From the NCBI RefSeq assembly GCF_027532945.1, contig NZ_JAPZTZ010000021.1:1-64000 (forward strand): a DNA stretch of 64,000 nucleotides, read 5' to 3'. Shown here piece by piece: positions 1 through 64,000 of the stretch. Origin of the DNA: Phreatobacter sp. (GTDB taxonomy: Bacteria > Pseudomonadota > Alphaproteobacteria > Rhizobiales > Phreatobacteraceae). Positions within the stretch are counted from its first letter, which is position 1. Every line of letters starts with the position of its first letter. The translations under genes were made by a program, and so were the position numbers. The notes under the pieces are model-generated. The model saw only the letters and a program-made list of their open reading frames with translations, ran no database searches and was not told the origin of the DNA.

Positions 1-51
1 CGTTTAATCATGGTTTAATTTGCCACGGCGCAGAATCACGCCGTCGACCTC

Positions 52-390
52 ATGGTGTATCTATGGGACCGTGGTTTTTTCTTCGGCCCCGGGGCGGGGG
101 GGGGGGCCGCCGCGGCCGCCTTCAGCTCTGCGGCCATGGCCGCACCGGCCGGAGCGACTGCCGCCACCCCTGCCGCGACGCCTGCCGGCGCACCGCTCGA
201 GATGCAGTGGGGCTACGGCTATGGCTACGGCCCGGGCCCCGGTTGGCGCCGCCGCCGCCACTTCCGCCCCTACCGCCCCTATCGTCCGTATCGTCCGTAT
301 CGCCCCTATGGCTTCTACGGCCCGCGTCCCTTCCGCCCGGTGCGCCGCTGCTGGATCAACCGCTGGGGCGAGCGCGTCTGCCGCTTCTGA
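52..390 (+). CDS. Small secreted Tyr/Arg-rich hypothetical protein
   Basis: A 112-residue protein of unknown function. An Ala-rich stretch around residues 19-33 resembles the end of a signal peptide, with possible cleavage near Ala30. A Gly/Tyr segment follows (residues 54-60), then five consecutive Arg-Pro-Tyr triplets (72-86), and a C-terminus holding two cysteines (100 and 110) in a Trp/Arg-rich context. Small exported proteins with this kind of tail are common in Hyphomicrobiales, which is why I believe the C-terminal frame. The N-terminus is doubtful: an uninterrupted run of 11 G at 96-106 lies inside the coding region, so a one-base error or slippage there would change the upstream frame, and no typical Lys/Arg-plus-hydrophobic start is visible. 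A strong terminator follows 28 bases after the stop. Confidence 0.55.
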   Translation: MVYLWDRGFFFGPGAGGGAAAAAFSSAAMAAPAGATAATPAATPAGAPLEMQWGYGYGYGPGPGWRRRRHFRPYRPYRPYRPYRPYGFYGPRPFRPVRRCWINRWGERVCRF

Positions 391-417
391 CGCCAGTCCG
401 CACCACCACCGCATCGA

Positions 418-446
418 CCCCGTCGCCTCCAGGCGGCGGGGTTTTT
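418..446 (+). terminator. Rho-independent terminator after the small secreted protein gene
   Basis: An inverted repeat with 11-base arms (418-428 and 431-441, one G-T wobble) is followed directly by five T (442-446). It lies shortly downstream of the stop codon at 390 on the same strand and fits an intrinsic terminator. Confidence 0.8.
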
Positions 447-538
447 CATCTGAGAGCGACACGTCGATGCCAGATGCGGCCGGCACGTTGACGCGCCGGC
501 CCGCCGCGCCCTATGCAGGCGCTCGCTTCCTGCGATGC

Positions 539-628
539 GGATGGGTGGCCGAGTGGTTTAAGGCAGCGGTCTTGAAAACCGCCGTGGGTGCAAGCTCACC
601 GTGAGTTCGAATCTCACCCCATCCGCCA
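539..628 (+). tRNA. tRNA-Ser (anticodon UGA)
   Basis: A complete 90-base class II tRNA. The acceptor stem pairs GGATGGG (539-545) with CCCATCC (618-624), followed by discriminator G and an encoded CCA (626-628). The anticodon stem pairs GCGGT (566-570) with ACCGC (578-582) around the loop CTTGAAA, giving anticodon TGA at 573-575, which reads UCN serine codons. The long variable arm (about 583-600) is typical of tRNA-Ser. The T arm contains GTTCGAATC. Confidence 0.97.
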
Positions 629-857
629 CGGCGCAGCGCGCATGGCCGCCTCAATCCACGGTTAATGGCCGCATAACCATCATTGGGCAAGATGATGGCA
701 AGCGTCACGAATTCGTCCCATTTGCAACGACACTGGCGGTTCGGGACGGCGTCGGCTAAGGATGCCGATGCGGAGCGGGCTGGTCCCGCGCAGGCATGGA
801 GCGACCAGCTTGAACTCTTCGGCGATCGGCGAGGGCCCGCGCGCGTCCGTTTCCGTC

Positions 858-2090
858 ATGGGGACGCGCAGCCGCATCCTGGCCTGCACGGCGCTTTGCG
901 GCCTTGGGCTGGCGCTTGGCGGGTGCAACAGCCAGACGGCATCGTCCAGCGGTCCCGTTGACCGTTTCAATTCGCAGTATGGGGTGAGCTCCAGCCCGCG
1001 CGTCGTGGCCGACGGTGCGTCCGTGCCGCGGGGGGGCGGCGTCTATCGCGTCGGCCGCCCGTACCGGGTCGCCGGCCGCACCTATACGCCTTTCGAGAAG
1101 CGTGAGGGCCACACCGAGGCGGGAATCGCGTCCTGGTACGGACGCCAGTTCCACGGCCGCCTGACCGCCAATGGTGAGGTCTACGACATGAACTCGCTCT
1201 CGGCGGCGCACCGCACCATGCCGATGCCGAGCTATGCCCGAGTCACCAATCTCAGCAACGGCCATTCGCTCATCGTGCGCGTCAACGACCGCGGGCCGTT
1301 CCACGGCAACCGCGTCATCGACTTGTCGCACCGGGCCTCCAACCTGCTGAATTTCCGCGGCCAGGGTCTGGCCCGCGTGCGTGTCGAATATGTCGGCCGC
1401 GCGCCGATGGAAGGTTCTGACGACCGTATGCTGCTGGCGACGCTGCGCACGGATGGCTCGCCCGCGCCGCGTCCTGTCGGCGGCGCCCCGGCCACCATGA
1501 TCGCCTCCGCCGCGCCGCAGACGGTGCCGGATCCGGCGCCCCGTCCGGCGCCCGCCGCCGCCACGACACCGGTTGCGGTCCCCGTCGTTGCCGCCCCGTT
1601 GCCGGCCCCGCAGGAACAGCCCGCGCAGGGTTTCGCCTTCTTCCGCCGGGATGCGTCGGCCGCGCCGAGCGCGCCGGGCGACGTCAATCCCGATCTCGTC
1701 CAGTCCAATCCCTTCGCGTCGGCACCCGGCCAGGTCGCCGCCGCGCCGGTTGCCGCGTCGTCGCCGATCACCATGGCCTCGGCGCCGCTGCCGTTGGAGC
1801 GTCCGGGCCTGCGCGATTCGGCGCCTGCCGCTCCCGTCGCCACTACGGTGGTCGCCCGGTCGAACACGCCGGCGCAGGTCGCCCCGGCAACCGTGACGGT
1901 CGTCGCGACGCCGGCTCCCTCCGCCGCGCCGCAGCCGGCCGCGCCGGTGCTCGCGACAGCCTCGTCGCGTCCCGTCACCGTGCCAGCCGCCACCGCCTTC
2001 GCGCCCCCGCGGACCGCAGCGCCGGCCATCGCCGCCATGCCCGGCGGTGCCCCGGTACGGGCAGCTCTCGGCTTCGGCTCGCTGTACTGA
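858..2090 (+). CDS. rlpA: RlpA-like lipoprotein, septal-ring lytic transglycosylase family
   Basis: A 410-residue predicted lipoprotein of the RlpA family, whose characterised members cleave denuded peptidoglycan at the septum. I chose the ATG at 858 because it gives a lipoprotein signal peptide ending in the lipobox LGGC (lipidated Cys23); longer in-frame starts precede it without a signal. The double-psi beta-barrel domain covers about residues 88-180. It includes GIASWYG (89-95), TANGEVYD (103-110), His118, RVNDRGPF (141-148) and DLSHRA (155-160), and the family's catalytic Asp and His positions appear present. The remaining 230 residues are a low-complexity Ala/Pro/Val tail; no C-terminal SPOR domain is recognisable. 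The carboxypeptidase gene follows 56 bases downstream, a frequent alphaproteobacterial pairing. Confidence 0.88.
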   Translation: MGTRSRILACTALCGLGLALGGCNSQTASSSGPVDRFNSQYGVSSSPRVVADGASVPRGGGVYRVGRPYRVAGRTYTPFEKREGHTEAGIASWYGRQFHGRLTANGEVYDMNSLSAAHRTMPMPSYARVTNLSNGHSLIVRVNDRGPFHGNRVIDLSHRASNLLNFRGQGLARVRVEYVGRAPMEGSDDRMLLATLRTDGSPAPRPVGGAPATMIASAAPQTVPDPAPRPAPAAATTPVAVPVVAAPLPAPQEQPAQGFAFFRRDASAAPSAPGDVNPDLVQSNPFASAPGQVAAAPVAASSPITMASAPLPLERPGLRDSAPAAPVATTVVARSNTPAQVAPATVTVVATPAPSAAPQPAAPVLATASSRPVTVPAATAFAPPRTAAPAIAAMPGGAPVRAALGFGSLY

Positions 2091-2146
2091 CGAACCTTGA
2101 TTTCGCGTCGCGCCCGCCCCATCCATGGGGTGGGAGGACTGCCATC

Positions 2147-3322
2147 GTGACCCTGCGACTCGCCATGACGGCGCTGGCCGTCACCGTTTGGGCCATGGCC
2201 GCGCCTGCGAAGGCGCAGGACAATTTCCAGACCACCGTTCGCAATGCGATCCTGTTCGACGTCGGCACCCAGTCCTTTCTCTTCGAAAAAGCGGCCGATG
2301 AGCCGCAAGCGCCCGCCAGCCTCGCCAAGCTGATGACCATGGCGGTGATCTTCGAGGAGTTACGGCAGGGCCGGCTTCGCCTCGACCAGGAGGTCGTCAT
2401 CAGCGAGGACGCCTGGCGGCGGGGAGGGGCTCCGTCGCGAACCTCTTCCATGTATGCGGCCGTCAATTCCCGCGTGAAGGTCCAGGACCTCATGCGCGGC
2501 GTCGTCATCCAGTCCGGCAACGACGCATCCATCGCGCTCGCCGAGGCCGTATCGGGCACCGAGGCGAATTTCATTGCCGTCATGAACACCCGCGCCCGCA
2601 CACTCGGTCTGACGCGCTCGGTCTTCCGCAATGCGACCGGCCTTCCTGACCCCGAGCAGCGCTCCACCGCGCGCGACATCGCGAGGCTCGCCGACCACAT
2701 CATCCGCGCCCATCCCGAGCACTACGGCCTCTATGGCGAGCGGGAGTTCGTCTGGGGCGGCATCCGCCAGCAGAACCGCAACCCGCTGCTCGGTACCTAT
2801 CCCGGCGCCGACGGGCTGAAAACGGGCTATATCGAGGAGGCCGGCTTCAACCTTGCGGGCTCGGCAGTGCAAAACGGCCAGCGGCTCATCGTCGTCGTCA
2901 TGGGCGCCCGCTCGCTGCAGGAACGCTCCAACGAGGCCCGCAAGCTGCTCGATTGGGGTTTCCGCTCCTTCGAACTGCGCGACCTGTTCCAGGAGAACGA
3001 GACGATCGGCGACGTCGCTGTCTTTGGCGGCGGGCAGGGGACAGTGTCGGTCACCGCCGGCAAGCCAGTGCGCCTCCTCCTGCCGCGCGGACAGTCGGAC
3101 CGCGTCACCGCCCAGATCGTCTATCGCGGCCCCGTGCGGGCGCCGGTGCGTCAGGGCGCCGAGGTTGGCATGCTCCGCGTGTTGCGCGGCAGCCAGGTCG
3201 CGCTGGAGGTGCCGGTCTTCGCGGCCGCCGATGTCGGCACCGGCACGCTCAGCCAGCGCGCCATGCAGGGCGCCTGGGAACTCGCCACCGGCTGGATCCG
3301 CACCGGGACGGCGCGTCCGTGA
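2147..3322 (+). CDS. D-alanyl-D-alanine carboxypeptidase (PBP5/6 type, peptidase S11)
   Basis: This periplasmic low-molecular-mass penicillin-binding protein trims the terminal D-Ala from peptidoglycan pentapeptides. It is 391 residues long with a signal peptide ending near Ala23 (APAKAQ). The three active-site motifs are intact: SLAK (58-61, nucleophile Ser58), SGN (123-125) and KTG (225-227). The C-terminal third matches the PBP5-type beta-rich domain, ending in a possible amphipathic helix. Translation starts at GTG 2147 behind a GGGAGG ribosome-binding site. The stop codon overlaps the GTG start of tmk (GTGA), so the two genes are probably translationally coupled. The family contains several paralogues (dacA, dacC, dacF), and I do not assign one symbol. 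Confidence 0.93.
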   Translation: MTLRLAMTALAVTVWAMAAPAKAQDNFQTTVRNAILFDVGTQSFLFEKAADEPQAPASLAKLMTMAVIFEELRQGRLRLDQEVVISEDAWRRGGAPSRTSSMYAAVNSRVKVQDLMRGVVIQSGNDASIALAEAVSGTEANFIAVMNTRARTLGLTRSVFRNATGLPDPEQRSTARDIARLADHIIRAHPEHYGLYGEREFVWGGIRQQNRNPLLGTYPGADGLKTGYIEEAGFNLAGSAVQNGQRLIVVVMGARSLQERSNEARKLLDWGFRSFELRDLFQENETIGDVAVFGGGQGTVSVTAGKPVRLLLPRGQSDRVTAQIVYRGPVRAPVRQGAEVGMLRVLRGSQVALEVPVFAAADVGTGTLSQRAMQGAWELATGWIRTGTARP

Positions 3323-3993
3323 CCGATCCGGCGCCGATAGCGACGCCGCGCGGCCGTTTCATCACGCTGGAAGGCGGGGAGGGGGCGGGAAAGTCGACGC
3401 AGGCCAGGCGCCTCGCCGCCTTCCTCGAGCAGAAGGGCGTCGAGGTCGTGCTGACGCGCGAACCCGGCGGCTCGCCGGGTGCCGAGGTTCTCCGGCATGT
3501 CCTCCTTGCCGGTGGTGCCGAGCCCTTCGGCCCGGAGGCCGAGACCATGCTCTTCGCAGCGGCGCGGCGCGACCATCTCGACGTCACGATCCTGCCTGCG
3601 CTGACGCGCGGGGCCTGGGTGATCTGCGACCGCTTCGCCGATTCCACCCGCGTTTATCAGGGCCATGCGGGGCGCGTGCCCATGGAGCTGGTCCTTGCGA
3701 TCGAAAACGTGACCGTCGGCGGGAACCGTCCGGACCTGACCCTGATCCTCGACCTGCCGGCCAAAGTGGGTCTCGCCCGCGTGGCGAGCCGTGGCATCGC
3801 CGCCGACCGTTTCGAGAAGGAGGGCGTCGCCTTCCACACCAAGCTGCGCCAGGGCTTCAAGGCCATAGCCCGCGCCGAGCCGGAGCGCTGCCGGCTCATC
3901 GATGCCTCGGCCGATGCAGATGACGTGACCGAGGCGATCCGCGCGGTGGTCGTGGAGCGCTTCGACATCGGGGCGCGGCTGGTGGCGTCATGA
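3319..3993 (+). CDS. tmk: Thymidylate kinase
   Basis: Phosphorylates dTMP to dTDP for DNA synthesis in the cytoplasm. The protein has 224 residues, the usual size. It shows the P-loop GGEGAGKST (19-27), the substrate-binding LTREPGG segment (45-51) and DRFADST (104-110), the DR(Y/F) motif of the family. The start is GTG at 3319, overlapping the preceding stop codon by four bases. An in-frame extension runs further upstream but is only antisense-like coding inside the carboxypeptidase gene. The stop overlaps the ATG of holB (ATGA). The tmk-holB-metG-tatD order is a standard alphaproteobacterial replication and translation cluster. Confidence 0.96.
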   Translation: MTDPAPIATPRGRFITLEGGEGAGKSTQARRLAAFLEQKGVEVVLTREPGGSPGAEVLRHVLLAGGAEPFGPEAETMLFAAARRDHLDVTILPALTRGAWVICDRFADSTRVYQGHAGRVPMELVLAIENVTVGGNRPDLTLILDLPAKVGLARVASRGIAADRFEKEGVAFHTKLRQGFKAIARAEPERCRLIDASADADDVTEAIRAVVVERFDIGARLVAS

Positions 3994-5039
3994 TCGAGGA
4001 GAATGCCGCCGACCGGCTGGACGGCGCGCCGCACCCGCGCGAGCGCACCATCCTCATCGGCCATGCCGATGCGGAATGCCAGCTCCTGGACGCCTATCGC
4101 GGCCCGCGGATGCACCATGCCTGGCTGATCGGTGGGCCTGAAGGCATCGGCAAGGCGACGCTGGCCTATCGCTTCGCCCGTTTCGTCCTCGCCCATCCCC
4201 GTCCCGAGGCAATCCCCCCATCGACCCGGAACCTTGCCGTGCCGGAGGACCACCCGGCAGCCCGGCGCATCGTCGCGGGCTCCCATCCCGACCTCCTCGC
4301 GCTGCGCCGCATCGCCGAGGCGGGTAAGGAGAAGATCCCGCAGGACATCTCCGTCTCCGCCATGCGCGAGATCGTCCGCTTCTTCGGCTCGACGGCGGGC
4401 GAGGGGGGCTGGCGCATCTGCATCGTCGATGCCGCCGACGACCTCAACCGCTCCAGCGCCAATGCCCTGCTGAAACTGCTGGAGGAGCCGCCGCCGCGGT
4501 CGCTCTTCCTCATCCTCGCGCATATGCCGGGGCGGCTGCTGCCGACCATCCGCTCGCGCTGCCGCGTCCTGTCCCTGGCGCCGCTCACGCCGGCCGAGAT
4601 CGCCGAGGGCCTCGGCACCTTCGACGACATCCGGCTGCCGCCGGACGAGGCCGCCCGCATCGCCGCCCATGCCGACGGCAGCCTGCGGCGCGCGCTGGAA
4701 CTCGCAGAGGGTGCCCAGGACGGCTTTGCCGGCGAGGTCGAGCGGCTGCTGGGCGCGCTCCCCGAGCCCGATCCGATGGCCATCCACACCCTCGGCGACA
4801 AGCTCGCGCGGCGCGACGACGCGCTCTTTGACCTGTTCCTGCGGATGGTCTTCGACCACATCCACGGCCATGTCCGCCGCGCCGCGGGCGAGGGGGCGCG
4901 TCGCCTTGCACCCCATGCCGAGGTATGGGAGAAGGTCGAGGCTACCGCGGCGCAGGTGCGCACGTTCAACCTCGAACGCAAGCCCTTCGTTTTCCAGGTT
5001 TTCGGCTGGCTCGCCGAGGCCGGCCGGCGGCACGCCTGA
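3990..5039 (+). CDS. holB: DNA polymerase III subunit delta'
   Basis: A subunit of the clamp-loader complex that opens and loads the beta sliding clamp. The protein has 349 residues with a P-loop GPEGIGKAT (49-57). The conserved SSANALLKLLEEPP segment and the SRCR motif, which supplies the arginine finger to the neighbouring clamp-loader subunit, are both present. The four-cysteine zinc module seen in many delta' proteins is not obvious. It overlaps tmk by four bases (ATGA) and is followed by metG after 21 bases. Confidence 0.95.
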   Translation: MIEENAADRLDGAPHPRERTILIGHADAECQLLDAYRGPRMHHAWLIGGPEGIGKATLAYRFARFVLAHPRPEAIPPSTRNLAVPEDHPAARRIVAGSHPDLLALRRIAEAGKEKIPQDISVSAMREIVRFFGSTAGEGGWRICIVDAADDLNRSSANALLKLLEEPPPRSLFLILAHMPGRLLPTIRSRCRVLSLAPLTPAEIAEGLGTFDDIRLPPDEAARIAAHADGSLRRALELAEGAQDGFAGEVERLLGALPEPDPMAIHTLGDKLARRDDALFDLFLRMVFDHIHGHVRRAAGEGARRLAPHAEVWEKVEATAAQVRTFNLERKPFVFQVFGWLAEAGRRHA

Positions 5040-5060
5040 CCCCGGATCGCCATTACCGCC

Positions 5061-6605
5061 ATGTCGAAGCAACGCTTCTACGTCACGACCGCCATTTCCT
5101 ATCCGAACGGCGCCCCGCATATCGGCCACGCCTACGAGGTCATCGCCACTGACGCGATCGCCCGCTTCATGCGCGCCGACGGCCGCGACGTCTTCTTCCT
5201 CACCGGCACCGACGAACACGGCCTGAAGATGGTGCAGACCGCCGAGCGCGAGGGGCTGACCGCCCGCGCGCTGGCCGACCGCAATTCCGATCGGTTCCGC
5301 GCCATGGCCGAGGCGCTCGCCATCTCAAACGACGACTTCATCCGCACCACAGAGCCGCGCCACTACACGGCGAGCCAGGCCATCTGGGAGCGCATGGTCG
5401 CCGCCGGCGACATCTATCTTGGCGGCTACGAGGGCTGGTACTCGGTCCGCGACGAAGCCTTTTACAACGAGGACGAAACCTCGGTGAATGCCGAAGGCGT
5501 GCGGGTCGGCGGGCAGGGGACGCCGGTCGAATGGACCAAGGAGGAGACCTATTTCTTCCGTCTGTCCAAATACCAGGACAAGCTGCTGGCCTTCTATGAG
5601 GCGAACCCCGACTTCGTCGGCCCGGACACCCGCTTCAACGAGGTCATCAGCTTCGTGAAGGGCGGGCTGACCGACCTGTCGGTGTCGCGCACCACCTTCG
5701 ACTGGGGCGTGCCGGTTCCCGGCGTCGATGGCCACGTCATGTATGTCTGGGTCGACGCCCTGACCAACTACATCACTGCCGCCGGCTTTCCCGACGAGAG
5801 CGCGCCGCGCTGGGCCTGGTGGCCGGCCGATCTTCACGTCATCGGCAAGGACATCGTCCGCTTCCACGCCGTTTACTGGCCGGCCTTCCTGATGTCGGCG
5901 GGCCTGCCGCTGCCGAAGCGCGTCTATGGCCACGGCTTCCTGTTCAACCGCGGCGAGAAAATGTCGAAGTCGCTCGGCAATGTCGTCGATCCCTTCGGCA
6001 TGGCCGAGACCTATGGCGTCGACGCCATGCGCTACTTCCTCCTGCGCGAAGTCGCCTTCGGCAATGACGGCTCCTATTCGCACGAGGCCATCGTCGCCCG
6101 CACCAATGCCGACCTTGCCAACGACATCGGCAACCTCGCGCAGCGCTCGCTGTCGATGATCGCCAAGAACTGCGACGGCGTGCTGCCGACGCCCGGGCCC
6201 TTCAGCGCCGAGGACGAGGCGATCCTCGGGGCCGCCGATGGCATGCTCGATCTCTCGCGAGAAGCCATGGCGAGCCAGCAGATCCATCGCTGGCTGGAGG
6301 CCGTCTGGGCGGTAGTGGGCGAGGCCAACCGGTACTTTGCGGCGCAGGCACCCTGGGCGCTGCGCAAGACCGATCCGGCGCGTATGGAGACGGTGCTCTA
6401 TGTCACCGCCGAGGTGATCCGTAAGGCGGCGATCCTCGCAGGCCCCGCCATTCCGCTCGGCGCGCCGAAGCTGCTCGACCTCCTCGCCGTCCCGGTAGAC
6501 GCGCGCGACTTCGCGGCGCTCGGCAACCGCCTCGTTCCCGGCACGGCGCTGCCGGCACCGGTCGGTGTCTTCCCTCGCTATGTCGATGCGGAGCCCACCA
6601 CCTGA
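5061..6605 (+). CDS. metG: Methionyl-tRNA synthetase
   Basis: Charges tRNA-Met with methionine in an ATP-dependent reaction. The protein has 514 residues. The HIGH signature is at residues 20-23 in a typical [13 protein letters not shown] context, and the KMSKS signature is at 300-304. The length fits the short bacterial form without the C-terminal tRNA-binding/dimerisation domain. It starts at ATG 5061, 21 bases after holB. Its TGA overlaps the ATG of tatD by one base (TGATG), which suggests coupled translation. Confidence 0.97.
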
Positions 6606-7399
6606 TGTGGGTCGACAGCCATTGTCACCTCGACTTTCCGGCGCTTGCCGCCGACCGGCAGGGCCTGATCGGCCGCGCGGTGGCGGCTGGCCTCCAGTCC
6701 ATGGTGACGATCTCGACGCGCGTGCGCCGGTTCGATGCGATCCGCGCGATCGCTGACGCCCATGACGGCATCTGGTGCTCGGTCGGCACCCATCCGCATA
6801 ACGCCCATGAGGAGCTCGACGTCACAGCCGAGGAGCTCGTCAGGCTCTCGGCCCATCCCAAGGTCATCGCCATCGGCGAGGCCGGTCTCGACTGGTTCTA
6901 CGACAAGTCTCCGAGGGATGCGCAGGAACAGGGTTTCCTCACCCATATCGCCGCGGCGCGAGCGAGCGGGCTGCCGCTCGTCATCCACGCGCGCGAGGCC
7001 GATGCGCGCGTCGCCGAGATCCTGACCGAGGAAATGGGGATGGGGGCTTTCGCCGCCGTTCTCCACTGCTTCACCGGCTCGCGCGAACTCGCCATGACCG
7101 GCATCGACCTCGGCCTCTATGTCTCCTTCTCCGGGATTGCGACCTACAAAAGCGCCCAGAACCTGCGTGATCTCGCCCGCGACCTGCCGCTCGACCGCAT
7201 CCTCGTCGAAACTGACGCGCCATACCTCGCGCCGGGCAAGTTCCGCGGCAAGACCAACGAGCCGTCCTACGTGGTCGAGACGGGCAAGGTGGTTGCCGAA
7301 GCGGTCGGCCTCACGGCGGAGGAGATGGCGCGGCAAACCTCGGCGAATTTCTACCGGCTTTTCGCCAAGGCCGATCCGCTCCAGCGCCTGTCGGCCTGA
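6605..7399 (+). CDS. tatD: TatD-family metal-dependent DNase/hydrolase
   Basis: A TIM-barrel hydrolase of the TatD family (264 residues). Characterised members are metal-dependent 3'-5' exonucleases acting on damaged DNA. The metal-binding set is complete: SHCH near the N-terminus (His6, His8), Glu92 in GEAGLDW, His128 in IHARE, His154 in HCFTGS and Asp204 in ETDAPYL. It follows metG with a one-base overlap. The metG-tatD-metallohydrolase order is conserved across many proteobacteria. The exact paralogue (TatD, YcfH or YjjV) cannot be distinguished here; the position next to metG and holB favours the YcfH type. Confidence 0.93.
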   Translation: MWVDSHCHLDFPALAADRQGLIGRAVAAGLQSMVTISTRVRRFDAIRAIADAHDGIWCSVGTHPHNAHEELDVTAEELVRLSAHPKVIAIGEAGLDWFYDKSPRDAQEQGFLTHIAAARASGLPLVIHAREADARVAEILTEEMGMGAFAAVLHCFTGSRELAMTGIDLGLYVSFSGIATYKSAQNLRDLARDLPLDRILVETDAPYLAPGKFRGKTNEPSYVVETGKVVAEAVGLTAEEMARQTSANFYRLFAKADPLQRLSA

Positions 7400-7407
7400 G
7401 GTCGGCC

Positions 7408-8208
7408 ATGAGCCTTGAGGTGACCATCCTCGGATGCGGCTCTTCGGGCGGCGTGCCGCGGGCCGGTCAGGGTTGGGGGGCCTGCGATCCCGCCGAGCCC
7501 CGTAACCGCCGCCGCCGCTGCGCCATCCTGGTCGAGCAGACCGGTCCGGGCGGTGTCACCACGGTCCTGATCGACACGGGCCCGGACTTGCGCGAGCAAC
7601 TGATCGGCGCCGGCGTCACGCGGCTTGATGCGGTGCTCTACACGCACGATCACGCCGACCACACCCACGGTATCGACGACCTTCGGCCGATCGTGCTCGC
7701 CATGCGCCGGCGCATCGCCGTCCATGCCGACGACGTCACCGCCGCGACGCTGCGCCAGCGCTTCGGCTATTGCTTCGCATCGCCGCCCGGCAGCGACTAT
7801 CCGCCGATTGTCGACATGCATGAATTCGCGCCTGACACGCCCGTGGTGATCGACGGCCCCGGCGGGGCCATCGCCTTCGGGCCGATCACGGTCGAGCATG
7901 GGGCCGGCTATCGCGCCTTCGGATTTCGCTTCAAGGACGCTGTCTATTGTCCTGATGTCAGTATGATTCCAGCGATGTCACGGGCAGCCTTCATCGACGC
8001 GCGGATGATCATCCTCGACGCGCTGCGCTACACGCGCCACCCGACGCATCTGAGCGTCGACGAAGCTTTGGCCTATCTCGCGGATTTCGCGCCGACGCGC
8101 GCCGTCCTGACCAACCTGCATACCGACGTGGATTACCGCGTGCTGCAAAGTCGCTTGCCGGATCACATTGTGCCGGCCTTCGACGGCATGCGGATCATCC
8201 TCGACTGA
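7408..8208 (+). CDS. MBL-fold metallohydrolase, PhnP-like phosphodiesterase family
   Basis: A 266-residue metallo-beta-lactamase-fold protein. The N-terminal GCGSSGGVPR segment (9-18) and the metal motif HDHADH within THDHADHTHGID (79-90) match the PhnP/RNase Z-like branch. Later conserved positions include Asp in YCPDVS and His in TNLHTDVDY. PhnP hydrolyses cyclic phosphodiesters in phosphonate catabolism, but this copy sits beside metG-tatD with no phosphonate genes, so a general phosphodiesterase role is more cautious. It begins 8 bases after tatD and probably shares its transcript. Confidence 0.9.
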   Translation: MSLEVTILGCGSSGGVPRAGQGWGACDPAEPRNRRRRCAILVEQTGPGGVTTVLIDTGPDLREQLIGAGVTRLDAVLYTHDHADHTHGIDDLRPIVLAMRRRIAVHADDVTAATLRQRFGYCFASPPGSDYPPIVDMHEFAPDTPVVIDGPGGAIAFGPITVEHGAGYRAFGFRFKDAVYCPDVSMIPAMSRAAFIDARMIILDALRYTRHPTHLSVDEALAYLADFAPTRAVLTNLHTDVDYRVLQSRLPDHIVPAFDGMRIILD

Positions 8209-8379
8209 GGCCCAGAGCACCGCCGTGGTGCTGTGGACAGGCCAATATTGATGGCTCTTGGAATTCCATAATATGTCTTATGCGAATCATTCCTTGGCGT
8301 CTTGCGAAGGCCACCAAGTCCTGTGGACGACCCGCCGTTGCCCTTGCCATCGCCCGGCCCTTCACCGCCACACTCTCCC

Positions 8380-9246
8380 ATGAGCCAGCCCTCCCTCGAT
8401 CCCACCGCCGTTACGCCCTCCGGGGACATCCAGCGCCTGCTGGAGATCATGGCCTGGCTCCGCACGCCCGGCCGCGGCTGTCCCTAGGACCTCGAGCAGG
8501 ACTTTACGACGATCGCGCCGTTCACCATCGAGGAAGCCTATGAGGTGGCCGATGCCATCGAGCGTGGCGATCTCGCGGACCTGAAGGATGAGCTGGGCGA
8601 CCTCCTGCTTCAGGTCGTCTTCCATGCCCGGATGGCCGAGGAGCAAGGCGTCTTTGCTTTTCCCGACGTCGTCCGTGCCATCACCGAGAAGCTGATCCGT
8701 CGACACCCCCATGTCTTCGGCGGCGACCGCGACATGAGCCCCGAGGCCGTCAAGGGCCTCTGGGACAGCATCAAGGCCGAGGAGAAGCGGGCGAAGGCCG
8801 AGGAGCGCCAGCGGCTTGGCCTACCGGTTCCGGCCGCAGCCGGTGTCCTGGCGGGGGTTCCGACCGCCCTGCCCGCATTGACCCGCGCGCTCAAGCTCCA
8901 GGACAAGGCCGGCAAGGTCGGTTTCGACTGGAACGATGTCGATGCTGTCCTGGCCAAGATCGTCGAGGAAGCCCAAGAGATCGTCGAAGCGCGTCGCGCC
9001 GGTGCTCCGCAGGCGGCCGTGGCCCACGAGGTTGGCGATCTGCTCTTCGCCGCCGTCAATCTCGCCCGCCATCTTGGCGTCGATCCCGAGGGCGCCCTGC
9101 GCGGCACCAACGCCAAGTTCGAGCGTCGCTTCGGAATGATCGAGGCCTCGCTGGCCGCCGAAGGCAGAACACCTGCCGAGGCCTCCCTCGACGAGATGGA
9201 TGCCCTGTGGAACGAGGCGAAGCGCCGGGAGCACGAGGCCGGCTGA
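8380..9246 (+). pseudogene. mazG: mazG nucleoside triphosphate pyrophosphohydrolase, interrupted by an in-frame amber codon
   Basis: MazG hydrolyses (d)NTPs to NMP and pyrophosphate. The full frame from ATG 8380 has 288 codons, the expected length, but codon 36 is TAG (8485-8487). The residues around it read RGCP-stop-DLEQDF, exactly where MazG proteins carry the conserved CPWD motif, so a single TGG-to-TAG change explains it. Everything downstream remains open and well conserved: EEAYE (51-55), DELGDLLLQ, and the second domain with KIVEEAQEIVE and HEVGDLLF. Restarting at GTG 8545 would give a product lacking the CPWD and EExxE parts of the N-terminal domain. The alternatives are a sequencing error, amber suppression, or a truncated protein retaining the C-terminal domain. 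It is convergent with hflX. Confidence 0.8.
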
Positions 9247-9250
9247 GCCT

Positions 9251-10618
9251 TCAGGAGGCCTGAGCTAGCCGCCGTTCCAGCTGTTCGCGCTTGGCCGGTG
9301 CAATGCGCAGCGTGACGCGGGTCTCGCCGCTGTCGAGCGGTTCGCGCGCCTCCACCTCGGCATTCTCGTGGATCCAATGGAGCGTCGCGCCATCGGCGGC
9401 AGCGACCGTCACGGTCATGCGGTCATGGGCGGCACGCAGCTTGTCCTCCACCGCCGACAGGAGCTCGGGGATCCCCTCCCCGGTGATCGCCGAGACGAAA
9501 TGTGGTCGCGCCTCCGGTTCGTGGCGCTCGGCCCGGTTGCGCGCGGCCTCGCGCGTCTCGGCGTCGAGCAGATCCACCTTGTTCCAGACCTCCAGGATGG
9601 TGCGCGTCGCCTGGTCGATGCCGAGGTCGCCAAGGATGGCCTTCACATCCGCGGCCTGGGCCTCCGTGTCGCCATGGCTGACGTCGCGCACATGCAGGAT
9701 CACATCGGCCTCGATGACCTCCTCCAGGGTCGCCCTGAAGGCGGCGACGAGCATGGTCGGCAGGTCGGAGATGAAGCCGACCGTATCCGAGAGGATCGCC
9801 TTGGTGCCGCGCGGCAGGCGCATCTGGCGCAGCGTCGGATCGAGGGTCGCGAAGAGCAGGTCCTGCGCCAGCACGCCGCCGGTGGTCAGCGCGTTGAACA
9901 GCGTGGACTTGCCGGCATTGGTGTAGCCGACCAGCGCGATGATCGGATAAGGCACGCGGCGGCGGCTTTGGCGATGCAGGCGGCGCGTGCGCGTCACCTG
10001 TTCGAGCTCGCGCTCGATCCGGGTGATGCGCTCCTGGATCATCCGGCGGTCGGCCTCGATCTGCGTCTCGCCAGGACCGCCGAGGAAGCCGAAACCGCCG
10101 CGCTGGCGCTCAAGGTGGGTCCAGGAGCGGACGAGCCGGCTCTTCTGGTAGCTCAGATGGGCGAGTTCGACCTGCAGCCCGCCCTCTTTGGTGCGGGCCC
10201 GCCGGCCGAAGATCTCGAGGATCAGGCCCGTGCGGTCCACGACCTTGGCCTTCCACGCCTTTTCGAGGTTGCGCTGCTGCACGGGTGACAGCGCGGCGTC
10301 GACAAAGACGAGCCCGGCATCGTGGACCGTGACAAGGCCGGCGAGTTCCTCGACCTTGCCCTTGCCGATGAGGGTCGCAGGGCGCGGCTCGTTGAGGGTG
10401 ACGATCACCGCCTCGGTGACCTCGAGGTCGATTGCAGCGGCGAGGCCCACCGCCTCGTCGCGCTTCGCCGTGGCCGAGCGCGAGGGCGCATCTGCCCCCT
10501 CACCTCGCCGCGACGAGCGGACGGGCACAACGACGAGGACTCGCGTCGGTGTGCCGCGCGGTTCCTCGCCATCGGCGAGAGTGGTGCTGACGATGTCGGG
10601 TCTGCGAATGTCCAACAA
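9251..10618 (-). CDS. hflX: GTPase HflX
   Basis: A ribosome-associated GTPase of the Obg-HflX superfamily that splits stalled or heat-damaged 70S ribosomes in studied bacteria. It has 455 residues. The glycine-rich HflX N-domain contains [12 protein letters not shown] (81-92), followed by [15 protein letters not shown] (174-188). The G domain shows G1 GYTNAGKST (231-239), G3 DTVGF (278-282) and G4 NKVD (346-349). It lies immediately downstream of hfq (17 bases), the same hfq-hflX order as in enterobacteria, and closes the ntr-hfq transcription unit. It converges on mazG with only 4 bases between the stop codons. Confidence 0.96.
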
Positions 10619-10635
10619 GGGCTCCGGGAAGGAGA

Positions 10636-10884
10636 TCAGCCCTTGTCGTCACCGTCCTGGGGTTCGAAAAGCTGGACAGGCGCACCGGGCATGATGGTCG
10701 ATATGGCGTGCTTATAGACCAATTGCGAGTGCCCGTCCCGGCGCAGCAGGACGCAGAAATTGTCGAACCAGGTGACGACGCCCTGCAGCTTGACGCCGTT
10801 CACCAGGAAAATCGTGAGCGGAATCTTCTGCTTGCGGACGTGGTTGAGGAAGGTGTCCTGGAGGTTTTGCGCTCTTTCCGCCAT
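10636..10884 (-). CDS. hfq: RNA chaperone Hfq
   Basis: A hexameric Sm-like protein that helps small RNAs pair with mRNAs. It has 82 residues, typical of the short alphaproteobacterial Hfq without a long disordered tail. Gln8 and the Sm1 region ([18 protein letters not shown], 30-47) and the Sm2 signature YKHAIS (57-62) are intact. In many alphaproteobacteria Hfq controls nitrogen genes, which fits its location downstream of ntrBC-ntrYX. The 158 bases upstream hold a purine-rich ribosome-binding stretch (GGAAAAAGA) and could contain a dedicated promoter, but none is obvious. Confidence 0.98.
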
Positions 10885-11042
10885 TGTCTTTTTCCGTTTT
10901 GTTGCCGCGGACTGAAAGGCGCCGCGAAGGTTTATGGGCCGGCGGAGCCGGCGGGCTTGTTCTTGGGTTATGCCATTAAAGGCCGATCATGCCGCAGCGC
11001 ACAAGCGCCTTGTGGTCACGGCCCCGTGTCGCATGGGCCTTC

Positions 11043-11900
11043 TCAGGCGATCTCGGCCACCTCGTGGAACTTGGCGCGAAGGTCGGTTGCGATCGAGCCC
11101 GGAGCGCCGTTGCCGACCGGGCGGCCATCGATCTCGACGATGGGCATGACGATCGTCGTGGCCGAGGACAGGAAGGCCTCACGGGCGTTCTGGGCCTCCT
11201 CGATCGTGAACTTGCGCTCCTCGATCCTCAGGCCCTCGCGCTGGCAGAGGTCGAAGATCGTGGTGCGGGTGATGCCCTTGAGGATGCCGGTATCGGCGAA
11301 GCGGGTCACCAGCGCGCCGTCCTTGGTGATGATCCAGGCATTGGTGGAGGACCCCTCGGTGACGAAGCCGTCGTCATCGACGAGCCAGGCCTCGTAGGCG
11401 CCCTTCTCCCGCGCCGCCTGCTTGGCGATGCAGTTCGGCAGGAGCCCGACCGACTTGATGTCCACCCGCTCCCAGCGGTTGTCGGGCATGGAGATGACCT
11501 TGACGCCCTTCGCCGCATTGGCGTCGTTCTTGCCGAAGTCGATGGACTTGGCGGTGACGACGAGGGCAGGCGGCGTACCGGGCTTGGGGAAGGCATGGTC
11601 ACGCCGGGCGACGCCGCGGGTCACCTGCAGATAGACGAGACCGTTGCGCACGCGATTGCGGCGCACCGTCTCGCGCAGGACCATGCCGAGCGGGCGGCGA
11701 TCCATGGGCATGGCGATGCGCAATTCGCTGAGCGAGCGCTCGAGCCTGTCCATGTGGCGCGTCTCGTCGACAAGACGGCCTCCCCTCACCTCGCAGACCT
11801 CATAGACGCCGTCAGCGAATTGGTAGCCGCGATCCTCGATATGAACGGCGGCCTCGCCATGGGGCACGTAGCTTCCGTTGACATAGGCGACGCGGGACAT
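11043..11900 (-). CDS. dat: D-amino-acid aminotransferase (class IV PLP enzyme)
   Basis: A PLP-dependent transaminase of fold type IV, 285 residues. The start at 11900 (MSRVAYVNG) matches the family N-terminus. Conserved features include the EDRGYQFADGVYE segment (22-34), DIKS with the likely PLP lysine Lys149, and TEGSSTNAW (181-189) with the cofactor-contacting Glu182. This pattern fits D-alanine aminotransferase, which interconverts D-Ala and D-Glu for peptidoglycan, better than branched-chain aminotransferase, but aminodeoxychorismate lyase is a close relative. A gene of this type between ntrX and hfq is a recurring alphaproteobacterial arrangement. The 139-base gap to ntrX shows no clear terminator. 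Confidence 0.88.
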   Translation of the reverse strand: MSRVAYVNGSYVPHGEAAVHIEDRGYQFADGVYEVCEVRGGRLVDETRHMDRLERSLSELRIAMPMDRRPLGMVLRETVRRNRVRNGLVYLQVTRGVARRDHAFPKPGTPPALVVTAKSIDFGKNDANAAKGVKVISMPDNRWERVDIKSVGLLPNCIAKQAAREKGAYEAWLVDDDGFVTEGSSTNAWIITKDGALVTRFADTGILKGITRTTIFDLCQREGLRIEERKFTIEEAQNAREAFLSSATTIVMPIVEIDGRPVGNGAPGSIATDLRAKFHEVAEIA

Positions 11901-12039
11901 GCGGCTCGGCTCCTCGGACGGGATCAGGACAGGGGGCGACGCGTGGCGGCGGCGCGGGCGCACTGTGCCATGGTTCGCTCGGCCGGCGAAACGCGGCAGC
12001 GGATATTGCGCTGCAAGGCGGCCCTGCCGAAATCGGGGA

Positions 12040-13407
12040 TCATTCCACCGACAGGGCCTTGAGCTTGCGGTGAAGCGCCGAGCGTTCCATGCCGATGAAC
12101 TCGGCGGTGCGCGAGATATTGCCGCCGAACCGGTTGATCTGAGCGGCAAGATATTCACGCTCGAAGGCCTCGCGGGCCTCGCGCAGCGGCAGGGCCATGA
12201 GGTGCTCGCCCCCCTGCCCCGTCGGCATGGACGGCGCGGCGGCGCCGACGTCCGGCGGCAGCATCGAGACAGTGACGACCGCCTCCGGATCGCCGCCGGC
12301 GAGGATCAGCACGCGCTCGATATTGTTGCGGAGCTGGCGCAGGTTCCCCGGCCAGTCATGAGACTGGAGAACCGCCATGGCATCGTCGCCGATGCGCCGG
12401 CGCGGCAGGCCGGAGACGGTGGCGAGCTGCTCGACGAAATGCTCGACGAGTTCGGGGATGTCCTCGCGCCGCTCGGCAAGCGACGGCACGCGGACCGGCA
12501 CCACCGCGAGACGGTGGAACAGATCCTCGCGGAAACGACCGAGGGTGATGTCGCCCTGGATGTCGCGGGCGGTGGCCGAGATGATGCGCACGTCCACCTG
12601 CACCTTGGCGGTGCCGCCGATGCGCTGGAAGCTCTGTTCGACGAGGACGCGCAGGATGCGGTTCTGCGTCTCGCGCGGCATCTCCGCCACTTCCTCGATG
12701 AAGAGCGTGCCGCCATGGGCCTCCTCGAGCGCGCCGACCTTGCGGCCCTGCGCGCCATCGGCCTCCGAACCGAAGAGCTCGATCTCCATGCGGTCGGGCG
12801 TGATCGCCGCGGCATTGATGACGACGAAGGGACCATTGGTCCGGGTCGAGGCGCCGTGGATGGTCCGCGCCACCAGTTCCTTGCCCGCCCCGGAGGGGCC
12901 GAAGATCATGATCCGGCTATTGGTCGGCGCGACCCGCTCGATCGTCTGGCGGAGCTGGTTCATGGCCGAGGACCGGCCGACGAGCCCGGCCGCCTGGCCG
13001 GAGATCTGCCGCAGTGCCTTGACCTCGCGGCGCAGCCGGCTCGTCTCGATGGCGCGCTCGGCGACAAGGACGAGGCGATCGGCCTTGAAGGGCTTCTCGA
13101 TATAGTCGTAGGCGCCGCGCTTGATGGCCGAGACCGCCGTCTCGATATTGCCGTGGCCGGAGATCATCACCACGGGCAGGTCCGGGTGGCGCTCGCGCAC
13201 GACGTCGAGCAGCTGCAGGCCGTCGAGCCGGCTGCCCTGCATCCAGATGTCGAGGAAGACGAGGTTCGGCCGCCGCGCCTCGATCGCGGTGAGCGCCTCG
13301 TCGGCATTGCGCGCCGTTCGGGTGCGATAGCCCTCGTCGTCGAGGATACCGGCCACGATGTCCCGGATGTCCGCCTCGTCGTCGACGACCAGAATGTCCC
13401 CTGCCAT
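12040..13407 (-). CDS. ntrX: Nitrogen assimilation response regulator NtrX
   Basis: The response regulator partner of NtrY, 455 residues from the chosen start. The receiver domain (1-120) has acidic residues at 9-11, the phosphoacceptor Asp53 and Lys105. The AAA+ domain (about 143-375) has P-loop GPSGAGKE (170-177), and a Fis-type HTH occupies the last 45 residues. The L1 loop that normally reads GAFTGA and contacts sigma-54 is missing: residues 213-225 read instead as an unrelated Gly/Asp-rich loop, as I recall for other alphaproteobacterial NtrX proteins. I chose ATG 13407 (MAGDILVVDD) as the usual family N-terminus. An ATG at 13428 overlapping the ntrY stop (ATGA) is an equally possible start. 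Confidence 0.95.
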   Translation of the reverse strand: MAGDILVVDDEADIRDIVAGILDDEGYRTRTARNADEALTAIEARRPNLVFLDIWMQGSRLDGLQLLDVVRERHPDLPVVMISGHGNIETAVSAIKRGAYDYIEKPFKADRLVLVAERAIETSRLRREVKALRQISGQAAGLVGRSSAMNQLRQTIERVAPTNSRIMIFGPSGAGKELVARTIHGASTRTNGPFVVINAAAITPDRMEIELFGSEADGAQGRKVGALEEAHGGTLFIEEVAEMPRETQNRILRVLVEQSFQRIGGTAKVQVDVRIISATARDIQGDITLGRFREDLFHRLAVVPVRVPSLAERREDIPELVEHFVEQLATVSGLPRRRIGDDAMAVLQSHDWPGNLRQLRNNIERVLILAGGDPEAVVTVSMLPPDVGAAAPSMPTGQGGEHLMALPLREAREAFEREYLAAQINRFGGNISRTAEFIGMERSALHRKLKALSVE

Positions 13408-13424
13408 GCGTCCCTGTCCGTCCC

Positions 13425-15659
13425 TCATTCCGCCGCGGCGATCGTCTGGGTCGCCAGCTGCTGGTCCTTGAAGCTCAACCGGATATGCGCGCCGCGCTGG
13501 TGGCCGTCGGCATCCGGCGGCGCGTCGTAGAGGCCGAGGCCCCCGCCATGCTCCTCCAGGATCTTGCCGACGATGGCGAGGCCAAGGCCGGTGCCCTTCT
13601 CCCGTGTCGTAACGTAAGGCTCAAGCAGCCGATGGCGGTTTTCTTTGGGCAAGCCGATACCGTTATCGATCACGTCCACCGAGAAATAGGGCGTGTTGGC
13701 ATTGAGCCTGACGAGGATCCGCCCCTTGCCGCGCTCCGTCTCCGGCACGGCGGCAATGGCCTCGGTGGCGTTCTTGATGATGTTGGTCAGCGCCTGGCTG
13801 ATGAGGCGGCGGTCGAAGGAGGCGGGCTGCGCCCCCTCCGGGATATCGCCCTCGATATCGATCTCCGGATAGCCGATCCGCATCATGAACACCGCCTGCC
13901 GTACCGTGTCGGCCACGTCCTCGGTCTCGAAGACAGGCTTGGGCATGCGCGCGAAGGAGGAGAATTCATCGACCATGCGGCCGATATCGCCGACCTGGCG
14001 GATGATCGTGTCAGTGCACTGGTCGAAGACCTCGCGGTCATCGGTGATGACGCGGCCATAGCGGCGCTTGAGGCGCTCGGCCGACAGCTGGATGGGGGTC
14101 AGCGGGTTCTTGATCTCGTGGGCGATGCGCCGGGCAATATCGGCCCAGGCCGAGGTCCGCTGCGCCACCACGAGATCGGTGACGTCGTCGATCGTGACCA
14201 CGGCGCCATGGGCACCCTCGTCGTCCGCTTCGGGGGCGACGCGCACCACGAGCGTCCGTTCGCGTCCGCTGCGAACGATCAGCACCTGCCCCTGGACGAC
14301 GGACGCGCCACGCTCGGCCCGGCCGATGAGATCTGCGAATTCCGGCACCGATTCGGCGAGGATCGTGCCGGCAAGATCGCTCTCGCCGACGTCGAGGATC
14401 TCCATGGCGAAGCGGTTGGTCAGCGTCACCCTGCCCTGCGGGTCGAGGCCGATGACGCCGGCCGTGACGCCGGCGAGCACCGCCTCGGTGAATCGGCGGC
14501 GGCTGTCGATCTGATCGCGTGCGGTGATGAGGTCCTCGCGCTGCTGGCGCAGCTCGGCAGTCATCTTGTTGAACGTGTCGCCGAGATTGGCGAGATCACC
14601 CTCGGACTTGCGGATATGGACCTCGACCGAAAGGTCGCCCGCCGCGACCTGATCGGCGGCCCCGATGAGCCGGCGGATGGGCTGAACGAGGCGGTTTGCG
14701 AAGGAGAGGCCGAGGTACACGGCCGACAGCGTCACCAGGAAGGCGATGAGCGCGAACATCAGCGCGAAGGCGATCTGCAGTCCGATGCGCCTCGACTGCA
14801 GCGCCTGGTATTCAAACAGGCCCACCTGCGTGGAGCGCAGGTGCTGAGCGATCTGCGGGCTGATCTGGCGCACGACATAGAGGAACTCGTCGCCGCCGCG
14901 TTTGAGCTTGAGCACGGCCTCGACATAGTCCCGCTCGTCGCGCGAGGAGATGTTGGCGATGATGTCGTCGGTCTTGCTGACCTCGTCGAGGATCGCCGCC
15001 GGCACGTTGAAATCCGACTGCAACGGCAGGTCGGCGCGTTCCACCACCGTGCCGTCGACCCTCAGGATGCGCACGACGGTGAGGCCGCGCACCATGGCCT
15101 GGGCAGTGAGGAAGCGGCCGAAATTCACCTCCGCCGGGTTGAGCGTACGGATGCGCTCGATGTCCTGGACGAGCGCCGCGGCCTCCGCCCGCACCACCAC
15201 CACCTGTTCGCCGAGATAGGCGTTGGCGAGATTGGCGGAGGCCTCGATGGAGCGGCGCACGCTGCCCGAGAATATGCTCTCGAGGCCGCGGTCGAGCGTC
15301 ACCGAGGCGGCGACGGCGATGACGGCCACAGGCACCGAGGCGACGATGGCGAAGAGACGGACGACGCGCTCGTGCAGGCGCGAGGCCGCCTGCCCCTGTC
15401 GGCGCGCCTGCCGAAGCACCAGGATCTCGCGCACGATGAGATAGATCAGCGCACAGACGAGCACGCCGTCGGCGACCAGCACGGTCAGCACCACCTCGTG
15501 GGTGGCCTGGACCGGCAACAGCCCGGTCACAAGAAGGAAGGTGATCAGGCCGAAGAAGAGCGCGATGCCGACCATGATCGGACCGGCGCGACGGGTCCGC
15601 AGCCGCGGCATGAAGGCCGAGGCGTCGTGGGCTGTCGTCGCGGCGGTCGTATCGGTCAT
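13425..15659 (-). CDS. ntrY: Membrane-bound nitrogen sensor histidine kinase NtrY
   Basis: A transmembrane two-component sensor kinase (744 residues from this start). Hydrophobic segments near the N-terminus, roughly residues 25-80 and 100-130, are followed by a periplasmic sensor region and another membrane helix. A HAMP linker (around RLIGAADQVAAGDLS) and a PAS domain come next. The kinase core has the phosphoacceptor His514 in [10 protein letters not shown], the N box NIIKNATEAI and the G box KGTGLGLAIVGK. I chose ATG 15659 because an AGGAG site precedes it; an in-frame GTG at 15713 would add 18 residues. It signals nitrogen or redox state to NtrX and may cross-talk with NtrC. The gap to ntrC is 145 bases, so an internal promoter is possible. 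Confidence 0.95.
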   Translation of the reverse strand: MTDTTAATTAHDASAFMPRLRTRRAGPIMVGIALFFGLITFLLVTGLLPVQATHEVVLTVLVADGVLVCALIYLIVREILVLRQARRQGQAASRLHERVVRLFAIVASVPVAVIAVAASVTLDRGLESIFSGSVRRSIEASANLANAYLGEQVVVVRAEAAALVQDIERIRTLNPAEVNFGRFLTAQAMVRGLTVVRILRVDGTVVERADLPLQSDFNVPAAILDEVSKTDDIIANISSRDERDYVEAVLKLKRGGDEFLYVVRQISPQIAQHLRSTQVGLFEYQALQSRRIGLQIAFALMFALIAFLVTLSAVYLGLSFANRLVQPIRRLIGAADQVAAGDLSVEVHIRKSEGDLANLGDTFNKMTAELRQQREDLITARDQIDSRRRFTEAVLAGVTAGVIGLDPQGRVTLTNRFAMEILDVGESDLAGTILAESVPEFADLIGRAERGASVVQGQVLIVRSGRERTLVVRVAPEADDEGAHGAVVTIDDVTDLVVAQRTSAWADIARRIAHEIKNPLTPIQLSAERLKRRYGRVITDDREVFDQCTDTIIRQVGDIGRMVDEFSSFARMPKPVFETEDVADTVRQAVFMMRIGYPEIDIEGDIPEGAQPASFDRRLISQALTNIIKNATEAIAAVPETERGKGRILVRLNANTPYFSVDVIDNGIGLPKENRHRLLEPYVTTREKGTGLGLAIVGKILEEHGGGLGLYDAPPDADGHQRGAHIRLSFKDQQLATQTIAAAE

Positions 15660-15804
15660 CCGATGCTCATCTCCTGACGGTGCGGCGGAATTCCGGTCGG
15701 GCCGGTCCGCCACCGTCGGGACTCAACGGTGACCCTGATACAACAACTGTGACCGAAATGACACGCCGATCCCCCTGCCCCCACGCGGTCGTGAGGACAA
15801 AGTC

Positions 15805-17244
<1,440 letters not shown>

Positions 17245-17254
17245 GGGAGCCTCG

Positions 17255-18379
17255 TCAGAGCGATTTGCGGCCGTTCATGTCGGTTTGCGACACGCGGGCC
17301 ATGGGCAGGAGGATGCGGAAGACGGTCTTGCGGGGCTGACTGTCGCATTCGACGATGCCACCGTGGTCGCCGACGATCTTGGCGACGAGTGCGAGGCCAA
17401 GGCCGGTCCCCGAGCTTTTCGTGGTGACGAAGGGGTCGAACAGATGCGGCATGAGGTCGTCGGGAACGCCCGGTCCATTGTCGCGGACGCAGACCTCCAG
17501 CGGCAGCGCGACGCGGCTGGACACGCCCGGCATGGTCAGCCTGACGCCCGGCCGGAAGGCGGTCGACAGCAGGATCTCGCCGTCGGTGGCCCCCTCGCCG
17601 ATGGCCTCGGCGGCATTCTTCACGAGGTTCAGGAAGACCTGGACGAGCTGGTCGCGGTTGCCGAAGACCGGCGGCAGCGACGGGTCATATTCCTCGACGA
17701 AGCGGATGTGCCGGGCAAAGCCCGACTGCGACAGCTTCTTCACGTGCTCAAGGACCACGTGGATGTTGACGGGCTGGCGCTCCACGGGCCGCTCGTCGGA
17801 AAAGACCTCCATGCGGTCGACCAGCTTCACGATGCGGTCGGCCTCGTCGCAGATGAGCCGGGTCAGCGTCCGGTCCTGGTCATCGACGGAGCCTTCGAGA
17901 AGCTGTGCCGCGCCACGAATGCCCGAGAGCGGGTTCTTGATCTCGTGAGCCAGCATGGCGGCAAGCGCCGTGACCGACCGCGCCGCACCGCGATGGGTGA
18001 GCTGGCGGTCCATCTTGTCGGCGATCGTCCGCTCCTGGAGCATGATCACGACGTCACCCGGGCGCTCCGCCAGTGGCGCGACATAGATGTCGACGATCCG
18101 CTCATGGCCGTTGCGGGGCGTGCCGAGATCCACCTTGTATTCGTTCACCGGCGCATGCCGCTCGCGCACCTGTTCGATCAGGGCGAGCAGCGGCGAGCCG
18201 AAGGGCACGACGTCCTTGATGGCATGGCGCTTCAGGACGGCGATGGAGGCCTGGAAAAAGCCCTCCGCGGCGGCATTGCCGTCGACGATCATGCCGGTTG
18301 CGGAGACGCTGACCACCGGGTGCGGCAAGGCGTTGAGGATGGAATCGTGGCTGCCGAGACGCTGGGCTGCGACGCTCAT
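17255..18379 (-). CDS. ntrB: Nitrogen regulation sensor histidine kinase NtrB (NR(II))
   Basis: A cytosolic PAS-histidine kinase that phosphorylates or dephosphorylates NtrC under control of PII proteins. It has 374 residues. The PAS domain spans about 10-120. The catalytic core has His145 in [10 protein letters not shown], the N box [11 protein letters not shown] and the G box [11 protein letters not shown]. No membrane segment is seen, as expected. I chose ATG 18379 because it overlaps the dusB stop codon (ATGA); an in-frame ATG five codons earlier lies inside dusB. Confidence 0.96.
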
Positions 18380-19416
18380 GCGGCGGCCCTCCATTGAAAG
18401 CGATCAAAACTCTCGGCGAGCGTGGCGATGGCCTCGGCCGGCTCGTCGGTGGTGAGGACACGGCCGCGGGCCTCCGACAGAAGCGCCGGGGATGCGTTGC
18501 AGGCGGCCGCGGCAGCGTCGAGCGCCCAGCCGAGATGCTTGCGGGCATGGCGCACGCCGATCGCCCGGCCATAATGGACAAGCTGTTCCTGGTAGAGCTC
18601 GGTGGCGCAGGCAAGCTGGGTCGCAAGATCCGGATCAGCCGGAACCGGTTCGCCCGCAAGATGAGCGGCGATCTGCGACGGCACCCAGGGGCGGCCCTGT
18701 GCGCCCCGTCCAACCATCACCGCATCCGCCCCGGACAGCGCGAGGCAGGCCTCGGCGTCGGCGGGCGTGGTGATATCGCCATTGGCGACGACCGGTAGGG
18801 TCACCGCCGCCTTCACCGTGGCGATGGCGCTCCAGTCGGCCGAGCCCTTGTAGAACTGCTGCCGCGTGCGCCCGTGGATCGTGACGAGGACGACACCCGC
18901 CGCCGCGGCCCGCCGGGCGAGGTCCGGCGCATTGAGCATCGTCTCGTCCCAGCCGAGCCGCATCTTCACGGTCACCGGCAGGTCGACCGCCGCCACCGTC
19001 GCAGCGATGAGCCGCTCCGCATGGTCGAGGTCGCGCATCAGCGCCGATCCGGCATAACCACCGGTCACGCGCTTCGCCGGGCAGCCCATATTGATATCGA
19101 TCACGTCGGCACCGGCTCCGGCGGCGACCCGCGCGCCCTCGGCCATCCAGTGCGGCTCACACCCGGCGATCTGCACGACATGGGGGGAGATCCCCGTCCC
19201 TTCCGCGCGCAGCCTGGCCTCTTCGTCGCCGGCCACCAGACCGTCGCCCGGCACCATCTCCGACACGGTCCAGCCAACGCCAAACCGCGCCACCATTCGC
19301 CGGAAAGGCGCGTCCGTGACACCGGACAGGGGAGCGAGGGCAACGGGGGACCTTACGGGGACGGAACCGATCGACAGGCCGCCCGTCAGGGGCGCTCGCG
19401 TCGATGGTTGGATCAT
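18376..19416 (-). CDS. dusB: tRNA-dihydrouridine synthase DusB (NifR3)
   Basis: A flavin-dependent enzyme reducing specific uridines to dihydrouridine in the tRNA D-loop region. It has 346 residues. The TIM-barrel start [13 protein letters not shown] (28-39), catalytic Cys112 in NMGCPAKRV and the HGRTR motif are present. In alphaproteobacteria this gene, historically nifR3, is the first gene of the ntrBC operon, as here, with a four-base overlap into ntrB. Its promoter must lie in the 153 bases shared with the divergent ispDF. Confidence 0.96.
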
Positions 19417-19456
19417 GAAGCTGCCTATTTCATAAGCGTGATCAGATGCTGCCTAC

Positions 19457-19486
19457 ACTTTAGACATCATTCTCCGCACTGCACAA
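19457..19486 (-). promoter_or_regulatory. Possible sigma-70-type promoter for dusB-ntrBC-ntrYX
   Basis: On the minus strand TTGTGC (19486-19481) is followed after 18 bases by TAAAGT (19462-19457), 41 bases upstream of the dusB start. The eight-base word GCTGCCTA occurs twice as a direct repeat (19420-19427 and 19448-19455), overlapping the leader. These are weak matches found by eye and are suggested mainly by position. Confidence 0.25.
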
Positions 19487-19569
19487 GGGGTGAGCCCCCC
19501 GGAAGACACGGCGTGGTGAACGCGCTAGGGAATGTGCTGTTGCCGGACCGCACCGGGATCCCGCCCCTG

Positions 19570-20769
19570 ATGAGCCTTGCCTCTCCCCTTGTCGCCGCCC
19601 TGATCGTTGCTGCCGGGCGCGGTACCCGCGCCGGTGACGGGCCCCCGAAGCAGTATCGCCCCCTCGCCGGCCGGCCAGTCCTGGCCTGGGCGGCGGATGC
19701 CCTCATCTCATCCACCGATGTCGGCCGCGTGCTCGTGGTCATCGACCCCGCCGATAGTGCCCTCCTCAATGCGGCGCTTCCCCACGGCTCCAAGGTCCTG
19801 CCACCCGTCGCCGGAGGTGCAACGCGCCAGGCCTCCGTCCTCGCCGGGCTCGAATCGCTCGCCGCCAACCCGCCGGACATCGTGCTGGTCCATGACGCGG
19901 CCCGCCCCTTCGCCAGCGCCGATCTCATCAAGGCTGCCATCGCCCGCATTCGGGACGGGGCTTCCGGTGCCGTGCCTGGGCTCGCCGTCGTCGATACGAT
20001 CAAGGCCGTCGATGCTGGGGAACGTGTCGTCGGGACGCCGGAAAGGGCCGGGCTCCGCGCTGTCCAGACGCCGCAGGCCTTCGCCTTTGCGCCGCTCCTC
20101 GCCGCCCATCGTGCCGCCGCAGAGCAGGGCGTCGCGGGCCTCACGGACGACGCATCGGTGATGGAATGGGCCGGCCATGCGGTCGTGGTCTTTCCCGGCG
20201 AGGCCGACAATACCAAGATCACCCATCCCCAGGATTTCGCCGAGGCCGAGCGCCGGCTCGCGGGAGGAGCCATGCTGAACGACGTTCGTGTTGGCCAGGG
20301 TTACGACGTTCATGCCTTCGCCGAGGGAGACCATGTCTGGCTCGGCGGCATCCGCATCGCCCATGACCGCGGCGTCCTCGCCCATTCCGACGGCGACGTG
20401 GTCCTGCATGCCGCGACCGACGCGATCCTCGGGGCCCTCGCCGATGGCGACATCGGCACGCATTTTCCTCCGAGTGATCCCCAATGGAAGGGCGCTTCGT
20501 CCGATCGCTTCCTCGCCCATGCCGCAGCGCTGCTCGCCACCCGGGGTGGCCGCCTCGCCATGCTCGACGTGACCGTCGTCTGCGAGGCGCCGAAGATCGG
20601 ACCGCACCGCGAGGCGATCCGCGCTCGCATGGCGCAGATCCTCGGGGTCACCCCCGACCGCATCGCCATCAAGGCGACAACCAGCGAGAAGATGGGCTTC
20701 ACCGGCCGCCGCGAAGGCCTCGCCGCCCTCGCGCTCGCCACCGTCCGACTGCCCGGAGACGGCCCATGA
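19570..20769 (+). CDS. ispDF: Bifunctional IspDF of the MEP isoprenoid pathway
   Basis: A fusion of 2-C-methyl-D-erythritol 4-phosphate cytidylyltransferase (IspD, about residues 6-232) and 2-C-methyl-D-erythritol 2,4-cyclodiphosphate synthase (IspF, about 238-396), in total 399 residues. IspD motifs are AAGRGTRAG (14-22) with Lys27, and VHDAARPF (107-114). IspF begins with [10 protein letters not shown] (241-250), whose DVH binds the metal, followed by HSDGDV and [11 protein letters not shown]. The fused form is characteristic of Alphaproteobacteria and Campylobacterota. I chose ATG 19570; a GTG further upstream is in frame. The stop overlaps the next start (ATGA). IspC/Dxr for the same pathway is encoded at 58.4 kb. 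Confidence 0.96.
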
Positions 20770-21287
20770 CCGATCCGGAGATCGACGCGCTCGCAACCGA
20801 GGTTCTTGTCGCCTGCCGCGCGCGAAAGCTGATGGTGGCAACGGCCGAAAGCTGCACCGGCGGCCTCGTCGCCGCAGCGCTGACCGCCATTGCCGGCTCC
20901 TCGGACGTCGTCGACCGCGGCTTCGTCACCTACACCAACGAGGCGAAGCAGGAGATGCTGGGCGTATCCGCGGACATCCTCGCGGCCCATGGCGCCGTCT
21001 CGCCCGAGACGGCGGAGGCCATGGCACGCGGCGCGCTCGCGCGGTCGAGAGCGCAGGTCTCGGTCTCGATCACCGGCATTGCAGGTCCCGGCGGGGCGAC
21101 CCCGGGCAAGCCCGTCGGCCTCGTCCAGTTCGGGGCCTGTAGCGACGATCGCCTGATCCTCAGGGAGCACCGCTTCGGCGCCATCGGTCGCGCCGAGGTG
21201 CGCCGCGCCAGTGTCATGGTCGCGCTCGGACTGCTGCTGGAGCTCGCCGAGCCTCAGGCCGCCGGCGCGGCGCCGGGACGACCGTAG
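20766..21287 (+). CDS. pncC: CinA-family nicotinamide-nucleotide amidohydrolase (PncC)
   Basis: A 173-residue stand-alone CinA C-terminal domain. Characterised members deamidate nicotinamide mononucleotide in NAD salvage. The ATAESCTGG motif (about residues 20-28), the YTNEAK segment and the [15 protein letters not shown] loop are diagnostic. It starts at ATG 20766, overlapping the ispDF stop by four bases. Its 3' end overlaps the convergent coq10-like gene by 34 bases. The N-terminal molybdopterin-binding-like domain of long CinA proteins is absent, as in the enterobacterial short forms. Confidence 0.93.
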
Positions 21288-21727
21288 ATCTGATCCGCCC
21301 GCGTTTCGAAGGCCTCGGCGAAGCGGCGGAAGGCGGCGTCGAACACCGCGCCCATGACCAGGGCGAGGGCGCGCGACCGGAACTCGTAGTCGATGGAGAA
21401 GGCGACACGCGTCCCCTCCCCGTCCGGCGTGAAGCGCCAGTGGTTCTCGAGGCGGGAGAACGGCCCGTCGATATATTCGGCGATGATATGCAGCCGTGGC
21501 CGATCCAGCGTCACGCGGCTGGTGAAGGTCTCCCGGAGAAGCGCATAGGCGACCGTCATATCGGCGACGAGGATAGACACGCCGTCATCCCCCGCATTGA
21601 CGCGGCGGCGCACCTTCAGCGCCTCGCAGAGCGGCACGAATTGCGGGTATTTATCGATGTCGGCCACGAGGTCGAACATGGCCTCGGGCCGGTGGCCGAC
21701 CCGCCGCTCCGTCTTGAACACGGGCAT
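21254..21727 (-). CDS. COQ10/RatA-family START-domain protein
   Basis: A 157-residue member of the polyketide cyclase/START superfamily, COQ10 branch. Eukaryotic COQ10 binds ubiquinone and supports respiration, while enterobacterial RatA has been described as a translation-interfering toxin. The N-terminal half with the ADIDKYPQFVP segment (about 24-34) is typical of both. In alphaproteobacteria it commonly sits next to lipA, as here (21 bases), which favours a respiratory or quinone role rather than a toxin; no antitoxin-like partner is adjacent. It converges on pncC with a 34-base overlap. Confidence 0.88.
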   Translation of the reverse strand: MPVFKTERRVGHRPEAMFDLVADIDKYPQFVPLCEALKVRRRVNAGDDGVSILVADMTVAYALLRETFTSRVTLDRPRLHIIAEYIDGPFSRLENHWRFTPDGEGTRVAFSIDYEFRSRALALVMGAVFDAAFRRFAEAFETRADQIYGRPGAAPAA

Positions 21728-21748
21728 CGGTTAGCTCCGGTCCCGCCC

Positions 21749-22708
21749 TCAGTGGCCGAGGCGGGCGAGGCGCGCCGCCTTCAGCTTGGCGAAGTCATCG
21801 CCAGCATGGTGTGAGGAACGCGACAGTGGGCTCGACGAGACCAGCAGGAAGCCCTTGGCCATGGCGATCGTCTCATAACCCTTGAACTCGTCGGGCGTGA
21901 CAAAGCGCACGACCTCGTGGTGCTTGCGGGTCGGCTGGAGGTACTGGCCGATCGTCATGAAGTCGACCTCGGCCGAGCGCAGGTCGTCCATCAGCTGCAG
22001 GACCTCGTTCCGCTCCTCGCCGAGGCCGACCATGATGCCGGATTTGGTGAAGATGGTGGGATCGAGCTCCTTCACCCGCTGCAAAAGCCGGATGGAGTGG
22101 AAGTAGCGCGCACCGGGCCGGACCTTCAGGTACTTCGACGGCACGGTCTCGAGATTGTGGTTGAACACGTCGGGGCGCGCGGCGACGACGATCTCGAGGG
22201 CGCCCTCCTTGCGCAGGAAATCAGGGGTCAGCACCTCGATCGTCGTCTTCGGCGAGCGGCGGCGGATGGCATTGATGACGTCGGCGAAATGCTGCGCGCC
22301 GCCATCGGCAAGGTCGTCACGGTCGACCGAGGTGATGACCACATGCTCGAGGCCGAGCTTCTCCACGGCGATCGCGGTGTGTTCGGGCTCGTTCGGGTCG
22401 AGCGCGCCGGGCATGCCGGTTTTGACGTTGCAGAAGGAGCAGGCCCGCGTGCAGGTGTCGCCCATGATCATGAAGGTGGCGTGCTTCTTCTCCCAGCACT
22501 CACCGATATTCGGGCAGCCTGCCTCCTCGCAGACCGTGACGAGCCCGTTTTCCTTCACGATCTTGTGGGTCTCGGCCCATTTCGGCGAGCCCGGCGCCTT
22601 GACGCGGATCCATTCCGGTTTGCGCTGGATCGGCTGGTCGGGCCGATGCGCCTTTTCCGGATGCCGCGGGCGGTTGTCGCGCTTCAGCGTGTCGATGAGT
22701 GTCGCCAT
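21749..22708 (-). CDS. lipA: Lipoyl synthase
   Basis: A radical SAM enzyme inserting two sulfur atoms into octanoyl groups on lipoyl domains of 2-oxoacid dehydrogenases and the glycine cleavage system. It has 319 residues. The auxiliary 4Fe-4S cluster cysteines are C60, C65 and C71, and the radical SAM CxxxCxxC is C86, C90 and C93. The ATG at 22708 gives the family N-terminus; the frame is open further upstream but without similarity. It probably shares a transcript with the coq10-like gene. Confidence 0.97.
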
Positions 22709-22757
22709 GCCCCTCATTAGGCAAGCCCGGGCCCGGATAGCAAGAGGATGGCGCGTC

Positions 22758-23408
22758 TCAGGCCGTGGCGGGCAGCAGCCAGATCCCCCAGCGATCCTCG
22801 ACCTTCCGGCCGCCGGCGGCGACCACGAGCTCGCCAATGGCGTCCTTCTGCCGGGAGCCGAAATGCTGGAAGATGACCGCCTTGCGGGCGTGGCGGCGCA
22901 GGGCGGCGATGAAGCCGAGCTTGCGCGAGCGAAAGATCCAGGACTGGCTCCACGCGTGGTTGGCGAGGGGGCCGACATAGTAGAGGCACTCGCAGACGAG
23001 CAGCACGTCTGGCCTGGGAATCGGTAGGCCAATGGCGGGATCGTCGTACAGGCGCGTCAGGTCGAAGGCCGCGAACGATCCCGACAGCGCGCCCCGCGCC
23101 CTGTCGAGCGCGACCTCGGACAGGTCGCATCCCGAGAGGTTGGCCACGCCGAGGCGGTCCGCCACGCGGCCCAGTGCATAGCCTTCATAGACGCTGACGT
23201 CGCCGAGGCTGGCGCAGTCTCCGACCTCGCGGCGGATGACTTCGGCGATGGCATCCATGCGCTCATCGCCATAGTCCCGCATGTGGTAGAAGTCCGGGTA
23301 TGCCGCGAACAGCCGGTCGAGGACACAGGCGCGCGGACGTCCAAGAAGGGTCGCGACGGCATAATCGACACGCGCCCGCGCGCCCCGCCAGGCTGAAACC
23401 GCCGCCAT
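22758..23408 (-). CDS. Putative SAM-dependent methyltransferase
   Basis: A 216-residue protein with class I methyltransferase features. [17 protein letters not shown] (about 71-87) could be motif I, although the glycine-rich loop is divergent. [13 protein letters not shown] (93-105) looks like the acidic loop after beta-2, and [13 protein letters not shown] (134-146) looks like the motif IV strand. The substrate is unknown. It sits alone between lipA and the purine operon on the same strand, 49 bases upstream of lipA. I regard the fold assignment as probable and the function as open. Confidence 0.6.
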
Positions 23409-23514
23409 ATGCCCCGCCGCCCTTGCCGCCCTTCTCAGGCGGTATTTCGGTCGAGGGCGATATCGACGGCGATGTCGGATGGAAACGCGTCACGCTGACG
23501 CAGCGTCAGGCGGG

Positions 23515-24786
23515 TCAGGGGCGCGCCGGTGGCCGGAACCCCTCGATGAAGCGGATGAGTGTCGCGACGGCTGCGCCCATGTCAGGCACGGTCGCGGATT
23601 CCAGTGGATTGTGGCTGATCCCGCGCTCGCACCGCACGAAAAGCATGGCGAAGTCGGTCATTCCCACCATGGCCTGCCCGTCATGGCCGGCGCCCGAGAC
23701 GAGGCGCGGTGGGCTGAAACCAAGGCTCGCCGCACCGGCTGCGAGCTGGTCCTGTAGCCAGGGCGCGCAGGCCGCCGTCGGGCAGTCGTGATATGTCTCG
23801 AAGGCGACGGCACAGCCCCGCGCGCCGGCAAGCGCCTCGGCCTTGCGCAGGAACTGGTCGAGCGCCTTGTGGCGCGGCGCATCGGCGGCGGCGCGCAGGT
23901 CGAGGACGAACTCGACACGGTCGGGGATGACGTTGATCGCGCCCGGCTTCACCGCGATCTGGCCGACGGTCGCGACCATGGAGGCCTCGGGGTGGGCCTT
24001 CGCGATGGCCTCGGCCGCCAGCATCATCTCCGACGCGGCGAGCAGGGCGTCCTGCCGCAGCCCCATCGGCACAGTGCCGGCATGGCCCGCCATTCCGGTG
24101 ATGGTGACGCGGGTGCGGAACTGACCGGCGATGGAGGTCACGACCCCCAGCGGCACATCGGCATGTTCGAGCACCGGTCCCTGTTCGATATGCACCTCGA
24201 CATAGGCGAGCGCCTCGTCGCGGCTGATCGCTGCAGCCGGAATCCCGGCCGTGTCGAGGCCATAGGCCTGCATGGCATCGCGCAGGCTGACGCCGTCGCG
24301 ATCCTTGCCCTCGAGCCAAGAGGGCTCGAACTGGCCGGCAACCGCGGCCGAGGAGGAGAGGACAGTGGGAAAGCGCACGCCCTCCTCGTCGCCGAATGCC
24401 AGCACGTCAATGGCGAAGGGCATTTGCCGACCGAGGTCGCGGAAGTGCTCCACAGCGAGGATCCCGCAGACGACGCCAAGCATGCCGTCATACTTGCCGG
24501 CATTGATCACCGTGTCGATATGCGAGCCGATAAGCAGCCGCGGCACGGCATTCGCGCCCGCCTCCTCTCCCGCCATGGCGTAATGGCCGCGCACCGTGCC
24601 GAGCGCATCCTCGGCGGTCGCCATGCCGGCTTCGGCCATCCACTGCGCGACCAGATGGGCGGCGCGCTTGTGCTCGGGCGTCAGGAAGCGCCGCGTGAGG
24701 CGATCCGGCTCCTCGGAGATGGCGGCGAGTTCGTCCAGCATGGCCTCGGCACGTCGGCCGAGACGGTCAATGTCGAGGGATGTCAT
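23515..24786 (-). CDS. allC: Allantoate amidohydrolase (M20-type hydantoinase/carbamoylase family)
   Basis: A dinuclear metal hydrolase of the M20/allantoate amidohydrolase family, 423 residues, expected to convert allantoate to ureidoglycine, CO2 and ammonia. Metal-site segments visible are SHIDTV (93-98) followed by GKYDGMLG, then DEEGVRF, EVHIEQGPVLE and the late SHNPLES. The family also includes N-carbamoyl-L-amino-acid hydrolases and beta-ureidopropionase, but its place as last gene of a xanthine/urate operon, overlapping puuD by four bases, supports the allantoate role. Confidence 0.9.
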   Translation of the reverse strand: MTSLDIDRLGRRAEAMLDELAAISEEPDRLTRRFLTPEHKRAAHLVAQWMAEAGMATAEDALGTVRGHYAMAGEEAGANAVPRLLIGSHIDTVINAGKYDGMLGVVCGILAVEHFRDLGRQMPFAIDVLAFGDEEGVRFPTVLSSSAAVAGQFEPSWLEGKDRDGVSLRDAMQAYGLDTAGIPAAAISRDEALAYVEVHIEQGPVLEHADVPLGVVTSIAGQFRTRVTITGMAGHAGTVPMGLRQDALLAASEMMLAAEAIAKAHPEASMVATVGQIAVKPGAINVIPDRVEFVLDLRAAADAPRHKALDQFLRKAEALAGARGCAVAFETYHDCPTAACAPWLQDQLAAGAASLGFSPPRLVSGAGHDGQAMVGMTDFAMLFVRCERGISHNPLESATVPDMGAAVATLIRFIEGFRPPARP

Positions 24787-25973
24787 CGAAGGGCTGCGAG
24801 ATAGGCGCCGAGAGCGGCGCGGTCCTGGTCGGTCATGTTGGTGCTGTTGCCGAGCGGCATGGCCTTCGACTGCACGGACTGCTGCACCACCCCGGCGGCG
24901 AAGCGCTTTAGGTCGGCGGCCGTCTCCAGCACCACGTTCTTCGGCGGCTCCTTGAAGCTCTCATGCGTCGGACGGCGCGCATGACAGGCGACACAGTGGG
25001 TCGAGACGATCTGCAGCGCCTGCGTCTCCGTCACCCGGCCGGCCGCCGCGAGGTCGAGCTGGGGCCGCTGCGAGGTCACGAAAATGGCGAGCAGCAGCGA
25101 CACCGCCGCCACCGGCACGGCCCAGCCATAGCTCTGCCGGGGATCATGCGCCTCGTGACGGTTCAGCGTGTGCTGCACCAGTGCTCCGGTGACGAGGATG
25201 AAGGCGACGACCAGCCAGGAATGAGGATGGGCGTAGAGCATCGGATAATGGTTCGAGACCATCATCAAGAGGACCGGCAGGGTCAGGTAGTTGTTATGGG
25301 TCGAGCGGGTCTTGCCGATCTTGCCGTATTTCGGATCGGGCTTGCGGCCCGCGATGAGGTCGGCGACGACGATCCGCTGGTTCGGGATGATCACCAGGAA
25401 GACGTTGGCCGCCATGATCGTGCCGACGAAGACACCGACATGGATGAAGGCGCCGCGGCCAGAGAAAACCTGCGAGAACGCCCAGGCGGCCCCCACCACC
25501 ATCACGAAGACGATCAGCGCCAGTACCGGCGGATGGTTCGCCAGCGGCGACTTGCAGAGCGTGTCGTAGAGCAGCCAGCCGATGACAATGGAGGCGAGGG
25601 ACAGGCCGATGGCCTGGGCGGGCGAGATATCGGCGACCGCCGGGTCGATAAGGAAGCCGCGGGCGTTGAGATAGTACTGGGCCACGAGCAGCACGAAGCC
25701 GGAGACCCAGGTCAGATAGGCGGCCCAGCGGTGCCAGAGCAGATCCGGCGGCAGGTTGTCGGGCGCCACGAGATATTTCTGCACGTGGTAGAAGCCGCCG
25801 CCATGGACCTCCCAGGCGACGCCATCGGCGCCCGCCGCACCCGGCGCTTTCTGCTTCAGGCTGTAGTCCAGCGACATGAAGTAGAAGCTGGTGCCGATCC
25901 AGGTGATCCCGGCGGTGATGTGGAACCAGCGCGAGAGCAGGTTGAACCAGTCAGTGGCGAGGGCGAGATCCAT
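24783..25973 (-). CDS. puuD: Membrane urate hydroxylase PuuD with cytochrome c domain
   Basis: An integral membrane enzyme converting urate to 5-hydroxyisourate with electrons passing to its own cytochrome c, a non-oxygen-donating alternative to uricase. It has 396 residues. The N-terminal two thirds contain about eight to nine hydrophobic helices, starting with the WFNLLSRWFHITAGITWIG region, and resemble DUF989. The C-terminal domain carries a haem-binding CVACH (327-331) and a later Met-containing segment (KAMPLGNSTNMT). The neighbours xdhABC and uraH supply urate and use its product. It is 18 bases downstream of xdhC and overlaps allC (ATGA). Confidence 0.94.
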   Translation of the reverse strand: MDLALATDWFNLLSRWFHITAGITWIGTSFYFMSLDYSLKQKAPGAAGADGVAWEVHGGGFYHVQKYLVAPDNLPPDLLWHRWAAYLTWVSGFVLLVAQYYLNARGFLIDPAVADISPAQAIGLSLASIVIGWLLYDTLCKSPLANHPPVLALIVFVMVVGAAWAFSQVFSGRGAFIHVGVFVGTIMAANVFLVIIPNQRIVVADLIAGRKPDPKYGKIGKTRSTHNNYLTLPVLLMMVSNHYPMLYAHPHSWLVVAFILVTGALVQHTLNRHEAHDPRQSYGWAVPVAAVSLLLAIFVTSQRPQLDLAAAGRVTETQALQIVSTHCVACHARRPTHESFKEPPKNVVLETAADLKRFAAGVVQQSVQSKAMPLGNSTNMTDQDRAALGAYLAALR

Positions 25974-25991
25974 GGGTCTCCGGTGGCGGTC

Positions 25992-26948
25992 CTAGGCGCT
26001 GGTCCGCCGGGCGGCGGTCTTGCTGTTGATGGAGCGGGCTTGCGCCAAGATCAAGCATTCCGCAGCAACGGAGGCCGCTATCACCGCAGGCTCCTTGCCG
26101 GCAAGGCCGGCGATGCCGATCGGGCACCGCAGCGAGCGCTGCGCCTCGGCGGCCAGCCCCATATCCGCCAAGCGGCTCATGAAACGGGCGCGCTTCGTCG
26201 CCGAACCGATGAGCCCGACATGGGGGAACCGTTCCGACCGCAGCGCCGCCGCGACCAGCGCCAGATCGAGCGCGTGGCTGTGGGTCATGACGAGGACCTG
26301 CGCCCCGTCGGGAAGGGCGCCGAGCGCCTCCTCCGAGGGGCCTGACAGGCAGGTCACCACGCCGGCGATCACCGCCGGAAACGCGCCGGGCCGCTCGTCG
26401 TGCCAGACGACGCTGAGCGGCAGCGGAGCCAGTGCCAGGACCAGCGCCTTCCCGACATGGCCGGCGCCAAACAGGCCGATCACCGGCAGCCGATCGCCGA
26501 AAGTCTCGGTGAGACCACCGCGTGGCGCGTCCTGTCCGTCGGGGAGGATCGTCCGGGCGAAACGGGCCTCACCGATCACCGTGGCCGTTCGAAAAGGTCC
26601 CCGCCGCTCGGCAGCAGCGAGAGGCGCGACATCCGCCGCGTTGGCCGCTGTGTAGAGCTCGAAACCGAGCGTCACTTGGCCGCCGCAGCACTGGCCGAGA
26701 TTGGGGCCGAGCGCCTCGTCGCGGGTCGCCGCCATCCGCTCCCGCCGCGCCAGCATGCGCTGCGCCTCGGCCAGCGCCTGCCATTCCAGCGTGCCGCCGC
26801 CGATCGTTCCGTGGAAGCGCCCATCGGGCCGGACGAGCATCCGCGCCCCCGCCTCGCGCGGCACCGATCCGCGCGTCGACAGCACGGTGACGAGGACGCA
26901 GGCGCCCTCCTCCGCCACCAGGCTCTCGATGCGCGGCCAGACGTCCAT
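25992..26948 (-). CDS. xdhC: Xanthine dehydrogenase accessory protein XdhC
   Basis: A molybdenum-cofactor chaperone that binds Moco, promotes its sulfuration and inserts it into XdhB. It has 318 residues. The N-terminal XdhC/CoxI domain includes STRGSVPREAGARM (24-37) and GTIGGGTLEW (47-56), and GQCCGGQV further on contains the conserved cysteines. The C-terminal part is a Rossmann-like domain beginning around VIGLFGAGHVGKAL. It starts 2 bases after the xdhB stop codon. Confidence 0.95.
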   Translation of the reverse strand: MDVWPRIESLVAEEGACVLVTVLSTRGSVPREAGARMLVRPDGRFHGTIGGGTLEWQALAEAQRMLARRERMAATRDEALGPNLGQCCGGQVTLGFELYTAANAADVAPLAAAERRGPFRTATVIGEARFARTILPDGQDAPRGGLTETFGDRLPVIGLFGAGHVGKALVLALAPLPLSVVWHDERPGAFPAVIAGVVTCLSGPSEEALGALPDGAQVLVMTHSHALDLALVAAALRSERFPHVGLIGSATKRARFMSRLADMGLAAEAQRSLRCPIGIAGLAGKEPAVIAASVAAECLILAQARSINSKTAARRTSA

Positions 26949-26950
26949 GG

Positions 26951-29263
26951 TCAGCGCCCCCTCACCTGCGCCATGCAGGCCTTGAGGATCGCCTCGGGCG
27001 TCGCCGGCGCATCGAGCGCCACGGCGCGACCCGGCGCCAGAGCGTGGACGGCATCTGCAATGGCGCAGAACGCCGAATTGGCAAGCATCAGCGGCGGTTC
27101 GCCGATGGCCTTGGAGCGGTGGACCGTCTCCTCCCGGTTGGGATTGTCGAAGAAGGCGACGCGGAAATCCGCCGGCACATCGCGCGCGGTGGGGATCTTG
27201 TAGGTCGAGGGCGCGTGGGTGCGCAGCCGGCCCTTCGCGTCGAAGACCAGTTCTTCCATGGTGAGCCAGCCCATGCCCTGGACGAAGCCGCCTTCGATCT
27301 GGCCGATATCGATGGCCGGGTTCAGCGACCGGCCTGCATCATGAAGGATATCGACCCGGTCGAGGGTGAACTCGCCGGTGAGCGTGTCGATCGTCACCTC
27401 CGAGCATGAGGCACCATAGGCGAAATAGAAGAACGGCCGGCCGGTGGCCTTGGGCCGGTCCCAGGTGATCTTAGGCGTCGCATAGAAGCCGGCGGCGGAG
27501 AGATGAGTGCGGGCCAGATAGGCCTTTTTCACCACCTCCGGGAAGGACAGGCTCCTGTCGCCTGACCAGACCCGGTCATCGCGGAAGACGATGCTTGCCA
27601 CGGGCACCTGCCAGTCGCGGGCGATGAACTCGGCAAGCCGCTCGCGGATCTCCTGCGCCGCCTTCTTCGCCGCCATGCCGTTCATGTCGGTGCCCGAAGA
27701 GGCCGCCGTCGGCGAGGTGTTCGGCACCTTGCCGGTATGGGTGGCGGTGATGCGGACGCGGTCGAGGTCGATACCGAATTCGTCAGCGACGATCTGCGCC
27801 ACCTTGACGAAAAGCCCCTGCCCCATCTCCGTCCCGCCGTGGTTCAGGTGCACGGAGCCGTCCTGATAAACATGGACCAGTGCGCCGGCCTGGTTAAGGA
27901 AGGTGGTGGTGAAGGAGATGCCGAACTTCACCGGGGTGAGGGACAGGCCCTTCTTCAGGATGCGCGAACCGGCGTTTAAGGCGGCAAGGGCCTGCCGGCG
28001 CGCGCGATAATCGCTCGACGTCTCGAGCTGGCGCATCAGCGCCTCCGCGACATTGTCCTCGACGGTCATGCCGTAGGGCGTGATGTTCCGGTCGCTCGTG
28101 CCGTAGAGATTGGCGTAGCGGATATCGAGCGGGTCGCGGCCGGTCGCCCAGGCGATCTCGTCCATCAGCCGTTCGGCGAAGACCATGCCCTGCGGCCCGC
28201 CGAAGCCGCGGAACGCTGTGTTGGAGACCGTGTGGGTCTTCAGCCGTCGCGAGGCAATGTGCACCTGCGGATAGAAATAGGCATTGTCGGCATGGAACAT
28301 CGTCCGGTCGTTGATGGACGAGGACAGGTCGTGGCTGTAGCCACAGCGGCCGGCAAAGGCGACGTCCACCGCCTCGATCCGCCCCTCGCCATCATGGGCG
28401 GCGCGGTAGGTGACGAGGAAGTCGTGGCGCTTGCCGGTCATGGCGAAATCGTCGTCGCGATCGAGCCGCACCTTCGCCGGCCGGCCGGTCACCTGGGCCG
28501 CGAGCGCGGCCATGGCGGCCCAGTGGCTCGCCTGGCTCTCCTTGCCACCGAAGCCGCCACCCATGCGCCGGACCACCACCTCGACCGCCGCGTCGGCCAG
28601 GCCGAGGACGCGGGCGACGACATGCTGCACCTCGCTCGGATGCTGGGTCGACGAATGGACGGTGAACGTGCCGTCCTCGCCGGGCACGGCGAGAGCTGCT
28701 TGCCCCTCGAGGTAGAAATGCTCCTGGCCGCCGATGCGGAGGCTGCCGGCGACTGGCACGTGCGCTGATGCGATCAAGGCCTCCGGCTCGCCGCGGCGGA
28801 AGGCGTATGGGGGCATGATGTCGGCATCGGCCTTGAGGGCGTCGGCAACATCCACCAGCGGTGTCTCCTCGGCCGTCTCGATGATTGCGAGCCGCGCCGC
28901 CCGCCGCGCTACATCCCGCGTCTCGGCCACTACCGCGAAGACCGGCTGGCCATGGAATTCGACCGTGGTCGCCGCAAAAAGCGGATCGTCGCCGGCGACC
29001 GGGCTGACGTCGTTCTTGGCCGGGATATCGGCCGCGGTCAGGACCGCGACGACGCCCGGAGCGGAGCGAACGGCCGTCAGATCCAGCCGCGTGATCCTGC
29101 CATGGGCCACGGGAGCGCCGCCGGGGACGACATGGACGGTGCCATCGGGCTCCAGGATGTCGTCGATATAGGGCGCATTGCCCTGCACGTGCCGGTCGGC
29201 CGCGTCGTGGCGGATCGGCTTGCGGACATGGCGCAGGGTCTCGGTCTCGGGGTCAGGCCGCAT
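26951..29263 (-). CDS. xdhB: Xanthine dehydrogenase, molybdopterin-binding subunit
   Basis: The large catalytic subunit that hydroxylates hypoxanthine and xanthine to urate at a Mo centre. It has 770 residues, normal for bacterial XdhB. Diagnostic segments include GGQEHFYLEGQ with the substrate-orienting Glu, RRMGGGFGGKE for Moco contact, FRGFGGPQG with the substrate-binding Arg, and GEPPLML near the C-terminus with the general-base Glu. It overlaps the 3' end of xdhA by 11 bases. Confidence 0.97.
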   Translation of the reverse strand: MRPDPETETLRHVRKPIRHDAADRHVQGNAPYIDDILEPDGTVHVVPGGAPVAHGRITRLDLTAVRSAPGVVAVLTAADIPAKNDVSPVAGDDPLFAATTVEFHGQPVFAVVAETRDVARRAARLAIIETAEETPLVDVADALKADADIMPPYAFRRGEPEALIASAHVPVAGSLRIGGQEHFYLEGQAALAVPGEDGTFTVHSSTQHPSEVQHVVARVLGLADAAVEVVVRRMGGGFGGKESQASHWAAMAALAAQVTGRPAKVRLDRDDDFAMTGKRHDFLVTYRAAHDGEGRIEAVDVAFAGRCGYSHDLSSSINDRTMFHADNAYFYPQVHIASRRLKTHTVSNTAFRGFGGPQGMVFAERLMDEIAWATGRDPLDIRYANLYGTSDRNITPYGMTVEDNVAEALMRQLETSSDYRARRQALAALNAGSRILKKGLSLTPVKFGISFTTTFLNQAGALVHVYQDGSVHLNHGGTEMGQGLFVKVAQIVADEFGIDLDRVRITATHTGKVPNTSPTAASSGTDMNGMAAKKAAQEIRERLAEFIARDWQVPVASIVFRDDRVWSGDRSLSFPEVVKKAYLARTHLSAAGFYATPKITWDRPKATGRPFFYFAYGASCSEVTIDTLTGEFTLDRVDILHDAGRSLNPAIDIGQIEGGFVQGMGWLTMEELVFDAKGRLRTHAPSTYKIPTARDVPADFRVAFFDNPNREETVHRSKAIGEPPLMLANSAFCAIADAVHALAPGRAVALDAPATPEAILKACMAQVRGR

Positions 29264-30725
29264 GGGCGCCTCCCCTCAACGGCTGGATGCGGGTCGAGCT
29301 CCGCTCACCCGCGGCGATTTCGGCAAGCGCCTTGCGGATGAGGTTGCCGGCGACGGTGAGTCGGTAGGCGGCCGAGGCGCGGTGATCGTCGAGCGGCGTG
29401 AAGTCCTCTGCCAGCCGCGCCACCACGGACGTGATCGCCTCCTCATCGGTGACGGCGAGGCCGGCCAGCGCCGCCTCCACCGTTGTGGCCCGCTTGGGGA
29501 TTCCCGCCATGCCGCCGAAGGCGATGCGCATGCGAGCGATGCGGCCAGCCTCCAGCGTCACCGCCAGCGCCATCATGACGGAGGAAATGTCCTGGTCGAA
29601 CCGCTTGGCGATCTTGAAGACGCGCAGATCTGTCGCGGCGGCCGGTTTCGGCACGATGATCCGCGTCAGAACATCGCCCGGCGCCCGGTCCTGCCGGCCA
29701 TAGGCGAGGAAGAACTTTTCGATCGGCACCTGCCGGACATCCGCGCCCTTTCGGAGTTCGACCGTCGCGCCAAGCGCGATGAGGAGCGGCGGTGTGTCGC
29801 CAATGGGCGAGCCGTTCGCCACGTTTCCGCCGATCGTGCCGGCGGCGCGCACCTGGGCCGAGCCAAGACGCTCCAGCAGCAGGGCGACATCGGGGTCGAA
29901 GGCCGACAGCGCCTCGTTCGCTTCGGCATAGGTCACCGCAGCGCCGATCGACAGCATCGCGCCATCATCGGTCATCCGCCGCAGTTCGGCGACGCGGCCG
30001 GTATGGACGATCTTCGGCAGCGTCCTGAGCTGCTTGGTGATCCACAGGCCGACATCCGTGCCGCCGCCGAGCAGCGTCGCGTCGGGATGGGCCTCCATGA
30101 GCGCGCAGAGCGCGTCGAGGCTGGCCGGCGCAGCGAAGAAACCGTCCCCGTCGCTGACAAGCAGATCCGCATCGTCCTGCAGTGCCTGCAGCTTCGAAAA
30201 GGTCTCCGCAGCCCGTGCCGTGAATCGGTCGTCGGGCGTCGCGGCGGCGGCCAGAGCCGCATCGACGATCGGTCGATAGCCCGTGCAGCGGCAGAGATTG
30301 CCGGAAATGCGCGACAGCACGGCCTCGCGGTCCGCTCCGCCCCCCTCCTGGTGGAGCGTGAACAGGCTCATGACGAAGCCCGGCGTGCAGAAGCCGCATT
30401 GCGAGCCGTGATGGTCCACCAATGCCTGCTGGACCGGGTGGAGACGGCCGCCGACGGCGAGATCCTCCACCGTCACGAGCTCGGCGCCGTCGAGCTGACC
30501 GACGAGCAGGATGCAGGCATTGGCGGGCTCATAGACGAGCCGCCCGTCCTTCACCCGGCCAAGGGCCACGGTGCAGGCACCGCAATCGCCTTCGCCGCAG
30601 CCCTCCTTGGTGCCGGTGAGTCGCTTGTCGAGCCTCAGCCAGTCGAGGACCGTGGTCATGGGCGGGAGGGTGGTGATCTCCACCACCGCGCCGCGGTGGA
30701 GGAAGCGGAGCGGGCGCGTCGTCAT
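29253..30725 (-). CDS. xdhA: Xanthine dehydrogenase, FeS/FAD subunit
   Basis: The electron-transfer subunit carrying two [2Fe-2S] clusters and FAD, passing electrons from the Mo site to NAD+. It has 490 residues. The plant-type cluster motif CGEGDCGAC lies around residues 43-51, and the second cluster uses CGFCTPG and LCRCTGY. The FAD domain shows LLGGGTDVGLW and AGTIGGNVANGSPIGD. The start at 30725 overlaps the uraH stop by four bases. Confidence 0.97.
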   Translation of the reverse strand: MTTRPLRFLHRGAVVEITTLPPMTTVLDWLRLDKRLTGTKEGCGEGDCGACTVALGRVKDGRLVYEPANACILLVGQLDGAELVTVEDLAVGGRLHPVQQALVDHHGSQCGFCTPGFVMSLFTLHQEGGGADREAVLSRISGNLCRCTGYRPIVDAALAAAATPDDRFTARAAETFSKLQALQDDADLLVSDGDGFFAAPASLDALCALMEAHPDATLLGGGTDVGLWITKQLRTLPKIVHTGRVAELRRMTDDGAMLSIGAAVTYAEANEALSAFDPDVALLLERLGSAQVRAAGTIGGNVANGSPIGDTPPLLIALGATVELRKGADVRQVPIEKFFLAYGRQDRAPGDVLTRIIVPKPAAATDLRVFKIAKRFDQDISSVMMALAVTLEAGRIARMRIAFGGMAGIPKRATTVEAALAGLAVTDEEAITSVVARLAEDFTPLDDHRASAAYRLTVAGNLIRKALAEIAAGERSSTRIQPLRGGAHAA

Positions 30726-31078
30726 GAGCCGCGATAGGTCGTGTAGCCGTAGGGCGAGAGCAGCAGCGGGATATGGTAGTGCTGGTCGAGGGCCGAGACG
30801 TTGAAGCGCAGCGTCACCACGTCAAGGAAGGGCGGATCGGTCAGGGCAAAGCCCTGCGCCCGGTGATAGGCGGCAACGTCATATTCAAGGCTGTAGGGGC
30901 CCGGACGGATGGTGGCGGGGGTCAGCAGCGGCACCGGCGCGCGCCCGTCCGCATTGGTCTCGCCCTCGGCCATCAGGCGACGCGCCTCGCCGTCGATGGC
31001 GTACAGCCGGTAACGGATGCCCGCGGCAGGCCGGCCGGCCGCCGTGTCGAGCACATGGGTGGACAGGTGTCCGGGCAT
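30722..31078 (-). CDS. uraH: 5-hydroxyisourate hydrolase (transthyretin-like)
   Basis: Hydrolyses 5-hydroxyisourate, the product of PuuD, to OHCU. It has 118 residues, the standard size. The family marks are STHVLD with catalytic His8, Arg46 in NADGR, and the C-terminal YRGS tetrapeptide (115-118). ATG 31078 is preceded by a good AGGAG site. It is the promoter-proximal gene of the operon uraH-xdhA-xdhB-xdhC-puuD-allC; all junctions are overlapping or nearly so. The OHCU decarboxylase gene (uraD) and allantoinase gene are not in this window. Confidence 0.96.
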   Translation of the reverse strand: MPGHLSTHVLDTAAGRPAAGIRYRLYAIDGEARRLMAEGETNADGRAPVPLLTPATIRPGPYSLEYDVAAYHRAQGFALTDPPFLDVVTLRFNVSALDQHYHIPLLLSPYGYTTYRGS

Positions 31079-31134
31079 GGAAACTCCTCTCGTCCCGCTA
31101 TTTTCAGCATGAAGAGCGCCGCTTTGCACCGCAA

Positions 31135-31170
31135 AAAAATACCTGATGTGCAGGCGCGCACCGTATTTTT
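31135..31170. promoter_or_regulatory. Inverted repeat between uraH and the SulP gene, candidate operator
   Basis: AAAAATAC (31135-31142) and GTATTTTT (31163-31170) form perfect 8-base inverted arms separated by 20 GC-rich bases. They sit in the 151-base divergent intergenic region, 57 bases upstream of uraH and 60 bases upstream of the SulP start. A-rich arms stand out strongly in this GC-rich sequence. The position fits an operator for a dimeric regulator of purine catabolism, but no regulator gene is adjacent and the function is inferred. Confidence 0.35.
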
Positions 31171-31229
31171 CCGGACGCTGTGTCGCAGCCCCGGCCCCTA
31201 GCATCGACCCGCCCCCGCCGAGTCGTGCC

Positions 31230-32939
31230 ATGACCAGCCTCACGCAGCCTCAGGCCTCCTTTGCAGACCTGTTCACGCCGAAACTCGTGACGGTTCTCAA
31301 GGAGGGCTACGGGCCGAAGGATCTGCGCACCGATGCCATCGCCGGCCTCACCGTCGCCATCGTCGCCCTGCCACTCTCCATGGCCATCGCCATCGCCTCG
31401 GGCGCAACGCCGGACAAGGGGCTCGTCACCGCCATCATCGGCGGCTTCCTCATCTCAGCGCTGGGCGGCTCGCGGTTCCAGATCGGCGGCCCGGCCGGTG
31501 CCTTTATTCCGCTCGTCGCCTCGACGATCGCCATCCACGGCTATGATGGGCTGGTGATTGCCACCTTCATGGCCGGCATGATGCTGGTCGCCGTCGGTTT
31601 CCTGAGGCTAGGCACCTACATCAAGTACATCCCCTATCCCGTCACGGTCGGCTTCACAGCCGGCATCGCCGTCATCATCGGCGTCAGCCAGATCCGCGAC
31701 CTTCTCGGCCTCCGGCTCGGTGGCCCGGAGCCCGCGGAAATGCTCCACAAGCTCCCCGTTCTCTGGCAGGCCCTGCCAAGCCTCAACCCGGCGGCCGTGG
31801 CCCTTGCCGGGTTTTCCATCGCCGCCCTCGTGGCGCTGAAGCGCTGGCGGCCGACCCTGCCCGGCATGCTCATCGTCGTGGTGGCGGGCTCGGGCGCCGC
31901 CCTGCTCCTCAGCCTGCCGGTCGAGACGATCGGTTCGCGCTTCGGCGCCCTGCCCTCCGGCATTGGCTACCAGGGCCTGCCCGGCCTGTCGCTCACCCGC
32001 ATCCGCGAACTCATCGTGCCGGCCGTCGCCATTGCCATGCTCGGCGGCATCGAATCGCTGCTCTCCGCCGTGGTGGCCGACGGCATGACCGGCCGCCGCC
32101 ATCGCTCGAATTGCGAGCTCGTCGCCCAAGGGGTCGCCAACATGGCCTCGGCGCTGTGTGGTGGCATTCCCGTCACCGGCACGATCGCCCGGACCGCCAC
32201 CAATGTCCGCGCCGGTGCGCGCGGACCGGTGGCCGGCATTCTCCACTCCCTGTTCCTGCTGGCCTTCCTCTCGGTGGCGGGAGGCCTCATGGCCTATGTG
32301 CCGCTCGCCGTCCTCGCCGCGGTCCTCGCCATCGTCGCGTGGAACATGGCGGAGAAGCGGGAATTTGCATCGCTGCTGCGCGCCTCGCCCGGCGACGCGC
32401 TGGTGCTGCTGGCCGCCTTCCTGCTCACGGTCTTCGTCGACCTGACCGCCGGCATCGGCGTCGGCATCGTGCTGGGATCGCTGCTCTTCATGCACCGCAT
32501 GGCCGAGGCGATGGCGGTTGAGAGCAAGGTGCGCCTGCTCGACGAGGACATCCCCGACCGCGATGCGCCGACACCCGCCGACGCTGGCCGGGGGCGAGAT
32601 CGCCGCATCGTCACCTATCGGCTCAGCGGCGCCTTTTTCTTCGGTGCGGCGGCCACGGTGGCGTCTGTCTTCGACCGCATCGGCCAGCCTCCCGACGTCT
32701 TCATTCTCGACGTCACGGACGTGCCCTTCCTCGACACGACTGGCGCCTACACGCTGGAGACCTTCGTTCACAAGCTGGAGCGTGCGGGAACCCATGTCGT
32801 GATCGCCGGTGCCCGTGACAGCGTGGCGAATGCACTCGCCCATTTCGACCTGAAAGAACCGCGGCTCACTCTCGCACGTAATCTCGACATGGCCACCGCG
32901 GCGGCCGAGGCGCGCCTCGCCTTCTCAGGCAAGCCCTGA
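31230..32939 (+). CDS. SulP-family anion transporter with STAS domain
   Basis: A 569-residue integral membrane protein of the SulP/SLC26 family. The N-terminal part has about ten to twelve hydrophobic segments, including AIAGLTVAIVALPLSMAIAI (27-46) and FQIGGPAGAF, a conserved SulP signature. A cytoplasmic STAS domain (about residues 455-565) ends the protein, with FLDTTGAY at the position of the anti-sigma-antagonist-like loop. Members carry sulfate, bicarbonate or dicarboxylates and the substrate cannot be told from sequence. ATG 31230 was chosen over an upstream frame extension. Being divergent from the purine operon, it might be co-regulated; a role in purine-related transport is speculation. 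Confidence 0.92.
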   Translation: MTSLTQPQASFADLFTPKLVTVLKEGYGPKDLRTDAIAGLTVAIVALPLSMAIAIASGATPDKGLVTAIIGGFLISALGGSRFQIGGPAGAFIPLVASTIAIHGYDGLVIATFMAGMMLVAVGFLRLGTYIKYIPYPVTVGFTAGIAVIIGVSQIRDLLGLRLGGPEPAEMLHKLPVLWQALPSLNPAAVALAGFSIAALVALKRWRPTLPGMLIVVVAGSGAALLLSLPVETIGSRFGALPSGIGYQGLPGLSLTRIRELIVPAVAIAMLGGIESLLSAVVADGMTGRRHRSNCELVAQGVANMASALCGGIPVTGTIARTATNVRAGARGPVAGILHSLFLLAFLSVAGGLMAYVPLAVLAAVLAIVAWNMAEKREFASLLRASPGDALVLLAAFLLTVFVDLTAGIGVGIVLGSLLFMHRMAEAMAVESKVRLLDEDIPDRDAPTPADAGRGRDRRIVTYRLSGAFFFGAAATVASVFDRIGQPPDVFILDVTDVPFLDTTGAYTLETFVHKLERAGTHVVIAGARDSVANALAHFDLKEPRLTLARNLDMATAAAEARLAFSGKP

Positions 32940-33001
32940 CGCCCGGGATGCGAAGGCGCCGGGTGCCATGCTAGGACGGACCCGCGACGGAACGAAAGCC
33001 G

Positions 33002-34234
33002 ATGACCGAGACCGAGAGCCACGACGCCGACACCACCAGAGCCGACGTGATCGTCGTCGGTGCCGGTCCCGCCGGGCTTTTTGCGGCGCTCGCCCTTCAC
33101 CACGAGGGCTTCCGCCCGCTGGTCGTCGGGCCGGTGCCGGATGGCCGGCGCGACCACCGCACCTCGGCCCTGCTCGACGGCTCGGTCCTCGCCCTGAAGC
33201 GTCTCGGCGTTTGGCCGAACCTCGCCGACAAGGCCGCCCCGTTGCGCGTGATGCGGCTCGTCGATGCCACGGGCAGCCTGCTGCGTGCGCCGATCTTCGA
33301 GGGCCGTGCCGGCGAGATCGGGCTCGAGGCCTTCGGCTTCAACATTGCCAATGACGACATCACCGCCGCACTTCTCGCCGTCGTACGCGAGCGCGGCATT
33401 CCCATCATTGCCGAGCCCGTCACGGCGGTGACGGTCGACGGTTCCGCCACCGTGACCACTGCCTCCGGTCGCATCTTCTCGGCCCCGTTGGTCGCCGGCG
33501 CCGATGGCCGACAGTCGCTCGTCCGCCAGAGCGCCGGTATCGAGGTGGTTGCCGCGCGCTATCCGCAGACGGCGGTCACCGCGACCTTCCGCCACTCGCG
33601 GCCCCATGACGACGTCTCGACCGAGTTCCACACGCCGACGGGTCCCTTCACGCTGGTGCCCCTGCCGGGCGACCGGTCGAGCCTCGTCTGCGTCGTCACC
33701 CCGCGCGAGGCGGATCATCTGCTCGCCCTCGATGATGCCGCCTTCGCCCGCGAGATCGAGCGGCGCTCGCAGGCGATCCTCGGCAAGGTGACGCTGGAGC
33801 CCGGGCGCGGCCGCTACGACCTCTCCAGCATGACGCCGAAGAGCTTCGGGGTGCCGCATGCCGCCCTTATCGGCGAAGCCGCCCATGTCGTGCCACCGAT
33901 CGGCGCGCAGGGTCTGAACCTCGGCCTGCGCGATGGCGCAGCACTCGCCGAATGCCTCGCCGCGGCCCGGCTGCGCGGTGAACCCATGGGCAGCGCCAGC
34001 GCCATGGCGGACTATGACCGGGCGCGACGCGCCGACATCGTCGTCCGGACGCTCGCCATCGACGTGCTGAACCGGTCGCTCCTGTCCTCGCTCATGCCGG
34101 TCCATGTCGCCCGCGGCGCCGGTCTCTGGGCCCTCGACCGCATCGGACCGCTGCGGCGCGCCTTCATGCGCGAGGGCCTGCAACCGCAAGGCTCGCCCCG
34201 CCTCATGCGGGCCGATGACCGCGACGCGGCCTAA
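33002..34234 (+). CDS. UbiH/UbiF/COQ6-family FAD-dependent hydroxylase
   Basis: A 410-residue flavoprotein monooxygenase, probably hydroxylating the aromatic ring in ubiquinone synthesis. The FAD-binding GAGPAG (20-25) is followed by the second family motif, and GEAAHVVPPIGAQGLN (from 291) is the characteristic UbiH-family DG-like motif. Alphaproteobacteria vary in which ring position a given UbiH-like enzyme (UbiH, UbiF, UbiL, UbiM) uses, so I give no symbol. Its 3' end overlaps the convergent AEC transporter gene by four bases. Confidence 0.88.
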   Translation: MTETESHDADTTRADVIVVGAGPAGLFAALALHHEGFRPLVVGPVPDGRRDHRTSALLDGSVLALKRLGVWPNLADKAAPLRVMRLVDATGSLLRAPIFEGRAGEIGLEAFGFNIANDDITAALLAVVRERGIPIIAEPVTAVTVDGSATVTTASGRIFSAPLVAGADGRQSLVRQSAGIEVVAARYPQTAVTATFRHSRPHDDVSTEFHTPTGPFTLVPLPGDRSSLVCVVTPREADHLLALDDAAFAREIERRSQAILGKVTLEPGRGRYDLSSMTPKSFGVPHAALIGEAAHVVPPIGAQGLNLGLRDGAALAECLAAARLRGEPMGSASAMADYDRARRADIVVRTLAIDVLNRSLLSSLMPVHVARGAGLWALDRIGPLRRAFMREGLQPQGSPRLMRADDRDAA

Positions 34235-35226
34235 GGGCCGAAGAGGTTGATCGGCAACAGACCGTTCTTCACGAGGTAGAGCACGCTGGTCAGCGTGCCG
34301 ACCGAGACGAGCGTGCCGAGCAGCACGGCGTTCGACGCCTGCTCGACAGAGGTGTCGTACTGCCTGGCGATGATGAAGACATTGAGGGCGGGCGGCAGGC
34401 AGGCCATCAGCGCCGCGGCATAGACCCAGGACGGCTCAAAAGTGCCGAGGAATGACAGGATCACCACGGCCAGCACCGGGTGGATGATCAGTTTCAGAGC
34501 GAGGACCGGCGAGATCGCCGCCGCCACCCGGCCGAGTGCGCGAAAACTCTCCATCCGCAGGGCAACCGTCACACCGAGCGTGAACAGCGCCACCGGCGCT
34601 GCGGCGTTCTGCAGGAAGCCAAGAAAGCGGTCGAGCATTTCCGGCGGCTTGAACTCCAGAAAGGCGGCGATGACGCCCGCGACCGTCGCCAGAATGAAGG
34701 GGTGGGTGATGATCTTCACCACGACCTCGCCGATCACCGCGAGGACCGACCGCCGTTCCGTGCCGCCGAGCGCCATCAGCATCGGCACCAGCGAGAACAA
34801 CAGAATGTTGTCGAAGCAGAAGATCAGCGCGACCGGCGCCGCGGCATCGGCCCCGATGGTCGAGAAGGCGAGGCCCGGCCCCATATAGCCGATATTGCCA
34901 TAGGCGGCCGCGACGCCGGCGACCGTCGCATGTCCGGTGTGCCCGCCGGAGCGCCAGGCCACATAGGCAAAGCCCAGCACGAATACCGTGAAGGTTGCGA
35001 ATGTCGTGCCCACCACGAAGGGCACGTTGTTCAGTTTCTCCAGTGGCGTCTGGGCGAGGATGCGGAAGAACAGCGCCGGCAGGGCGATGTAGATCAGGAA
35101 GAAGTTCATCCAGCCGAGCCCGGCCTCAGGAATCGGCGTGCCTTTCCAGGCCTTGTAGCGCGCGGTGGCGAAACCGAGCGCGATCAGGCCGAAGAACGGC
35201 ATGGCGAGATTGAGGACTTGCAGCAT
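34231..35226 (-). CDS. AEC-family transporter (auxin efflux carrier type)
   Basis: A 331-residue membrane protein with about ten hydrophobic segments in the two five-helix blocks typical of the AEC/bile-arsenite-riboflavin transporter superfamily. The first block begins MLQVLNLAMPFFGLIALGFA and the second contains GVTVALRMESF followed by LKLIIHPVLA. Bacterial relatives export or import small organic acids such as malate or malonate; the substrate here is unknown. It stands alone and converges on the UbiH-type gene. Confidence 0.88.
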   Translation of the reverse strand: MLQVLNLAMPFFGLIALGFATARYKAWKGTPIPEAGLGWMNFFLIYIALPALFFRILAQTPLEKLNNVPFVVGTTFATFTVFVLGFAYVAWRSGGHTGHATVAGVAAAYGNIGYMGPGLAFSTIGADAAAPVALIFCFDNILLFSLVPMLMALGGTERRSVLAVIGEVVVKIITHPFILATVAGVIAAFLEFKPPEMLDRFLGFLQNAAAPVALFTLGVTVALRMESFRALGRVAAAISPVLALKLIIHPVLAVVILSFLGTFEPSWVYAAALMACLPPALNVFIIARQYDTSVEQASNAVLLGTLVSVGTLTSVLYLVKNGLLPINLFGP

Positions 35227-35300
35227 GAACGGGCCGGATGGCGGGACGAGCGACCGCTAAAGCCCGCGGCCGCGAAGGTCAACGCCGCTTGTGGCGCGGC

Positions 35301-35648
35301 TCAGTGCAGGCCGCTGCGCCGGACGCGGTAATTGCCCTCGCCATCCTTGTCGAAGACCTCGTCGACCTGCGGATGGCGGATCGGATCGCCGCTGGTGTCG
35401 GGCAACAGGTTCTGCTCCGACACATAGGCGATGTACTCCGTCACCTCGTTCTCGGCGAAGAGGTGGTAGAAGGGCTGGTCCTTGGCGGGCCGCATCTCCA
35501 CGGGAATGGATTCATACCATTCGTCCGTGTTCGAGAAGGTCGGATCGACGTCGAAGATCACACCCCGGAACGGATGGATCCGGTGCCGGACGACCTGGCC
35601 GATCTTGAACTTGGCTTGCCGGGGCTTGTCGATCACGCCGGTGGGCAT
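35301..35648 (-). CDS. hspQ: Heat shock protein HspQ
   Basis: A 115-residue HspQ/YccV-domain protein. In enterobacteria HspQ binds hemimethylated DNA and acts as an adaptor or specificity enhancer for Lon protease under heat stress. The segment KFKIGQVVRHRIHPFRGVIF (14-33) and the PFYHLFAEN motif (about 59-67) are diagnostic. The gene is monocistronic. A possible promoter lies 48 bases upstream. Confidence 0.93.
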   Translation of the reverse strand: MPTGVIDKPRQAKFKIGQVVRHRIHPFRGVIFDVDPTFSNTDEWYESIPVEMRPAKDQPFYHLFAENEVTEYIAYVSEQNLLPDTSGDPIRHPQVDEVFDKDGEGNYRVRRSGLH

Positions 35649-35672
35649 CCCTTCGTGCGGTTGGGGCGCGGG

Positions 35673-35701
35673 ACAACAGCCGCAAGCGGAGGCCCTGTCA
35701 A
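35673..35701 (-). promoter_or_regulatory. Possible promoter of hspQ
   Basis: On the minus strand a perfect TTGACA (35701-35696) is followed after 17 bases by TGTTGT (35678-35673), 25 bases before the hspQ start codon. The -35 match is good and the -10 match is poor, so this may be a weak housekeeping or a heat-shock sigma promoter. Found by eye only. Confidence 0.3.
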
Positions 35702-35738
35702 CGTCCTGTCACGAAGTCTTTACGGCGCAGGGTGCCGG

Positions 35739-36779
35739 TCAGATCGCATAGCGCGCGGCGTAGTCGGGATCCTTGGCCGCGACGATGCGGGCAAGATCGA
35801 CGATGACCTTGGCCTGTTTCCAGGTCGCATCGTCCTGCATCTTGCCATCGATCATCACCGCGCCGGACCCGTCTGGCATGGCCGCGAGAATGCGGGCGGC
35901 GAAGGCCACCTCGTCCGGATCGGGCGAGAAAACCCGCTTGGCGATGTCGATCTGGCTCGGATGCAGCGTCCAAGCGCCGGCACAGCCCATGAGGAACGCA
36001 TTGCGGAACTGGGTCTCGCAGGCGATGGGGTCGGAGAAGTCGCCGAAGGGGCCGTAGAAGGCCTTCAGGCCGTTGGCGGCACAGGCATCCACCATCTTGG
36101 CGATCGTGTAGTGCCAGAGGTCTTGCTGGTAGGCCGCGCGCGGCCCCTCCCCGCCCATGTCGGCCACCACCTTGTATTCGGGATGGCCGCCGCCGACGCG
36201 CGTCGTCTTCATCGCGCGCGAGGCCGCAAGATCCGCCGGCCCGAGGCTCATGCCATGCATGCGCGGCGAGGCGCTCGCGATGGCATCGACGTTCTTCACG
36301 CCCTCGGCCGTCTCCAGGATCGCGTGGATCAGGATGGGCTTGCCCACCCGGTGCCGCGCCTCAAGCTGGGCGAGCAGCTGGTCGAGATAGTGGATGTCCC
36401 AGGGCCCCTCGACCTTCGGCAGCATGATGACATCGAGCTTGTCGCCGATTGCCGCGACGATCTCGGTGAGATCATCGAGGATCCACGGCGAGTTCAGCGC
36501 GTTGACGCGCGTCCACACGCCCGTCGTGCCGAAATCCGTCGCCATCACCATCTCGATGAAGCCGGCCCGCGCCGCCTCCTTGGCGTCGAGCGGGATCGCG
36601 TCCTCGAGATTGCCGAGCACCACGTCGACGGTGCGGGCGAGGTCCGGCACTTTGGCCCGCACCTTTTCCAGATGCGGCGGGACGAAATGGATCATGCGCT
36701 CGAGCCGCACCGGCAGGTCGCGATAGGGCTCGGGAGCTCCAATGGCGAGCGGCTTGTAGATGTTGCGCGGCAGCTTCAT
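35739..36779 (-). CDS. CoA ester lyase, malyl-CoA lyase-like (HpcH/HpaI/CitE family)
   Basis: A 346-residue TIM-barrel lyase of the CitE superfamily. The segment NLEDAIP (57-63) carries the metal- and substrate-contacting acidic residues. [38 protein letters not shown] and [11 protein letters not shown] follow in family order, and GPFGDFSDP is also found in L-malyl-CoA/beta-methylmalyl-CoA lyases. These enzymes cleave malyl-CoA to acetyl-CoA and glyoxylate in the serine cycle or ethylmalonyl-CoA pathway. No other gene of those pathways is adjacent, so the physiological role is open. The gene appears monocistronic. Confidence 0.87.
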
Positions 36780-36864
36780 GGGATCACTCCTGAACCGCCA
36801 GCGCTACAGGACCCGGTTGCACCGCACAATTCCGTGGAACGGCGGATGGCCTGGTTGAAAACAA

Positions 36865-36891
36865 AAAGGCGCGGGACCGGCCCGCGCCTTT
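36865..36891 (-). terminator. Rho-independent terminator of the IalB gene
   Basis: Perfect 11-base arms (36865-36875 and 36881-36891) around a 5-base loop form a GC-rich hairpin. Read on the minus strand it ends in a T-rich tract, and it lies 21 bases after the stop codon at 36913. Confidence 0.8.
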
Positions 36892-36912
36892 GTCTTGGCT
36901 GAGAACGATTAA

Positions 36913-37731
36913 TCAGCGCTGCGGCGGAGCCAGCGGCGCCATGCCGGCGGGAGCGCCGGGCATCGGGACACCGGCCGGTGCGCCACCCGGGGCACCGCCC
37001 TGCTGCCGCTGCTGCTGCTCCTGCAGGCGGCGCTGGGCTTCCTCGCCGCGACGCTGCAGCTCGGCGGCCAGGCGGCGCTGCTGCTCCTCGTAGGCCTTCG
37101 GGTCGACCGGGTCGCCATCATAGGAAGCCTGGAAACCCTGCAGCGACATGCCGAGCGAGATCGCCCGGTTGTTCATGTTCACCACCTGGATGCTCAGCTG
37201 GTTCGCGCGCTTCATGCGGGTGAGGAACTCCGGCTGCATCTCCATCTGGGCGAAGCAGGCATTGGGCAGGCAGACCTCGTAGCGCATCGCCTGCGGCTGG
37301 GGCTGGCCCTGGCCGCCCTCGAGCACGACGCGGATGCCCGGCTGCAGCGACATGCCGACCGGCACGGCGATGATCAGGCGCGGCTTTTCGCCCTCCAGGT
37401 CGCGGATCTGCACCGAGGCCAGCATCTGGCCGTTCTCGGCACGGGTCTCCTGAACAACCATGCAGAGCTTCTTGGTGGTCGGCGGGGTGCGCTCGTCGAC
37501 GGGCACCTGATCGCAGAGCTTCACCCAGGGGGTCTGGACGGCCGCGAGGTTCTCAGCCGAATTGGCCGGGGGCTGGGCAGGCGCCTGGGCAGCGGGCGGC
37601 TGGGCGGGACGCTGCTGCTGCTGCGCCGGGCGCTGCTGCGGCTGCGGTTGCTGGGCGAAGGCCACCGCAGGCGCCATGAGCAGCGCGAGGCCTGCCCCGA
37701 GACGAACCGCGGACTTGGCGGAGAACGACAT
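36913..37731 (-). CDS. Invasion-associated locus B (IalB) family protein
   Basis: A 272-residue exported protein. The signal peptide (1-26) ends in AFAQ. A Gln/Pro/Ala-rich linker (27-58) follows, then the IalB domain (about 65-205) with four cysteines (in VKLCDQ, KKLCMV, YEVCLP and NACFAQ) that probably form two disulfides. The C-terminal tail is again rich in Gln, Arg, Pro and Gly, with a coiled-coil-like stretch around EEQQRRLAAELQRRGEEA. IalB was named for erythrocyte invasion in Bartonella, but homologues are widespread in free-living alphaproteobacteria with unknown roles. It is monocistronic with its own terminator. Confidence 0.9.
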   Translation of the reverse strand: MSFSAKSAVRLGAGLALLMAPAVAFAQQPQPQQRPAQQQQRPAQPPAAQAPAQPPANSAENLAAVQTPWVKLCDQVPVDERTPPTTKKLCMVVQETRAENGQMLASVQIRDLEGEKPRLIIAVPVGMSLQPGIRVVLEGGQGQPQPQAMRYEVCLPNACFAQMEMQPEFLTRMKRANQLSIQVVNMNNRAISLGMSLQGFQASYDGDPVDPKAYEEQQRRLAAELQRRGEEAQRRLQEQQQRQQGGAPGGAPAGVPMPGAPAGMAPLAPPQR

Positions 37732-37939
37732 GAAAGGTCCTTTCGATCGTGTCCGGAGCGCGCGCCTGCAGCGGGTCGGACCTTGATGAGTCGGAGCGGT
37801 CGCGCTCTTTCGCCGTGGAACGTGGCGACATGGTGGCGCGAGCCTCGGAGGCGGTTGATAGCGGCTCGCCCTTGCGTTGAAAAGCCGGAATCACCATGGC
37901 CCGTGCTAGGCTGCCGCGCAGTCTTTGCAGACAGGACCC

Positions 37940-39763
37940 ATGCTGCACCGCCTCCTCGCCCTCGCCGCCATCCTTCTGCTGCCCGCGACGGTCGCCGGCG
38001 CTGGCGACTTCGCGCGCCTGCCCATGCGCGAGGCCATTGCCATGCACGGCGAGCCGGCAGCCACCGCCGCCCTCGCCCATCGCCGTTACGTCAATCCAGA
38101 TGCGCCGAAGGGTGGCCGCTTCGTCCTCGGCGTCCAGGGCACCTTCGACACGCTGAACCCCTTCGTTGTCCGCGGCCTGGCCGTGCCGGGCGCACGCTCC
38201 TATGTCTGGGAGACGCTGATGCAGCGTTCCTATGACGAGCCGTTCACGCTCTATCCGCAGGTCGCCGCCGGCCTCGAAGTGCCAGAGGACCGCTCCTGGG
38301 TGATCTTTCACGTCGATCGCCGCGCCCGCTTCTCCGACGGACGCCCCGTCACCGCCGAGGACGTGCGCTTCTCCTTCGACCTGTTGCGCGAGCGAGGACG
38401 ACCGAACCACCGCACCTATTTCCGCAAGGTGGCGCGGGTAGACCTCATCGACAGCCATACGATCCGCTTCGACCTTGCCGGCGCTGGCGACCGCGAACTG
38501 CCGCTCATCCTCGGGCTCTTGCCGGTCCTGCCGCGGCATGCTGTCGATCCTGAAACCTTCGAGGAGACGACGCTGACGCCGCCGGTCGGCTCCGGCCCCT
38601 ATACGATCACCGAGCTGCGCGCCGGCGAAAGCGTGACCTTCCGCCGCGACCCGACGTGGTGGGGCGCAGACCTCGCCATTAACCGCGGCCTGCACAATGT
38701 CGATGAGGTCCGCTTCGACTTCTACCGGGACGGCAACACCCTGTTCGAGGCCTTCAAGAAGGGCCTGGTCGATGTTCGCGTCGAGACCGACCCCGGCCGT
38801 TGGGCCTCCGGCTATGACTTTCCGGCGATGCGCGACGGCCGCGTTATCCGCGACACGATCCGACAGGGCACGCCGAAGGGCATCCGCGGCCTCGTCATGA
38901 ACACCCGCAGGGCCGTGTTCGAGGATGTCAGAGTGCGCGAAGCGCTAGGCCTTCTCTTCGACTTCGAATGGACCGACCGGACCCTCTATGCCGACGGCTT
39001 CGAGCGCAGCCAGTCACTGTTCGAGGGCTCGGAGCTGTCAGCCCGCGCGCGGCCTGCCGATGCGGCGGAGCGGCGGCTCCTCGCCTCCGTCGGCGCCACT
39101 GTTCGCGCCGACTTGCTTGACGGAACATATGCTGTGCCGGTCTCGGACGGCACGGGCGCTGACCGGAACAGGCTGCGACAGGCGCTCGCCCTCCTCGGGC
39201 AAGCCGGCTACCGGCTCGATAGCGGCGTGCTGAAGGGCCGCGACGGCCAGCCGCTCGCCTTCGAGTTCCTGGTTGCCACCCGCGATCAGGAGCGCCTCGC
39301 CCTCACCTTCCAGCGCTTCGTGCAGCGCGCCGGCATCCGGATGAGCGTCCGCAATGTCGATGCGGTGCAATATGACCGCCGCCTGCGCGACTTTGACTTC
39401 GACATGGTCGACTACCGCTGGTGGAACACCTCGCTCTCGCCGGGCAACGAGCAGGCCTTCTATTGGGGGGTCAATGCTGCTTCGACCCCGGGCAGCCGCA
39501 ACCTTCCGGGGATCACCGACCCGGCTGTCGAGCGGCTCGTCGCTGCCATTGTCGAGGCACGCAGCCGCGGCGACCTCGTCACCGCCGCCCGCGCCCTCGA
39601 CCGGGTCGTCACCGGCGGCTTCTACTGGGTGCCGCTCTTCCATCAGCCGGCGCAGTGGATCGCCCGCTGGAACCATGTGGGGACGCCTGCCGAATCATCT
39701 CTTTTCGGCTATCTCGTAGAGACGTGGTGGCGTCGTGACGCCGGTGGGGCTGTCGGTCGGTGA
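37940..39763 (+). CDS. Extracellular solute-binding protein, peptide/oligopeptide ABC type (SBP_bac_5)
   Basis: A 607-residue periplasmic binding protein with signal peptide LHRLLALAAILLLPATVAGA (2-21). The family-5 features include NPDAPKGGRFVLG, the NPF...WETLM stretch, and VGSGPYTITEL before a long C-terminal lobe. Its size and PDAPKGG motif resemble YejA-type proteins that feed oligopeptides or microcin C to an ABC importer. No permease or ATPase gene is nearby. ATG 37940 follows an AGGA site. Its stop codon overlaps the GTG start of the next gene (GTGA), which suggests coupled translation with the adenylate-forming protein. Confidence 0.9.
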   Translation: MLHRLLALAAILLLPATVAGAGDFARLPMREAIAMHGEPAATAALAHRRYVNPDAPKGGRFVLGVQGTFDTLNPFVVRGLAVPGARSYVWETLMQRSYDEPFTLYPQVAAGLEVPEDRSWVIFHVDRRARFSDGRPVTAEDVRFSFDLLRERGRPNHRTYFRKVARVDLIDSHTIRFDLAGAGDRELPLILGLLPVLPRHAVDPETFEETTLTPPVGSGPYTITELRAGESVTFRRDPTWWGADLAINRGLHNVDEVRFDFYRDGNTLFEAFKKGLVDVRVETDPGRWASGYDFPAMRDGRVIRDTIRQGTPKGIRGLVMNTRRAVFEDVRVREALGLLFDFEWTDRTLYADGFERSQSLFEGSELSARARPADAAERRLLASVGATVRADLLDGTYAVPVSDGTGADRNRLRQALALLGQAGYRLDSGVLKGRDGQPLAFEFLVATRDQERLALTFQRFVQRAGIRMSVRNVDAVQYDRRLRDFDFDMVDYRWWNTSLSPGNEQAFYWGVNAASTPGSRNLPGITDPAVERLVAAIVEARSRGDLVTAARALDRVVTGGFYWVPLFHQPAQWIARWNHVGTPAESSLFGYLVETWWRRDAGGAVGR

Positions 39764-41430
39764 TACTCGGCAAGGGGCGAAAGGACGGAGCGGCGGGGGT
39801 GGCGGGCCATGCCACGCTCGATGCACTGTTGCGCCGTGCCGCCGAGATCCGCCCCCACTCGCGTGCCCTCGCCGATGCCCCCAACCGTCCGCATCTCATC
39901 GGCGGCGAGGCGCGTCACTATTCCTGGAGTGAGCTCGACGGTCTGGTCGACGCCCTGGCCGGCCGGCTGCGGCAGATGGGCCTGCCCACGGACGCCGTGG
40001 TGGCGACGCAGTTCGCCATGTCCTGCGATGCCGTCATCGCCCTGCTCGCCATCCTGCGGTCCGGCTGCATCGCCGCCCCCCTGCCGCTTGGTTGGGGCCG
40101 GCGCGAGGTCTCGGCCCATCTTCAGCGCCTTGGGGCCCGCGCCGTGCTGACGGCGGGCCGCATCGGTCCGGTCGAGTCCGCCGACATCATGCGCTACGCT
40201 GCGGCCGAAACCTTCTCGGTGCGCTTCGTCTTGTCGCTCGGTGGCCCCGTCCTGGATGGCGTGATCCCGCTCGACGACGTGATGACGGACCCGACTGTCG
40301 CGGACCGGGTCGATATCGAACGCACCGGCAATGCCGCTGATCACGTCGCCATCGTCACCGCCGATGCCGTAGCTGAGGGACATATTGCGGTCGCCCGCAG
40401 CCACAACGAGGTCGTGGCGGGAGGCCTTGCCGCCTATGTCGCCGGCGTGCCCGACGAGCATTCCGTCTTCGCCGGCGCGCTCGCCCCGGACGGTTTCGCC
40501 GGCATCGCCCTGCAGATCGTGCCCTGGCTCATGGCGGGCGGCACGCTGGTCGCCCATCCGCCGCTCGCCCCGCGCATCATCCGCGATCGCCTCGCCCCCG
40601 ACGGCGTCACCCATGCGGTGCTGCCTGTTGCCCTCGGCGAGTATGTGGTCGCAGCGCCGCTCGCCGAGCGGCCACAGCTGCGCCACCTCGCGCTCCTGGC
40701 GCGCCGGCCCGTCTCGGCTGACAGCTTTGCTGCCGCCGCGGAGGAAGGCCTGATGGTCGATGTGTTCTACGGCATCGGCGAGACCGCCGTGGCACGGGGC
40801 CTGCGCGGGACCGGCGGCACCATCACCCTCGGCCCCGACACCCACACCTCCGGCAGCGGCCAGTCGCCCGTCCTCGTCGAGACACGCGTCGGGCCCGACG
40901 GCGAGCTTGCCCTGCGGGGCGCCATGGTGCCGGTCCACGCCTTCCCGCCGGGTGCCGAGAACGGCCAGCCGCCCTATTGGTCCACCGATCCGTCAGGCTT
41001 CCGCGCCACCGGCATGCCTGCGGCCGCCGACAAGGCAACCCGCAGCATCGCCATCGGCTCGCGCGAGGCCGGCGTCGTCTCCATCGGCGGCCGCCGCTTC
41101 GCCGAGGCGGCCATCCGCGGTGCCTATGCCGAGGCGGGCGGCGAGATCGCCCCGGTGATCCGCCCTGATCCGCTCCTGGGTGAACGTGTCGCCGGCATTG
41201 TCGGCGATGGCCGCGCCATTGTCGGCCTCGCGGCGCGGCTGGTCGAAAGCGGGCTCACGCCCCTCGCCATCCCCGGCGGCACCCGCCAGACCGGCCAGCT
41301 CCCCTTCGAGGACACCCGGCCCAAGGAGGCCAGCATCAAGGACCCCGAGGGGATCCTCGATCCGCTGGGCGACGCGCATTCTGCACTGGCGCAACTCTTG
41401 AGCGTGGCGCGGGCCGCCGCAGGGTACTAA
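39760..41430 (+). CDS. Degenerate adenylate-forming (AMP-binding) protein
   Basis: A 556-residue protein aligning with acyl-CoA synthetase/ANL enzymes along its whole length: an early YSWSELDGLVDALAGRLR region, MAGGTLVAHPPL, a VDVFYGIGET motif corresponding to the family YGxTE, and VVSIGGRRF near the hinge. Key motifs are lost. The P-loop TSGSTGxPKG is replaced by TADAVAEGHIAVARSH, the ribose-binding TGD reads TGM, and the C-terminal catalytic Lys region reads TRQTGQLPFED without the lysine. It may be a non-catalytic relative or a strongly divergent enzyme. It overlaps the upstream binding-protein gene by four bases and precedes a FrnE-like gene. Confidence 0.8.
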   Translation: MILGKGRKDGAAGVAGHATLDALLRRAAEIRPHSRALADAPNRPHLIGGEARHYSWSELDGLVDALAGRLRQMGLPTDAVVATQFAMSCDAVIALLAILRSGCIAAPLPLGWGRREVSAHLQRLGARAVLTAGRIGPVESADIMRYAAAETFSVRFVLSLGGPVLDGVIPLDDVMTDPTVADRVDIERTGNAADHVAIVTADAVAEGHIAVARSHNEVVAGGLAAYVAGVPDEHSVFAGALAPDGFAGIALQIVPWLMAGGTLVAHPPLAPRIIRDRLAPDGVTHAVLPVALGEYVVAAPLAERPQLRHLALLARRPVSADSFAAAAEEGLMVDVFYGIGETAVARGLRGTGGTITLGPDTHTSGSGQSPVLVETRVGPDGELALRGAMVPVHAFPPGAENGQPPYWSTDPSGFRATGMPAAADKATRSIAIGSREAGVVSIGGRRFAEAAIRGAYAEAGGEIAPVIRPDPLLGERVAGIVGDGRAIVGLAARLVESGLTPLAIPGGTRQTGQLPFEDTRPKEASIKDPEGILDPLGDAHSALAQLLSVARAAAGY

Positions 41431-41459
41431 GCTGGCGGCTTTCTTCCGGGAGCCCGCCG

Positions 41460-42134
41460 ATGGATGCCACCCCTTCCCCCGTTCTGACGATCGACGTGGT
41501 GTCGGACGTCGTCTGCCCCTGGTGCTTCGTCGGCAAGCGGCGGCTCGAAAAGGCCCTGGAGCTGGTTCCGGACGTGGCCGTCGACATCCGCTGGCGGCCC
41601 TACCAGCTCGCGCCGGACCTGCCCGCCGAGGGTGAGCCGCGCAAGTCCTACATGCTCAAGAAGTTCGGGGATCCCGACCGCATCCGGCAGATCCATGAGC
41701 GGCTCACCGGCATCGGCGCCGATGAGGGCATTGCCTTCGACTTCGACGCCATCGAGGTGGCACCCAATACGCTGAACGCCCACCGCATGATCCTCTGGGC
41801 GCGGGCCGGCGGCGCGCAGGGTGCGGTTGTCGAGGCGCTGTTCAAGGGTTTCTTCGTCGAGGGGCGCAACCTCTCCGATCCCGCCGTGCTCGCCGAGATC
41901 GGCGCCTCCGCCGGCCTCGACAGCGCCCTTCTCGCCGAACTTTTCGCCTCCGAAGCCGATGTCGAGCGCACCGAGCGCGACATCGCCTCAGCCCAGAAGA
42001 TCGGCATCACCGGCGTGCCCTTCTTCATCGTCGGCGGTCGCTATGGCATTGCCGGGGCCGAGGATCCGCAAACGATCGCCGGTGCGATCCGGCAGGCTGC
42101 GGCGGAACAGGCGACACCGGCCGCCGCGAGCTGA
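41460..42134 (+). CDS. DsbA-family (FrnE-like) cytoplasmic oxidoreductase
   Basis: A 224-residue thioredoxin-fold protein of the FrnE/2-hydroxychromene-isomerase branch. It has no signal peptide. The redox motif CPWC is at residues 19-22 and the cis-Pro lies in GITGVPFFIVGG near residue 184. Such proteins act as cytoplasmic disulfide isomerases or contribute to oxidative stress tolerance. It starts 29 bases after the adenylate-forming protein gene and could be co-transcribed. Confidence 0.9.
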   Translation: MDATPSPVLTIDVVSDVVCPWCFVGKRRLEKALELVPDVAVDIRWRPYQLAPDLPAEGEPRKSYMLKKFGDPDRIRQIHERLTGIGADEGIAFDFDAIEVAPNTLNAHRMILWARAGGAQGAVVEALFKGFFVEGRNLSDPAVLAEIGASAGLDSALLAELFASEADVERTERDIASAQKIGITGVPFFIVGGRYGIAGAEDPQTIAGAIRQAAAEQATPAAAS

Positions 42135-42190
42135 ACCGACCGGCCGTGCGAGCCGTTGCGGCGCGCCGCGTCAGCGGCTAAGGGCAGGTC

Positions 42191-42676
42191 ATGGCACAGG
42201 GAACGACGCTCACCCATCTCGACTCCAGCGGCCAGGCGAACATGGTCGATGTCTCGGCAAAGCCGGCGACGGACCGGACCGCCGTGGCGGTCGGCCGCGT
42301 GGTGATGAAGCCCGAGACCCTCGCCATCGTGCGGGCTGGCGATGCCAAGAAGGGCGACGTGCTCGGCACCGCCCGCCTTGCCGGCATCATGGCCGCCAAG
42401 CGCACCCATGAACTCATCCCACTCTGCCACCCGCTCCTCCTCACCAAGGTCGCGGTCGACGTGGTGCCGGACGACACCCTGCCCGGCGTCCGCGTCACGG
42501 CGACGGTGAAGGTCTCCGGCCAGACTGGCGTCGAGATGGAGGCGCTCACCGCCGTGTCCGTCGCCTGCCTCACCGTCTACGACATGGTGAAGGCGGTCGA
42601 CCGCGGCATGCGGATCGAGGCCGTGCAGCTGCAGGAAAAGACAGGCGGCTCCTCCGGCACGTTCCGGGCGGAGTGA
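42191..42676 (+). CDS. moaC: Cyclic pyranopterin monophosphate synthase MoaC
   Basis: With MoaA, converts GTP-derived 3',8-cyclo-GTP to cPMP, the first molybdenum-cofactor intermediate. It has 161 residues. [16 protein letters not shown], the LIPLCHPL motif and [12 protein letters not shown] are family signatures. It is followed directly by moeA. Moco made here is needed for the xanthine dehydrogenase encoded 12 kb upstream. Confidence 0.97.
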
Positions 42677-42678
42677 CC

Positions 42679-43881
42679 ATGGCCGGCCTCCTCCCCGTCG
42701 AAGAGGCCCTGGCGCGTGTGCTCGACGGCGCATCGCCCCTTCCCGAGGAATGGATCCCCGTCGCCGATTGCGACGGCCGTGTGCTGACCCGCGATCTCGT
42801 CGCGTCACGTAGCCAGCCACCGGAGGACATGTCCTCCATGGATGGCTATGCCCTTCGCGCGGCCGACCTGCCGGGCCGCCTGACGGTGGTCGGTGAGGCT
42901 GCCGCTGGCCGTGGGTTCCCCGGTGAGGTCGGCGACGGTCAGGCCGCGCGCATCTTCACCGGCGCGCCGATTCCCGACGGCGCCGATGCGGTCGTCATGC
43001 AGGAGGACACGTCCCGCGATGGCGACACGGTCATCATCGACCGGACCGCACGGGCCGGCCAGTTCATCCGCCGCCGCGGCCTCGATTTCACCGCGGGCGT
43101 CACGGGCCTTCCCGCCGGGACAGTGATGAACCCGCGCAGCCTCGCCCTCGCGGCGGCGATGAACCACGCATCCGTACCCGTCCATCGCCGGCCGCGCGTC
43201 GCCATCCTCTCCACCGGCGACGAGCTGGTCGAGCCCGGCACCGCTCCGGGGCCAAACCAGATCGTCTCGTCGAATGCCCTCGCGATCGCCGCCATCGCCC
43301 GCCGCGCCGGCGCGGATGTCACCCATCTCGGCATTGCGCCGGACCGGCTCGAGGCGACACTGTCCCGGGTCCGGGATGCCCGCGACGGCGGCCACGACAT
43401 CCTCGTCACCTCCGGCGGCGCCTCGGTCGGCGAATATGACCTCATGCGCGAGGTCATCCGCCACGAAGGCGGAGAACTCGGCTTCTGGAAGATCGCCATG
43501 CGTCCCGGCAAGCCGCTGATGATGGCGGATCTCGGCGCCACGCGGCTCCTCGGCCTGCCGGGCAATCCCGTCGCCTCCTTCGTCTGCGCGATGCTGTTCC
43601 TCGAGCCGCTCATCGCCCGGCTCGCAGGGCGTCTTGTCAACGGCCCCACCACCGCAGCCGCTGTGCTTGGTGCCGATGTGCCGGCTAATGATCTTCGCGC
43701 CGATCATTTGCGCGCCCGTGTGATCGAGACGGATGGCCGCCTCGTCGCGACGCCCTTCCCGGTTCAGGATTCCTCGATGATCCGCGTCCTCGCCGAGGCA
43801 GACGCCCTCATCCTGCGCCCGGCCCATGCCCCGGCCGCCCGCCAGGGTGATCCCTGCCGCATCGTCCGGCTGCCGCGCTGA
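42679..43881 (+). CDS. moeA: Molybdopterin molybdenumtransferase MoeA
   Basis: Inserts molybdate into adenylylated molybdopterin to form Moco. It has 400 residues. The N-terminal SMDGYALRAAD segment contains the conserved Asp. The MoCF domain shows LSTGDELVEPG, the VTSGGASVGEYD loop and the GLPGNPVA motif. I chose ATG 42679 because GGAG lies 5 bases upstream; a GTG at 42673 overlaps the moaC stop (GTGA) and is also possible. Confidence 0.96.
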   Translation: MAGLLPVEEALARVLDGASPLPEEWIPVADCDGRVLTRDLVASRSQPPEDMSSMDGYALRAADLPGRLTVVGEAAAGRGFPGEVGDGQAARIFTGAPIPDGADAVVMQEDTSRDGDTVIIDRTARAGQFIRRRGLDFTAGVTGLPAGTVMNPRSLALAAAMNHASVPVHRRPRVAILSTGDELVEPGTAPGPNQIVSSNALAIAAIARRAGADVTHLGIAPDRLEATLSRVRDARDGGHDILVTSGGASVGEYDLMREVIRHEGGELGFWKIAMRPGKPLMMADLGATRLLGLPGNPVASFVCAMLFLEPLIARLAGRLVNGPTTAAAVLGADVPANDLRADHLRARVIETDGRLVATPFPVQDSSMIRVLAEADALILRPAHAPAARQGDPCRIVRLPR

Positions 43882-43902
43882 GCCTTCACGAAATCTCAAC
43901 GG

Positions 43903-43931
43903 TTGCAGAACACACATAGAACAGATAGTGA
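43903..43931 (+). promoter_or_regulatory. Probable lexA promoter
   Basis: TTGCAG (43903-43908) and TAGTGA (43926-43931) are separated by 17 bases and could be -35 and -10 elements. The first LexA box sits within the spacer, so LexA binding there would block RNA polymerase, fitting autoregulation. The hexamers are imperfect and were judged by eye. Confidence 0.4.
43908..43922 (+). promoter_or_regulatory. LexA (SOS) box 1, GAAC-N7-GAAC
   Basis: An exact match to the alphaproteobacterial LexA recognition direct repeat (GAAC-N7-GAAC, equivalent to GTTC-N7-GTTC on the other strand), 65 bases upstream of the lexA start codon. It supports autorepression of lexA. Confidence 0.85.
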
Positions 43932-43933
43932 TT

Positions 43934-43948
43934 GTTCATGGTCTGTTC
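43934..43948 (+). promoter_or_regulatory. LexA (SOS) box 2, GTTC-N7-GTTC
   Basis: A second exact match in the opposite orientation to box 1, beginning 12 bases after it and 39 bases upstream of the lexA start. It probably overlaps the transcription start region. Two boxes suggest tight or graded repression. Confidence 0.85.
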
Positions 43949-43986
43949 GTTCGATTCGGGCCAGTGACATTCAGGGGCGGTTTCCG

Positions 43987-44685
43987 ATGCTGACGCGCAA
44001 GCAACACGAGCTTCTTCGCTTCATCCAGGAGCGGCTGAAGGAGACCGGGGTGCCCCCCTCCTTCGACGAGATGAAGGAGGCGCTGGACCTGAAGTCCAAG
44101 TCCGGCATCCACCGGCTGATCACCGCGCTGGAGGAGCGCGGCTTCATCCGCCGCCTGCCGAACCGCGCCCGCGCCCTCGAGATCATCCGCCAGCCCGAGC
44201 AGTCGGCCGGCCCCTCCACCGCCCGCGGCAAGTTCTCGCCGAGCGTCATCGAGGGCTCTCTCGGCCGCGCCCGTCCGCAGCCCGTGGATGACGACACCGT
44301 CATGCCGGTCGCCGTGCCGCTCATGGGCCGTATCGCCGCCGGCGTGCCGCGCGAGGCCATCGAGCAGCGCATGTCGACCGTGTCAGTGCCGCCCGAGATG
44401 ATCTCCCGGGGCGAGCACTATGCGCTCGAAGTGCGCGGCGATTCGATGATCGAGGCCGGCATTCTCGAAGGTGACCTCGCCCTTATCCGCAAGGGCGACA
44501 CGGCCGAGACCGGCGACATCGTCGTGGCGCTCATTGACGACGAGGAAGCGACGCTGAAGCGCCTGCGCAAGCGCGGCACCTCCATCGCGCTCGAGGCGGC
44601 GAACCCGGCCTACGAGACGCGGGTCCTCGGCCCCGACCGCGTCCGCATCCAGGGCAAGCTGGTCGGACTGATCCGCCGCTATTGA
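43987..44685 (+). CDS. lexA: SOS repressor LexA
   Basis: Represses DNA-damage genes and self-cleaves when activated by RecA filaments. It has 232 residues, the longer alphaproteobacterial size. The winged-helix DNA-binding domain occupies 1-65. The cleavage site Ala118-Gly119 lies in RIAAGVP, the catalytic Ser153 in RGDSM and the Lys191 in ATLKRL. ATG 43987 is used, since the frame upstream covers the operator region. Two LexA boxes lie in front. The last 7 bases overlap the convergent ComEC gene. Confidence 0.98.
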
Positions 44686-47039
44686 GCGAGCGGAGCCTCG
44701 GCATCGCTCTCCTCGGTCATCTCGCCGGTTGCGGGGGCAGGTGACGGAGGCGGCCGTGATCCGGTTTCGGGCAGCCGCAGCACCTGCGGTGCCGGCCCAG
44801 CCGGCCGCGCCCGATGCCAGGGCCGTGTTCCCGAAGCAGGCCGTGCCACCTCGACCTCCCAATTCCCTCCGGTCTGCCGGAGCCTGATCGCCCCGGTCCA
44901 GCGAATGGCGGCGAGATCGAGGATCACCGCGCCGCAGCCCTCCGGCGGCGCGAAACGGGTCACCACCAGCCGCGCCTCCCGGCAATCATCGGCGAGCGCG
45001 TCGGGATGGAGAGGAACCGCGATGCGCCCACCTCCCGCAAGTGGCATGGCGCAGCCGAGCGCATCGCATCGCACGCCCTGCTGCAGGCTCTCCTCAGCCG
45101 CGTTGCGGCGGTCGCCTTCGGCGAGCAGCCAGCGCTGGACCGCGAACCGGCTGCCGCGCCGCGACACCAGCCTGAGCGTCCCGTCCGGGGCGCGGGCCGC
45201 AACCGTGGCGCCGTCGCCATCGACGAGCGCCAGCGGCGGCCGGCCGTGGGGAGCGGCCAGCAGGCCGAGGAGCACGAGCGGCGCACCGACCCAGCGCAGC
45301 GGGGTCGACAGCGCAGCGACCAGCACAAGCCCCAGCGACAGGACAAGCAATGCGGCCGGCCGCGTCTCCGGCACGATGACTTTGCCGCCGGGCCAGGACG
45401 CGACCCATTCCACCACCCGGACGAAGAGATCGATACCCAATCCGGCGAGCGCCCAGACCGGCTTGTCCCAGCCGAAGGGCCAGAGCATCAGCGCCAGGAT
45501 CTCCAGCGGCATGACGAAAAACTCGATGACCGGCGCACCGAGCAGGTTCCCCGCCACGCCATAGAGGTGAACGGTGTTGAAGTGATGTGCCGCATAGGGC
45601 GTCGTGGCGAGCGAGGCGACGAAGGAACTGGTCGCGAGGCCGGCGACGCCGTTCGTGGCCATGAGCAGCACGCGGCCGAGGCCTGCCGGCGCATCGGCGT
45701 GAGCTTCGGCGAAGGGCCGCAGCGACACATAGCCGGCGATCAGCGCCAGTGTGGCGGCGAAGGACATCTGGAAGCTCGGGCCGAGCAGGCTCTCTGGCGC
45801 CACCAGCAGGACCACCAGCGCCGCGATGGCGAGCGTCCGGAGCGTCAGCGCTCCCCGGTCGAGCATGACGCCGACGAGGACCACGGCGATCATGATCCAG
45901 GAGCGCTGTGTCGCGACCTCCGCGCCTGAAATGACCAGATAGATGGTCGCCACCACCAGGGCGACGAAGGCCGCCCAGGCCTTGGCGCGGTGGCGCAGCG
46001 CAATGGCCGGGACAAGGGCGAGGCCACCTCGGACAATGCCGAAGATGAGGGCCGCCACCAGCGCCATGTGGAAGCCGGAAATCGACAGGATGTGATAGGT
46101 GCCGGCGGCCCGCATAGCCTCGTTGAGCCCTTCAGGGATGCCGTCGCGCTTGCCGGTGACGAGCGCGTCGGCGATCGCACCGGACGCGCCAGGGATCGCC
46201 GAGCGGATGCGGTCACTGATGGCCTGGCGGACGGCGTCGAGCCGCGCCCTCAAGGTCACGCCGAAGGGGGCCTCGCCCGCCTCGCCTGCCCTGACCTGGC
46301 CGATGATGAACCCGGTGGCGCCATAGCCGGCGAACCATGCATCGCGGCCGAAATCATACTGGCCGGGCGCGGCCGGGTCGGCCGGCGGGCGCAACCGAAC
46401 CGTCAGCAGCACCGCCTGCCCGGTGGTCACGCCCGTCGCACTACGGCTGGTGACGCGGATGCGGTCCGGTGCGGGATCGGGAGCAGGCGTGAGGCTGCGG
46501 ACCCGCAGCGTCAGCCGGTCACCGGTCTCGCGCCGCTCGACCGCCTCGACCCAGGCCGAGACAGACACGGATTGGGTCTCAGCGCGAAGCACGGGATGGG
46601 CGACGAGCGCCGTGCGCGTCGCGGCCGCCGCAAACCCGATGGCCATGGCCGCGATCGCGGTCATGACCAGCGCAGCACCGTGGCGCTGCCGCAGGACGAA
46701 GGCTGCCAGCGCGCTTGCCGCGGCGAGCAGGAGTGACGCGACGAGCGACGGTTCGTCCGGAGCCGCGAAGTAGAGGAGGATACCGGCGCCCATCGCCACC
46801 GGCAGGAACAGGAAGCCGCGGCCACGCTCCAGCTCCAGCGCCCACCATCCCGACAGTCGCGCGCCGATTGCGGCGAGGCCGAGCCCGTGACGGGTCCCGG
46901 CCGCGGCGCGCAAGCCAGCGGCGACCGCCACGGCCCGGGCCCGCGGCCTCACCGCCCGCCTCCCGGCGCGGCGCATACCGACGAGACGGTCGACACATGG
47001 TCGCTCGCCACAGGGCGCTCCCCATTCCCGTGCCGGCAT
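44679..47039 (-). CDS. comEC: ComEC/Rec2-family membrane protein
   Basis: A 786-residue polytopic membrane protein related to the DNA-uptake channel ComEC. An N-terminal hydrophobic region (about 75-145) precedes a soluble OB-like DUF4131 domain (about 150-260). The competence domain with [21 protein letters not shown] and [20 protein letters not shown] follows, then about eight further helices. The C-terminal 170 residues lack the HxHxDH metal motif of the beta-lactamase-like domain found in classical ComEC, so they are a degenerate or different domain. The start at 47039 is the longest; the basic first 70 residues make a later start possible. Whether the strain is transformable cannot be judged. 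Confidence 0.88.
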
Positions 47040-47109
47040 GCTAAGCCGACGCGCTTTCGGGCCTGAAGCCTAGTCTCGCCCGGCCCGTCCTGTCGTCTTC
47101 GGAAGAATC

Positions 47110-48528
47110 ATGACCGTCGTCTCCCGTTTCGCCCCCTCCCCGACGGGCTTCCTGCACATCGGCGGTGCGCGCACCGCGCTGTTCAACTGGCTCTATGCCC
47201 GCAAGACCGGCGGCAAGATGCTGCTGCGCATTGAGGACACCGACCGCCAGCGCTCCACCACCGAGGCCATCGACGCCATCCTCGACGGCCTGGCCTGGCT
47301 GGGCCTCGCCTGGGACGAGGAGACGATCTTCCAGTTCGCCCGCGCCGAGCGTCATGCCGAGGTCGCCCGCCAGCTCCTCGCCACGGGCAAGGCCTACCAT
47401 TGCTACGCGACGCCGGAGGAGCTCGAGGAGATGCGGGCCACCGCCATGAAGGAGGGCCGCCCGCCCCGCTATGACGGCCGCTGGCGCGACCGCGATCCCT
47501 CCGAGGCCCCGGCCGGCGTCAAGCCTGTGATCCGTCTGAAAGCCCGCCAGGATGGCGAGACGGTGGTCGAGGATCTCGTCCAGGGCCGCGTCGTCATTCC
47601 CAACAAGGACCTCGACGACCTCGTCCTGCTGCGTTCGGACGGCACGCCCACCTACATGCACGCCGTCGTCGTCGACGACCACGACATGGGCATCACCCAC
47701 ATCATCCGCGGCGTCGACCACCTCACCAATGCCGCCCGCCAGACGCAGATCTACGAGGCGCTGGGCTGGCCGGTGCCGGCCATGGCGCACATCCCGCTCA
47801 TTCATGGGCCGGACGGCGCCAAGCTGTCGAAACGCCACGGCGCCCTGGGCGTTGAGCAGTATCGCGCCCTCGGCTACCTCCCCGAGGCGCTGCGCAACTA
47901 TCTCGTCCGCCTCGGCTGGAGCCATGGCGACCAGGAGATCTTCTCGACCGAGGAGATGATCGAGGCCTTCGACCTCTCCTCCATCGGCCGCTCACCCGCA
48001 CGGTTCGATTTCGCCAAGCTCGAAGCGATCAACGGCCATTACATCCGTCACGCCACGGACGAGCGGCTGCTCGCCGCCATCGACGAGATCCTGCCGCATA
48101 TCGAGGGCGGCACGGCGCTGAAGGACGCCCTGACGCCGGCGCGCCGCGCCCAGCTTCTCAAGGCCATGCCCGGGATCAAGGAGCGGGCGAAGACCGTGCT
48201 TGACCTCATCGACGGCGCCGGTTTCATCCTCGCCATGCGACCGCTCGCCGTGGACGACAAGGCGCGCGCCCTGCTCACCGACGAGGCCCGCGGCCATCTC
48301 GCCGCGCTGCACGCCCGCCTCTCCGCCCTCGCCGACTGGACGGCGGCCGCCGCGGATGCCGCCGTACGGACCGAGGCCGAGGCGCGGGGCGTCAAGCTCG
48401 GCGCCCTCGCCCAGCCACTGCGCGCCGCACTGACCGGTCGCACCACCTCGCCCGGCATTTTCGACGTGCTGGAGGTGCTCGGCCGCGAGGAGAGCCTTGC
48501 GCGCATTGCCGACCAGATGCGCGCCTGA
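47110..48528 (+). CDS. gltX: Glutamyl-tRNA synthetase
   Basis: Charges tRNA-Glu; in many alphaproteobacteria a GltX also charges tRNA-Gln for later amidation by GatCAB. It has 472 residues. The HIGH-equivalent HIGG (16-19) lies in [16 protein letters not shown] and the KMSKS equivalent KLSKR is at 238-242. The C-terminal anticodon-binding domain is helical. It lies head-to-head with comEC, with 70 bases between the starts. Confidence 0.97.
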
Positions 48529-48596
48529 CCCCCGTCAGCCTGTCATCGCCTTATCCTACATAGGTCGGAGGGCCCGCCCTAAGGGTCCGCACGCGC

Positions 48597-48625
48597 TTGC
48601 CGCGTTGCGGAAAAACGTCTATCCG
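48597..48625 (+). promoter_or_regulatory. Possible gltA promoter
   Basis: TTGCCG (48597-48602) and TATCCG (48620-48625) are spaced by 17 bases in the 172-base region between gltX and gltA, about 76 bases upstream of the gltA start. A moderate match to the housekeeping promoter consensus, judged by eye. Confidence 0.3.
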
Positions 48626-48700
48626 GAACAAGGGGCGCGACGGGTGTTCCACACCTCGGGCGGGCACATATAAAGAGTCTGGAAATTCAAGGGGTTGCCG

Positions 48701-49999
<1,299 letters not shown>

Positions 50000-50021
50000 G
50001 ATCGCCGCACGGCAAGGGTTC

Positions 50022-50047
50022 AAAGGGGCGCTTCGGCGCCCCTTTTT
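50022..50047 (+). terminator. Rho-independent terminator of gltA
   Basis: Perfect 10-base arms (50022-50031 and 50036-50045) with a stable TTCG tetraloop run into a T tract ending at 50047. The hairpin begins 22 bases after the gltA stop codon and separates it from the convergent lpxB. Confidence 0.9.
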
Positions 50048-50082
50048 CGTGGCTGACGGTCTGAAGAAACCTCTGGCGCGCC

Positions 50083-51258
50083 TCAGCGACGGCGGGCGCG
50101 CCAGGTGTCGAGGACAATCCGGGCTGCCTTCGTGCTCGGCTCCTCGCCGGCAAAGTCCATGACCGCGTCGAGCCGGGCGAAGGCCGAAAGCTGGGCGTGC
50201 CGGTCCGGCCCCTCCGTGATGATCCCGGCGAGAGCCGCCGCCACGGCTTCAGGCGTGCCAAATTCCTGGATGAACTCCGGCACCACCTTCTCGCCGATGA
50301 CGTGGTTCGCCAGCACCGCCGTATCCGTGGTGATGAGGCGGCGCGCGATCTGCGCCTCCAGCCAACCCGTACGATAGCTCACGACCTCGGGCACGCCGGC
50401 CACCGCAAGCTCCAGCGTCACCGTGCCTGAACAGGCCAGCGCTGCGCGCGCCTGGCGGAAGGCGGCAAACTTCGCCTCCTCGCCATCGACGATGCGTGGC
50501 TTCACTGGCCAGCGCGCGACCTCCGCAGCGATCAGGCCGCGATGATGCGGCACGGCCGGCAACACCCAGTCGATTGGACCCAGCGCCGCCTCCACCCGCT
50601 CCAGCACATCGGCAAAGAGCGGTGACAGCCGGGTGATCTCCTGCCGCCGGCTGCCAGGCAGCACCAGCACCAGCGGCGGCGAGGCCTGCCGGCGCACCTG
50701 GTCCTCAGGGCCCGGCCGCAGATCCGCGAGGCGCTCTGAGATCGGATGGCCGACAAAGGTCGTCGGCGGCCCACCGAGGCGACGATGCACCTCCGGCTCG
50801 AAGGGCAGCAGCGCCAGGAGATGATCGACGAAAGGCCGCATCTCCGCCGCCCGCCGCGGCCGCCAGGCCCAGACGGTCGGAGAGACATAGAAGACGATCG
50901 GAATATCGGGACGCACCTTGCGCACCGCGCGCGCGACACGGCGGTTGAACCCCGGGCAGTCCACGAGGACCAGCACGTCGGGCGGTCGGGCGACGATCTC
51001 CGCCACCGTCTCGCGCACGCGGCGGAGGATGTTGGGAATATGGACGATGATCGAGGTAATGCCGAACAGCGCGATCTCGTTCATGGGGAAGCGCGAAACG
51101 AAGTCGCGTCGCTCCATGCGCGGGCCACCGACACCGCGGAAGGCGACCGGGGCGTTGTGCTGGGCCTTCAGCGCATCCATAAGATGGGCACCGAGCTGAT
51201 CGCCGGATTCCTCGCCCGCGACGATGAAGACGTCGAGGGGCCCCGCGGCCTCGCTCAT
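50083..51258 (-). CDS. lpxB: Lipid-A-disaccharide synthase LpxB
   Basis: A GT-B glycosyltransferase joining UDP-diacylglucosamine and lipid X to form the lipid A disaccharide. It has 391 residues. AGEESGDQLGAHLM (14-27) is the N-terminal family signature, followed by FRGVGGPRME, and LLPFEPEVH in the middle. It is the last gene of the envelope operon and overlaps lpxI by four bases (ATGA). It converges on gltA. Confidence 0.97.
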   Translation of the reverse strand: MSEAAGPLDVFIVAGEESGDQLGAHLMDALKAQHNAPVAFRGVGGPRMERRDFVSRFPMNEIALFGITSIIVHIPNILRRVRETVAEIVARPPDVLVLVDCPGFNRRVARAVRKVRPDIPIVFYVSPTVWAWRPRRAAEMRPFVDHLLALLPFEPEVHRRLGGPPTTFVGHPISERLADLRPGPEDQVRRQASPPLVLVLPGSRRQEITRLSPLFADVLERVEAALGPIDWVLPAVPHHRGLIAAEVARWPVKPRIVDGEEAKFAAFRQARAALACSGTVTLELAVAGVPEVVSYRTGWLEAQIARRLITTDTAVLANHVIGEKVVPEFIQEFGTPEAVAAALAGIITEGPDRHAQLSAFARLDAVMDFAGEEPSTKAARIVLDTWRARRR

Positions 51259-52106
51259 CGCTCCGCCTCCGCGCCGACCCCGAGCACGAAGACGCCCTGC
51301 CGATCAGCGCGCCGCACGACCTCGTCCATGTCCACGACGAGCGTCGAGCCGGCGACAACGGCGATGCCACGCAGACCCGCCGCGGCAGCCTTGTCGACCG
51401 TCGCCGGACCGATGGCCGGCATATCGATGCGCCGGTCCTGCTGCGGCTTTGGCGCCTTGACGAGGATGCCGACGCCCTTGCCCCAGCGAATGCGGCCGGA
51501 GGCGACCATTGCGGCGCAGCGCTCCAGCATCCCGTCCGTCCCTTCCGCGCCCTCAACCGCGACGATGCGCCGACGGCCGATGACGATGCCCTGCCCCACA
51601 TCGTAGGGTCCGAGGGCGGCAATGGCGGCGCGTGCCATGGCGATGTCGTCGCGGTCGTCCGCATCGGGCTCAGGCCCGGCAAGCCGTCCTTCCGGCATCA
51701 GCAGTTCCGGTGCGACCTCATGGGCGCCGACGAGCCGGAACCCCTCGCGCTCGAACAGCCGGGCGATGCCGCTGAGCAGGTGGTCGTCGCCGCCGCGGTA
51801 GAGGCGCAGCACCTCCGGGAGCGTCTTCAGCGCGCCGAGATCGGGGATTGTGGTCCAAAGGTTCGGTCGCACCAGCGAACCGATGAGAACGAGATCACGG
51901 CAGCCGGCTCGTCGCGCCTGCGCGCAGATGGCGCCGAACTGGCCGATGCCGACCCAGGCATGGGGATAGGCCTCGAGTTCCTTGCCGGCGATGCCCTTCA
52001 ACAGGACGGCGAAAACCGGCCGCCCCTGTGCCTCGGCCGCCCGCGCAAGGGCGAGCGGAAAGGCTCCTGCCCCCGCAATGATCCCGAGCGGCGTCGCCTC
52101 ACTCAT
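51255..52106 (-). CDS. lpxI: UDP-2,3-diacylglucosamine pyrophosphatase LpxI
   Basis: Hydrolyses UDP-2,3-diacylglucosamine to lipid X; LpxI is the alphaproteobacterial replacement for LpxH. It has 283 residues. The N-terminal LGIIAGAGAFPLALARAA segment (7-24), the middle GPYDVGQGIVIG (about 195-206) and the DMPAIGPATVDKAA stretch are typical. It lies between lpxA and lpxB as in many Hyphomicrobiales, overlapping both neighbours slightly. Confidence 0.95.
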   Translation of the reverse strand: MSEATPLGIIAGAGAFPLALARAAEAQGRPVFAVLLKGIAGKELEAYPHAWVGIGQFGAICAQARRAGCRDLVLIGSLVRPNLWTTIPDLGALKTLPEVLRLYRGGDDHLLSGIARLFEREGFRLVGAHEVAPELLMPEGRLAGPEPDADDRDDIAMARAAIAALGPYDVGQGIVIGRRRIVAVEGAEGTDGMLERCAAMVASGRIRWGKGVGILVKAPKPQQDRRIDMPAIGPATVDKAAAAGLRGIAVVAGSTLVVDMDEVVRRADRQGVFVLGVGAEAER

Positions 52107-52950
52107 CGGCGGGCGCGGTGCCCCCGCCGGCGACGCGGGTCTTCTTCGGCGCCGCCATCATGATCGGCCGCTTCTCCTCTGCCGCGATGAAGGCGATGAG
52201 ACGTCCCGCAGCGGGATGGTCGGCATAGGCGGCGGTCGCATCAGCCAGACGCTCGGCGAAGGTGCCGGCCCCGTAGAACAGCGTCTCGTAGCAGGCCCGA
52301 ACCTGGCGAACGTCGTCGCGGGCGAGGCCACGCCGCTTCATGCCGACCACATTGAGACCGATCAGCTCGCCCGACGTGCCGTTGGCGCCGAAGGCCATGC
52401 CATAGGGAATGACGTCGTCCTTGACGCCCGTCACGCCGCCAATCATGGCGAAATCACCGATACGCGTGAACTGATGGACGCCGCAGAGGCCGCCGAGGAA
52501 GACGAAATCGCCGACCTTCACATGGCCGCCGATCGTCGCGGCATTGGCGAAGATTACATTGTTGCCGACGCGGCAGTCATGGGCGACATGGGCATAGGCC
52601 ATGAGGAAGCAGCGGTCGCCGATCACCGTGGCACCGCTCTTCGGCGTGCCGCGGTTGACCGTGACGCTCTCGCGGATCACGCAGTCCTCGCCGATGGAAG
52701 TCGTGGTCGCCTCGCCCTTGTAGGAGATGTCCTGCGGCGGCGTGCCGAGCGAGGCGAAGGGATGCACCACCGTGCGCGCGCCGATCGCGGTGATGCCATC
52801 CACATTGACGTGGCTGACCAGCTCGACGCCGTCGCCGAGCGTCACGTCGGCACCGACCGTGCAGAAGGGACCGATCCGCACCCCCTGCCCCAAGCGGGCG
52901 GCGGGCGAGACATAGGCAAGCGGATGGACTTCGGTGGCGCGTGACGACAT
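52099..52950 (-). CDS. lpxA: UDP-N-acetylglucosamine acyltransferase LpxA
   Basis: Catalyses the first step of lipid A synthesis, transferring a 3-hydroxyacyl chain from ACP to UDP-GlcNAc. It has 283 residues. The N-terminal left-handed beta-helix is built of hexapeptide repeats, with the catalytic His in the AYAHVAHDCRVGNNV region. GGLCGVHQFTRIG and VVGMKRRGLA follow, as in LpxA rather than LpxD. ATG 52950 overlaps the fabZ stop by one base; GTG 52953 is an alternative. Its 3' end overlaps lpxI by 8 bases. Confidence 0.97.
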   Translation of the reverse strand: MSSRATEVHPLAYVSPAARLGQGVRIGPFCTVGADVTLGDGVELVSHVNVDGITAIGARTVVHPFASLGTPPQDISYKGEATTTSIGEDCVIRESVTVNRGTPKSGATVIGDRCFLMAYAHVAHDCRVGNNVIFANAATIGGHVKVGDFVFLGGLCGVHQFTRIGDFAMIGGVTGVKDDVIPYGMAFGANGTSGELIGLNVVGMKRRGLARDDVRQVRACYETLFYGAGTFAERLADATAAYADHPAAGRLIAFIAAEEKRPIMMAAPKKTRVAGGGTAPADE

Positions 52951-53408
52951 CACGCAGCGTCCGCCAGCATGGCCGAGAGCTCAGCCTCAGCCACCAGCTT
53001 GCCGTCCACCATGGCCTCGCCGCGGTAGAACCAGATGTTCCGTTTCTTGGCGATCTTGGTCATGTGATACTCGATCCTGTCACCGGGCGTGACGGGCTTG
53101 CGGAACTTCGCCTTGTCGATCGTCATGAAGAAGACCAGCTTGCCGGTGCCGCCCACCGAAGTCAGCGCCATCACGCCGCCGGTCTGGGCCATGCCCTCGA
53201 TCATCAGCACGCCCGGCATGATGGGATTGCCCGGGAAATGGCCCATGAACTGCGGCTCGTTGACCGTCACGTTCTTGATGCCGATGCCGAACTCGTCCCC
53301 GCGAATCCCGACGATCTTGTCGATGAGCAGGAACGGATAGCGGTGCGGTAGCACGCTGAGGATCTCGCGGATCCCAGCCGTATCGATGCTGGTCGTCGTC
53401 TCGGTCAT
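52950..53408 (-). CDS. fabZ: 3-hydroxyacyl-[ACP] dehydratase FabZ
   Basis: A hot-dog-fold dehydratase of fatty-acid elongation. It has 152 residues. [12 protein letters not shown] (21-32) is the N-terminal signature. The catalytic pair is His57 in [11 protein letters not shown] and Glu71 in MIEGMAQ. Its place between lpxD and lpxA is conserved in Gram-negative bacteria and links 3-hydroxyacyl-ACP use by lipid A and by fatty-acid synthesis. Confidence 0.97.
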
Positions 53409-53425
53409 CAGCTGGCTGCCTCCCC

Positions 53426-54472
53426 TCAGTCCTTTTCACCGGGCCGTGCGCGGCCCAGCCGCTCCAATGCGGCGATCTCGCGGAACCAGTCGCGGACCGG
53501 CTTGGCGGGCCTGCCGCCCCAGCGTGCGCCCACCGGCACGTCGTCCTTGACGATGGAGGTGGCGGCAATCTGCGCGCCACTGCCCACCGTCACATGGTTG
53601 TTCACGCCGACCTGACCGCCCAGCATGACGAAATCGCCGAGCCGCGCCGAGCCGGACAGGCCGACCTGGCTGACGATGACGCAATGACGGCCGATCTCGA
53701 CGTTGTGGGCGATCTGCACGAGATTGTCGATCTTCGTGCCCTCGCCGATCACCGTGTCGAGCACATGGCCGCGGTCCACGGTCGAGTTGGCGCCGATCTC
53801 CACATCGTCCTGGATGATGACGCGGCCGATCTGCGGGACCTTGGCATGCCTTTCACGCCCCAGCTCGAAGCCGAACCCGTCCTGGCCCACCCGCACGCCC
53901 GCATGGAGGATCACCCGGTTGCCGAGCAAGGCATGGGTCAGCGACACATGCGGCCCGATGGCGCAGTCGCGACCGATGCGAACGCCCGGACCGACGACTG
54001 CACCCGCAGCGAGCACCGTGCCGGAGCCGATCTCAGCCTGCGGCCCGACGACCACGCCGGGATCGACCACGACGCCGCTTTCGAGCCGAGCGGTCGGGTG
54101 GATCATCGCCCCCGGGGAAATTCCGGTGGCGCCGAACAGCGACTGCGGTTTCAGGGCCTGCGGGTAAAGCCTCCGCGAGACCGACACGAAGGCCGCATGC
54201 GGATGCGGCACGATGATCGCCGCGACGTCCGCGGGCACCAGGTCGCGCTGGCGCGCATGGACGAGACAGGCAGCAGCCCGCGTCACAGCGAGCTGGCCGG
54301 CATATTTCGGATTGTCGAGAAAGGTCAGGCTGTCCGGCCCGGCATTGGACAGGGCAGACACAGTCCGGACGACGCGCTCGCCGTCGCCGCCGACCCATTC
54401 GGCCTTCAGAAAAGACGCGACCGAGGCGACGGTCATCGCCTCGGCCGGTATCAGGAACTGAGGTTCCGCCAT
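53426..54472 (-). CDS. lpxD: UDP-3-O-acylglucosamine N-acyltransferase LpxD
   Basis: Adds the second 3-hydroxyacyl chain to the glucosamine nitrogen in lipid A synthesis. It has 348 residues. The N-terminal uridine-binding domain includes [13 protein letters not shown] (about 49-61). The hexapeptide-repeat beta-helix includes [13 protein letters not shown], with the catalytic His. ATG 54472 gives MAEPQF, typical for the family; the frame continues upstream into bamA without meaning. Confidence 0.97.
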
Positions 54473-54524
54473 GATGATCCCGCTCCGGGGACCGCAGCGC
54501 CCCGAGAAGCCGGGACGCCGACGG

Positions 54525-57077
54525 TCAGAAGCGCGTGCCGCCCGAGAAGCGGAAGGCCTGCGTCTGGTCGCCCCTCGCCTTGGACAGGACGAAGGAATAG
54601 TCGAAGCGGATCGGACCGAAGGGCGAGTTCCAGAGGAGGCCCACACCGACGGCCGAACGAATCTTGTGGGCGTCGGAACCGTCGAGCGTCACCGGGAGAA
54701 CGCCGCCACCCGTGTTGAACGAGCGGATGCTGTTATAGCCCCAGACCGAGCCGGCATCCGCGAACAGCGCGCCGCGCATGCCGAAATCGCGCGGCAGGAT
54801 GGAGATCGGGAATGTGACCTCCGCCGAGGCGCCCCAATACATCGTACCGCCGACCGCGTCGGGGAGGCGACCAAGAATGCCGGACGCATTGGCGATCGCG
54901 AAGTCACGCGGCCCGATGCCCGCGGTCTGGAAGCCTCGCACCAGTTCGGGACCCATGAAAAACTGGTCGACGGAGTCAAGTCGACCGCCGAGGGCACCGA
55001 TATGACCGGCCTGCAGACGGAGCATACCGATCCAGTCGTTGGACAGGTCCTGGTAATAGCGGGACTCAAAGGTCGTTCGAATGAACCGCGCATTGCCGCC
55101 GGCACCGGCAAAATCCTGCCGCAGCTCAGCATAGAGACCCTGGCTCGGATTGGTTGCCCGATCGAGATTCGAGTAGATCAACGAATAGCCGAGCATGGAT
55201 ATGAATCGCGTACGATTGTTGATCGCACGCAGCGCCACCGAGGTCTCGCCATCGGACAAGCAAGAATATGGATTGGCCGTGACGCCCGTCCCGACGGTAC
55301 CATCAGCCTGAACGTAAGCCAGACCCTCGTTGGTTCCGACAGCACGCGGATCAGTGGCTTCGTAATAGGAGACGTTGCCGTTGTTATTGAAGCGGCTGAG
55401 CTGGCCATTGTAGCCGGTGTAGCAGTTCACCTGATCATCGCGGATCGAGATCCGCTGAGACACGCCACTGTAGCGCAACTGAACAGCCAGGTTCTCGGTG
55501 ATCGGAATGCCCAGGCGCAACGTCGCGCCATACGACGTCGACTGGAACGGCTGCCAGCTCGACCGGTTGGTCTGGCGGTAGAAAATGTCAAACCCGCCGG
55601 CGAGGCGATAATCCAGCAGGAAGGGCTCGGTGAACGAGAAATTCACGCCCCTTGAGCGCTGGCCGAACGTGCCCCCAAGGCGAACGAACTGACCACGGCC
55701 GAGGAAGTTGCGCTCCTCGACCGATGCCTCGGCGATGAAGCCATCCGAGGTGGAATAACCGCCGGCAATCGAGAAAGCGCCGGTCGGCTGGTCCTGAATC
55801 TCGACATTGACGATGACGCGGTCGGCGGCCGAACCCGGCTCGGTCGTGATCCGCACGTCTTTGAAGAAGCCGAGGTTCTTCAAACGACGTTCGGCGCGAT
55901 CAACGAGCACACGATTGTATGCGTCACCCTCGGCCATATCGAACTCGCGGCGGATGACGCGGTCCTGGGTACGGGTGTTGCCGCGCACGTTAATGCGCTC
56001 GACATAGACACGCGGGCCCTCTTCCACCACGTAGACGAGGTTGACCGTCAGCGTCGAAGGATCGCGCTCACCGCGCGGACGAACCGCCGCGAAGGCGTAG
56101 CCGCGCCGGGCGACCTCAAGGGTGACATCCTCAAGCGACTTGTCGACCAGTTCGACGTTGTACACGGCACCGGGTTGGGTCTTCACCGCGCCGCGCAGCG
56201 TGGCACCGTCGACGTCGCGGATATTGGACTGCACATCCACAGAGCCGATGCGATACTGCGGACCTTCCTCGATCTCGATGGAGATGGTGAAGGCGTTGGC
56301 GGCCTGGTCAAAGTCTGCACGGGCCGAGAGCACCCGCATGTCGACATAGCCGCTGCGCAGGTAGAGGCGGCGGATCGCCTCCTGGTCAGCGTTGAGGCGA
56401 TCAGCGTCATAGACGTCGTTGGACTTGAGCCAAGAGAAAATGCCGCTCTCCGCCGTCGACATCACGTCCAGCAGGCGCTGGCGGCCGAAGGCGTTGTTGC
56501 CGACGAAATTGATGGCGCGGACCGAGGCTTTCTTGCCCTCGGTGATCTCGAAGACGAGGTCGATGCGGCCATTCGGCTGCTCGATGGTCTTCGGCGTGAT
56601 CTCGACCTCGTAGCGGCCGGTGCGGCGATAGAGGTCGTAGAGGCGCTGGGTGTCGGACTGGACCATGGCGCGCGAGAAGGTGCCGCGGGCCTTGGATTCA
56701 ATCTCGCCCATGAGCTGGTCGGTCTTCAGGCGACGGTTGCCCTCGAAGACAACGCGGTTGATGACCTCGTTCTCGGAGACCTGAACGACGAGGCGGCCGC
56801 CCTGGCGGCTGACGCGCACGTCGCGGAACAGGCCCGTGGCGTACATCGCCTTGATGCCCTCGTCGACGCGGGCGGCGCTCAGTTCACCACCGGAGAAGTA
56901 GGAGCGGATCGTGTCGGCCTCGATCCGGCGGTTGCCCTGCACGATGATCGAGGCGGCCGACTGCGCGTTGACTGCCGAGGAAAGGACCACGCCCGATGTC
57001 GTGGCCATCACCACGCCCACTGCGGTCATCGTTCCTGCGATCACGACCGTTCGGACCGTCCGAGCGAAAGAAGTCAT
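54525..57077 (-). CDS. bamA: Outer-membrane protein assembly factor BamA
   Basis: The core of the BAM machine that folds beta-barrel proteins into the outer membrane. It has 850 residues. The signal peptide ends near AVNAQ (about residue 39). Five POTRA domains follow, starting [18 protein letters not shown], and the C-terminal half is the 16-strand barrel with [10 protein letters not shown] and the conserved IRFDYSF loop, ending in Phe. It lies between rseP and lpxD, the standard order. Confidence 0.97.
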
Positions 57078-57243
57078 GAAGCACGCGCCTGTCTGTTGGG
57101 TATGTTGGTTTCACGCGAACGCGAACCACCCGTGGATCCCTCCCGGGCGGTTCGCTTGTATCCGGTTTGCCCAGAAGTGCAAACCGCCCCGACGCCGCAC
57201 CGCCGGTTTTTGAAAGGCCGTTGCCGGATCGCCACGCCCGCCA

Positions 57244-58386
57244 TCATCCGACGAGCCCCCGGATGTCGTTCCAGGTGGCGAAGATCATCAGCATGAGGAC
57301 CAGCGCCAAACCGAAGCGAAACGCCATTTCCTGCGACTTTTCGCTCATCGGACGGCCGCGCACGGCCTCGATGGCGTAGAAGACAAGGTGGCCGCCGTCG
57401 AGCATGGGGATCGGGAACAGATTGAGGAGCCCGATGGAGACGGAGATGAGCGCGGCAAGGCTCAGCAGGGCGACGAATCCAATCTGCGCCGCCTCACCCG
57501 AGACCTGGGCGATTCTGATGGGGCCGCCGAGCTGGTCGGCACTCTGCGTGCCCATCACCACGCCGCCGAGATAGGCGAAGGTACGATCGATGACGAACCA
57601 GGTCTCCGTCACGCCCATCCAGGTGGCGGTGAACGGATCGTAGTGGCGAATCTGGGTGTCGCCGGGCTGGTGCGAGCGGGAGATGCCGAGCCGGCCGATG
57701 CGATGGGTGCCGCCGAAACGGTCCTTGAACTCGAAGATCGTCGGCACGGCGGTGAGCGTGCGGCGGTCACCGCCGCGATCGACCACGACCGCGAGCGAGG
57801 CCCCCGCACTGGACCCGACGATGCGCTGCATATCGGAGAAGCTCTCGATCTCGCGACCATTGATGGTCAGCACGAGGTCGCCGGGCTGGAAACCCGCCTG
57901 TTCGGCGGCGCTGCCGGCAACGATTGTCTCAACCCGGGGTGAGGTGATCGGCTTGCCGAAGATGGTGAAAACGCCAGCGAAAATGATGATGGCCAGGATG
58001 AAATTGGCGATGGGGCCGGCCGCGACGATGGCGGCGCGCTGACCGAGCGTCTTGTGGAAGAAGCTCTGAGAGCGCTGGTCCTCCGTCATGGCATTGGCCG
58101 TGTCGAAATCCGGCGTCGAAGCGGCGTCCGCGTCACCATAGAACTTGACGTATCCGCCTAGCGGAATGGCGCAGAGCTTCCAGCGGGTGCCGTGGCGATC
58201 GTTGAAGCCGACGAGTTCGCGCCCGAAGCCGATGGAGAAGGCTTCCACACGCACGCCGTTGCGTCGCGCCACCCAGAAATGGCCGAGTTCGTGGACAAAA
58301 ACCACGATCGTCAGAACGAAAAGAAACGGAATGATGGTCCAGATCAGGGTCTGGCCCCATCCGCCGAGTGCGGCAGCAGCGTTCAT
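57244..58386 (-). CDS. rseP: Site-2 intramembrane protease RseP
   Basis: A zinc intramembrane protease that cleaves anti-sigma factors and signal-peptide remnants; the Caulobacter homologue is MmpA. It has 380 residues. HELGH (32-36) in the first helix gives the zinc ligands, and NLFPIPMLDGG near residue 325 supplies the third ligand. One PDZ domain is visible (around AGFQPGDLVLTINGREIE). About four transmembrane helices are present. It lies 166 bases upstream of bamA. Confidence 0.96.
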   Translation of the reverse strand: MNAAAALGGWGQTLIWTIIPFLFVLTIVVFVHELGHFWVARRNGVRVEAFSIGFGRELVGFNDRHGTRWKLCAIPLGGYVKFYGDADAASTPDFDTANAMTEDQRSQSFFHKTLGQRAAIVAAGPIANFILAIIIFAGVFTIFGKPITSPRVETIVAGSAAEQAGFQPGDLVLTINGREIESFSDMQRIVGSSAGASLAVVVDRGGDRRTLTAVPTIFEFKDRFGGTHRIGRLGISRSHQPGDTQIRHYDPFTATWMGVTETWFVIDRTFAYLGGVVMGTQSADQLGGPIRIAQVSGEAAQIGFVALLSLAALISVSIGLLNLFPIPMLDGGHLVFYAIEAVRGRPMSEKSQEMAFRFGLALVLMLMIFATWNDIRGLVG

Positions 58387-58442
58387 CGATCTGTCCCATG
58401 GGCACGGGCCCGGACGCGTCCGGACTCATACCCTCCCGATTT

Positions 58443-59612
58443 TCAAGATGCCGCAGCGGGCGCGTTAAGCATAGTGGCACGCGCCCGCTCTCTCGCGGCA
58501 TGGTCAATCAACCATAAATCGTCCAATGTGGCCGGAGCGGGGCCATTGCCCTCGGCCTCGAGGACCGCCTCCACCACACCCGCAATCGCACCGAAACCGA
58601 TGCGACGGGCGAGGAAAGCCTCAACCGCCACCTCGTTGGCTGCGTTGAGCACGGTGGGCGCCCTGCCGCCTGCCGCCATCGCGGCGATGGCGAGACGCAG
58701 GCAGGGAAACCGCACGAGATCCGGCTCCTCGAAGGTCAGCGAGCCAATGTCCGCGAGGTTCAGCCGCTTCGACGGCCCGTCGATCCGCTCGGGGAAGCCG
58801 AGGCAATGGGCGATGGGCACCCGCATGTCGGCAGCGCCCAGCTGGGCGACGATCGAGCCGTCACGGTAGGCCACCATGCCATGGACGACCTGCTGGGGAT
58901 GGACCACGGCCTTCAGCCTGTCGGCCGGCAGGCCGAAGAGGTGGAAGGCCTCGATCAGCTCCAGCCCCTTGTTCATGAGGCCTGCCGAATCCACCGTCAC
59001 CTTGGCGCCCATGGCGTAATTCGGGTGCTTGAGCGCGTCCTCGGGCCGCGCTGCGGCGATGGCGGCGGCGTCCCATGTGCGGAACGGGCCGCCCGAGGCG
59101 GTGATCCAGACGGTTTCGACGTCATCGAGGCGCGAGCCGGCAAGCGCCTGGAAGACGGCATTGTGCTCGGAATCCATCGGCAGGATGGTGACGCCGCGGC
59201 GCTTGGCCGCGCCCATCACCATGTCGCCGGCAGCCACCAGGCTCTCCTTGTTGGCAAGGGCGATACAGGTCCCCTGCCCGATCGCCGCCAGAACCGGCTC
59301 GACGCCGGCCGCCCCGGTGATGGCGCCGACGACGAGGTCGGCGGGGCGCGCAGCAGCTTCGGCGACCGCAGCGGGCCCGGCCGCCACCGCGATACCGGTG
59401 CCGGCGAGCAGGTCCTTCAGCCGACCATAGGCGGCGGGATCGGCAACAACCGCGAGCCGCGCGCCGTGCCCGCGGGCAATTGTCGCGAGCTTTTCAGCAT
59501 CGGCATTGGCGGTGACCGCCTCGATACGGAATCGGTCGCGGTGCCGGCCGACGATGTCGAGCGTGCTCGTGCCGATGGAGCCGGTGGCCCCGAGCAGGGT
59601 CAGGGCGCGCAT
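58443..59612 (-). CDS. dxr: 1-deoxy-D-xylulose 5-phosphate reductoisomerase
   Basis: Makes MEP from DXP with NADPH, the committed step of the MEP pathway. It has 389 residues. LLGATGSIGTSTLDI (5-19) binds NADPH, ALANKESLVAAG is the family signature, and DSEHNAVFQ supplies metal ligands. ATG 59612 gives MRALTLLGATG, the usual N-terminus; the open frame extends upstream inside cdsA. The next pathway enzymes are the IspDF fusion at 19.6 kb. Confidence 0.97.
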   Translation of the reverse strand: MRALTLLGATGSIGTSTLDIVGRHRDRFRIEAVTANADAEKLATIARGHGARLAVVADPAAYGRLKDLLAGTGIAVAAGPAAVAEAAARPADLVVGAITGAAGVEPVLAAIGQGTCIALANKESLVAAGDMVMGAAKRRGVTILPMDSEHNAVFQALAGSRLDDVETVWITASGGPFRTWDAAAIAAARPEDALKHPNYAMGAKVTVDSAGLMNKGLELIEAFHLFGLPADRLKAVVHPQQVVHGMVAYRDGSIVAQLGAADMRVPIAHCLGFPERIDGPSKRLNLADIGSLTFEEPDLVRFPCLRLAIAAMAAGGRAPTVLNAANEVAVEAFLARRIGFGAIAGVVEAVLEAEGNGPAPATLDDLWLIDHAARERARATMLNAPAAAS

Positions 59613-59616
59613 CGGC

Positions 59617-60465
59617 TCACCACAGCAGCAGGCCGGCGGCGGGATTGGCGGCACCGCCGCGCAGGAGGCCGAGCGCTGCCGCAGCGACGGCGGCGACGAG
59701 GAACCCGTCGAGGCGGTCCATCACACCGCCATGGCCGGGGATGATGGAACCGGCATCCTTGGCGGCAAAGCGGCGCTTGACCGAGGATTCGAAGAGGTCG
59801 CCGGCCTGGCTGAGCGCCGCGATGGCGAAGGTCGCAAGCGCAAGGCCGAGGGTTGGCTGGATGCCCACCACGCGGACGACGGCAAGGGCGATGGCGGTGC
59901 CGACGAGGGTGCCACCGATGAAGCCGGCCCAGGTCTTCTTCGGCGAGAGCTGCGGCCACAGCTTCGGGCCGCCGATCGAACGGCCAGCGAAATAGGCGGC
60001 CACATCCGTGCCCCAGACCACCGCGAAGAGCCAGAGGATGGCGGCAAAGCCGAGCGAATTGTCGTCGCGCAGGATCGTCGGCCCCAGCACGACGGCCGCC
60101 GCATAGAGAAGGCCAGCAATGGCCCATCGGCTGTGGCCGGCAGGGCTGAGCCGGATGGCGACGAGCGTCCCCACGCCCAGGGCGATGAGCGCGAAACCCG
60201 GATTGACGAAGGTGCGCTCGAAGGCGAGCGCCGCGACGAGGCAGGCGACCTCGGCCCAGTAGAGCGCCCGCGGCTGCTCCGGCAGGACGAGCCGGTTCCA
60301 TTCGAGAAGGACGAGGCAGGCGCCCAGCAGCCAGAGCAGCGCGAAGGGCCAGTCGCCGAGCCAGGCGGTAAAGATCGCCACGGGAATGAGAATGAGCGCC
60401 GAGACGACGCGTTTTTTCAGATCCGGGTCGGAGAACGCCCCTGCGGGCTTCAGGTCTGGATCCAT
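59617..60465 (-). CDS. cdsA: Phosphatidate cytidylyltransferase CdsA
   Basis: A polytopic membrane enzyme forming CDP-diacylglycerol, the precursor of all phospholipids. It has 282 residues with about seven to eight hydrophobic helices. The C-terminal signature is GDLFESSVKRRFAAKD followed by PGHGGVMDRLDG, and SPKKTWAGFIGG precedes it. ATG 60465 follows the uppS stop by one base. It sits between uppS and dxr. Confidence 0.96.
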   Translation of the reverse strand: MDPDLKPAGAFSDPDLKKRVVSALILIPVAIFTAWLGDWPFALLWLLGACLVLLEWNRLVLPEQPRALYWAEVACLVAALAFERTFVNPGFALIALGVGTLVAIRLSPAGHSRWAIAGLLYAAAVVLGPTILRDDNSLGFAAILWLFAVVWGTDVAAYFAGRSIGGPKLWPQLSPKKTWAGFIGGTLVGTAIALAVVRVVGIQPTLGLALATFAIAALSQAGDLFESSVKRRFAAKDAGSIIPGHGGVMDRLDGFLVAAVAAAALGLLRGGAANPAAGLLLW

Positions 60466-60466
60466 G

Positions 60467-61240
60467 TCAGCGGCCCGCGGCGAGGCCGCCATAGCGGCGC
60501 TCGCGGCGTCCATATTCGGCCAGCGCCTCCTCGAGCGCCTCGCGGCCGTAATCGGGCCAGAGGACCGGCTGGAAGATGAGCTCGGCATAGGCCGCCTGCC
60601 ACATCAGGAAGTTCGACAGGCGCATCTCGCCGGAAGTGCGGATGACGAGGTCGGGATCCGGAATGCCTGCGGTGTTGAGCCGCGCCTCGATCGCCTCGGG
60701 CGTGATGCTCTGCGGCGTCCGCTCGCCGCGGGCGACCTCCTCGGCAAGCGTCCGCGCGGCGGCGGCGATCTCCTGGCGGGAGCCGTAGTTGAAGGCGACA
60801 ATAAGGGTCTGACCAAGGTTCCGGGCGGTGAGTGCCTCGGCCTCGACGAGAAGGGCGCGGATCTCCGGATCGAGGGCCGTGCGGTCACCGGCGATCAGCA
60901 CGCGAACATTGGCCTCGTGCAGTTCGGCGAGATCGTTGCGGATGAAGCGCTTCAGCAGGCCCATCAGGGCCGAGACCTCCGCCGGCGGCCGCGACCAGTT
61001 TTCCGAGGAGAACGAATAGACCGTGACGATCTCGATGCCGATGTCGCGGGCCGCCTTGAGCGTGCGGCGCAGCGCCTCGACGCCGCGCCGATGGCCCTCG
61101 ACGCGCGGCAGGCCTCGCTGGGTGGCCCAGCGCCCGTTGCCGTCCATGATGATGGCGATATGGCGCGGCAGGGCGGCGGGCGCCGCTGCGGCCGCTGCCC
61201 CGGTGTTCTGCGCCAGTCCTTGTCGGTCCGCCATCGTCAT
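60467..61240 (-). CDS. uppS: Undecaprenyl diphosphate synthase (cis-isoprenyltransferase)
   Basis: Elongates FPP with IPP to the C55 carrier for peptidoglycan and O-antigen synthesis. It has 257 residues from ATG 61240. [12 protein letters not shown] (28-39) contains the catalytic Asp33, and YSFSSENW and [14 protein letters not shown] are the other conserved regions. An ATG two codons later, or a TTG at 61258 overlapping frr, are alternative starts. Confidence 0.97.
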
Positions 61241-61254
61241 GACCGGCCCGGGGC

Positions 61255-61821
61255 TCAAACCGTCATGATTTCTTTTTCCTTCTGCGCGACGAGCTGATCG
61301 ACCTCGGCGATGTGCTTGTCGGTCTCCTTCTGGACCTGGTCCGAGGCGCGGACATGCTCGTCCTCGCTCATCGAATGGTCCTTCTCCTTGGCCTTCAGGA
61401 TGTCCATGCCGTCGCGGCGGATGTGACGGATCGCGACGCGCGCGCCCTCCGCATATTTGTGCGCGACCTTCACCATCTCCTTGCGGCGATCCTGGGTGAG
61501 CTCGGGGATGCGCAGGCGGATGACCTGGCCCTCGGTCTGCGGATTGAGGCCAAGGCTCGACTCGCGGATGGCCTTCTCGACCGGGCCGACCATGGAGCGG
61601 TCCCAGACCTGAACCGACAGAAGCCGCGGCTCCGGCACGCTCACGGTCGCCACCTGGTTGACATGCATGGTCTGGCCATAGGCCTCGACCTGGATCGGAT
61701 CGAGCAGGTTCGGCGAGGCGCGGCCGGTGCGCAGCGTGCCGAGTTCGTGCTTGAACGATGCGATGGAGCTCTGCATCCGCCGCGTGATGTCGGCGAGTTC
61801 GAAGGTTGGGGACGCGGCCAT
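61255..61821 (-). CDS. frr: Ribosome recycling factor
   Basis: With EF-G, splits post-termination ribosomes. It has 188 residues in the L-shaped RRF family. [20 protein letters not shown] (30-49) and [18 protein letters not shown] are characteristic. It lies 53 bases downstream of pyrH. The pyrH-frr-uppS-cdsA order is near universal in proteobacteria. Confidence 0.98.
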
Positions 61822-61874
61822 GGGGTACGCCTCTTGGGTCTTGCGCGGGGTTCCGCGGGAAAGAAGGGTCGCCG

Positions 61875-62591
61875 TCAGGCGGTGACGAGGGTGCAGCGGG
61901 CCTCGCCGGCCAGCACCGAAGCCACGGCGCCGGGGGCGTCGAGGGAGAAGACGATTATCGGAAGTCGGTTCTCCCGGGCAAGCGCGAAGGCGGCGGTATC
62001 CATGACCTTGAGGTCGCGGGCGATCGCCTCGTCGGCGGTCAGCGCATCATAGCGCACCGCCGAGGCGTCCTTCTTGGGGTCCGCCGAATAAATGCCGTCG
62101 ACATTGGTGCCCTTGAGCACGACGTCGCAGCCGAGCTCGACCGCCCGCATGGTGGCGGTCGTGTCGGTCGTCAGAAGCGGCACTCCGATACCGCCGCCGA
62201 GGACGAGGATGCGTCCCGCGGCGATGTGGGCCAGCGCGTGGCGCACCGTGTAGACGTCAAGCGCCTCCGGCACCGGCTCGGCCGACATCGCGACCGCCGG
62301 ATGACCGAGGGCGTTGATCTGGCCGGCCAGCGCGATGGCGTTCATGACCGTCGCCAGTCGCCCGATGGCATCGGCATCGACGCGGCCGAGGCCGATCCCG
62401 GCAATCTGCTTGCCGCGGAAGATGTTGCCGCCACCGACCACCACGACGATTTCAGTGCCGGCCTTCGCCGCGGCGATGAGGTCCTCGGCCACGGCACGGA
62501 CGGTCTTCGGATCGAAGCCGAATTCCTGGTCCCCTGCGAGCGCCTCGCCGGACACCTTGACCAGCGCGCGCCTGTAGCCTCGGCCGGCCAT
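61875..62591 (-). CDS. pyrH: Uridylate kinase PyrH
   Basis: Phosphorylates UMP to UDP, using the amino-acid-kinase fold. It has 238 residues. The ATP site [10 protein letters not shown] (11-20) and [10 protein letters not shown] (51-60) are intact, and the [13 protein letters not shown] segment is diagnostic. ATG 62591 is the family start. It is the first gene of the envelope operon here; the usual upstream rpsB-tsf pair is not adjacent, and a divergent SDR gene begins 185 bases away. Confidence 0.97.
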
Positions 62592-62776
62592 GGCGTCCTC
62601 CCGATTCGTAGGGCCCCGCGGGGGCATTGCGGCAGCCCGTTTAGCGCAATGTCCCGCCTGCGCAAATGGGCGCGCCCGCTGGAACCGCCAATGTCCCCTG
62701 CCCGTCCCCTCCAATGGCCGATCTTGGCATAGTGCAGATACACGACATAGGCTTCCGATCCGCCGAGGAGGCCTGC

Positions 62777-63511
62777 ATGCCCAAGACCCCCGCCACCGTC
62801 GCCATCATCGGAGCGGGCGACCATATTGGCGCCGCCATTGCCCGACGTTTCGCCGCCGGCGGATACACCGTCGTCCTCGGCCGTCGCAACGGCGACAGGC
62901 TCGCGCCCCTCGTCGAGGAGATCACGACGGCCGGAGGGCGGGCCATCGGCCACGCGCTCGATGCGCGGCGCGAGGACGAGGTCGCGGCCTTCCTCGACGC
63001 GGCCGATGCCGAGGCGCCGCTGGCCGCCTGCATCTTCAATGTCGGCGGCAATGTCCGCTTCCCCATCCGCGACACGACCGAACGGGTCTTCCGCAAGGTC
63101 TGGGAGATGGCCTGCTATGCCGGATTCCTCACGGGGCGAGAGGCGGCGCGCATCATGGTGCCACGCGGCGCCGGCTCGATCTTCTTCACCGGCGCAACGG
63201 CCAGCCTGCGCGGCGGATCGGGATTTGCCGCCTTCGCCAGCGCCAAGGCGGGCCTGAGGGCCGTGGCGCAGAGCATGGCGCGGGAACTCGGGCCGCAGAA
63301 CATCCACGTTGCCCATCTCGTCATCGACGCCGGGGTCGACACTGCCTTCGTCCGCGAACTGAGGCGCCAGCGCACAGGCTCCGACGAGGTCGCCCCGGAC
63401 GAGCTGATGAACCCGGCCTCCATCGCCGAGACCTATTGGCAACTCCACGCCCAGCCGCGCGATGCGTGGACCCACGAACTCGACATTCGGCCCTACAGGG
63501 AGACATGGTGA
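62777..63511 (+). CDS. SDR-family oxidoreductase with Phe at the catalytic Tyr position
   Basis: A 244-residue Rossmann-fold short-chain dehydrogenase. The nucleotide-binding loop reads GAGDHIG (11-17) instead of the classical TGxxxGIG, and the NVGG motif (about 90-93) replaces NNAG. The catalytic Ser lies in GATASLRGG, but the YxxxK motif reads FASAK, so the proton-donating Tyr is Phe. The Lys is kept. This atypical form may use a different chemistry or have lost it. GAGGAG gives a good ribosome-binding site before ATG 62777. The stop overlaps the next start (TGATG). Confidence 0.9.
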   Translation: MPKTPATVAIIGAGDHIGAAIARRFAAGGYTVVLGRRNGDRLAPLVEEITTAGGRAIGHALDARREDEVAAFLDAADAEAPLAACIFNVGGNVRFPIRDTTERVFRKVWEMACYAGFLTGREAARIMVPRGAGSIFFTGATASLRGGSGFAAFASAKAGLRAVAQSMARELGPQNIHVAHLVIDAGVDTAFVRELRRQRTGSDEVAPDELMNPASIAETYWQLHAQPRDAWTHELDIRPYRETW

Positions 63512-64000
63512 TGCAGCCCATGACACAGGACGACGTGACGATGCCCCTGAGCGGACCGAAGGTCGTCGAGTTCCATTTCGATTTCGGCAGCCCGAATGCC
63601 TATTTCGCCCACAAGGTCCTGCCCGGGATCGTAGCGCGGACGGGGGGCAGCATCCGCTATGTGCCGGTGCTGCTGGGCGGCATCTTCAAAGCGACCAACA
63701 ACCGTTCGCCCTTCGAGGCCTTTTCGGGGGTCAAGAACAAGCTCGCCTATGAGCGGCTGGAAATCGCCCGCTTCATCGCCAAGCACAAGCTCAACCGCTT
63801 CACGATGAACCCGTTCTTTCCCGTCAACACGCTGCTGCTGATGCGCGGCGCGGTCGCCATGGAGAAGGAGGGGCGGCTCGCCCCTTACGTCGAGGCGGGC
63901 TTCCACCACATGTGGGAGGAGCCGAAGAAGATGGATGACCCGGCAGTGTTCAAGGCGGCGATGGACGCGTCGGGTTTCGACGGTGCAGCCATCCTGGAAG
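63511..64000 (+). CDS. 2-hydroxychromene-2-carboxylate isomerase-like protein (DsbA/GST-kappa fold), partial
   Basis: The first 163 codons of a thioredoxin-fold protein cut by the end of the window. The start of the fold, VEFHFDFGSPNAYFAHKVLP, holds Ser in place of a CxxC motif, as in GST kappa and NahD isomerases, followed by a VPVLLGGIFKATNN segment. NahD isomerises 2-hydroxychromene-2-carboxylate in naphthalene degradation, but homologues of unknown role are common. I chose ATG 63511, preceded by AGGGAG at a suitable distance; ATG 63505 is in frame. It is probably co-transcribed with the SDR gene. Confidence 0.85.
   Translation, partial: MQPMTQDDVTMPLSGPKVVEFHFDFGSPNAYFAHKVLPGIVARTGGSIRYVPVLLGGIFKATNNRSPFEAFSGVKNKLAYERLEIARFIAKHKLNRFTMNPFFPVNTLLLMRGAVAMEKEGRLAPYVEAGFHHMWEEPKKMDDPAVFKAAMDASGFDGAAILE

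Follow-up and report, generated by a model that had tools for sequence, protein, structure and literature searches.

An in-frame amber codon at the conserved tryptophan of mazG in a Phreatobacter draft genome

MazG (NF007113, TIGR00444) is a housecleaning enzyme, a nucleoside triphosphate pyrophosphohydrolase with two tandem MazG domains, represented by E. coli MazG (PDB 3cra and 3crc). PMC10014863 names Glu172, Glu193 and Asp196, in the C-terminal domain of the E. coli protein, as residues that bind Mg. According to PMC3855555, two mycobacteria remain viable as mazG-null strains, and mycobacterial mazG loss is linked to a rise in C:G-to-T:A mutations during oxidative stress and stationary phase. 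The mazG gene of Phreatobacter sp. shares the tandem domain arrangement, keeps the C-terminal EExxE and ExxD motifs of the E. coli protein, and exceeds the equivalog cut-off past an internal stop. However, the frame that spans the N- to the C-terminal domain is broken at codon 36 by a TAG, and as sequenced the gene is not an intact member of the family.

The interrupted mazG frame

The gene lies in a 4.13-Mb draft genome (35 contigs, 97.05% complete), within the window, a stretch of 64,000 nucleotides. Its neighbors are metG, a tatD-like gene, an MBL-fold hydrolase, and a convergent hflX. The upstream neighbor, encoding the MBL-fold metallohydrolase (7408-8208, + strand), and the downstream hflX (9251-10618, - strand) serve as rate controls. 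The mazG reading frame occupies 8380-9246 on the + strand (MSQPSL...RGCP*DLEQDF...HEAG*) and has 289 codons if the TAG inside it and the terminal TGA are counted. In the consensus sequence the TAG falls at 8485-8487, in place of the Trp of the CPWD motif, and the frame is otherwise open, as the initial annotation of this DNA had described it.

Read through the TAG, the frame contains two PF03819 stretches: an N-terminal MazG domain at 8497-8718 and a C-terminal MazG domain at 8941-9129 with the motifs EEAQE and HEVGD (both + strand). The part past the stop (8488-9243) scores 307.8 bits with the NF007113 MazG equivalog, above the cut-off of 208, and residues 1-248 of the query align to E. coli MazG 3cra. 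Counterparts of the three C-terminal Mg ligands are present in this alignment, in which, by our count, the chain numbers run two ahead of the residue numbering in PMC10014863. A single MazG locus was detected in the genome.

The start at 8380 follows the initial annotation and is uncertain, with no Shine-Dalgarno pairing. Every in-frame start 5' of the stop (8302, 8323, 8338, 8344, 8380, and 8449) reads into the TAG, and no in-frame start codon occurs between 8488 and 8544. The first possible restart is the GTG at 8545-8547 (+ strand), codon 56, which directly follows EEAYE. A product begun there would be 233 residues long and would lack the first EExxE motif, as had been noted, together with the beginning of the N-terminal domain; the C-terminal domain lies entirely past this GTG.

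Codon conservation and selection past the stop

The codon aligned to the TAG is TGG in all 109 other homologous loci that were read, including 11/11 Phreatobacter congeners, and a stop at this position is absent from every one of them. The initial annotation, too, had derived the TAG from TGG. The 109 loci combine 29 from a first search with 80 from a second, the best among 490 confirmed relatives. The first search found a match in 38 relatives, nine of which yielded no locus and went unread, and the combined set contains at least three duplicate pairs from the same contigs (L005/L035, L006/L033, and L008/L034). A mazG protein search of 41 genomes gave no match in two (G014 and G019), one of which is only 1.4 Mb, and mazG may be absent from the genomes of some relatives. 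Separately, one genome of the same order has a mazG match with a TAA inside, 243 codons past its Trp codon (L025, G017:C24:42051-42785), and another has a mazG match split in two (G027:C263:9220-10035).

The TAG reads as a G-to-A change at the middle base of the Trp codon, which creates a CTAG. This tetranucleotide reaches about one fifth of its expected frequency, with 198 occurrences against about 950-960 on both strands of a 504-kb sample of the genome. It is likewise scarce in 80 kb of the closest genome, G006 (26 vs 150), and the window holds 11 such sites on the + strand, for example at 8484 and 9265. In 8/11 congeners the codon falls within CCTGG. At such Dcm-type sites, familiar from E. 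coli genetics, deamination of 5-methylcytosine would turn CCTGG into CCTAG. PF00145 has no match in this genome, though 10/14 control genomes match, and a methylation hotspot was dropped because no C5-methylase match was found.

Past the stop, mazG carries the signature of purifying selection. Its own-branch dN/dS is 0.04-0.09 against 0.05-0.17 on the branch of the sister, G006, and the own value is the lower in six of seven outgroup comparisons. Unique amino-acid changes number seven on the own branch and six on the sister branch, with six more that are ambiguous. The low ratio arises partly because dS is higher on the own branch (0.32-0.44 vs 0.16-0.27); own-branch dN exceeds that of the sister in 5/7 comparisons, and with the outgroup L009 the own-branch ratio is higher too (0.09 vs 0.05). 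The neighboring genes have similar own-branch ratios, namely 0.08-0.12 for the MBL-fold gene with four outgroups and 0.03-0.05 for hflX with six.

Assuming about 560 nonsynonymous sites and that the stop released mazG from selection, a Poisson bound confines relaxed selection to at most the last 1-14% of the branch across 18 settings, and to 3-11% in 15 of them. The residue just before the C-terminal EVGD (9025-9027), beside the Mg-binding pair, is His, compared with Asp in 9/11 congeners and Gly in 2/11. The ratios past the stop bear out the earlier statement that the downstream sequence has not decayed, with the dN values and this His as reservations.

Explanations for the stop codon

Comparison with 80 kb of the sister, to which own bases 1-77,320 align at about 89-90% identity, indicates how isolated the stop is. 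Sister ORFs with a dN/dS of at least 0.35, a dS of at most 0.1, or a large overlap with a longer ORF were removed, which left 70. Four of these meet a stop in the own sequence, one of them a TAG, and in our judgement mazG is the sole one cut inside its body. Two others were dismissed because a later own start (3921 and 54691) follows stops at codons 12 and 25, and the last was dismissed as antisense to the own ORF 68213-69004. In the reverse comparison, 10/76 own ORFs hit a stop in the DNA of the sister, and half of these ten lie past own base 77,320, where the sister DNA compared ends. The reverse list includes an ORF antisense to mazG, and mazG itself is not in it.

A codon-usage scan covered 504 kb, or 12% of the genome, made up of the own contig (C15) as far as base 104,000 plus 20 chosen stretches on nine of the larger contigs. 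It requires at least 25 open codons 5' and 60 codons 3' of a stop, and frameshifts fall outside its scope. A first run gave 16 candidate stops and missed the mazG TAG itself; a looser run, set to catch mazG, gave 21 stops flanked by coding-like sequence. Six of the 21 were examined, namely all TAGs and all stops with no start among the ten codons that follow. In the remaining 15 (14 TGA and one TAA) a start does follow within ten codons, and these were presumed to mark neighboring genes.

No second convincing in-gene stop was found among the six. The stop at C15:67098 lies four codons 5' of an own 216-aa ORF, one lies between an adaptor and an RND permease (L178), another between a FixJ-like regulator and CobS (L167), and past a fourth MgtC starts (L165). 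At a fifth (L181) an MFS protein terminates with nothing known beyond, the weakest dismissal of the set. The scan flagged three TAGs, and the two besides that of mazG precede a gene start, so that recurrent in-frame TAG within conserved genes was not seen. Within the 504-kb sample there is no sign of widespread TAG recoding or of an assembly full of such errors.

These observations suggest that the TAG is, on balance, probably a single-base nonsense allele of the only detected mazG, and that it arose very recently in the strain or its population. Ribosomes would then stop after 35 codons, which would preclude full-length MazG; the most that a restart at GTG 8545 could yield is a 233-residue protein with a single complete catalytic site, the C-terminal one. 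The cell can probably do without MazG well enough to let such an allele survive for some time.

The main rival to a recent mutation is a miscall of base 8486 in the draft assembly, with mazG intact in the organism itself, an explanation that we regard as possible and that deserves serious weight. Such an error predicts the same pattern as a recent mutation: a single base altered where every locus read has the same codon, and no clear decay past it. The draft state of the assembly fits an error as well. Both tRNA-Trp and secE are absent from it, although they adjoin in 6/6 congeners tested, and their absence is most likely an assembly gap. Missing 16S, considered as a sign of a binned genome, was set aside: RF00177 has no match here, but the control matched in only 9/14 genomes, and the result is no evidence. 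The creation of a CTAG, rare in this genome, is a weak hint in the same direction. Against a miscall stand the sister ORFs, where by our reading no other stop falls within a gene body, and the six scanned stops, none of which is convincing. The otherwise clean look of the contig tips the balance modestly towards a recent mutation and away from a consensus error. Of the options listed in the initial annotation, very recent inactivation and a sequencing or assembly error both stand, as the pattern is compatible with each.

Remodeling of the gene by translation from GTG 8545, with the whole C-terminal domain usefully active in a 233-residue product, is unlikely. Of the two domains of E. coli MazG, only the C-terminal one is reported to be active in the structure paper of Lee from 2008, and the counterparts of the C-terminal Mg ligands lie past the GTG. 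The own-branch dN/dS of the part from this codon is low (0.03-0.09), but recency of the stop also accounts for that. Anti-Shine-Dalgarno pairing at the GTG, at -5.9 kcal/mol, is slightly stronger than is typical of own genes (median -5.3 over 56), but 20% of random positions match or beat it, and the GAGG lies 11 bases 5' of the GTG as counted by eye. The His before the C-terminal EVGD also speaks against a working product. So do results in PMC10014863, where all truncated forms of the M. tuberculosis enzyme that were assayed, 85-325 included, were significantly less active. The restart proposed in the initial annotation may occur, but with an unremarkable ribosome-binding signal, and its product would retain more than had been stated, namely the C-terminal Mg ligands. 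Since those catalytic residues would be retained, loss of MazG, with the effects on the nucleotide pool and the stringent response that had been attached to it, is a consequence that we infer.

Amber suppression or recoding, in which an amino acid is inserted at the TAG to give full-length MazG, is extremely unlikely: no tRNA with a CTA (CUA) anticodon is among those found in the assembly, RF1 is encoded, and TAG ends other genes. The assembly contains 39 tRNAs (RF00005), none with that anticodon according to ARAGORN, and a looser search added two matches of 18.7 and 14.4 bits, well under the cut-off of 29. RF1 scores above its cut-off, in a frame free of internal stops; a second, weaker match that falls below the cut-off is presumably RF2. 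TAG terminates 20/387 coding-like ORFs in the 504 kb and 4/56 sister-matched own genes. The open and conserved frame past the TAG would suit suppression. So would the gap in the tRNA set: tRNA-Trp, like some other tRNAs, is missing from the assembly, its anticodon cannot be read, and a mutated tRNA there would escape notice. The suppression option of the initial annotation is unsupported by this assembly, which lacks tRNA-Trp and secE. That the TAG is both real and functional, whether by conditional read-through with a tRNA for UAG encoded in the tRNA-Trp region that the assembly lacks or through a 233-residue MazG from GTG 8545 that uses the C-terminal site alone, is very unlikely.

Comparison with recoding and young pseudogenes

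Whether it proves to be a real mutation or a draft error, the event is ordinary and isolated, and the data make no open question newly testable. If real, it would add to the recent losses of housecleaning enzymes, here in a bacterium of a water-associated genus. A practical caution follows for users of this draft, in which mazG is interrupted and the cause is unproven.

The locus resembles cases of stop-codon reassignment or amber suppression in having an in-frame TAG with a conserved frame beyond it. It differs from them in that no CUA tRNA was found, TAG terminates genes, and the sample holds no second convincing in-gene TAG. An established young pseudogene differs in another respect, as the TAG described here is known from one draft consensus. 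In other respects the locus resembles a recent nonsense allele or young pseudogene: the inactivating change is absent from relatives and no older decay is seen, with the reservations on dN and His given above, and there is one stop, at an otherwise invariant site, with little or no further decay, in one genome.
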